A DNA stretch of 33,419 nucleotides from Thermoanaerobaculia bacterium (GTDB lineage Bacteria; Acidobacteriota; Thermoanaerobaculia; Multivoradales; JAHEKO01): assembly GCA_945787635.1 (NCBI GenBank), contig CALZIK010000141.1, positions 1-33,419 of the forward strand. Direction: 5' to 3'. The position numbers and the translations under genes are program-made. Each line of letters begins with the position of its first letter. The stretch's first letter is position 1. The notes beneath the pieces are model-generated. The model was given only the letters and a program-made list of their open reading frames with translations, was not told the DNA's origin and ran no database searches. Below, in pieces: positions 1-33,419 of this stretch.

Positions 1-2
1 GC

Positions 3-56
3 TACAACGCGGGCAAGCCACGGGCGCCTCCGCCCGAGATTCGCTTCCGCATGTAA
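3..56 (+). CDS. C-terminal tail of an upstream gene, partial
   Basis: An open frame enters from the left edge and stops at TAA (54-56), encoding a 17-residue tail that ends PPPEIRFRM. Most third codon positions are G or C, as in the real genes of this window, which is why I read it as coding. The tail is too short to assign a family. The next gene on this strand starts 175 bases downstream, beyond a hairpin repeat, so the two are probably not tightly coupled. Confidence 0.4.
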   Translation, partial: YNAGKPRAPPPEIRFRM

Positions 57-173
57 CCAACTGCCCTGCACCGGCATCTACAATGACAAGGCTCGCGATA
101 CGCTTGCTGTCGGAATGCGCGAACACCTGACTAAAAGCCCCTGCATGGCGTCAACCCCCTCGAGCCGAGGACC

Positions 174-193
174 GGTCGACGCGAAGGTCGACC
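174..193. repeat. REP-like palindrome, GGTCGAC stem
   Basis: GGTCGAC (174-180) pairs perfectly with GTCGACC (187-193) around the 6-nt loop GCGAAG. It has the same stem as the intergenic hairpins near 2246, 13958, 13999 and 16145. It lies upstream of the chosen start at 232, in sequence that would be coding only if the gene started at an earlier ATG. Confidence 0.6.
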
Positions 194-231
194 ACTGCAA
201 CGCAGGGCGAAAGCACCAAAAGGAAGGACGG

Positions 232-882
232 TTGAAACAAGCAACTCTCAGTGTTGGACTCGCACTCTTGTTCGTGCCGATGCTGGCCGCGGTCGAAAAT
301 GCCGCGGTGAATCGCCCACGTCCCAACCTCGCCGGCGCCTGGACTCTCAACGACGCAATGAGCGAGACGGCGCACGAGAAAATGCGTGAGCTCGTGACCG
401 GGCGCCGCAGCGCGCGGGGCGGATTCGGGGGTCCCCCGAGTGGCACCGGGAGAGGCGGCCGTCCGGGCATCGAAGGTTGGGGCGGGCGCCGTGGCGGACC
501 TCGGGAAGGACAGGGTGAGGGCGGGCCGCAAGCCGGCCTCGACCGGGGCGTCGACGCCCTCGCCGTGAGCCAGACCTTCGACCAGCTCTCGATCACCTAT
601 TCCGACGACCGTCTGCGCATCCTCTTCACAGACGGCCGCAAGGACGAGCGCGACGGCCCGCTGGGAAAGGTAATCACCAAGGCCAGGTGGACCAAACAGG
701 GTGCGCTCGAGGTCGGGTCCAAGTCCCGACAAGGCAAGACCACCGAGATCTACCGGCTGGATAAGGAGAGCGGGCGGCTCCTGGTCGACATCACCGTGGC
801 CGGCCCAATGGGTGAGATCACTTTCCTGCGCACCTACGATCGATCAAAGGAAGCCGAGGAGATCCCCGAGGGCGACGGCTAG
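232..882 (+). CDS. Secreted Gly/Arg-rich hypothetical protein
   Basis: The product is 216 aa. I chose the TTG at 232 because GGAAGGA lies just upstream (222-228) and because the protein then begins with a clear signal peptide (Lys at residue 2, a hydrophobic run at about 5-20). The in-frame ATGs at 115 and 145 would add a peptide running through a REP-like hairpin. Residues 32-42 read like the 'NLAGAWTLN' opening seen in many small secreted acidobacterial proteins (recollection, not searched). Residues about 57-103 are a low-complexity stretch of Gly, Arg and Pro. The remainder alternates polar and hydrophobic residues as expected for a beta-rich domain of the type that compares DGRKDER-like and TEIYRLD-like strands. 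No catalytic motif is visible. The role is unknown, probably periplasmic or extracellular. It is convergent with the cytochrome c gene at 954. Confidence 0.75.
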   Translation: MKQATLSVGLALLFVPMLAAVENAAVNRPRPNLAGAWTLNDAMSETAHEKMRELVTGRRSARGGFGGPPSGTGRGGRPGIEGWGGRRGGPREGQGEGGPQAGLDRGVDALAVSQTFDQLSITYSDDRLRILFTDGRKDERDGPLGKVITKARWTKQGALEVGSKSRQGKTTEIYRLDKESGRLLVDITVAGPMGEITFLRTYDRSKEAEEIPEGDG

Positions 883-953
883 CCGGCCCGGAATCACGCC
901 GACCGGGCGCCGATCCTCACGGTGCCAAACCCTTTCTACCTCTCGCCGGCTAC

Positions 954-1520
954 CTACTCCAGGGGTTCCTGGATCGTCCGCAGATACTCGAGCAGGTCAT
1001 CTATCTTCCGGCGCACCAACTCCTCCTGGTCGCCGTCGCGGCCTGGCTCCTGAAAGGTCAAGCCCCAGATCGGCATCTCGCGAGTGCCGTGGCCGCGAAG
1101 CTCTTCACGGCCGTCGATCACGGCCTCGAGGCGGGCGCTCGGAAAGTCGAGCGTGCCGGAGTCGTCCGACCGCGGCCGCGAGAGCTCGGTCAGGTCCGCC
1201 GGAGCGGTCTTGAGATCTCTCGCCAGCGGACCGTCGCCGTGACCTTCGAGTCCGTGGCAGGCCGCGCAGTGGATCTGGAACAGGAGAGCGCCGCGGCCGC
1301 GCGCCTGCTCGAGCTCGCTGTCGAAATCGGCTGGCTCCCGGCCGACCGGCTCCTGGGCGGCCCTCAACGCCGAAGCACCGGCTACCCAGAGCAAGGCCAC
1401 GATGGCAAGCGACAGAAATGCCCGCACTTGGAAAACACTATCCGCGGGCGAGCGTTCGGAAAACCCGCAGAGGGACGGGCCGGAGCCCCACTCCGCCGGG
1501 TGGTACAAGAATCCTTTCAT
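954..1520 (-). CDS. Monoheme c-type cytochrome
   Basis: The product is 188 aa. One heme c site is visible, CAACH at residues 85-89, followed by GLEGHGDGPLA as in many class I cytochromes c. A REMPIWG segment places Met149 as the likely sixth heme ligand. A hydrophobic segment at about 33-55, ending ALRAA, looks like a signal peptide or anchor, so the domain is periplasmic. I chose the ATG at 1520 because AAGGA sits at proper spacing before it. That leaves about 30 residues before the hydrophobic segment, so the GTG at 1427, which starts right at that segment, is a real alternative. The role is probably small soluble electron transfer. It is divergent from the Tat-signal gene at 1601 with 80 bases between them, so they may share a control region. 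Confidence 0.85.
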   Translation of the reverse strand: MKGFLYHPAEWGSGPSLCGFSERSPADSVFQVRAFLSLAIVALLWVAGASALRAAQEPVGREPADFDSELEQARGRGALLFQIHCAACHGLEGHGDGPLARDLKTAPADLTELSRPRSDDSGTLDFPSARLEAVIDGREELRGHGTREMPIWGLTFQEPGRDGDQEELVRRKIDDLLEYLRTIQEPLE

Positions 1521-1600
1521 TCCGCATCCTTGACCGCCATCCTGACGACCGGTAGGCTGACGCACGGTATTACGCCAGTGAAGCGCAGGAGGATTCCGAC

Positions 1601-2176
1601 ATGGCACCAATGAGAAGCACCGAACAGGTGGACACCGTCCGTCGTAAGCTGCTGCGGTCGTCGATGGTCGCCGGAGGCTTTCTGGCCGCCGGTCATCTGC
1701 CCTACGCCAAGCCGGCGGTCAAGAGCTTCTTCGGGGTGCGTGGCGCCTGGGCTCAGGTCTCCATCTTCAGCGCCCAGTTCACCGGCAGCCTGCCCGACCA
1801 GGGAGGGGGGCTCGGCACGGGACAGGACGCCTGGACCTTCACCACCACGATGCCCAACACTCAGTTGACGATCAACGTGATGGTCACCGGAGGCGGTCCC
1901 ACGACGCCCGAAATCGGCCTCTTCGCGCCCGGAGTCATGACCACCGGAATCAACTTGCTCACGGGTACGGGGGGCGGCTACAACGGGGCTGTGCCGGTCG
2001 TCATCATGGTGGCGGCAGCGGGCGTCTACACCCTGGCGGTCGAAGACAGCACCAGCAACGCGTTTCAAAACGCCTTCTCCTACAAGCTCGACGTCGTAGC
2101 CAGCCTGCCGATCGTCCCCGGCAGCAAGCTGATCACGAGCGGGCCGGAAACGCTCGCCCCGGGCGGCAGCGGCTAG
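1601..2176 (+). CDS. Tat-exported protein with PPC-like beta domain
   Basis: The product is 191 aa, with AGGAGG at 1587-1592, 8 bases before the ATG. The N-terminus has a twin-arginine motif (R14-R15, RRKLLRSS), a hydrophobic stretch and a likely cleavage site near GAWAQ (48-52). The PYAKPAVKSF segment (34-43) just before that site has Lys/Pro/aromatic spacing I associate with a class of small Tat substrates (recollection only). The mature part has FTGSLPDQ, DAWTFTTTMPNTQLTI and a VYTLAVED strand, which resembles the pre-peptidase C-terminal (PPC) or similar beta-sandwich fold. No catalytic residues are visible. Export by Tat implies folding before secretion. It stands alone, between a divergent cytochrome gene and a convergent giant gene. 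Confidence 0.8.
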   Translation: MAPMRSTEQVDTVRRKLLRSSMVAGGFLAAGHLPYAKPAVKSFFGVRGAWAQVSIFSAQFTGSLPDQGGGLGTGQDAWTFTTTMPNTQLTINVMVTGGGPTTPEIGLFAPGVMTTGINLLTGTGGGYNGAVPVVIMVAAAGVYTLAVEDSTSNAFQNAFSYKLDVVASLPIVPGSKLITSGPETLAPGGSG

Positions 2177-2245
2177 CCGGCCGGCACCTGTTTTCACAAG
2201 CGGTCGAACTCCGCCTCGACCGTTTTCGGTTCGTCCACGGAATGT

Positions 2246-2270
2246 CAGTCGACACGGAGTCGACCGCTAG
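2246..2270 (-). repeat. REP-like palindrome with CTAG head
   Basis: On the minus strand this reads CTAG then CGGTCGAC, a 5-nt loop TCCGT, then GTCGACTG. It differs from the element at 16141 by a CTAG rather than GTAG head, a loop one base shorter and one mismatched pair in the outer stem. It lies in the 119-base gap between two convergent genes (ends at 2176 and 2296). Confidence 0.6.
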
Positions 2271-2295
2271 AACGGCCGGAAAGTTGTCGGATCCC

Positions 2296-5200
2296 TTAGG
2301 GCTTCAGCACCGGCTCGAGCCTCACCGTGAGTTGGCCGTCCGGGAAGATGGAGAACCCATCTCGGAACACCACGGCGACACCCGCTCGCAGGAGCAAGTC
2401 GCCATCCGGGCCCACCACCCCGTAGTTCGGTCCCACGGTGATCGTGTCACAGACGACGAACTCCTCGGCGCTCATGACCGTATCGTCCTGAAGGGTCAAG
2501 TTGTCACCGTCCGGCGCCGGGCACATGCCGCCCGGCATCACCACCACCAACGTATCGCTGGCCGCGGCGCTGGTGCCCGATGACGATGTCATCGGTCCTG
2601 TCGTGTTGATGTAGGAGCCCGGTACGGACGCCGTGACGTCTACCTGAACCACACAGTCATCGCCGGCCGGCAACTGCCCGCCCGAGACGCTCACGACGTT
2701 CGAGCCCGTAACCGCGCCCAACGTCGCGCCGGCGCAGTCGGTACCGATGTCGGGCGACGTTGCGACGGTCATGCCGGGGGGCAGGTTGTCCGTGATCGAA
2801 AGGCCGGTAACCGCAAACACGCTCGCCGAGTTGTCGATCAAGAAGGTCAAGGCGCTGCGTCCTCCCGGAGCGATGAAGTCTGGGAGGAAGACCTTGAACA
2901 GGGACGGCGGCGGATCGACCTCGAGCAGAGCGGTCGCGGGGGACGACACCGGCAGCCCCGCCTGCGACAGCTCACTGGTCGTGTTGAGGAAGGTGCCCCC
3001 TCCGGAGCCGCCGGGTACCAGGAGATTGACGGCGAAGGTGCACGAGCCGCCCGGCAAGAGGTTGCCGCCGCTGAAGGTCAGCACCGACGTCCCTGAGATT
3101 ACCGAACCGGGGCCACAGGGGTTGGCCGGCTGACCGGTCGCCGTCAGACCCGGAATGACGTCATCGAGGTTGTCGAGAAACGCCAGGTCGGCGACCGAAT
3201 CCATCGTGGACAGATTCTCGATCGTGAAGGTCAGAACCGGCGTACCGGTCGGCTTGGTCAAACCGTCAAAGAACTTGGTGAAATTGAAGAAGTCGATCAG
3301 GAGATCGTCCGAAGCGGGCTCGCCGGTGACCGCGAGTCCGTCGATCATGCCGGTGAGCATCGAGGTCGTGTTGGTGATCGTGGTCCCGAAGGGCACCGCA
3401 GCTGGAACTTGAACCGTGACGCTGAACGAACACTCGCCGCTGGTGAAGCTCCCGCCGGAGAAACTCAGGACGCTGGTGCCACTTAGCGTTCCGCCGCAGG
3501 TCCCGGAATCGAGCGGCGGCACCGCGGCGAGCCCGGCCAGAGCGGCGCCGAGATCGTCGGTAAACGCGAGACCGGTTGCGGTCTCGGAACTGAGCGAGCT
3601 AAGGCTGAACTCGAGCGTCACCGTGCCGCCCGGCGCCACCGGATCGTCGGTGAAATCCTTGGTCAGCAGGAGATCCTCGTTGGCGACGACCAGGTTGTCG
3701 GTGGCGTTCGGAAAGAACATCGCAGACGAATCGGCGCCGCGCACGCCCGGCTCGACCGGAGCCATGGGAGGCTCGCCGATGACCGCCGAGAAGAGTCGGG
3801 TCCGGTTGGGGTACGTCCCCGATGGCGTTGCCGGCGGTACCAGCAGCGGCACCGAGAAGCTGCAACTATCCGAGCCCTCGGGGCCGCCGGTCGGAGGCAG
3901 GCTACCGCCCGAGAACATCAGGACGCCAGCCCCAAAGCTCAACGCCGAGCCGGCGCCGCACGGGGTCGCGGGCAGCGCGCCGCCAGGTGCGAGGCCAAGG
4001 ACGACATCCGGATCCAGCACGTCCTCGAAGAAGATGTCGCTGACGGGGTTCGGGCTCTGGTTCGTGATCACGAACTCGAGCGTGACCGTGCCACCGGCGA
4101 TCACCGGGTCGTCGGTGAACTCCTTGGTCAGTGTCAGCCCGCCCACCACGAGCTCGGCCTGGGCCTTGTTCCCAACCGTGTTGACGCCGCCCACCGTGGC
4201 GACGACGTTCGAGGTCTCGTTTTGATACGAACCCGGTGAGGCTGCCGCGGGCACGTCGAGCGTGACGCTAAAGGTGCAGATTTCGCCCGGAGTCAGCGTG
4301 CCGCCGGTGAAGGTCAGGTTGGTCGTGCCGCTGATCAAGGAGCCGGTACCGCACACGTCGGCTTTCGGCAGGTCGTTCGCCGAAAGACCGGCCAGGCCCG
4401 TGGTGCCCACCAGATCGTCGGTGAACGCGATCGCTGTGGCGTCGCTTGGAGCCTCTAGGTCGTGCTCGATGGAAAACTCGAGAGTGACCGTGCCGCCGGG
4501 AAGTGCCGGATCGTCGGTGAAGTCCTTGGTGAGCCGCGGCGCACCCACGATGACCAGATCTCCGCTTGCCGCGGGGCCGGTCACAGGCTGTCCAATCAGC
4601 TCGAGTGCAGACGTCCTATCACCGGCACCAGAGGCTGTTCCGGTGATCTCCGAGGTGGTGTTGGTGTAGGTCCCGGCGGCAACGCCGCCGGGCACGTCGA
4701 GAACTACGTCGAAGGTGCAGGAACCCCCGGCCGCCAGGCTGCCGCCGGTGAAGATGAGCATCGTGGCGTCTGGCGGAAAGTTGGGAAACGGCGGGCTCGG
4801 GGAGCTGTCGTTGAGGTCGAACACGGTCAGCTCGGATCCTGATCCGCAGGGGTCGACCAGCGGTGCCGGATCCAGCCCAGTCGCGTCGACGAGACCATTG
4901 GCGGCCAGGCCCGGGATCGCGGTGTTGAGATCGTCGGTGAACTCGAGATCGGAGAGTGCGTCGGCGCTCGGGTTGGTGATCGTGAAGCGCAGGGTCACCG
5001 AGCCGCCCGCACCGACCGGATCGTCGATAAACTCCTTCGTGAGAATCGGCAACTCGCTGACGAAGAGTCGGTCGGTCGCCTTGTTGCCCACGACCGCTTC
5101 GCCTCCTATGGTGGCCGTGATCGCACTGGTGGTATTCGTGTAGGCACCGTCGTTGGCGGATCCGGGCACGCCGAGCGACAGGCTGAAGGTGCAAGAGCCC

Positions 5201-8200
5201 TCAGCCGCCAGGCTGCCACCGGTCAGGCTTAGAACCCCGGTACCGGCCGCGAACGCCAGCGAGGAGCCCGCGCCGCAGGGTGAGGCCGGCAGGGCGCCGC
5301 TCGGCGCCAGGCCGGTGAGCGAGCCCAGGGGGTCGAGATCGTCGTTGAACGAGATGGCGGTCGCCGGAAAATCCCGGCTCGGGTTGTTGATCGTGAACTG
5401 GAGAGTCACCGTTCCGCCCGGCGCTACCGGATCGTCGGTGAAAAGCTTTTCCAGAAACAATGTCGCGACGTCGAGCGCCGCGGTGGCGAAGCCGCTCGAG
5501 ACCGGCGAACCGGATCCGCTCAAGAGCTCGCTGGTGGTGTTGACGAAGACCCCCGTGGTGTCGGTGGTGACGTCCACGGCGACCGTGCAGGTCGACTCGG
5601 CGCCGATGGAACCCTCGATCAGCGAAATGGCGTTGTCGGGGTCCGCACCCGATCCAAGGACGAGCGTGCCGCCACAGGTGTTGGAGACGTTGGCCGGAGT
5701 GGCGAAGACCATGCCGGCCGGGAAGATGTCGGTGAAGTTCAGCGAGCTGTGCCCGATTCCGCTGGAGATCGCAATCTCCAGCGTGCTGGTGCCGCCGACC
5801 GGAATCGTGCTCGGCGTGAAGCTCTTGGAGAACCCCGGGCGTTCCCCGTCGACGACGAGGTCCGCGGTGGCACCGGGATCCGACCCGACGCTCGACGAAA
5901 GACTCGACGAGACGTTGGTATGCGTACCCACGGTGGAACTGGTGACATTGACCCGCACGGTGCACGCGCTCCCGGGGCCGAGGTCGCCACCGCTGAAGCT
6001 GATCAGGGTGCCGCCGTCCGGAGCGTTGACTACTCCGTTCGTGCAATCGGTCATGGCGCTCGACGGCGTCGCGATCAGGATGTTTATTAACGACAGGTCG
6101 TCGGTGAAGGCGAGAGCGGCCAGCGGAGCGATCCCCGTATTGGTGAGAACGAACTCGAGAGTGCTGGTGCCCCCCTGGCCGATGGTCCCGGGGTTGAAGG
6201 ACTTGCTGAAGGTGGACGAGGCGGCCGCCTCGACAAAGCCGAAGTCGTTGACCAGGCTCCGGGGCTCGACGTCCGTCAAGTTCGGGAAATACCGGGTCGG
6301 CGTGATCGCCACCGCGCAAGCGCCGAGCTGCGGGTCGGTGGTATCCACCGAAACTCGATAGCAGACCGGGGCGGACACGGTGCCAATGGGTAGGTCGGAC
6401 GCGGAGATTTCTTCAAAGGAATAGAACCCGTCCATAACCGTGCTCGTGGTCGCCAGAACCGGGTCTCCTTCGTCCACGGTATTGCTGCAGTCGTTGTCAG
6501 AGAGCAGATTCACGGTGATGTCAGGCAGGCCCTCGCCGGCGTCGAACGCACCGTTGACGGTGCCGTCGTCGCACCAGACGGTATCCCCGATGCCGGGGCG
6601 AACGACGTCCACCTGGTAGTCCTCGACCTCGCCGTCGAAGGCGAAACCCGCCGGGCCGATCACACTCACGGTACCGCTGTCTCCGCCGCTCAGGCCCGCA
6701 CCGAGCGAGGTCAGCCGAAAGCGCGCGAAGGTCGGGCCCAGCACGGGGTCCGCCGGGACGGCGAACGACAGAGCATTCGGTCCGGCCGAAACAGACGTAT
6801 CCGCGAAGATGTGCTCACCGGGATCGTCCCACGTGCCGTCGGCGTTGAAGTCGACCCAAGCGTTCAAGACGCCAGGCCCGGACGCAACCACGGTGATCTC
6901 CGTGGTGCCGCCCCGGATCAGGGCGGTTTTGAACATCACTCCGTCCTCGTCGTCGCCGTTATCGCCGTCGGAATCGACGTCGTCGCCGGTGGCGTCGGCA
7001 TTCTGATGGCCGTCCGGATCGGCATCGACCCCGGCGCCCAGAAACAAACCCGAGCCGAGCTCGTGGCGCGCGCCGTCATTGGACAGAAGGGTCGGATACT
7101 CGCCCGCCGTTGCAAACCGGGGATCCGGCGCGTCGCCGAAGTCCAGGGATTGGACGGTGGTGTTCACGGCGATCGAGTCGTTCTTCCCATTCAAGTCGGT
7201 GGTAGGCGACGAAACCGAAGCGTTATTGGTGAGTGACCCCGTCGTGGCCGTGTTCACCGTCACCTCCACCGTGATCGCCGGCGCCGGAGATCCCGCCATC
7301 GTCAGTCCCGAACGCGTGCACGTCACCACGCCCATGGCCGCCCCGCACATCCACCCGGTGCCCGTCGCGCTCACGAACGTCACGCCCGCAGGCAACGTGT
7401 CCGTCACCGTGACCGTCGCTGCATCGTCAGACGGCCCGAGGTTCGACACCGTTAGCGTATAGGTCAGGTTGTTGCCCGCAATCACCGGATCCGGCGAGTC
7501 GCTCTTCGTGATCCCAAGATCCGCTGAAGGGCTCACCGTGACCGCATAGTCCTCCACTTCGCCGTCATTGGCCGGGCCGCCGCCGGGGCCCATCACTCCC
7601 GAAGAGCTCAGCCGGAAGCGCGCAAAGGTCGAGCCCAGAGCCGCTCCAACGGGAACCGTGACCGGCACCGAAGCGGTGCCACCCGGGTGAGCGAAGACAA
7701 AGATCTCGCCCGGCCCAAACGAGCCATTGCCGTCGAAATCAAAGAAATAGTCCAAGGTGCCCGCGGCGGACGCCGTGACGCTGACCGTCGTGGCTTCACC
7801 CACGACCAGCGCGTTGGGAAACGTCACGCCGTCTTCGTCGTCCACGGCCGTGACGTCGTCGCCGGTGCCGTCGAGCGGCGTGTTGGCGTCCGGCTCCGCA
7901 TCGCGGGCGGCTCCCAACATCGGACCGGCTGCGAGATGGTGAGCTCCACCCGAAGCCAGAGTCGTCAGGTAGCTGTCTGGATCATCCCCGAAATCACAGG
8001 CCGCGGCCGCGGCCTGCTCGCAGGTTCCGGCGCCGTCGCACTCCGCGAGCGTGCAGACGTTTTCATCCGTGTCGGTGCACATGGAGCCGGACGGCACGAA
8101 GGGACCGGCCATCTGGTCACACATCCCGGCTCCGTCGCAGGCGGCGGTCGTGCAGTCCGACGGGTCGGTGTCGGTGCACGCGGTGCCCATCGTCACCGGC

Positions 8201-8517
8201 ACGGTCTGGTCGCACGTCCCCTCTCCGTCGCACTCCGCGGCCGTGCATTCCATACCATCCGTGTCGGTGCACATCGTGCCCGGTTGCAGAAAAGTCTCGA
8301 CGCACATGCCATCGATACAGTCAGACATCAGGCATTCAGACGAGGCCGGGGGGCAGTCCTCGGGCCCCTCGCAGACAAGCTCCCCAGCCGTTGCCGGCGC
8401 CGCAGCTGCCGCCAGTGAAGCAAACAGCACGAGACCCATCAAGCGCAACGTTCGGCGCCGGAGAGAGCCGCCCAGAGTTCGGATATGACGGCGGTGAAGT
8501 CGCGTGTAGAAACCCAT
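2296..8517 (-). CDS. Giant secreted DUF11/GEVEDY/SdrD-like repeat surface protein
   Basis: The product is 2073 aa. The start at 8517 is set by AAGGAG 8 bases upstream; an upstream in-frame ATG (8589) lacks this. Layout by approximate residue: signal peptide 1-44 ending PATAG; three Cys-rich units (about 86-175) with CTDTD...C...ECDGxGTC spacing; a GEVEDY module ending near 325; a DUF11 domain 331-445 opening ADLGITKSDSPDPV; a second GEVEDY module 456-632; an SdrD-B-like domain about 640-745 (IGDTVWCDD, DGFYSFEE); nine tandem Ig-like repeats from about 768 to 1995, each opening like LTKDFTDDPVAPGGTVTLEF; and a C-terminal module (about 2000-2073) ending VRLEPVLKP. The Asp-rich loops suggest calcium-stabilised domains. 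No sortase or PEP-CTERM motif is visible. It is probably displayed or released at the cell surface as an adhesin-like or structural protein. The C-terminal module is shared with the next gene. Confidence 0.9.
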   Translation of the reverse strand: MGFYTRLHRRHIRTLGGSLRRRTLRLMGLVLFASLAAAAAPATAGELVCEGPEDCPPASSECLMSDCIDGMCVETFLQPGTMCTDTDGMECTAAECDGEGTCDQTVPVTMGTACTDTDPSDCTTAACDGAGMCDQMAGPFVPSGSMCTDTDENVCTLAECDGAGTCEQAAAAACDFGDDPDSYLTTLASGGAHHLAAGPMLGAARDAEPDANTPLDGTGDDVTAVDDEDGVTFPNALVVGEATTVSVTASAAGTLDYFFDFDGNGSFGPGEIFVFAHPGGTASVPVTVPVGAALGSTFARFRLSSSGVMGPGGGPANDGEVEDYAVTVSPSADLGITKSDSPDPVIAGNNLTYTLTVSNLGPSDDAATVTVTDTLPAGVTFVSATGTGWMCGAAMGVVTCTRSGLTMAGSPAPAITVEVTVNTATTGSLTNNASVSSPTTDLNGKNDSIAVNTTVQSLDFGDAPDPRFATAGEYPTLLSNDGARHELGSGLFLGAGVDADPDGHQNADATGDDVDSDGDNGDDEDGVMFKTALIRGGTTEITVVASGPGVLNAWVDFNADGTWDDPGEHIFADTSVSAGPNALSFAVPADPVLGPTFARFRLTSLGAGLSGGDSGTVSVIGPAGFAFDGEVEDYQVDVVRPGIGDTVWCDDGTVNGAFDAGEGLPDITVNLLSDNDCSNTVDEGDPVLATTSTVMDGFYSFEEISASDLPIGTVSAPVCYRVSVDTTDPQLGACAVAITPTRYFPNLTDVEPRSLVNDFGFVEAAASSTFSKSFNPGTIGQGGTSTLEFVLTNTGIAPLAALAFTDDLSLINILIATPSSAMTDCTNGVVNAPDGGTLISFSGGDLGPGSACTVRVNVTSSTVGTHTNVSSSLSSSVGSDPGATADLVVDGERPGFSKSFTPSTIPVGGTSTLEIAISSGIGHSSLNFTDIFPAGMVFATPANVSNTCGGTLVLGSGADPDNAISLIEGSIGAESTCTVAVDVTTDTTGVFVNTTSELLSGSGSPVSSGFATAALDVATLFLEKLFTDDPVAPGGTVTLQFTINNPSRDFPATAISFNDDLDPLGSLTGLAPSGALPASPCGAGSSLAFAAGTGVLSLTGGSLAAEGSCTFSLSLGVPGSANDGAYTNTTSAITATIGGEAVVGNKATDRLFVSELPILTKEFIDDPVGAGGSVTLRFTITNPSADALSDLEFTDDLNTAIPGLAANGLVDATGLDPAPLVDPCGSGSELTVFDLNDSSPSPPFPNFPPDATMLIFTGGSLAAGGSCTFDVVLDVPGGVAAGTYTNTTSEITGTASGAGDRTSALELIGQPVTGPAASGDLVIVGAPRLTKDFTDDPALPGGTVTLEFSIEHDLEAPSDATAIAFTDDLVGTTGLAGLSANDLPKADVCGTGSLISGTTNLTFTGGTLTPGEICTFSVTLDVPAAASPGSYQNETSNVVATVGGVNTVGNKAQAELVVGGLTLTKEFTDDPVIAGGTVTLEFVITNQSPNPVSDIFFEDVLDPDVVLGLAPGGALPATPCGAGSALSFGAGVLMFSGGSLPPTGGPEGSDSCSFSVPLLVPPATPSGTYPNRTRLFSAVIGEPPMAPVEPGVRGADSSAMFFPNATDNLVVANEDLLLTKDFTDDPVAPGGTVTLEFSLSSLSSETATGLAFTDDLGAALAGLAAVPPLDSGTCGGTLSGTSVLSFSGGSFTSGECSFSVTVQVPAAVPFGTTITNTTSMLTGMIDGLAVTGEPASDDLLIDFFNFTKFFDGLTKPTGTPVLTFTIENLSTMDSVADLAFLDNLDDVIPGLTATGQPANPCGPGSVISGTSVLTFSGGNLLPGGSCTFAVNLLVPGGSGGGTFLNTTSELSQAGLPVSSPATALLEVDPPPSLFKVFLPDFIAPGGRSALTFLIDNSASVFAVTGLSITDNLPPGMTVATSPDIGTDCAGATLGAVTGSNVVSVSGGQLPAGDDCVVQVDVTASVPGSYINTTGPMTSSSGTSAAASDTLVVVMPGGMCPAPDGDNLTLQDDTVMSAEEFVVCDTITVGPNYGVVGPDGDLLLRAGVAVVFRDGFSIFPDGQLTVRLEPVLKP

Positions 8518-8674
8518 GCTTACGTCTCCTTGAACTGGTGGCAACCGCCGTGAGAGGGCGTGTCGAACGCCAAGGGCCTTTTTCTGCAAGTCCCGCTAGT
8601 CTAGCGCAAGAACACCCGTCACATCCTGACGCATCGCTCCTTTTGCATGGAAGTAATCTTCCGGCTCCCGAAGA

Positions 8675-8694
8675 GCCCGCCCTGAACGGCGGGC
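8675..8694 (-). terminator. Stem-loop downstream of the 8719 gene
   Basis: GCCCGCC (8675-8681) and GGCGGGC (8688-8694) form a perfect 7-bp stem around a 6-nt loop. On the minus strand it lies 24 bases after the stop of the 750-aa gene and is followed by a second small hairpin (GGCTC TTCG GGAGCC). There is no clear T-run, so it could be a weak terminator, or a member of the same 7-bp/6-nt palindrome family found elsewhere in the window. Confidence 0.4.
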
Positions 8695-8718
8695 ACGCTG
8701 AACGCTGTCCTCAAAACC

Positions 8719-10971
8719 CTACAGCGCGGCGCTCTGTTCGGGCACGATCTCGGCTCGGAAACTTCCACCGGCGGAAACCGTAAAGCCGTCGCCCAGCGCG
8801 ATCACCTGGCCGGCCCGAAAGATCGCCTCGGAGGCGACCACGAAGCCGGCTCCGGCGGTGAGTGACTCACACGCGTGGAACACCTCGGGCGCCGTGACCA
8901 CCTGGGGGTCCAGGGCGACGTCCGCCAGGCAGGCGTCGAAGACCGCGGTCAAGTCCCGATCGCCGGCGACCGCGAAGCCGTAGGTGAGATCCAGGCCGAC
9001 GGCCGCGGCGCTCTCCTCCCAGCCGACGAAGGCCGAGCCGGAGGCGGCCGTCGCGGAAAGCTCAAAGGCGATGCCGTTGGCGAGAGTTTCAGCGCAATCT
9101 CCGGCGCAATCGATGCCACCGGGAAAGCTCGTGACCTGCCCGCCGCCGGACCCGGCAAGTGCCACCTCGATCTCGGAAACCGGAATCAAGGTCACCGGAG
9201 CCACGGCGGAGGCGGCCAGGGACATGGGCGAACCGGCTTCCTCCACGCCGAGCATGAGGTCGGAAGTACCGGGCACAGCGTTGGTGTCGAACGAGAAACT
9301 GAAGAGCGTGCCCCAGTCGAGCTCGTTGCCGGGCGGCGCCTGCCAGGTGATGTCGCCGACGCCGAGGACCGCCGCCCAGTCGTTGCCGGGGATCGAATCC
9401 ACGTCGCCGAACCACGCGTTCCGGACCAGCGCCCCAGAGGGCAGGGGAACGATCAAGGAGTCGATCCGGCGGTCGAAGTCGAAGTTCATCAGGGCGTATT
9501 CGTAGTGGGTGAAACCGCTTGGCAAAACCGACGACATCACCGCCAGCTGGAGCTCGCCCTCGTCGGGAGTGGTTGCAATCGTCACGTTGGCGGCGCCCGG
9601 GGGCGGCGCAGAGGGATCGACCCAGGTGTCGAGCACCGAGCCCCGGGTCAGCTCGAGATCCGTGAAGGGGAACGTCCAGCTTCCGTCGAAGGCCGGCGCC
9701 ACCCCCCGATGGCCCATGCTGTTGTAGATGTCGATATCGCCTTGAACCAGGTACCAGGCCTCGACCCGGTACTCGGCTCCGGCAGTCCCGAGATCGCCGA
9801 CCGCTGTGCCGAGGCGATGCTCGAACGGATCTAGATGATCCGAAGAGCCGTGGTCTCGAAAATCGTCCACCGGCGAGCCGTCGAAATGCGAGCCGATGCG
9901 CGTCCAGGCGCCGGTCGAGGCCGTGACCTCATCCCGCAGCGCCAGAAACGTGCGGTTGGCGTTGGTCGAAGCGCCGTAAAGATCGGTGCAGTCGTTGAAG
10001 AGCACCTGATCGGCCTGGCAGTCGCAGGGCGGGGTGTTGCCCGAAAAGAATGCGTGCTTGACGCCCGATCGACCGATCTGCCGAATGCGACCGTTCGCCG
10101 TGCGATAGAGGTGCATCACCAAAAAGGGGTGCTGGCCGATGACCGTGAACGAACCGAAGCCGTCGGGAGCGATCGAGCGGTACCAGGGCACGTCGGCGGT
10201 TCCGACGTTCTGGAGGCGCACCGCCGGCGCGAACGCCACCCGCTCGGAATCGTGGTAGGTCTCGTCGACCGACGTCATGCTCTCAAGCAGGACGTCGACG
10301 GGCCCGTTGAAATCGGCCACGCAGGACCCCCCGCTGCCGCTCGGTCCCGCGGTCCCCGCTCCAGTGGCCAACCTCCCCGGCGCTCGGACTTTCGCCCGGA
10401 CGTGCGCCTCGCCGACCGTGAGCCCTTCAAGCTCGGGCCGTTCGAGTCGTCGTGCGAGCTGCTTCGAGAACCGCAAATCCATGTTCATGAAGAGAAACTC
10501 GGTCCCGTCCCGACTCGCTTGCGGGTGGGGGTTGTCGAGCAGGAACACCAGGCTGCCGTCGGTTGCTCGCAGCTCGAAGGCATTGGGAGGCAGGCCGGGA
10601 TGCAGCTCGAAGCCGGCGAGCGAGACGAGATCGCCCGGCCACGCGAGCTCGAATGAGCCCGCATGGACGAGATAGCCCGACACCGGCCCGCGGTAGGAAC
10701 CGTTCGGGAGGGCGAGAGCCAGAGCCGAAGTCTCCAGTACGGGAAACTCCATGGCAGCCGACTCGTGTGCGTGCGCGCTTGTTGCACTCGACTTCGGCTC
10801 TTCCACGGAGCTGTGCACCGTGATCCCGAGGTCGCCGAGCAGATGTGTATTGAGCCGGATCTCGGTTCGACCGCCCGCGAGCTCGACCGGCCCCGGGCTC
10901 ACGGCAACGGCGGGGGCGATGGCAACCAGGACCATCGCGATCCAGAAGTGCAGTCGGTTCAGGGGGCGCAT
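8719..10971 (-). CDS. Secreted protein with InlB-like repeat and C-terminal stack module
   Basis: The product is 750 aa with a signal peptide at about 1-23 (FWIAMVLVAIAPAVAV). The middle contains NGRIRQIGRSGVKHAFF, then a Cys cluster (CDC...C), then EYRVEAWYLVQGDIDIYNSMGHR. I recall a similar QIGxSxxKHxFF arrangement in uncharacterised secreted planctomycete and acidobacterial proteins, but could not search. Near residues 605-680, GGGQVTSFPGGIDCAGDC and FVGWE look like the divergent InlB/'bacterial repeat' domain. The last 65 or so residues (from DVALDPQ) match the C-terminus of the neighbouring 2073-aa protein in pattern: F..C..-T.G..-V....-RAG..-..DGF.V..-G.. . No catalytic site is recognised. 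The start codon lacks a strong ribosome site. It is probably surface-exposed or secreted. It reads towards the giant gene, with 201 bases between them. Confidence 0.8.
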   Translation of the reverse strand: MRPLNRLHFWIAMVLVAIAPAVAVSPGPVELAGGRTEIRLNTHLLGDLGITVHSSVEEPKSSATSAHAHESAAMEFPVLETSALALALPNGSYRGPVSGYLVHAGSFELAWPGDLVSLAGFELHPGLPPNAFELRATDGSLVFLLDNPHPQASRDGTEFLFMNMDLRFSKQLARRLERPELEGLTVGEAHVRAKVRAPGRLATGAGTAGPSGSGGSCVADFNGPVDVLLESMTSVDETYHDSERVAFAPAVRLQNVGTADVPWYRSIAPDGFGSFTVIGQHPFLVMHLYRTANGRIRQIGRSGVKHAFFSGNTPPCDCQADQVLFNDCTDLYGASTNANRTFLALRDEVTASTGAWTRIGSHFDGSPVDDFRDHGSSDHLDPFEHRLGTAVGDLGTAGAEYRVEAWYLVQGDIDIYNSMGHRGVAPAFDGSWTFPFTDLELTRGSVLDTWVDPSAPPPGAANVTIATTPDEGELQLAVMSSVLPSGFTHYEYALMNFDFDRRIDSLIVPLPSGALVRNAWFGDVDSIPGNDWAAVLGVGDITWQAPPGNELDWGTLFSFSFDTNAVPGTSDLMLGVEEAGSPMSLAASAVAPVTLIPVSEIEVALAGSGGGQVTSFPGGIDCAGDCAETLANGIAFELSATAASGSAFVGWEESAAAVGLDLTYGFAVAGDRDLTAVFDACLADVALDPQVVTAPEVFHACESLTAGAGFVVASEAIFRAGQVIALGDGFTVSAGGSFRAEIVPEQSAAL

Positions 10972-11023
10972 GCCGGATCGATCATAGCCTCACCGATCGC
11001 GTGTGAGATGATCGGGCGCTCCA

Positions 11024-12499
11024 ATGAATCGCAGCTCCGATTGCCCGGTCTTTCAGCCGGGGCGCCTGGCCGCTCTCGGCGGTTTTCTCCTCTGTCTCGG
11101 CCTTGCGACCGGGTGCGCAAAACCGTCCGCAGAGCAACGCCCGGCGGACACTCGCTCCGTCACCGTTGGAGCCGGTTCGCTTCTCGTTACCGGCGGCACG
11201 GTGGTGACGATGGATCCGGCCGGAACGATCCACGAAGACGGCGCAGTGGCGATCGAAGGCGGCCGGATCGCGGCGGTCGGGCCCCGCGCCGAGCTCGAGG
11301 CGTCGTACCCCGACGCCCAGCGCGTTGACGCCGCGGGCGGCATCGTCCTTCCCGGCCTGATCAACGCCCACACCCACGCACCGATGGTTCTCTTCCGGGG
11401 ACTCGCCGACGACCTCGAGCTCATGGACTGGCTCGAGAATCACATCTTCCCGGCCGAGGCCGAGCACGTGGACGAGGAGTTCGTGCGGGTGGGAACGCGG
11501 CTCGCCTGCCTGGAGATGCTCTCGGGCGGAATCACCACCTTCGTGGACGGCTACTACTTCGAGGACGCGATCGCCGAAGAGGCAGAAGCCTGCGGGATGC
11601 GGGGAGTGCTGGGCTCGACTCTGATCGGCTTTCCTGCGCCCGACAACAAGACCTGGAACGACGCGGTCGCCTACGCCCGCGCCTTCGTCGAGAAATGGCG
11701 TGGACACCCGACGATCACCGCGGCGCTCGGCCCGCATTCGGCCTACACGCTCTCGGCCGAGCAGCTCCTCGAGGCCCACGCGCAAGCGAGCGAGCTCGAC
11801 GCGCCGCTTCTAATTCATCTGGCCGAGGACCGAGGCGAGATCGAGCGCGTGACCGCGGCCACCGGCATGACCTCGATCGACTTCCTGGAGAGCCTCGGAA
11901 TCCTCGACGAGCGCATGACCGCGGCCCACGTCGTCTGGCCGAGCCCGAGCGAGATCGGGCGGCTCGCCGAGCGTTCGGTCGGTGTCGCCCATTGCCCGCA
12001 GTCGAACATGAAGATCGCCGCCGGAGTGGCCCCGGTCGCGGCGATGCTCGACGCCGGCGTCGCGGTCGGCCTCGGCACCGACGGCGCGGCCTCGAACAAC
12101 GATCTCGATCTTTGGCAAGAGATCGACACCGCCGCCAAGCTGGCCAAGGTGACGACCGGCGACCCGACCGTCGTGGACGCGCGCCAGGCGATGGCGATGG
12201 CGACGATCGAAGGCGCCCGGGCGATCCATATGGACGATGAGATCGGCTCGCTCGAGGTCGGCAAACGTGCGGATCTCATCGCCGTCGCGGCCGACGCGAT
12301 CCACCAGCAGCCGCAGCCGGCGACCGGCAACCCGTATTCGTTGTTGGCCTACGCGACCAAGGCGGCGGACGTGCGGACGGTGATTGTCGAGGGGCGCGTG
12401 GTGGTCGAAGACGGGCGCGTCCTGACTCTGAACCGGGAAGCCGTTTTGGCGGACGCCGCGCGGATCCGGCGTCGGATCTCGAATGCCGCGAGCGAGTAG
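11024..12499 (+). CDS. Lipoprotein amidohydrolase, MTA/SAH deaminase-like
   Basis: The product is 491 aa. The body matches the 5-methylthioadenosine/S-adenosylhomocysteine deaminase branch of the amidohydrolase superfamily. Metal-site residues are visible at H116 and H118 (NAHTHAPM), H265 (HLAED, with E268 as the likely proton shuttle), H302 and D353 (GTDGAAS). Other family segments are LFRGLADDLELMDWLE and HCPQSNMKIAAGVAPV. Family enzymes hydrolyse the adenine 6-amino group to give the inosine derivative and ammonia, and are normally cytoplasmic. Here the N-terminus carries a signal peptide with a lipobox ending at C31 (LATGC), which predicts a membrane lipoprotein. The substrate is therefore uncertain and may be an extracellular aminated purine or another heterocycle. 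The gene is divergent from the 750-aa protein across 52 bases. Confidence 0.88.
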   Translation: MNRSSDCPVFQPGRLAALGGFLLCLGLATGCAKPSAEQRPADTRSVTVGAGSLLVTGGTVVTMDPAGTIHEDGAVAIEGGRIAAVGPRAELEASYPDAQRVDAAGGIVLPGLINAHTHAPMVLFRGLADDLELMDWLENHIFPAEAEHVDEEFVRVGTRLACLEMLSGGITTFVDGYYFEDAIAEEAEACGMRGVLGSTLIGFPAPDNKTWNDAVAYARAFVEKWRGHPTITAALGPHSAYTLSAEQLLEAHAQASELDAPLLIHLAEDRGEIERVTAATGMTSIDFLESLGILDERMTAAHVVWPSPSEIGRLAERSVGVAHCPQSNMKIAAGVAPVAAMLDAGVAVGLGTDGAASNNDLDLWQEIDTAAKLAKVTTGDPTVVDARQAMAMATIEGARAIHMDDEIGSLEVGKRADLIAVAADAIHQQPQPATGNPYSLLAYATKAADVRTVIVEGRVVVEDGRVLTLNREAVLADAARIRRRISNAASE

Positions 12500-12506
12500 C
12501 GCTCGC

Positions 12507-12530
12507 CGGTCGATCCAACCGTCTCGACCG
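12507..12530. repeat. REP-like palindrome, CGGTCGA stem
   Basis: CGGTCGA (12507-12513) pairs with TCGACCG (12524-12530) around a 10-nt loop. A GTAG at 12496-12499 precedes it and overlaps the TAG stop of the amidohydrolase gene. The loop is longer than in the best family members, so this is a degenerate copy. Confidence 0.4.
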
Positions 12531-12538
12531 AAGGGGAG

Positions 12539-12562
12539 GCGGTCGACACCGAGATCGATCGC
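12539..12562. repeat. REP-like palindrome, GCGGTCGA stem
   Basis: GCGGTCGA (12539-12546) pairs with TCGATCGC (12555-12562) with one G-T wobble, around an 8-nt loop that begins CACCGAG. It lies 27 bases before the ATG of the glutamine amidotransferase gene, between it and the degenerate copy at 12507. Confidence 0.45.
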
Positions 12563-12589
12563 CACAACCGACGCGGCTGGACTTCGCTG

Positions 12590-13327
12590 ATGGCGGCCTT
12601 CGACAAGCTCCGCATCCTGCTGCTTCAGATTCGCGACGCGGATGATCCGGTGATCGAGGAGGAGCGGGTCGCGTTCGCGGAAAAGTCCGGTCTGGACGTC
12701 GATCAGATCCTCCTCCACAACCTTCTCGACGGTCCTCCGACACACGAGGAAGTCGAACGATGCGACGCCCTGATGGTGGGCGGGAGCGGCGACTACTATG
12801 TGTCCAAGCGGCACATCCCGAACTTCGAGGAGCTCAACAGGTTCTTCAGGCACGTTGCCGACAGCGGCTACCCGACGTTCGCGAGCTGCTTCGGCTTCCA
12901 GCTCATGGTGCAGGCGCTCGGCGGCGAGATCGTGCACGACCCGGCCAACATCGAGATCGGCACGCTGGTCCTCTCGCTCACCGACGCAGGAGCCACTGAT
13001 CCGCTCCTCGGCAACCTGCCGGAGACGTTCTCGGCCCAGCTCGGCCACAAGGACCGGGCCGAGCGGCTGCCCCCCGGCTACGACAACCTCGCCATGAGCC
13101 CTCGCTGTGCCCTGCAGGCGTTCCGAGTGCCCGGCAAACCCATCTGGGCGACCCAGTTTCACCCGGAGCTCGACGGCCACACCAACCGCGGCCGTTACCT
13201 GAGGTACCTCGAGGGCTATTCCGAACACTTGAGCCCGCGAGAGCGAGAACGGGCGCTCAACAATTACCATGAAAGCCCGGAGACCGAGCAACTCTTGCGC
13301 GGCTTTCTCGAGCTGGTCTTCGACTGA
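12590..13327 (+). CDS. Class I glutamine amidotransferase-like protein
   Basis: The product is 245 aa, the usual size of stand-alone GATase1 domains. The nucleophile elbow is C100 in FASCFGFQ. The catalytic His191 and Glu193 lie in TQFHPEL, so the Cys-His-Glu triad is complete. The early LRILLLQIRDADDP and DALMVGGSGDYYV segments fit the GuaA-like GATase fold. Such proteins release ammonia from glutamine or hydrolyse gamma-glutamyl bonds. The synthase partner is not present in this window, so the substrate is unknown. No strong ribosome site precedes the ATG at 12590; it is chosen because the conserved beta strand starts a few residues later. It is followed after 26 bases by the AhpD-like gene, probably in the same transcript. 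Confidence 0.85.
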   Translation: MAAFDKLRILLLQIRDADDPVIEEERVAFAEKSGLDVDQILLHNLLDGPPTHEEVERCDALMVGGSGDYYVSKRHIPNFEELNRFFRHVADSGYPTFASCFGFQLMVQALGGEIVHDPANIEIGTLVLSLTDAGATDPLLGNLPETFSAQLGHKDRAERLPPGYDNLAMSPRCALQAFRVPGKPIWATQFHPELDGHTNRGRYLRYLEGYSEHLSPRERERALNNYHESPETEQLLRGFLELVFD

Positions 13328-13353
13328 CCGGCGTCTTCCAAGGAGTTCAGCTC

Positions 13354-13944
13354 ATGGCCCATCTGGAACCGCTTCCCGCCGACGCCAACGCCCGGCTCTC
13401 CGAGGCCTTCGCCACCTTCGAACGTATCCTCGGCTTCGTTCCGAACAGCCTTCTCACCATGCAGCGCTGCCCAGAGATCGTCGAGGGGTTCGACGCGCTG
13501 ACCCGCTCGATCATGCGTGAGGACGGGGGCGTCGATCTCGGCTTTCTGCGCCTGGCGGCCCACCTTTCGAGCCGAGCCGCAGGCTGTCGATACTGCGAAG
13601 CCCATTCGCTGGTGGCGGCTCGAATCCACGGCGTGAGCGACGAGAAGGTCGACGCGATCTGGGACTACAGGACCTCGCCACTCTACTCTGAGGCCGAGCG
13701 TGCGGCGCTCGATTTCGCCGCCGCCGCCGGCGCGACGCCCAACGCCGTCGACGACGAAGTCATGGCGAACCTCAAGAAGCACTGGAGCGAAGAGCAGATC
13801 GTACGCATCCTCGCGGCCCTAAGTCTCTACGGATTCCTCAACCGGTGGAACGACTCGATGGCGACCACGCTCGAGGCCGCCCCGAAAGAGATCGCCGATC
13901 GCGCCCTCTCGGCGCGCGGCTGGAACGAAGGCAAGCACCGGTAG
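13354..13944 (+). CDS. AhpD-like / carboxymuconolactone decarboxylase-family protein
   Basis: The product is 196 aa, with AAGGAG at 13340-13345 setting the start. The CxxC pair C78-RY-C81 is followed by H84 (CRYCEAH), the redox motif of the AhpD fold, in which the two Cys and the His take part in peroxide reduction or thiol relay. The all-helical pattern and the late AALSLYGFLNRWNDSMAT segment agree with the peroxidase-related branch of the family. It is probably cytoplasmic, since no signal peptide is visible. The preceding GATase gene is 26 bases upstream. The stop codon TAG is part of a GTAG that heads a REP-like element. Confidence 0.88.
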   Translation: MAHLEPLPADANARLSEAFATFERILGFVPNSLLTMQRCPEIVEGFDALTRSIMREDGGVDLGFLRLAAHLSSRAAGCRYCEAHSLVAARIHGVSDEKVDAIWDYRTSPLYSEAERAALDFAAAAGATPNAVDDEVMANLKKHWSEEQIVRILAALSLYGFLNRWNDSMATTLEAAPKEIADRALSARGWNEGKHR

Positions 13945-13957
13945 GCGTCGGGTTGTG

Positions 13958-13979
13958 CGGTCGACGCCCCTGTTGACCG
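13958..13979. repeat. REP-like palindrome, CGGTCGAC stem
   Basis: CGGTCGAC (13958-13965) pairs with GTTGACCG (13972-13979), with one G-T wobble. The 6-nt loop GCCCCT is identical to the loop of the differently stemmed element at 16052. A GTAG lies at 13941-13944, at the end of the preceding gene. Confidence 0.6.
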
Positions 13980-13998
13980 TCTTTCTCTACAACCGGAC

Positions 13999-14018
13999 GG
14001 TCGACACGGAGCTCGACC
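13999..14018. repeat. REP-like palindrome, GGTCGA stem
   Basis: GGTCGAC (13999-14005) faces CTCGACC (14012-14018) across the loop ACGGAG, with the innermost pair mismatched. The loop is the complement of the CTCCGT loop at 16153, so this copy is in the opposite orientation. CTAC (13987-13990) lies just upstream. Confidence 0.5.
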
Positions 14019-14044
14019 CCCACAGGTTGAAAACCAGTCGGGAA

Positions 14045-14069
14045 GGGGACACCAGGGAATCGTGTCCCC
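14045..14069. repeat. GGGGACAC palindrome before the radical SAM gene
   Basis: GGGGACAC (14045-14052) pairs perfectly with GTGTCCCC (14062-14069) over a 9-nt loop. It is a different class from the GGTCGAC hairpins. It covers the possible GTG start at 14062, which argues that translation of the radical SAM gene starts further downstream. Confidence 0.5.
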
Positions 14070-14121
14070 GATGCTGCTAAACTTCCACGTTCTCGCAACT
14101 TATCCCTCCCCGAGACCCACC

Positions 14122-15987
14122 ATGCTCCGAGTCGTCCAACAGAACACGCATACCCGCGAGCTCCCCTACTTCGTCCAGACCACCCGCCCGGTGACCTTCG
14201 GCGCCGGCTTCCATGACCAGGAAGGCGTCGGTCTCGACGGCTTCACCTGGATGTCCGAGCGCGGCTCGATCGGTTTCGAGCCGGATTCCGCGGTCCGCTA
14301 CCTAGAGTTCGAGGTCTTTTGCGAGTTCTACGACCTTTCCCAGGTCTTGACCGCGACCAATCAGGGCGGCTCTCACGAGCTGGCCCTCGTGCGCGGCTGG
14401 AACCGCGTCTCGCTCCCGGTGGTTCCCGCGAGCGAGACCGTCGAGCTCGAGGCCAACAAACCCTATCCCCGTGAGTACTATCCCGGCGACCCACGCACCC
14501 TGTCGGTGCGCTACCGGCTGCCGCGCTTGCACCAGGACGCCGAACGCCATCGGCACGTCACCCAGCAGCATTCGAACACCGTCCTCAACCGCCGGGAGAT
14601 GCTCGACGGCGAGCACTTTCTGAACTCGACGGCTCCCGCTCTCGGCATCGACATGTACGGGGTCTGCAACGTCAAGCCGGCCTGCGTCTACTGCGAGTGG
14701 GACTTCTCGAAAGCCCAGGAAGGCGAGTACGTGGACGCGCCGTTCGACGCAAACTTGCTCGAGGAGTGGGGCGAGTTCTTCGACAACTCGAAGGATCTCA
14801 TCAATTGCTCGATCGGCGAGCCGTTCATGATGAAGAACTTCGACGAGCTGATGGATGTCTTCGGCGATCGCGGCAAGTTTCTCGAGATCACCACCAACGG
14901 CCAGATCCTGACCGACAAGAACATCGACAAACTCCTCGGCCGCAATATCGACCTCTACATCTCGCTGGACGCCGGCACGCCCGAAACCTACTCGAAGCTG
15001 CGCAACGACCGCTTCGACGACATCCTAGTGAACCTCAAGCGGCTCATCCAGGCCAAGGGCGGCTCCGGCCAGCTGCCCCGCATCAATCTCGTCTTCATGC
15101 CGATGAAGGTCAACGTCCACGAGCTCGAGGACTTCATCAAGCTCTGCGCCGAGCTCGACGTCGATCGAATGATCCTGCGCCCACTCAACTACAGCGAGAT
15201 CACCAACCTCGACTGGGAGCGCGGCGGCTACCGCTTCAGCTACCGCAACGAGCTTCTACCGTTCGACCAGCTGGCCCGCACCAGCGCGCTGGCCGAGCAT
15301 CTGGCAAAGCAGTATGGCGTCGAGATCTCGGACCAGATGGACTTCGGCAGCGCCGAAAAGGCCGCGTTCGCGCACGAGTTCGCGCCTGACGAAGACGGCC
15401 AGGACGACGGCGAGCCGGCGACAGAGAGCCGCGATGATAGTCGGCCAGCCGCGGCCGACCCGGTGGTCGAGATCTCGGGCAATCCCATCGCGATGACCGC
15501 GATGGAGGTCGCGCCGAGCGCCGAGCCCGAGCTTCCCTCCCTGGGCGAAGACCAGGTGCCGATCTGCACCGAGCCCTGGAAGAGCCTCTACATCCTCCGG
15601 CGCGGCGTGCTGCCCTGCTGCTACGGCTCGGCCCGCGCGGGACAGATGGACGAATATCGCGACGCCTGGAACTCACAGCTGTTCCAGGATCTGCGCCGCG
15701 AGCTCTCCGCCGGCCGATTCCACTACTACTGCCTCGATTCCCAGGCCTGTCCTCTGGTGCGCAAGGCCGAGGCCGCCGGGCGACTGCCTCGCGCCCAGAT
15801 CGTCTTCATGCGCTTCTGGACCAAGTGGTACTGGCTCGACCGGCGCCTCTGGGGCTTGCCCGGGAAATACCTCTTCGAGCCGATCAAATGGCTGAGCATT
15901 CGCGTGCTGCGCACGATGAGCGAAGAAGGCTACGTCACGCGCGTCTTCAAGCGGTACCTGGCCCGGTTCCGCGGCGCGACGACGTAG
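14122..15987 (+). CDS. Radical SAM protein with SPASM-like C-terminus
   Basis: The product is 621 aa. The ATG at 14122 is preferred over the GTG at 14062, because the latter lies in a hairpin and would add a 20-residue peptide unlike coding sequence. Residues 1-130 are a beta-rich N-terminal domain. The 4Fe-4S motif is C182-x5-C188-x2-C191, not the canonical CX3CX2C. It is followed by the SAM-barrel features NCSIGEPFM, FLEITTNGQIL and LYISLDAGTPETY. A low-complexity linker of Asp, Glu and Ala lies at about 420-470. Then come C482, C499-C500, C537 and C543, a Cys pattern like SPASM/twitch domains that hold auxiliary clusters. The basic, aromatic C-terminus (from FMRFWTKWYW) may associate with the membrane. 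No substrate peptide gene is visible nearby. The reaction is unknown; peptide or glycan modification is plausible. Confidence 0.85.
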   Translation: MLRVVQQNTHTRELPYFVQTTRPVTFGAGFHDQEGVGLDGFTWMSERGSIGFEPDSAVRYLEFEVFCEFYDLSQVLTATNQGGSHELALVRGWNRVSLPVVPASETVELEANKPYPREYYPGDPRTLSVRYRLPRLHQDAERHRHVTQQHSNTVLNRREMLDGEHFLNSTAPALGIDMYGVCNVKPACVYCEWDFSKAQEGEYVDAPFDANLLEEWGEFFDNSKDLINCSIGEPFMMKNFDELMDVFGDRGKFLEITTNGQILTDKNIDKLLGRNIDLYISLDAGTPETYSKLRNDRFDDILVNLKRLIQAKGGSGQLPRINLVFMPMKVNVHELEDFIKLCAELDVDRMILRPLNYSEITNLDWERGGYRFSYRNELLPFDQLARTSALAEHLAKQYGVEISDQMDFGSAEKAAFAHEFAPDEDGQDDGEPATESRDDSRPAAADPVVEISGNPIAMTAMEVAPSAEPELPSLGEDQVPICTEPWKSLYILRRGVLPCCYGSARAGQMDEYRDAWNSQLFQDLRRELSAGRFHYYCLDSQACPLVRKAEAAGRLPRAQIVFMRFWTKWYWLDRRLWGLPGKYLFEPIKWLSIRVLRTMSEEGYVTRVFKRYLARFRGATT

Positions 15988-16002
15988 ACGAGCCGGCCAC
16001 TT

Positions 16003-16026
16003 GTACCGTCGGGCCTACGTGCCCGA
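16003..16026 (+). repeat. REP-like palindrome, TCGGGC stem
   Basis: A GTAC head (16003-16006) is followed by TCGGGC (16009-16014), the 6-nt loop CTACGT and GCCCGA (16021-16026). It is the first and least perfect of four palindromes between the radical SAM and malic enzyme genes. Confidence 0.55.
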
Positions 16027-16047
16027 AGGCGCCGAGCCGCCTACAAG

Positions 16048-16073
16048 GTAGCGTCGGGCGCCCCTGCCCGACG
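16048..16073 (+). repeat. REP-like element, GTAG head, CGTCGGGC stem
   Basis: GTAG (16048-16051) is followed directly by CGTCGGGC (16052-16059), the 6-nt loop GCCCCT and the perfect complement GCCCGACG (16066-16073). The GTAG tetranucleotide plus hairpin is the layout of REP elements mobilised by REP-associated tyrosine transposases. Confidence 0.7.
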
Positions 16074-16094
16074 TCTTCCCAACCACACCCAAGT

Positions 16095-16120
16095 CGTCGC
16101 ACATAGACGTGCGACGCTAC
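16095..16120 (-). repeat. REP-like element, inverted, CGTCGCAC stem
   Basis: CGTCGCAC (16095-16102) and GTGCGACG (16109-16116) form a perfect 8-bp stem around a 6-nt loop. CTAC (16117-16120) ends it, so on the minus strand it starts with GTAG. It is in opposite orientation to the element at 16048, giving a head-to-head pair like the BIME arrangement of REPs. Confidence 0.7.
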
Positions 16121-16140
16121 CTCCGAAAACGAGCGGCCGA

Positions 16141-16166
16141 GTAGCGGTCGACCTCCGTGTCGACCG
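16141..16166 (+). repeat. REP-like element, GTAG head, CGGTCGAC stem
   Basis: GTAG (16141-16144), CGGTCGAC (16145-16152), the loop CTCCGT and GTCGACCG (16159-16166) form a perfect 8-bp hairpin. A CTAC follows at 16174-16177, and its CTA is the complement of the TAG stop codon of malic enzyme. This is the best-formed member of the GGTCGAC type. Confidence 0.7.
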
Positions 16167-16173
16167 TCTGCTC

Positions 16174-17868
16174 CTACACCGGCACCAGGACCGGGTAGTC
16201 GGGCTCCCACATGGCCTCGTCCACCCGGCGCGCGACCTCTTCCGGCGCGCCGGCTTGCTCGGCGACCTCCTGCACTACCGCGATGGCGACCGCCCGGGTC
16301 ACTTCGCGCAAGCGCGACACCGCCGGATAGAGCGCGAACGCCGCGAGCTCGGCTTCGGAGACGCTGTCCGCCAGGGCCCGCGCCGCGGCCGCGAACATTG
16401 CGTCGGTGACCTCGCTGGCCTCGGCCACGAGCGCCCCCAGGCCGATGCCGGGAAAGACGAAGGCATTGTTGCCCTGTCCGATCCGGTGGCGTTTCCCGTC
16501 GTGCGAGACCGCCTCGAACGGACTCCCGGTCGCAATCAGCGCCCGGCCGTCGGTCCAGGCGATCACGTCGCTGGGCACCGCCTCGGAGAGGCTGGTCGGG
16601 TTCGAGAACGGGAAGATCAGCGGCCGCTGCGCATGAGCGGCCATCGCGCGAACCACGTCCTCGTCGAACATGCCCGGCCGGCCGGAGGTGCCGATCAAAA
16701 CCGTCGGGCGGTACCCGGCGACGAGCTCCGCCAGGCTCTTGCCGGCTTCCAGACCCGCGGAACGGGCCAGCTCGTCCGGCCAGGCGAGCGCCGGCTTCAA
16801 ACCGGTGAGATCGTTACGACTCGCAAGAAGCGGCCCACGGGAATCAAGCACCGCGACCGCGCGGGTGAGAGCCTCGCCCTCGAGGCCTTCGGCGGCGAGC
16901 GCCGCTCGAAGCTGAAAAGCGATCCCGCCGCCGGCGGCTCCGGCGCCGACGATCAAGACTCGATGCTCGTTGAGCACCTGTCCGGTGATCCGCCCGGCCG
17001 CGAGAATACCGGCGAGAGCCGTCGCACCCGTGCCCTGGACGTCGTCGTTGAACGAAAGCGCCCGCGACCGATACCGCTTCAGTAGCTCGTGAGCGTTCTC
17101 GTTGCGAAAGTCCTCCCACTGCACCAGCGCACGGGGATACAGAGCAGCCACCGCATCCATGAACTCCTCGATCAGCTCGAAGTACTCGTCGCCGGTGAGC
17201 CGCGGCTGCCGGTAGCCGAGGTAAAGCTCGTCGTCGAGCAGCTCCTGGTTGTTGGTGCCCACGTCGAGCGACACCGGCAGAGTCATCGCCGGGTGGATGC
17301 CGGCTGCGGCGCTGTAGATCGCGAGCTTCCCGACCGGGATCACCATGCCTCCGGCACCCTGGTCGCCGATACCCAGAATCGCCTCGTTGTCGGTGACCAC
17401 GATCAGGCGCACGTCGGAGAACGGGTGATTCTCGAGCACCTGCCGGATTCGCCCTCGCTGTTTGGGTGTGATCCAAACACCGCGCGCCCGCCGAAAGATG
17501 TGGCTGAACTCCTTCGACGCCTGTCCGACGGTGGGTGTATACACGATCGGCAGGAACTCCTCGAGGTGATCGAGAAGCACCCGGTAGAACAGATGCTCAT
17601 TGCGGTCCTGTAGGGCCGCCAACCCGATGTAGCGCTCGAGCGGCTCGCTCTTGCGGACGATGTTGCCGTAGACCCTGCGCGCCTGGAGGCCGATCGTGCT
17701 GATCGCGCTGGGCAAGAGACCGCTCAATCCATAGAGCTGGCGTTCCTCGGCGGTGAAAGCCGAGCTCTTGTTGTACATGGGCTGGTCGATAAGCTCCGCG
17801 CCCCGGAAGGGCACCTCGAGCTCCCAGCGCCCCTGAGCATCGCGACCCCGGTAGAAGCTATGCGCCAT
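16174..17868 (-). CDS. maeA: Malic enzyme (NAD-type, large form)
   Basis: The product is 564 aa, the normal length of the large malic enzymes. It oxidatively decarboxylates malate to pyruvate and CO2 with NAD(P)H production in the cytoplasm. Visible residues: catalytic Tyr110 in IVYTPTVGQ, catalytic Lys181 in VGKLAIY, metal ligands E252 and D253 (QWEDF) and D276 (FNDDVQGTG), and the Rossmann GAGAAG near 308-313. GDQGAGGM at 168-175 is also conserved. The ATG at 17868 is chosen because MYNKSSAFT and the rest of the family N-terminus follow directly; the in-frame upstream extension overlaps the cytochrome gene. The start lies 13 bases after that gene's stop, so the two are probably cotranscribed. 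The choice of NAD over NADP is inferred from overall similarity to MaeA-type enzymes. Confidence 0.95.
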   Translation of the reverse strand: MAHSFYRGRDAQGRWELEVPFRGAELIDQPMYNKSSAFTAEERQLYGLSGLLPSAISTIGLQARRVYGNIVRKSEPLERYIGLAALQDRNEHLFYRVLLDHLEEFLPIVYTPTVGQASKEFSHIFRRARGVWITPKQRGRIRQVLENHPFSDVRLIVVTDNEAILGIGDQGAGGMVIPVGKLAIYSAAAGIHPAMTLPVSLDVGTNNQELLDDELYLGYRQPRLTGDEYFELIEEFMDAVAALYPRALVQWEDFRNENAHELLKRYRSRALSFNDDVQGTGATALAGILAAGRITGQVLNEHRVLIVGAGAAGGGIAFQLRAALAAEGLEGEALTRAVAVLDSRGPLLASRNDLTGLKPALAWPDELARSAGLEAGKSLAELVAGYRPTVLIGTSGRPGMFDEDVVRAMAAHAQRPLIFPFSNPTSLSEAVPSDVIAWTDGRALIATGSPFEAVSHDGKRHRIGQGNNAFVFPGIGLGALVAEASEVTDAMFAAAARALADSVSEAELAAFALYPAVSRLREVTRAVAIAVVQEVAEQAGAPEEVARRVDEAMWEPDYPVLVPV

Positions 17869-17881
17869 CGACCGACCGTCG

Positions 17882-18661
17882 CTAGGAGCCGTCGCCGCCC
17901 TCTTCCGCGGGCGCCGTGAGCTTGTCGAGCTGCTGGCGGACACGCTCATTGTCGGGGTCGAAGTCGAGGATTCGCTTCAGTGCCGCGACCGCGGCGTCGA
18001 CGTTGCCCCGCCGCTGCTCGAGGCCGGCGAGCGTCCCGAGCGCCCAGGCAGACTCGGGCGTGTGAGCGAGGCTCTCGTCGACCAGAGCCACGGCGGCGTC
18101 CATCTGCCCTGCCTCCGCAAGCGCTTCGGCCGCCTGCATCAGCGTGCTTTCCGAGAAATTGTAGGTGCCTTGACCGTAGAACTCCTCTCGCAGCTCCCGG
18201 TATCGAGCCACCGCTGCGTCCGGCGATTCGCCGGCGGCGGCAACCAGAATATCTCGAAGCTGCTCGGGATGAGCCGCGCCGCGGTGGCAAGTCACGCACT
18301 CCACCCGCACTCGCTCGGAGTCGCCCTCGAGCTTGGCCAAGTGCTCGCCGTTGATGGCATCGACCATCGCCAGCATGACGCGAGCCTTCTTCTTGTTGTC
18401 CTTCTCGTCCGAAGCGAAATCGAAGGTCGCGAGCGGCTGCCCTTCCTCCCCGACATGGCAGAACTGGCAACGCACGCCGAGCCCGAAGGCAAACGAGCGC
18501 ATCACCGGCATCAGCTCGCGAAACTCCATGTCTTTGGGAAAGTGCTGGAGATTCTTGACCTCGGGTGGCCATTGCGCGGACGCGGGAGCGACACCTCCCA
18601 AGAGCACGAGACCCAACACCGCCAGAATCGCCAATCGGCTCCTGAGTCGAACTGATGACAT
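17882..18661 (-). CDS. Diheme c-type cytochrome, reaction-centre-cytochrome-like
   Basis: The product is 259 aa. GGAGG 7 bases upstream sets the ATG at 18661. A signal peptide (1-29, ending APASA) directs it to the periplasm. Two heme c sites are present: CQFCH at 65-69 and CVTCH at 122-126. The run KNLQHFPKDM then MPVMRSFAFGLGVRCQFCH is typical of the photosynthetic-reaction-centre cytochrome c subunit family, where a Met in the preceding helix is the axial ligand. Such two-heme versions are common in non-phototrophic Acidobacteriota (family knowledge). The C-terminal half (about 145-250) looks like two to three TPR-type helical repeats (ALAEAGQMDAAVALVDESL, GNVDAAVAALKRIL), suggesting a protein partner. 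No photosynthesis genes are in the window. It is followed closely by malic enzyme. Confidence 0.92.
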   Translation of the reverse strand: MSSVRLRSRLAILAVLGLVLLGGVAPASAQWPPEVKNLQHFPKDMEFRELMPVMRSFAFGLGVRCQFCHVGEEGQPLATFDFASDEKDNKKKARVMLAMVDAINGEHLAKLEGDSERVRVECVTCHRGAAHPEQLRDILVAAAGESPDAAVARYRELREEFYGQGTYNFSESTLMQAAEALAEAGQMDAAVALVDESLAHTPESAWALGTLAGLEQRRGNVDAAVAALKRILDFDPDNERVRQQLDKLTAPAEEGGDGS

Positions 18662-18761
18662 ACGCGACCTCCGTTTCAAGTGATTGCGCGCGTAAGACTA
18701 CCAGCCAGCGAGGGGCCGCCGGCGAGACCAGGGCCTGCACTTGCTACCTACGAACCAGAAC

Positions 18762-18791
18762 AAAAAAGGCCCTCTCCGAAGAGAGGGCCTT
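18762..18791 (-). terminator. Rho-independent terminator of the RRM gene
   Basis: AAGGCCCTCTC (18766-18776) pairs perfectly with GAGAGGGCCTT (18781-18791) around a CGAA loop. On the minus strand this is an 11-bp stem with a UUCG tetraloop followed by TTTTTT (18762-18767). It lies 57 bases after the stop of the RNA-binding-protein gene and separates it from the cytochrome/malic enzyme unit. Confidence 0.92.
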
Positions 18792-18847
18792 GACGGGTCG
18801 TTCGATCGCCGCGACGAGGTCCCGAGACCCTCGCGCCGAGCGTTCAA

Positions 18848-19153
18848 CTACCAGCCGGCGTTACGGCCGCGACCGCCGCCACCGCCGAAGCCACCGCCGC
18901 CGCCACCTTCGCGGCGCGGGCGCGCTTCGTTGACACGGAGGCTACGGCCGCCCATGTCTTTGCCGTCGAGGGCCGAGATAGCCGCGGTGGCGCCATCGTC
19001 GTCCATCTCGACGAACCCAAAGCCACGGGGGCGTCCGGTCTCACGGTCGGTGATGAGGCTTACACTCTCAACGGTACCGTGTTCGCCGAATGTCTCGCGA
19101 AGCTCGTCTTCGGTTGCGGAATAGGGCAGGTTGCCCACATAGATCTTTTTCAT
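18848..19153 (-). CDS. RRM-domain RNA-binding protein, glycine-rich tail
   Basis: The product is 101 aa with a single RNA recognition motif. RNP2 is IYVGNL (residues 4-9) and RNP1 is RGFGFVEM (about 43-50), both with the aromatic residues that stack on RNA bases. The rest is a Gly-rich tail with Arg (GGGGGGFGGGGGRGR), as in cyanobacterial Rbp-type and other small bacterial RRM proteins. It probably binds single-stranded RNA in the cytoplasm, with roles such as RNA chaperoning. The ATG at 19153 directly precedes the KKIYVGNLPY strand. The in-frame ATG at 19195 would add a non-conserved peptide. It is monocistronic: 258 bases of non-coding sequence lie upstream and a strong terminator downstream. 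Confidence 0.93.
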   Translation of the reverse strand: MKKIYVGNLPYSATEDELRETFGEHGTVESVSLITDRETGRPRGFGFVEMDDDGATAAISALDGKDMGGRSLRVNEARPRREGGGGGGFGGGGGRGRNAGW

Positions 19154-19411
19154 TTTGTTTTGACTCAATCCTTCGAAATGGGTGCGCTCGGGCAAATGCT
19201 TTTCGGCGCACAGTTACTGAAACTGGTCCCTCACATGCGGAACCTCAGACGGGAGCCTCGCCTAGGATAGGGAGATGGGAAAGCGGCTACTTCTGAAAAA
19301 AGGACTCGGGCTTCTCAGGGTTAGCGCGCCCCGGGTTGGGACACCCTGCTCTCGTGAGCGAAAAGCATAGGGCAATCGAGCCGATTTGTCCAGAAAGCTC
19401 TTGAGCCACAG

Positions 19412-21220
19412 TTACTTGCGCCGATTCGCCTGCAGGATCCGCTTGCGCAGCCGGAAGGCCGCCGGGGTGACTTCGATGAGCTCGTCCTCGGCGATGAACT
19501 CGATCGCCTGCTCGAGGCTCAGGAGCCGCGGCGGCACCAGGCGCACCAGCTCGTCCGCCGAGGCCGCCCGCATGTTGGTGAGCTTCTTCTCCTTGGTAAT
19601 GTTGACGTCGAGGTCGCCCGAGCGGGAGTGCTCCCCGACGATCATCCCCTCGTAGACCTCGTCGCCGGGAGAGATGAAAAAGACGCCCCGGGGCTGGAGG
19701 TGCTCGATGGCGAAGGGCGTCACTCTACCGAAGCGGTCGGAGACCAGGGCTCCGGTCATCCGCTGGGGAATTTCGCCCTCCCAAGGACCGAAACGCTCGA
19801 ACAGGTGATTCATGATGCCGGTGCCCCGGGTATCGGTCAGAAAGTCCGTTCGAAAGCCGATCAGACCGCGGGTCGGCACCTCGAAGTCCATGCGCACCCG
19901 TCCGCTGCCATGGTTGACCATGGCCATCATCCGACCCTTGCGAGTGCCTAGGCGCTGGGTGACCACCCCGACAAAGTCCTCGGGGCAGTCCACGGTCAGC
20001 CGCTCGATCGGCTCCTCGAGAACCCCGTTCTCCCTGCGGGTCAGCACTTCCGGCCGCCCGACCGAGAACTCGTAGCCCTCTCGCCGCATCATCTCGATCA
20101 GGATGGCGAGCTGGAGCTCACCCCTGCCGGCGACCACGAAGCCGCGGGCCTCGGGCGCCTCCTCGACCCGGATCGAAACGTTGGTCCAGGTCTCCTTGAT
20201 CAGCCGCTCCCTGAGTTTGTTCGAGGTCACGTGCTTGCCCTCGCGCCCGGACATCGGCGAGTCACTCGACAAGAACACCATCGCCAGGGTCGGCTCGTCC
20301 ACGGTGATCGCGGGCAGCGGGCGTGGATTCTCCAGCTCGGTGAGGGTCTCGCCGATGGCCACCTCGTCAAAGCCCGAGACCGCAACGATGTCCCCGGGTC
20401 CGGCCCGCTCGATACCAATCCGCCGCAGGCCGTCGTAGCCGTAGAGCTGAGCCACCTTGACCGGCTCCACCTCGCCGTCGAGCCTGCATCGACCCACCGT
20501 CTGGGCCTTGACGATCTCGCCCTGAAAAACCCTCCCGATCGCCAGCCGCCCGAGGTAGTCGTCGTGGTCGAGAGTCGTCACCAGCAATTGGAGCGGATGC
20601 CCCGGCTCGAACCTCGGCGCCGGCACCGTGCGCAAGATCTCCTCGAACAACGGCCGCAGCGTCTGATCCTCGCCGTCCGCCTCGGTGCGGCAGATGCCGT
20701 CGCGGGCATTCGAGAACAGTACCGGGAACCCGAGCTGCTCTTCCGTCGCGTCGAGATCGATGAAGAGATCGTAGACCTCGTCCAGGACTTCGGCGATGCG
20801 GGCATCGGCACGGTCGATCTTGTTGATCACCACGATTGGCGCGAGCTCCGCCGCGAGTGCCTTGCGCAGCACGAAGCGCGTCTGGGGCAAAGGGCCCTCG
20901 CTGGCGTCGACCAGAAGCAGCACACCGTCGACGAGCTTGAGTGTGCGCTCGACCTCTCCGCCAAAGTCGGCGTGGCCGGGCGTATCGACGATGTTGATCT
21001 TGGTCTCACCGTAGTGGATGGCCGTGTTCTTGGCCATGATCGTGATGCCCTTTTCGCGCTCGAGGTCGATCGAGTCCATGACTCGGGTGCGCACCTCCTC
21101 GTTGTCGCGAAAGATGCCACTCTGCCAGAGCATGGCGTCCACCAGAGTGGTCTTGCCGTGATCGACATGGGCGATGATCGCCAGGTTGCGCAGATCCGAA
21201 CGGGTTTCTGAAGAAGACAT
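19412..21220 (-). CDS. typA: Ribosome-associated GTPase TypA/BipA
   Basis: The product is 602 aa, the typical TypA length. It is a translational GTPase that binds the ribosome and affects 50S assembly and stress or low-temperature growth. Motifs: G1 HVDHGKTT (18-25), the switch region around GITIMAKN (58-65), G3 DTPGH (79-83) and G4 NKID (133-136). TypA-specific C-terminal stretches such as [38 protein letters not shown] and [14 protein letters not shown] are present. The ATG at 21220 follows a GGAG and precedes the conserved [14 protein letters not shown]. The frame continues open for another 344 codons upstream, but that part is antiphase to the NDH-2 gene and is not TypA. NDH-2 ends 104 bases upstream on the same strand. 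Confidence 0.97.
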
Positions 21221-21324
21221 CGGGAGCTCCGGGGAGGGGAATGGAAGTGAGGGCCGGTCGGGAGGGGGCTCGTGGACCACGCGTCCCGGGACAGGACGGC
21301 GGAGAGTAGCACGACAGTAGCGGA

Positions 21325-22602
21325 TCAGGGCTGCCCGCGACCGGTAATCAGCCGTGCCGTTCGCCCATGGGTGAAGTAGCTCGAGGCCCACTGCACCAGC
21401 ACCAGGACCCGGTTCTCGAACCCCACCAGATACATGATGTGGATGAACAGCCACAGCAGCCAAGCGAAGAAACCGGTGAAACGCAAGCGGCCGAGATCGG
21501 CGACCGCCGCGGCGCGACCGATGACCGCGAGACTGCCGCGATCGCGGTACCGGAAAGCCGCGGTCGAGCGGCCGGCGAGCCGATCGGCGATCAGCCTGGC
21601 CGCGTACCGGCCCTGCTGCATCGCGACCGGCGCCACCCCCGGCAGGGGCTTCCCGCCGGTTCCTGCGAGGTGACAGATGTCCCCGAGGGCCAGGATCTCG
21701 GGATGTCCGGCAAGGGTGCAGTCGGCCTCGACTCGCAGTCGACCCGCGCGGTCCACTTCGGAGCCGGTTTCGCGGGCCAGCTCCTCGGCAAGCGAAGAGG
21801 CCTGAACTCCGGCTGCCCAGAGGACCGTCCGCGTGGCCAGGTTCCGGCCGGCGTCTCCCGAGCGCAACGTCACCTCGTGGCCTGCCACGCGCTCGACCAT
21901 CGTGCCGGTCAGGACCTCCACCCCCAAGCCGGTGAGCGCGCGCTCCGCCGCGGCGGAAAGCTCGGGCCGGTAGGATGGCAGCACTCGATCCGTTGCCTCG
22001 ACCAGGAGAATCCTGGCGGCCGACGGGTCGATCTTGCGGAAATCGCGCTTGAGCGTGTGCCGCGCGAGCTCGGCGATCGCTCCGGCCAGCTCGACGCCGG
22101 TGGGACCGCCGCCCACGACAACGAAGGTGAGTAGAGCGGCCTTGTCGCCATTGCCGCTCGCTCGCTCGGCCTCCTCGAAGGCGCGCAGGATCCGGCCGCG
22201 TATTTCGGTGGCGTCCTCGACGGTCTTCAAGCCCGGGGCCTCCGGCTCCCACTCGGAATGACCGAAGTAGTGATGGCGCACGCCGGTCGCTAGAACCAGG
22301 GTGTCGTACGCCACCCGCCCCTCACGCAGAACCACCTCGCGAGACCGCACTTCGAACCCGACCGCCTCCTCCATGATCACGCCGACGTTTTTCTGCCGGT
22401 GGAGAATCGCCCGGATCGGCGCGCTGATGTCCGCCGGAGAGAGACCGCCGGTCGCCACCTGATAGAGCAGCGGCTGAAACAGATGGTAGTTGCTGCGGTC
22501 GATCAGGGTGATGTCGACCGCAGCCCGCTTGAGACCTCTGGCGGCCGCCAGGCCGGCGAACCCGCCGCCGACGATCACCACACGATGGCGGTTCGCGGAC
22601 AC
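21325..22602 (-). CDS. ndh: Type II NADH dehydrogenase (NDH-2)
   Basis: The product is 425 aa. It is a single-subunit, non-proton-pumping flavoprotein that passes electrons from NADH to quinone at the cytoplasmic membrane face. Two dinucleotide-binding motifs are visible: GGGFAG (12-17, FAD) and GGGPTG (164-169, NADH). Family segments [16 protein letters not shown] and [10 protein letters not shown] are also present, as is [11 protein letters not shown] near the quinone site. A hydrophobic, aromatic C-terminal stretch (about 376-410) is the probable membrane anchor. The start is GTG with AGGA about 11 bases upstream. With malic enzyme and several cytochromes nearby, it fits a respiratory context, though these genes are in separate transcripts. 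Confidence 0.95.
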
Positions 22603-22679
22603 GATCGAGCCGATCCTACGCTCTTTCAGCCCGCCGACGGAGCCTCGCCACCCTCGCCGAACCAGCGTAGCGGAGCGTT

Positions 22680-23552
22680 CTAGAAGTTCGCCACCAGCGA
22701 GACGGTCAAGACCGAGTCCAGTTCATCCAGCTCGGCCAGCACCGTGGAGCCGGTGGGCTGAGCGTCCGAGTCGAGCAAGGCAACCGCGCCGAGCGCCGGC
22801 AGGTTGTCGTACAGAAGTTGCAGGCTGACCTTGAGCGCGAGGCGATCGCTCATCGTGACACCCAGGGAGTTGGTGAAGTCCGCTCGGTAGTCAGAGCTCT
22901 CGTCGAGGTTCTCGTCAACGATCAACACGCTCGCATAGGTGGTCGCGGCGTTCAACTTGCGCCAGTAGTCGTACGAGAAACGCAAGCCTGCAAAGCTCTC
23001 GCTGCCTCCCGAAACATCTTCCTGGTCGGTGAAGGTCAAACCGTAGTCGGTGCGAAACCTCGCGTCTTCGCGATCGAACCAGAGGTGGCCCACGCCTCCG
23101 AAGGCCGACGTCCGGCTCTTGATGCCGGCGAACTCGTTCTGCTCCCAGCCCAGGCCCGCGAACCAGAAAACCCGCTCGGAAAGCTCGCGATCGTACCGCG
23201 CCCGAGCGAAGTAGTTTTCCGCGGTGAGCTCGGTGTCGCTGGTCGCGCGCAGGCTGAAGTCATCCGGGCTCCCAATCGCGACCCGCGATGTCGTGGTGGT
23301 CTCGGCTCGAACCGCGCCGACCGCGACCTCGAGCGCCGAGCCCTCCCATTGACGAACAGCCGCATTGCGTAGCGAGATGGTCTGCACCTCGGTGTTCCCG
23401 GCACTGGCAAATAGCGAGAGCTCAGCGGTGTCGCTCCAGCCGAGGTCGATCTTCTCTTCCTCGGCGAGACCCGGCCGGGGCACCGCGAAGAGAAGGCAGA
23501 TAGTGGCGAGAGCGATCGCCGCGTGTGCGCGGCGCAGGTAGGAATGATGCAT
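22680..23552 (-). CDS. DUF481-family outer-membrane beta-barrel protein
   Basis: The product is 290 aa, with AGGAG before the ATG at 23552. A signal peptide (1-30, ending PGLAEEE) is followed by DTAELSLFASAGNTEVQTISL, the start of the DUF481 (YdiY-like) barrel. About 12-14 amphipathic beta strands with aromatic girdle residues follow (ENYFARARYDRELSERVFWFAGLGWEQNEF, LRFSYDYWRKLN). The protein ends with an aromatic residue (VANF), as outer-membrane barrels usually do for BAM recognition. The function of the family is poorly known. NDH-2 begins 77 bases downstream on the same strand. Confidence 0.88.
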   Translation of the reverse strand: MHHSYLRRAHAAIALATICLLFAVPRPGLAEEEKIDLGWSDTAELSLFASAGNTEVQTISLRNAAVRQWEGSALEVAVGAVRAETTTTSRVAIGSPDDFSLRATSDTELTAENYFARARYDRELSERVFWFAGLGWEQNEFAGIKSRTSAFGGVGHLWFDREDARFRTDYGLTFTDQEDVSGGSESFAGLRFSYDYWRKLNAATTYASVLIVDENLDESSDYRADFTNSLGVTMSDRLALKVSLQLLYDNLPALGAVALLDSDAQPTGSTVLAELDELDSVLTVSLVANF

Positions 23553-23581
23553 CTGATGGTCTCCTCAACCGAATTTCTATA

Positions 23582-23593
23582 AAGCCCGGGCTT
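23582..23593 (-). promoter_or_regulatory. 12-bp palindrome upstream of the DUF481 gene
   Basis: AAGCCCGGGCTT is a perfect 12-bp palindrome located 30 bases upstream of the DUF481 start codon. It is followed on the minus strand by a TATAGA that could be a -10 box. No matching -35 box is visible, so this is a weak operator candidate only. Confidence 0.2.
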
Positions 23594-23728
23594 CGCCGAG
23601 CATGGATTACGATCATCGTGCGAGCCCACGGCTCGCTCGCTTCGCTGGGTCTGATGCGGAATTCAGACGGAAACGAGGAACGCTGCCGCTCGAAAAGCGT
23701 ATCAAGCCCTCCCGCACCTGCCGGCGAA

Positions 23729-24160
23729 TCAGCTGCCGGGCGAGACGGTCATCGTGTATTCGACAATCCGCACCTCGGGCAGGAAGCCGGTGTCGAACAC
23801 CAGGAGGCAGTACTCGGCCTCGTTGAGCCCCAGGACCAAGAGCTGGCCGACCACTGCGGCGACCGAATAGCTGGTCGAACACTCCCCCTCGGAAGGCCGT
23901 CCGATTCCTACGCCCAGCCGCCAGATCACGTTCTCGAGCGGATCGAAGCCTTCCACCGGCTGTTCTTCGATGCGATTGAACTCGACGCGAATGGTCCCGG
24001 CGTTCGTCAAGACGAACGGGTGAACCACGCGGCCGCCGGAGGGAATCACACCTTCGAAGGTCATCGGGTCGCCGATCGGGCTCGTCGAGCTGTCGCAACC
24101 GACTGTCCAGACCAGTCCGGCGGCAAGCAGCAGTAAAAGTGCGGGTCTCAGGCGGCTCAT
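23729..24160 (-). CDS. Small predicted lipoprotein, unknown function
   Basis: The product is 143 aa. The ATG at 24160 has GGAG 8 bases upstream and is followed at once by a lipoprotein-type signal (RLRPALLLLLAAGLVWTVGC), with the lipid-modified Cys at residue 22. The mature part opens SSTSPIGDPMTFEGVIPSGG and has beta-type alternation, including TIRVEFNRIEEQP and AEYCLLVFDTG, resembling small secreted PPC-like domains. Two further Cys (in GECST and YCLL) may form a disulphide. No enzyme motif is visible. It lies upstream of the DUF481 gene on the same strand with 176 bases between, so co-transcription is uncertain. Confidence 0.75.
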   Translation of the reverse strand: MSRLRPALLLLLAAGLVWTVGCDSSTSPIGDPMTFEGVIPSGGRVVHPFVLTNAGTIRVEFNRIEEQPVEGFDPLENVIWRLGVGIGRPSEGECSTSYSVAAVVGQLLVLGLNEAEYCLLVFDTGFLPEVRIVEYTMTVSPGS

Positions 24161-24193
24161 CGTCGTCTCCACAAAGAAAGGCTCCCGAGGGAG

Positions 24194-24213
24194 CGCCCCG
24201 AGACTACGGGGCG
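24194..24213. repeat. CGCCCCG palindrome in a divergent intergenic region
   Basis: CGCCCCG (24194-24200) and CGGGGCG (24207-24213) form a perfect 7-bp stem around the 6-nt loop AGACTA. The stem and loop sizes match the REP-like hairpins, but the stem sequence differs and no GTAG flanks it. It lies 34 bases upstream of the small lipoprotein gene (in its 5' leader) within the 256-base divergent gap. Confidence 0.4.
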
Positions 24214-24416
24214 ACGCCCAGGATATGCAAATCTGATGCTTCCAGAAAGGCCGGTGGCCCACCGAGGGCTCGAGCGAGCCGGATCCGGCGGACTCAGCGG
24301 CCGCCTGTCCGGGTGGGGTGCCGGCCACCTTGTTGGGTGTGGCTGACGTCGGCGAGGTCCTGAAAGCGTTGCTGCGTCTGACCTCGAGCTGAAACCGCGG
24401 TCAAAGGAGGGCAACC

Positions 24417-26528
24417 TTGCCTGAACAAAACGAGCTTAGAACCGGCTGGACTACAAGACTCACCCGCATCACCCTCGGAGCGCTGCTGTTTCTCCTCGCG
24501 AGTGGCCTCCTGGTGACGCTCGCCCCGTTTCACGCGGTCGTACAGTGGAGCGTCCTGGTTCATACCGTCGTCGGCCTCGCGCTCCTGGCTCCAATCCTCT
24601 GGTACTCCTGGGCTCACTGGCTCGACTACCGCCGCTACAACTTGACCGACGTGGTTCTCCTGGGTTATCTCGCGGTAGCGGCGCTCGCGGTGTGCCTGGT
24701 CTCAGGCGTCGTGGTCACCTACCAGGGGCTCTTCGCCGCCCGGATGTCCCCGCTCTGGCGCAACCTCCATCTCTACTCCACGGTCGCGCTTCTGGTCCTC
24801 GCGCTGCCCCACGCCATTCTGGTTTTTTTGCGCGTGCGCAAGAAGATCGGTGGACATTTCGCGCGCCCGGTCACCTCGCAGGCGGTCCTGGCAACGGTTC
24901 TCGGCCTCGCGCTGGCCGTCGGGCTCGGCTGGATCTATTCCGGTTCGGACTACGACAACAGCTTCCCGGAAGACTACAACTACCTCTACGGCGATGACCG
25001 CCCGTTCGCGCCCAGCCTGGCGGTCACCGAAACCGGAGGCGCATTCGATCCGGAATCGCTGGCCGGCTCGGAGACCTGTGGCTCCGCCGGGTGTCACTCC
25101 CAGATCCTCGAGGAATGGAAGCCGAGCGCCCATCGCTACTCGGCCATGGACCCGCTCTTCCAGAAGGTGCAGAGCGTGATGGCCGAGCAGAACGGTCCGG
25201 AATCGACCCGCTACTGCGGCGGCTGCCACGATCCCATCTCGCTCTTCTCCGGCGCCAAGAACGTTTTTGCAGAGAATCTCACCGGTCTTCACGGCTACAA
25301 CGAAGGCATCTCGTGTCTTTCCTGCCACGGCGTTCGGGAGACCGATCTCCAGGGCAACGCCAACTACGTGATGACCCAGCCGGCGACCTATCTCTGGCAA
25401 TGGCAAGAGGCTGGAGCCGGCAAGTTCCTGAGCGATTTCTTGATCCGGACGTATCCCGACAAGCACAACGAGCTCAGCAAGAGGATGTTCAAGGCGCCGG
25501 AGTACTGCGCCGCCTGCCACAAGCAGTTCATCGATCAGGAGGTCAACCGGGTCGGCTGGGTACAGCTCCAGAATCAGTACGACAACTGGAAGGCGAGTCA
25601 CTGGTTCACCGAAGGCGATCCCGAGAAGACCATCGAATGTCGCGAATGCCATATGCCGCTGGTCGCGTCGAACGACCCCGCTCGCGGCGACTCCGTCGAC
25701 TACAACCGGACCGCCGAGGACGGCATGCATCGCAGTCACCGGTTCGTCGCCGCCAACACCCTGGTGCCCGCGATGCTCGAACTCGAGGGCTGGGAGGAGC
25801 ACAACCGGCTCACCGAAGAGTGGCTCGCGGGCAACTTCGAGATTCCCGAGATCGCCGACAAGTGGCGCGACGGTCCGGTCGTCGAGCTGGCCCTCGAAAC
25901 GCCCGCCCGAGTGGCTCGCGGCGGCAAGCTGCCGATCCGCGTGATCATGACCGCCAACAAGGTCGGTCACGACTTCCCCACCGGACCCCTGGACATTATC
26001 CAGAGCTGGGTCGAGATCCGGGTTCACGACGAGGCGGGCAACGAGATCTTCTCGTCGGGAACCCGTGACGAGAAAAACTTCATCGAACCGGGCAGTTTCC
26101 TGTTCAAGGCGGAGCCCGTGGATCAGTACGGCAATCTGATCGACCGGCACAACCTCTGGGAGATGGTCGGCGTGCGCTACCGGAGGGCTCTGTTCCCCGG
26201 ATACTCCGACACGGTCGACTACATGGTCGATTGCCCGACCAGCGTCGCGCCCGGAGACCAGACAGATCTCGCGCGACTGGGCCGAGAAGAGCAGTCCTTC
26301 GAGGTCGACGCGCCCGATCGGCCGGACACCTATCAGGTGACCGCCTCTCTCATGTACCGAAAGGTGGATCAGTTCCTGATCAACTTCCTGCTCGGCGAAG
26401 ACTCGGGACTCACCGCGCCGGTGATCGAGATGACCCGCAGTTCGGCCACCGTAGAGGTCGGCGATCAGATCAGCGAAGTCGGCGGGCCAGAGGCTCCTCC
26501 ACAACCTCCGGTCGCCGCGGGAAGCTGA
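24417..26528 (+). CDS. Membrane-anchored pentaheme cytochrome c with b-type-like domain
   Basis: The product is 703 aa. AAGGAGG (24404-24410) places the TTG start at 24417. Residues 16-174 form five predicted membrane helices. His49, His67, His118 and His132 lie in or near helices 2 and 4, and His118/His132 are 14 apart as in b-type diheme helices, so heme b binding is possible (inference). The periplasmic part has five heme c sites: an unusual CX4CH (CGSAGCH, 221-227), then CGGCH (267-271), CLSCH (300-304), CAACH (364-368) and CRECH (408-412). This resembles cytochrome c554-type multiheme domains. A C-terminal beta domain holds GHDFPTG, also seen after hemes in other multiheme cytochromes. 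It probably moves electrons between the quinone pool and periplasmic partners. The next gene starts 22 bases downstream. Confidence 0.88.
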   Translation: MPEQNELRTGWTTRLTRITLGALLFLLASGLLVTLAPFHAVVQWSVLVHTVVGLALLAPILWYSWAHWLDYRRYNLTDVVLLGYLAVAALAVCLVSGVVVTYQGLFAARMSPLWRNLHLYSTVALLVLALPHAILVFLRVRKKIGGHFARPVTSQAVLATVLGLALAVGLGWIYSGSDYDNSFPEDYNYLYGDDRPFAPSLAVTETGGAFDPESLAGSETCGSAGCHSQILEEWKPSAHRYSAMDPLFQKVQSVMAEQNGPESTRYCGGCHDPISLFSGAKNVFAENLTGLHGYNEGISCLSCHGVRETDLQGNANYVMTQPATYLWQWQEAGAGKFLSDFLIRTYPDKHNELSKRMFKAPEYCAACHKQFIDQEVNRVGWVQLQNQYDNWKASHWFTEGDPEKTIECRECHMPLVASNDPARGDSVDYNRTAEDGMHRSHRFVAANTLVPAMLELEGWEEHNRLTEEWLAGNFEIPEIADKWRDGPVVELALETPARVARGGKLPIRVIMTANKVGHDFPTGPLDIIQSWVEIRVHDEAGNEIFSSGTRDEKNFIEPGSFLFKAEPVDQYGNLIDRHNLWEMVGVRYRRALFPGYSDTVDYMVDCPTSVAPGDQTDLARLGREEQSFEVDAPDRPDTYQVTASLMYRKVDQFLINFLLGEDSGLTAPVIEMTRSSATVEVGDQISEVGGPEAPPQPPVAAGS

Positions 26529-26550
26529 CCATGTCGGCACTCGGCTCTCC

Positions 26551-29148
26551 GTGACCGGCTCCGCCCGGAAGCCGCCGAGACCGGTGCTCAGCCGCCGCCA
26601 TCGCAAACTCCGGCGGCTGAAACGCTGGCTTCTCGCGGCGACTCTGGTGAGCGCAGCCGCCTTGCTCTGGATCTACCGGGCGACGCGGCCCGAGATCCGA
26701 CGCCCCGGTGAGGATCTCACCGACATCACCCAGACGCTCGCCGCCGACCTGCCGGCCGACGCTCCGTTCCCGGACTTCACCGACGTGACCATCGAAGCCG
26801 GCCTCGGCGACTTTCGGACCTTTGCCGGCGAGCGCTCGTCACAGCTACCCGAGGATATGGGCTCCGGAGCCGCCTGGGGCGACTACGATAACGACGGCGA
26901 CGACGACCTCTTCGTTGTCGGAGCCGGCGGCACGCTCACCCGGCCTCCCGACGGCTGGGCCGAATCCGCGCTGTTCGAAAATCTCGGTGACGGGACCTTC
27001 CGACGATCGGCCGCTTTTCCCGAGACCCGAATCATGGGGATGGGCGCCGCCTGGGGCGACTACGACGATGATGGCTGGCTGGATCTCGCGGTCAGCGGAT
27101 ACAACAGCCTTTCGCTGTTTCGAAACGTCGCGGGCGATCCGAGCGGCGGGGAGGCCGAGGGGCGACGCCTGGCCAAAGACGACGCTATCCCAAACCTGCC
27201 CGGCTACTGGGCGGGCGTCTCCTGGGCCGACATCGACAACGATGGCAACCTCGACCTCTATGTCTGCGGCTATGTCCGGTACGAGCCGGACAACTCCGGC
27301 GCGGGCAGGAGCTCGAGCCAGTCGGGAACGACAGTTCCCTACACCCTCAATCCGGCCTCCTATGAGCCCGAGCGAAATCTTCTGTTCCGCAACGAGGGCG
27401 ACGGCCGGTTCACCGAAGTGGCACTCCTCTACGGCCTGTCGAACCCAGGGGGGCGGAGCCTCTCGGCCCTCTGGCACGATTTCGACCAGGACGGACGGCT
27501 CGACGTCTACGTGGCCAACGACATCTCGGACAACGCCCTGCTGCTCAACCGCGGCGACACTTTCGAAGATGTCAGTCTGGCCGCCTGGGTGGCGGACTAC
27601 CGCGGAGCCATGGGCTTGACCGCCGGCGACTGGAACCGCGACGGTGACGACGATCTGTTCGTCACCCACTGGGTGGCGCAGGAGAACGCGCTCTACGATT
27701 CGCGGCTCGCGGAGACATCAGCCGCCGGCAATCCTCAACTCACCTTCAGCGATCTGGCGGCGCCGCTCGGCCTCGGGCAGATCGCGCTTCACGCGGTTGG
27801 CTGGGGAACCGAGTTCGGCGACTTCGACGGCGACGGCTGGCTCGATCTGGTGGTCGCCAACGGCTCGACGCTCGAGACCAAGGAAGAGCCGCGGAGCCTC
27901 AAGAAACAGCCGGCCATGCTGCTCTGGAACCGGCGCGGCGAGTACTTTCACGATCTGGCTCCCTCGAGCGAGCTGCTGGCGACACCTCGGCTCGGTCGCG
28001 GGCTGGCGCTTGCCGACTACGACCTCGACGGCGATCTCGACATCCTCAGCGTCGAGCTCGATTCCGGAGTCCGCCTGCTGCGCAACGACATGGCGCACGG
28101 TCGCTGGATCGAGTTCGACCTCGTGGGCAGCGCCGGTGGCCGTGGACACGGCGCCACCGTTCTCGTCCGCGCGGCTGAGCTCGCGCTGCGCCGAACCGTC
28201 GGCGGCACGTCCTACCTGTCCCAGAGCAGTGAGACTCTTCACTTCGGTCTCGGGGATGTCGATCGCATCGACGAAGTGGAGGTCCTCTGGCCGGGCGGTA
28301 CCGCCGAGCGCTTTGACGGCGTCGAACTCGACTCGCGATGGAAGCTGGTTCAGGGTGAGTCAAGGGCCCGGCCCACGCGAGCCTGGCCATCGAAGCTAGC
28401 CGCGGAGCCGATACCGGAGGACCCCAGGGAGCGGACCCTCGAGTTCTGGAAGACCCAGCGCGCGGCCATGGACGCACTCAAGCGAGACGGCGATGTCGAG
28501 CGCGCCTCGGCTCTGCTCGCTCGCGCCCTCGAGCTCGATCCCGAGCACGCCGATTCGCGCTACTACCTCGCCAACCTGCTCTGGGCCGAAGGCGAGCGCG
28601 AGCGCGCCCTCGTGGAGCTCGATTTTTTGCGCGACCGCGACCCGCTGAGCCATCGCGCCTTCAAGCAGTGGGGTGTCCTGCGCGCGATGAGCGCCGGCAC
28701 GGCGGCCGACCTGGACCGCGCCGCCGAGGCTCTCGAGCGCGCGGTCGAGATCAACTCCGAAGAGACCGGCGGCCTCCTCGCTCTGGGCGAGGTCTCGATC
28801 CTGCGCGGGCGATTCGCCGAGGCCCGGCGTCAGCTCGAATGGGCCTGCGAGACCAATCCCCGCGCCGTCGGCGGGTTTTTCTTGCGCGCGTATCTGGCCC
28901 ACCGCGACGGCGACCGCGCACAGAGCGTCGCACTCCTGGGGGCGGCGCAGACCGCCCGGGGACCCGAATGGAAGCCCGAGGGCGCAGTCGCCGAGGGCGA
29001 CGTGCGGCAGCGCATGCACGTCGAAAACAGCCCTTTGGCTCGGTTCTGGACGGGCTGGGACGGAGACGACCAGCCGGCAGAGGCGTTCCGTTCTCTCGAG
29101 GCTTTTCTCGCCAGCACGCCAGCGGGCCAGGACTCGGCCGCCCGATAG
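26551..29148 (+). CDS. FG-GAP / ASPIC-UnbV protein with C-terminal TPRs
   Basis: The product is 865 aa. A basic N-terminus and one membrane segment (about 28-43) anchor it, with the rest outside the cytoplasm. Seven calcium-type FG-GAP/VCBS loops of the form DxDxDGxxD start near residues 111, 170, 227, 310, 360, 424 and 489, which predicts a seven-bladed beta-propeller. An ASPIC/UnbV domain follows at about 530-590 (RGHGATVLV, LHFGLGDVDRIDEVEVLWPGG). The C-terminal part (630-840) is made of TPR-type helices (ASALLARALELDPEHADSRY, GRFAEARRQLEWACETNPRA). This CRTAC1-like architecture suggests protein or carbohydrate binding. The start is a GTG with no good ribosome site, 22 bases after the cytochrome stop, so translational coupling is likely. 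Confidence 0.9.
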   Translation: MTGSARKPPRPVLSRRHRKLRRLKRWLLAATLVSAAALLWIYRATRPEIRRPGEDLTDITQTLAADLPADAPFPDFTDVTIEAGLGDFRTFAGERSSQLPEDMGSGAAWGDYDNDGDDDLFVVGAGGTLTRPPDGWAESALFENLGDGTFRRSAAFPETRIMGMGAAWGDYDDDGWLDLAVSGYNSLSLFRNVAGDPSGGEAEGRRLAKDDAIPNLPGYWAGVSWADIDNDGNLDLYVCGYVRYEPDNSGAGRSSSQSGTTVPYTLNPASYEPERNLLFRNEGDGRFTEVALLYGLSNPGGRSLSALWHDFDQDGRLDVYVANDISDNALLLNRGDTFEDVSLAAWVADYRGAMGLTAGDWNRDGDDDLFVTHWVAQENALYDSRLAETSAAGNPQLTFSDLAAPLGLGQIALHAVGWGTEFGDFDGDGWLDLVVANGSTLETKEEPRSLKKQPAMLLWNRRGEYFHDLAPSSELLATPRLGRGLALADYDLDGDLDILSVELDSGVRLLRNDMAHGRWIEFDLVGSAGGRGHGATVLVRAAELALRRTVGGTSYLSQSSETLHFGLGDVDRIDEVEVLWPGGTAERFDGVELDSRWKLVQGESRARPTRAWPSKLAAEPIPEDPRERTLEFWKTQRAAMDALKRDGDVERASALLARALELDPEHADSRYYLANLLWAEGERERALVELDFLRDRDPLSHRAFKQWGVLRAMSAGTAADLDRAAEALERAVEINSEETGGLLALGEVSILRGRFAEARRQLEWACETNPRAVGGFFLRAYLAHRDGDRAQSVALLGAAQTARGPEWKPEGAVAEGDVRQRMHVENSPLARFWTGWDGDDQPAEAFRSLEAFLASTPAGQDSAAR

Positions 29149-29185
29149 CCACGGCTGAAAACCGCGTTCACGATAGGCTCCCGGG

Positions 29186-29641
29186 ATGGGCCGACTCCTC
29201 GCGGTGGTGATTCTCGCCGTTGCCGGCTACTACGCCTACACCGAGCTGCTGCCGCGGTATTCGGCGCACAAGCAAAGCCGGGAGGCCGACGTCAAGGCCC
29301 AGAACGACCAGGCCCAGGCCAGGGTCTGCATCGCCGCGGCCGAAAGCCTCGATCGGGATCTCCGCCGGGAGGCACTCCGCCTTTCGCAGCCCGAGCCGCA
29401 AACCGGAACCTGGTCGACCCTCATGATCCAGATGAGCGGCGATCTTTCCAGCGCGGACTCGGCCTGTACCTGCCCCACCGAAGCCTGCATCAGCGTCGCC
29501 GGCGCTCTCCTCGAGATGCGGCGCCTCCTTGGCCGGCTCGACGCGGTGGCCCGAGGCAAAGCGGCAGAGCTCACCGGCTTGGCGGCGGCACAGGGCAGAA
29601 TCGACGGTCTCCTGAAGCGGGCGCGCTCCGAAGCCGGCTGA
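29186..29641 (+). CDS. Small membrane-anchored hypothetical protein
   Basis: The product is 151 aa. One N-terminal membrane helix (LLAVVILAVAGYYAYTELL, about 4-22) is followed by a charged helical region rich in Ala, Glu and Arg. Four Cys are present, three of them close together (SACTCPTEACIS), which could bind a metal or form disulphides. No known domain is recognised. It follows the FG-GAP gene by 37 bases on the same strand and may belong to that transcript. Codon usage is like its neighbours. Confidence 0.7.
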   Translation: MGRLLAVVILAVAGYYAYTELLPRYSAHKQSREADVKAQNDQAQARVCIAAAESLDRDLRREALRLSQPEPQTGTWSTLMIQMSGDLSSADSACTCPTEACISVAGALLEMRRLLGRLDAVARGKAAELTGLAAAQGRIDGLLKRARSEAG

Positions 29642-29650
29642 ATAGACATC

Positions 29651-29680
29651 TGGACGCCTCCCGCCCAAAAGTGCTATTCT
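29651..29680 (+). promoter_or_regulatory. Putative sigma70-type promoter of the SNF2 gene
   Basis: TGGACG (29651-29656) and TATTCT (29675-29680) are 18 bases apart. A TG dinucleotide (29672-29673) sits one base before the -10, as in extended -10 promoters. Each box matches four to five of six consensus positions. The predicted start of transcription falls just before the first leader hairpin at 29692. Confidence 0.35.
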
Positions 29681-29691
29681 CTCTGGAACGG

Positions 29692-29797
29692 CGTGAGCTT
29701 CGGCTCGCGGAAACCCGGTGCGAGCACCACCGGCATTTGCGAGTCGCCTTGCCAGCTGCCTGGTTCTGAGCCGCGCCGGTTTCCTCCCCGCGGAACC
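29692..29797 (+). promoter_or_regulatory. Structured leader RNA before the SNF2 helicase gene
   Basis: Three hairpins follow one another. CGTGAGC/GCTCGCG (29692-29709) has a TTCG tetraloop and one G-T pair. CCGGTG/CACCGG (29715-29733) has a 7-nt loop. GGTT...CCGCG with CGCGGAACC (29762-29797) is a longer stem interrupted by a 5-nt bulge. I could not match the series to a known riboswitch class. No reading frame in this 197-base gap looks coding. It may be a cis-acting leader or simply a structured 5' UTR. Confidence 0.4.
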
Positions 29798-29838
29798 AAC
29801 AAAAGACAGCGGGATTGCCGGGAAGAACTGGAGATGCC

Positions 29839-32800
29839 TTGCAACTAACCGATGATGCAGCCGAAGCAGTGACAGAAGATCGCTCTGCCCCGCAACGTCT
29901 GCGCAAGCGCCGGACCCGCAAGGGCAAATCGCCGGCCGGTCCGGTGCCGCTCCACAAGCGCAGCAGCTCTCATTTTCAGCCCAGCGAGAGAGATCGTGGC
30001 GACGACGCCTTCGAAGAAGGCCGAGTTCGAGTTGAAATCGAGGGCGCCCGCGCCCGCGCCCAGGTCGAAGATACCGAGCGCGAGTCCTACCGGGTGGGGG
30101 TCGACTGGTCGAGAGTCGGCGCTCGCCGGCTTCACACCTTCTGCGAGTGCTCACGCTTCGCCGGTGGAGAGCTCTGCCGCCACATCTGGGCGACGCTCCT
30201 TGCTCTTGCCGAGACCGGACCGGAGAACCAGCCCGCAGGCAAGGATCGCCTGGGTCTGCGCAAGGACCGCGCGGCGAGCTGGGAAGATCTCGGGGTATCG
30301 GGCGAGCGCAACGAGGTCCGGGCCTTTCATGGCGCCGATCCTGTTCGGCCCGAGACGCAGGCTCACCTCGCGCGGACGTCCCGCTCGTCGGCAGCGAGCG
30401 GCCGGCGGCGCACTGCAGCGACCTCCTGGCGGTCGCAGCTAACCTCGGTGCGAGACGAGTTGGGCTCGGGCGCGTTTCCGGCGGCGATTGCCGCTTCCCT
30501 GCCCCAGCGCGCCGCCCCGCTCACCCACTTCTTCATCAACACCGCCGCGAGCAACGGCTCGAGCAGTCTGGTGCTCGACATTTTCAGCAGTCCGGCCAGC
30601 GCCTCCGGCAAGAAGGGCAAGATCAAGCGAACCGCCCTCGAGCCCCACCGGCTGGAGGCGATGCTGCTGCCGCGCAACTCGGGCAACGGCTCCGCGGCCG
30701 AGCCGAGCCAGTCCCTGGCACTGGTGACCGAGCTTCCCGCCGACAGCCCGAGGCGCAAGACCAAGAGCCGGCGCGGACCCAAAAAGCCCGCGGGCATCCG
30801 CCGGTTGCGGCTGCCGCAGCAGCTCTACGACTCCGTCCTGCCCCACTTGTGCAGCCAGGGAGCCCTGGGCTGGTGGGACGGCCGAGTCCAGAACAATTTA
30901 CATCCGCTGTGGTGGGATGCCGGCACGGCGTGGCGGCTGGCGCTGTACCTCGACATTCACAAGGACGGCAGCACTCGGCTGCGCGGCCGGCTCGAGCGCG
31001 AGAGCGAGACGGTGCCGCTGAGTGATCCGGTTCTGGTTCTGGCGCCCGGAGGGCAGAACGCCAACGGTTTTCCGGCCTCGGAAGGCTCCGGTCCCGCGCT
31101 GGTCGTTTTCGCCGAATCCATCGGCCGGCTCGATCTCAAACCCGCTCGGGACCTGCCATGGCTCAATCTCCTGCGCGAGGCCGGCGAGATCGTGATTCCG
31201 ATGAAAGACGTCGAGGAGGCGCTCACCGAGCTGATGGCGATGCCGGCGTTGCCCCGGCTCGACATTCCCGACGCGCTCGACCTCGCCGAAGAAGCCTCGC
31301 CCCCGCAGCCGCATCTCGTCTTGGAACCGGCGGCGGGCTCGGCGCGGATCAACCCGCCTCTCGAGGCCGAGCTGGCCTTCGAGTACGGAGCCCTGCGGAT
31401 CAGCGCGGAAGACGCCCGATCGTCGGTCGTGGACTGGGAGGAAAGGACCTTGCTGCGACGCGACCTCGAGCGCGAGCATGCCGCGCTGGTTCGATTGCTC
31501 GAGCTCGGCTTTCAACCGGTCCAGGCGGCTCAGGGAGACGTGCAGGCGCTCGAGCTCGCTCCCCGCGATCTGCCCGGCGTGATCGAGCCGCTCCTGACCG
31601 AGGGCTGGGCCGTCGAGGTGCAGGGCCGGACGGTGTCGCCGCCGAGCCCGCCGGCGCTCCGGGTCGAATCCGGCATCGACTGGTTCGATCTCAGCGGGCA
31701 AGTGGAGTTCGCAGGAGACCAGTTGGAGCTCGCCGACGTGCTCCAGGCGGTATCCCGAGGCGATCGCTTCATCGAGCTGCGGGACGGCTCACGGGGCCTG
31801 CTCCCCGAGTCCTGGATGGAAACCTACGGCTCGCTCGCCGAGCTGGCCTCGAGCCCGACCGAAGACGGTCTCCGGTTCCTGCCGTCGCAAGCCCTGATTG
31901 TCGATGCTTTGCTCACCGCGATGCCTCCGGCCGACGTCGACGCCGCTTTTACTAGGCTGCGCGAAAAACTGGCTTCGTTCGAGAAGATCAAACCCAAAAA
32001 GGAGCCCCGCGGCTTCGGCGGCACGCTCCGCGGCTATCAGCGCCAGGGCCTCGGCTGGCTCGGTTTTCTACGCGAGTTCGGCCTGGGCGGCGTCCTGGCC
32101 GACGACATGGGCCTGGGAAAAACCGTCCAGGTGTTGGCGTTGATTCAGACCTATCGCACCCCCTCCAAGACCACCAAGCTTCCGTTCCTGGTAGTCGCAC
32201 CGCGAAGCGTCGTCTACAACTGGATCGACGAAGCTTCACGTTTCACTCCCAAGATCGTGGTGGCCGAGTATCGCGGGCCGGATCGGGAGAAGCTTCGCGA
32301 GCGTTTCAACGAGCTCGACGTGGTGGTCACGACCTACGGCACGCTGCGTCGCGACATCGGCTTTCTCGCCACAGTGGAGTTCGACACCGTGATTCTCGAC
32401 GAGGCCCAGGCGATCAAGAACCCGGGGTCGCAGACCGCCAAGGCCAGCCGGTTGCTGAACGCCCGCCATCGGCTGGCGCTCACCGGCACGCCGATCGAAA
32501 ACCACCTCGGCGAGCTGGGCTCGCTGTTCACGTTCCTGAATCCGGGGTTGCTCGGCAGGCTGCCGAGGCTCGAAGCCTTGAACGGCGGCCGCGCGCCGTC
32601 GAAGCCCGAGCTCGAGCACATCGCCCAGGACACCCGGCCGTTCATCCTGCGCCGCACCAAGGCGCAAGTGCTCCCCGACCTGCCACCCAAGACCGAGCAG
32701 ACCCTGCTCTGCAACCTCCACCCCGAGCAGCGCAAGCTCTACAACAAGGTGCGGGCGAGCTACCAGGCCAACCTGCTCGAGCAGGTCGAGGCCAAGGGCG

Positions 32801-33408
32801 TCGCAGGCTCCGCGATCCAGGTGCTGGCCGCGCTTCTGAGGCTTCGCCAGATCGCCTGCCACCCCGCCCTGGTGGACCCCGAGTGGGAAGACGCCGGCAG
32901 CGCCAAGCTCGACGCCCTCTTCGAACAGGTCTCGGAGGTTCTCGACGAAGGCCACAAGGTGCTGGTCTTTTCGCAGTTCACGAAGCTCCTCGGCTTCGTG
33001 AAGAAACGCCTCGACGAAGACAGCATCACGTACGCGTATCTCGACGGCCAGACCCGTAACCGTGGCGAGGTCGTCGAGCGATTCCAGACCGATCCCGACT
33101 GCAACCTGTTTCTGGTCAGCCTGAAGGCCGGCGGCACCGGCTTGAACCTGACCGCGGCGGGCTACGTCTTCCTGCTCGACCCGTGGTGGAACCCCGCGGT
33201 CGAAGCGCAGGCGATCGACCGCACCCACCGGATCGGCCAGACCCAGCCGGTCTTTGCTTACCGGATGATCGCCGAAGACACGGTCGAGGAGAAGATTCTC
33301 GAGCTCCAGCGCTCGAAGCGCAAGCTCGCCGACGCCATCCTCGAGGGCGGAGAAGGGCAGTCGCTCAAGGATCTGACCGCCGACGATCTGAAGATGCTTC
33401 TCAGCTGA
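29839..33408 (+). CDS. SWIM zinc-finger SNF2-family helicase/ATPase
   Basis: The product is 1189 aa from the TTG at 29839, preferred because CTGGAG lies 5 bases before it; a TTG at 29815 is possible and adds 8 residues. Residues 1-90 are basic and low in order. A SWIM zinc finger follows: C102-x-C104-x8-C113-x-H115. A long region (about 200-700) has the accessory domains usual in bacterial SWIM-SNF2 proteins. The SNF2 ATPase core has Walker A MGLGKT (757-762), DEAQ (854-857, motif II), LTGTPIEN (motif III) and, in the second RecA domain, KAGGTGLNLTAA, DPWWNP and DRTHRIGQ (1127-1134, motif VI). It is a double-stranded-DNA translocase rather than a strand-separating helicase (family knowledge), probably acting on protein-DNA complexes or in repair. 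All motifs are intact. Confidence 0.93.
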   Translation: MQLTDDAAEAVTEDRSAPQRLRKRRTRKGKSPAGPVPLHKRSSSHFQPSERDRGDDAFEEGRVRVEIEGARARAQVEDTERESYRVGVDWSRVGARRLHTFCECSRFAGGELCRHIWATLLALAETGPENQPAGKDRLGLRKDRAASWEDLGVSGERNEVRAFHGADPVRPETQAHLARTSRSSAASGRRRTAATSWRSQLTSVRDELGSGAFPAAIAASLPQRAAPLTHFFINTAASNGSSSLVLDIFSSPASASGKKGKIKRTALEPHRLEAMLLPRNSGNGSAAEPSQSLALVTELPADSPRRKTKSRRGPKKPAGIRRLRLPQQLYDSVLPHLCSQGALGWWDGRVQNNLHPLWWDAGTAWRLALYLDIHKDGSTRLRGRLERESETVPLSDPVLVLAPGGQNANGFPASEGSGPALVVFAESIGRLDLKPARDLPWLNLLREAGEIVIPMKDVEEALTELMAMPALPRLDIPDALDLAEEASPPQPHLVLEPAAGSARINPPLEAELAFEYGALRISAEDARSSVVDWEERTLLRRDLEREHAALVRLLELGFQPVQAAQGDVQALELAPRDLPGVIEPLLTEGWAVEVQGRTVSPPSPPALRVESGIDWFDLSGQVEFAGDQLELADVLQAVSRGDRFIELRDGSRGLLPESWMETYGSLAELASSPTEDGLRFLPSQALIVDALLTAMPPADVDAAFTRLREKLASFEKIKPKKEPRGFGGTLRGYQRQGLGWLGFLREFGLGGVLADDMGLGKTVQVLALIQTYRTPSKTTKLPFLVVAPRSVVYNWIDEASRFTPKIVVAEYRGPDREKLRERFNELDVVVTTYGTLRRDIGFLATVEFDTVILDEAQAIKNPGSQTAKASRLLNARHRLALTGTPIENHLGELGSLFTFLNPGLLGRLPRLEALNGGRAPSKPELEHIAQDTRPFILRRTKAQVLPDLPPKTEQTLLCNLHPEQRKLYNKVRASYQANLLEQVEAKGVAGSAIQVLAALLRLRQIACHPALVDPEWEDAGSAKLDALFEQVSEVLDEGHKVLVFSQFTKLLGFVKKRLDEDSITYAYLDGQTRNRGEVVERFQTDPDCNLFLVSLKAGGTGLNLTAAGYVFLLDPWWNPAVEAQAIDRTHRIGQTQPVFAYRMIAEDTVEEKILELQRSKRKLADAILEGGEGQSLKDLTADDLKMLLS

Positions 33409-33411
33409 AGA

Positions 33412-33419
33412 CGGTCGAC
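33412..33419. repeat. REP-like element cut by the window edge
   Basis: CGGTCGAC begins 4 bases after the SNF2 stop codon and runs to the last base. It is the left arm of the GGTCGAC-type hairpin found at 16145 and 13958; the loop and right arm would lie outside the window. Confidence 0.35.

Follow-up and report, generated by a model that had tools for sequence, protein, structure and literature searches.

We found that the four hairpins in the gap between a radical SAM protein gene and a malic enzyme gene are genuine members of two related REP families dispersed in this Acidobacteriota genome. We consider it very likely that they are GTAG-class REPtron elements, that is, dispersed short single-strand hairpins mobilised by a RAYT (TnpA-REP), with two coexisting stem families that have A and B arms and with A+B REPINs as the likely mobile unit. 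Our analysis documents the copies, their structure, the pairing rules, a RAYT with REP flanks, and orthologous gaps in congeners that are filled differently. The window, the whole stretch of 33,419 nucleotides that was analysed, belongs to contig C141 of a 4.36-Mb draft genome (G000), and the gap occupies positions 15988-16173 (Table 1).

Table 1. Features of the convergent gap, a second REP pair, and the RAYT locus. Positions are those of the window unless another contig is given.
Feature	Position	Strand	Details
Radical SAM protein gene	14062-15987	+	PF04055, 43 bits; true start possibly ATG near 14123
Malic enzyme gene	16174-17949	-	NF010052, 715 bits; PF00390/PF03949; convergent with radical SAM gene
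REP 1	16003-16028	+	Decayed family-2 A; GTAC head; stem CGTCGGGC/GCCCGAAG; loop CTACGT
REP 2	16048-16073	+	Intact family-2 A; GTAG-CGTCGGGC-GCCCCT-GCCCGACG; stem from 16052
REP 3	16095-16120	-	Intact family-2 B; GTAG-CGTCGCAC-GTCTAT-GTGCGACG
REP 4	16141-16166	+	Intact family-1 A; GTAG-CGGTCGAC-CTCCGT-GTCGACCG; stem from 16145
Head-out inverted A+B pair, family 2 (REPIN/BIME-like)	16048-16120	.	73 bp, GTAG...CTAC; REP 2 and REP 3
Decayed head-out A+B pair, family 1	13954-14023	.	Second such pair in the window
RAYT	G000:C112:188-658		NF047646, REP-associated tyrosine transposase, 92.4 bits (cut-off 80); PF01797

All four hairpins noted in the initial annotation are present at their places, and their density is far from random: not one of 1000 dinucleotide shuffles (mean 0.45) had at least four hairpins with stems of at least 6, or at least three with stems of at least 8, in a gap of about 190 bp. 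The element is 26 bp long (GTAG + 8 + 6 + 8). Three of the four carry the GTAG/CTAC heads that had been described, and the fourth, REP 1, has lost one of its eight stem pairs, differs from the family-2 pattern at two positions, and retains an inner perfect hairpin at 16009 (TCGGGC-CTACGT-GCCCGA). The REP 2 sequence recurs at G000:C56:4791. REP 3 reads CGTCGCAC-ATAGAC-GTGCGACG on the forward strand from 16095, and REP 4 sits directly beyond the malic enzyme stop codon. The CTAC that follows REP 4, at 16174-16177, is no second head, because that stop codon lies in it; the end of this open reading frame is kept as YTACACCGG in relatives. A CGTC-tagged REP was also considered and rejected, since CGTC lies within the paired stem and the unpaired tag is GTAG. 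An Rfam search of the window gave no match.

The proposed alternation of orientation, as in BIMEs, is not strict, the real order being +,+,-,+, although the last three elements do alternate. This order resolves into one family-2 A+B unit (16048-16120), a single family-1 A (16141), and a decaying family-2 A (16003). In the family-1 pair at 13954-14023, the A element is CGGTCGAC-GCCCCT-GTTGACCG, with its stem from 13958, and the B element (13998-14023, minus strand) has a GTGG head and the loop CTCCGT; the GCCCCT loop is indeed common to the differently stemmed elements at 13958 and 16052. Both REP clusters of the window are placed in intergenic gaps; spurious ORFs are plentiful at the G+C content of 66%.

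All three stems of the gap recur elsewhere in the genome and in relatives, and the possibility that they are unique to this locus clearly fails, with a REP-flanked RAYT present as well. We searched 72 genomes of the order for the exact family-1 pattern (GTAGCGGTCGA-N8-TCGACCG), with a reversed-pattern control that gave 0 throughout. There are 208 sites in this genome, 105 and 15 in its congeners G002 and G001, 160 in G009 (another genus), 3 in G006, single matches in two further genomes, and none in the other 65. Exact family-2 sites (GTAGCGTCG-N12-CGACG) number 18 in this genome, where the reversed control gave 0, with 2 in G001, 1 in G002, and 1 in G008. The family-2 pattern leaves the top three stem positions unconstrained, yet these are mostly paired, by differing sequences (GGC, GGG, CAC); they are complementary stem changes. 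The features of REPs seen here are a palindrome of 20-40 bp, GTAG at the 5´ foot (three of four), and dispersed high copy on many contigs. The suggestion that several REP subfamilies coexist is borne out. Family 1 also forms tandem arrays with a period near 35-39 bp (L045, L021, and L195, on contigs C79, C93, and C20); several such arrays lie at contig ends, and therefore REP arrays probably break the assembly.

For arms and pairing we classified 213 elements in loci fetched from this genome; the loci were chosen for family matches, such that the counts represent a large sample rather than the whole genome, and some array copies are recent duplicates. Family 1 (CGGTCG-) comprises A arms ending GAC (n = 165) and B arms ending GAG (n = 18), and family 2 (CGTCG-) comprises A arms ending GGC (n = 20) and B-like arms ending CAC (n = 7) or GGG (n = 3). 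None of the 23 head-out inverted pairs crosses families, and in 22 the two partners are unlike in arm or in loop class: 15 are A+B, and 7 of the remaining 8 differ in loop class. The rule extends to G009, where all 14 head-out and all 11 tail-out pairs are A+B (random expectation 34%), and to the fetched loci of G002 (6/6 inverted pairs). Direct-repeat neighbours are almost always A+A. The pair at 16048-16120 has a shorter-spacer version at G000:C56:4791-4848, and with the pair rule in three genomes these give the BIME/REPIN hallmarks of inverted REPs, a short spacer, and a recurring unit. Inverted A+B pairs such as 16048-16120 would then be what moves, and single REPs and decayed copies may be remnants or one-ended copies.

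Each hairpin of the gap has the 6-nt open stretch ascribed to it, although this "loop" probably holds one more pair. Of 161 intact GTAG elements, 95% have bases at loop positions 1 and 5 that could pair (G-C 87, C-G 59, G-T 5, T-G 2, other 8), though common ancestry makes these fewer independent events than the counts suggest. The mutual information between the two positions is 0.91 bits, and no other two loop positions exceed 0.12. Position 3 is nearly always C and position 6 nearly always T. Because positions 1 and 5 covary and position 6 is almost always T, the 6-nt loop is probably a triloop closed by a ninth base pair, plus a bulged T on the 3´ side; taken by themselves, DNA folding energies do not predict this pair. 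For a Marinomonas REP, an equivalent T12-A15 pair has been proposed from SELEX and mutants (PMC8266576). In RAYT loci of other bacteria, the loops that recur within a locus are TTCA (20 loci), CTTG (11), TTTA (6), and CTTGT (4). Their complementary outer bases, with or without a trailing T, point to a closing pair too.

The closing pair divides the loops into two classes. The G..C class, with the pattern GNCNCT, has 151 matches in this genome and 0 to 4 in each of 17 other family members, a number close to control level, with a few single REP-like sites among the matches. In the loci that we read, the elements of G009, G002, and G001 are of the C..G type. In this genome, A arms in both families can carry G-type loops, as do the REPs around the RAYT, and B arms have C-type loops almost without exception. 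The idea that loops and stems assort independently holds between the two A-arm stems, for which the G-type:C-type ratios do not differ (CGGTCGAC 83:38 vs CGTCGGGC 7:1, p = 0.43); moreover, four complete loops occur on both. It does not hold across all stems, where loop class is associated with stem (6/5000 permutations), owing to the near-exclusive C-type loops of the B-arm stems. Recombination between subfamilies is possible. We tentatively suggest that the RAYT of this species changed its loop specificity: the closing pair, C..G in the congeners and G009, would have become G..C on many A arms in both families as well as near the RAYT, with B arms keeping C..G. A REP family might then be identified by its loop and not its stem, allowing one enzyme to drive several stem families.

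Two Y1-transposase domains were found in this genome, on contigs C112 and C97. The C112 gene encodes a RAYT with the HUH motif DHLH, a WQ motif, and the tyrosine motif YIVNNP, and its closest solved structure is the homologous TnpA-REP 4er8 (E 2.5e-6). GTAG-CGGTCGAC REPs at 35 and 114 lie on one side of it, and REPs at 700-991 lie on the opposite side; a single RAYT-family HUH-Y1 gene with same-family REPs on either side is the arrangement of a REPtron. G002 has two canonical RAYTs, both beside CGGTCG REPs and 57-59% identical to the C112 RAYT.

The C112 RAYT very probably moves these elements, and we infer that this one enzyme serves both stem families. As the single canonical RAYT, it would most likely recognise GTAG, the stem foot, and the loop, and it would tolerate upper-stem changes so long as pairing is kept. 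Such tolerance, we propose, accounts for the drift of stems into subfamilies whose head, length, and loop stay the same. Similar preferences are known for the TnpA-REP proteins of Stenotrophomonas and Marinomonas, for which the bases of the loop decide, most changes in the stem have mild effects, and mismatches do harm (PMC8266576).

It is less likely, in our judgement, that there are two separate REPtrons, with a second RAYT, since lost or hidden in an assembly gap, responsible for the CGTCG family, which would adjoin the CGGTCG family only through a chance landing. No family-2 REPs lie beside the C112 RAYT, head-out pairs never mix families, and family 2 is far rarer than family 1. Among the RAYT loci examined, none had CGTCG REP flanks, and family 2 may therefore have had another, lost enzyme. 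Moreover, a second RAYT could be missed because the genome is a draft (203 contigs, 97.7% complete) with broken REP-rich contig ends. However, the two families agree in head, in length, in the set of loops, and in their A/B logic, and the only other Y1 domain, on C97, lies in a longer protein (a 345-aa open frame) with no REPs nearby, which does not support it as the second RAYT. We favor one RAYT for both families. In another family of the order, a RAYT-like gene (L059, G016:C126) lies among GTAG-CCTGGGGCTGGC-GCTGTTT hairpins, whose 12-bp stems mark a different long-stem REP family.

The convergent radical SAM/malic enzyme gene pair is conserved in both congeners. The orthologous gap of G002 contains family-1 REPs, one near-identical to REP 4 and at the same place, and that of G001 contains a decayed REP-like stretch and a different hairpin, with an GGGGACAC stem. 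The family-2 pair at 16048-16120 is absent from both gaps, which fits insertion in this lineage, although loss could also explain it. The GGGGACAC-N9-GTGTCCCC hairpin is itself dispersed, with 16 exact copies in this genome (control 0); one is at 14045-14069 in the window, its inner part is often GGAAT, and in addition to the copy in the G001 gap there is one upstream of the G002 radical SAM gene.

That the cluster is kept as a bidirectional 3´-end element, acting as a terminator or as RNA-stabilising hairpins for both convergent transcripts, strikes us as improbable. The hairpins do lie at both 3´ ends of convergent genes, a placement discussed for REPs elsewhere together with RNA roles (PMC3733652), and both congeners have hairpins in the gap. 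Of the four hairpins, however, REP 4 alone is conserved in a congener, and there is no T-tract excess, with two terminator-like sites in a 2.4-kb stretch compared with 1.4 in shuffles. Intrinsic terminators are rejected, as the intact REPs have no following T runs. Effects on the transcripts of the two genes are possible, and the convergent gap would be simply a tolerated landing site for the REPs. Elsewhere in the window, at 18766-18791, an 11-bp perfect hairpin (AAGGCCCTCTC-CGAA-GAGAGGGCCTT) with AAAA on its left is a plausible minus-strand terminator. Finally, chance or locally evolved palindromes, mutually unrelated as three different stems might imply, can be dismissed, given the shuffles and the hundreds of other genomic copies that agree in head, geometry, and loops, against zero control matches.

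Among known systems, the elements most resemble group 3 (subclass 2.5) REPtrons such as REPtron Sm of Stenotrophomonas maltophilia (PMC8266576; PMC6006769), sharing GTAG at the foot of an 8-bp stem, a short structured loop, a single REP-flanked RAYT, and the DHLH and WQ core motifs. They differ in the apex (a probable closing pair, triloop, and bulged T, where those REPtrons have a simple loop of 3 nt), in the Acidobacteriota host, in having several stem families with one loop set, and in the tyrosine motif, YIVNNP here and YI[VI]ANP in group 3/subclass 2.5, in a comparison based on motifs. As judged by description, they also resemble GTAG-tagged REP families 1-24, which have stems of 6-9 bp, sub-families whose stem changes are complementary, head-to-head dimers that often combine unlike elements, convergent-gene placement, and several families per genome (PMC3733652). 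Inverted pairs with a short spacer and GTAG outwards recall E. coli BIMEs (y and z REPs) and Pseudomonas REPINs, and E. coli BIME pairs likewise join two unlike REP types; E. coli REPs, unlike the short stems here, are long and internally bulged, and their RAYTs are of group 2 (PMC3116915).

REPs, coexisting families, heterodimers, and RAYTs have been described already (PMC3733652; PMC6006769; PMC8266576). The passages of PMC3733652 considered here place GTAG repeats in Proteobacteria, Cyanobacteria, Chloroflexi, and the PVC group, without Acidobacteria among them, and describe Acidobacteria transposases as TIR-flanked. Because REP-like counts are listed for three Acidobacteriota species (PMC12306157), the presence of REPs in this phylum is not itself new. 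What is new are the two Acidobacteriota REP families with the C112 RAYT, which add to the known range of REPtrons, and the loop-pair switch; the cluster is ordinary in kind, and it is the loops that show a species-specific change. How RAYTs choose their REPs has been studied in a few Gammaproteobacteria. This genus offers a natural series, with RAYTs 57-60% identical, the same REP stem with opposite loop-closing pairs, and two stem families with one loop set, and the series makes the idea of the loop as recognition mark directly testable. As a minor observation, the window also contains an open reading frame of 2097 aa (2296-8589, minus strand).
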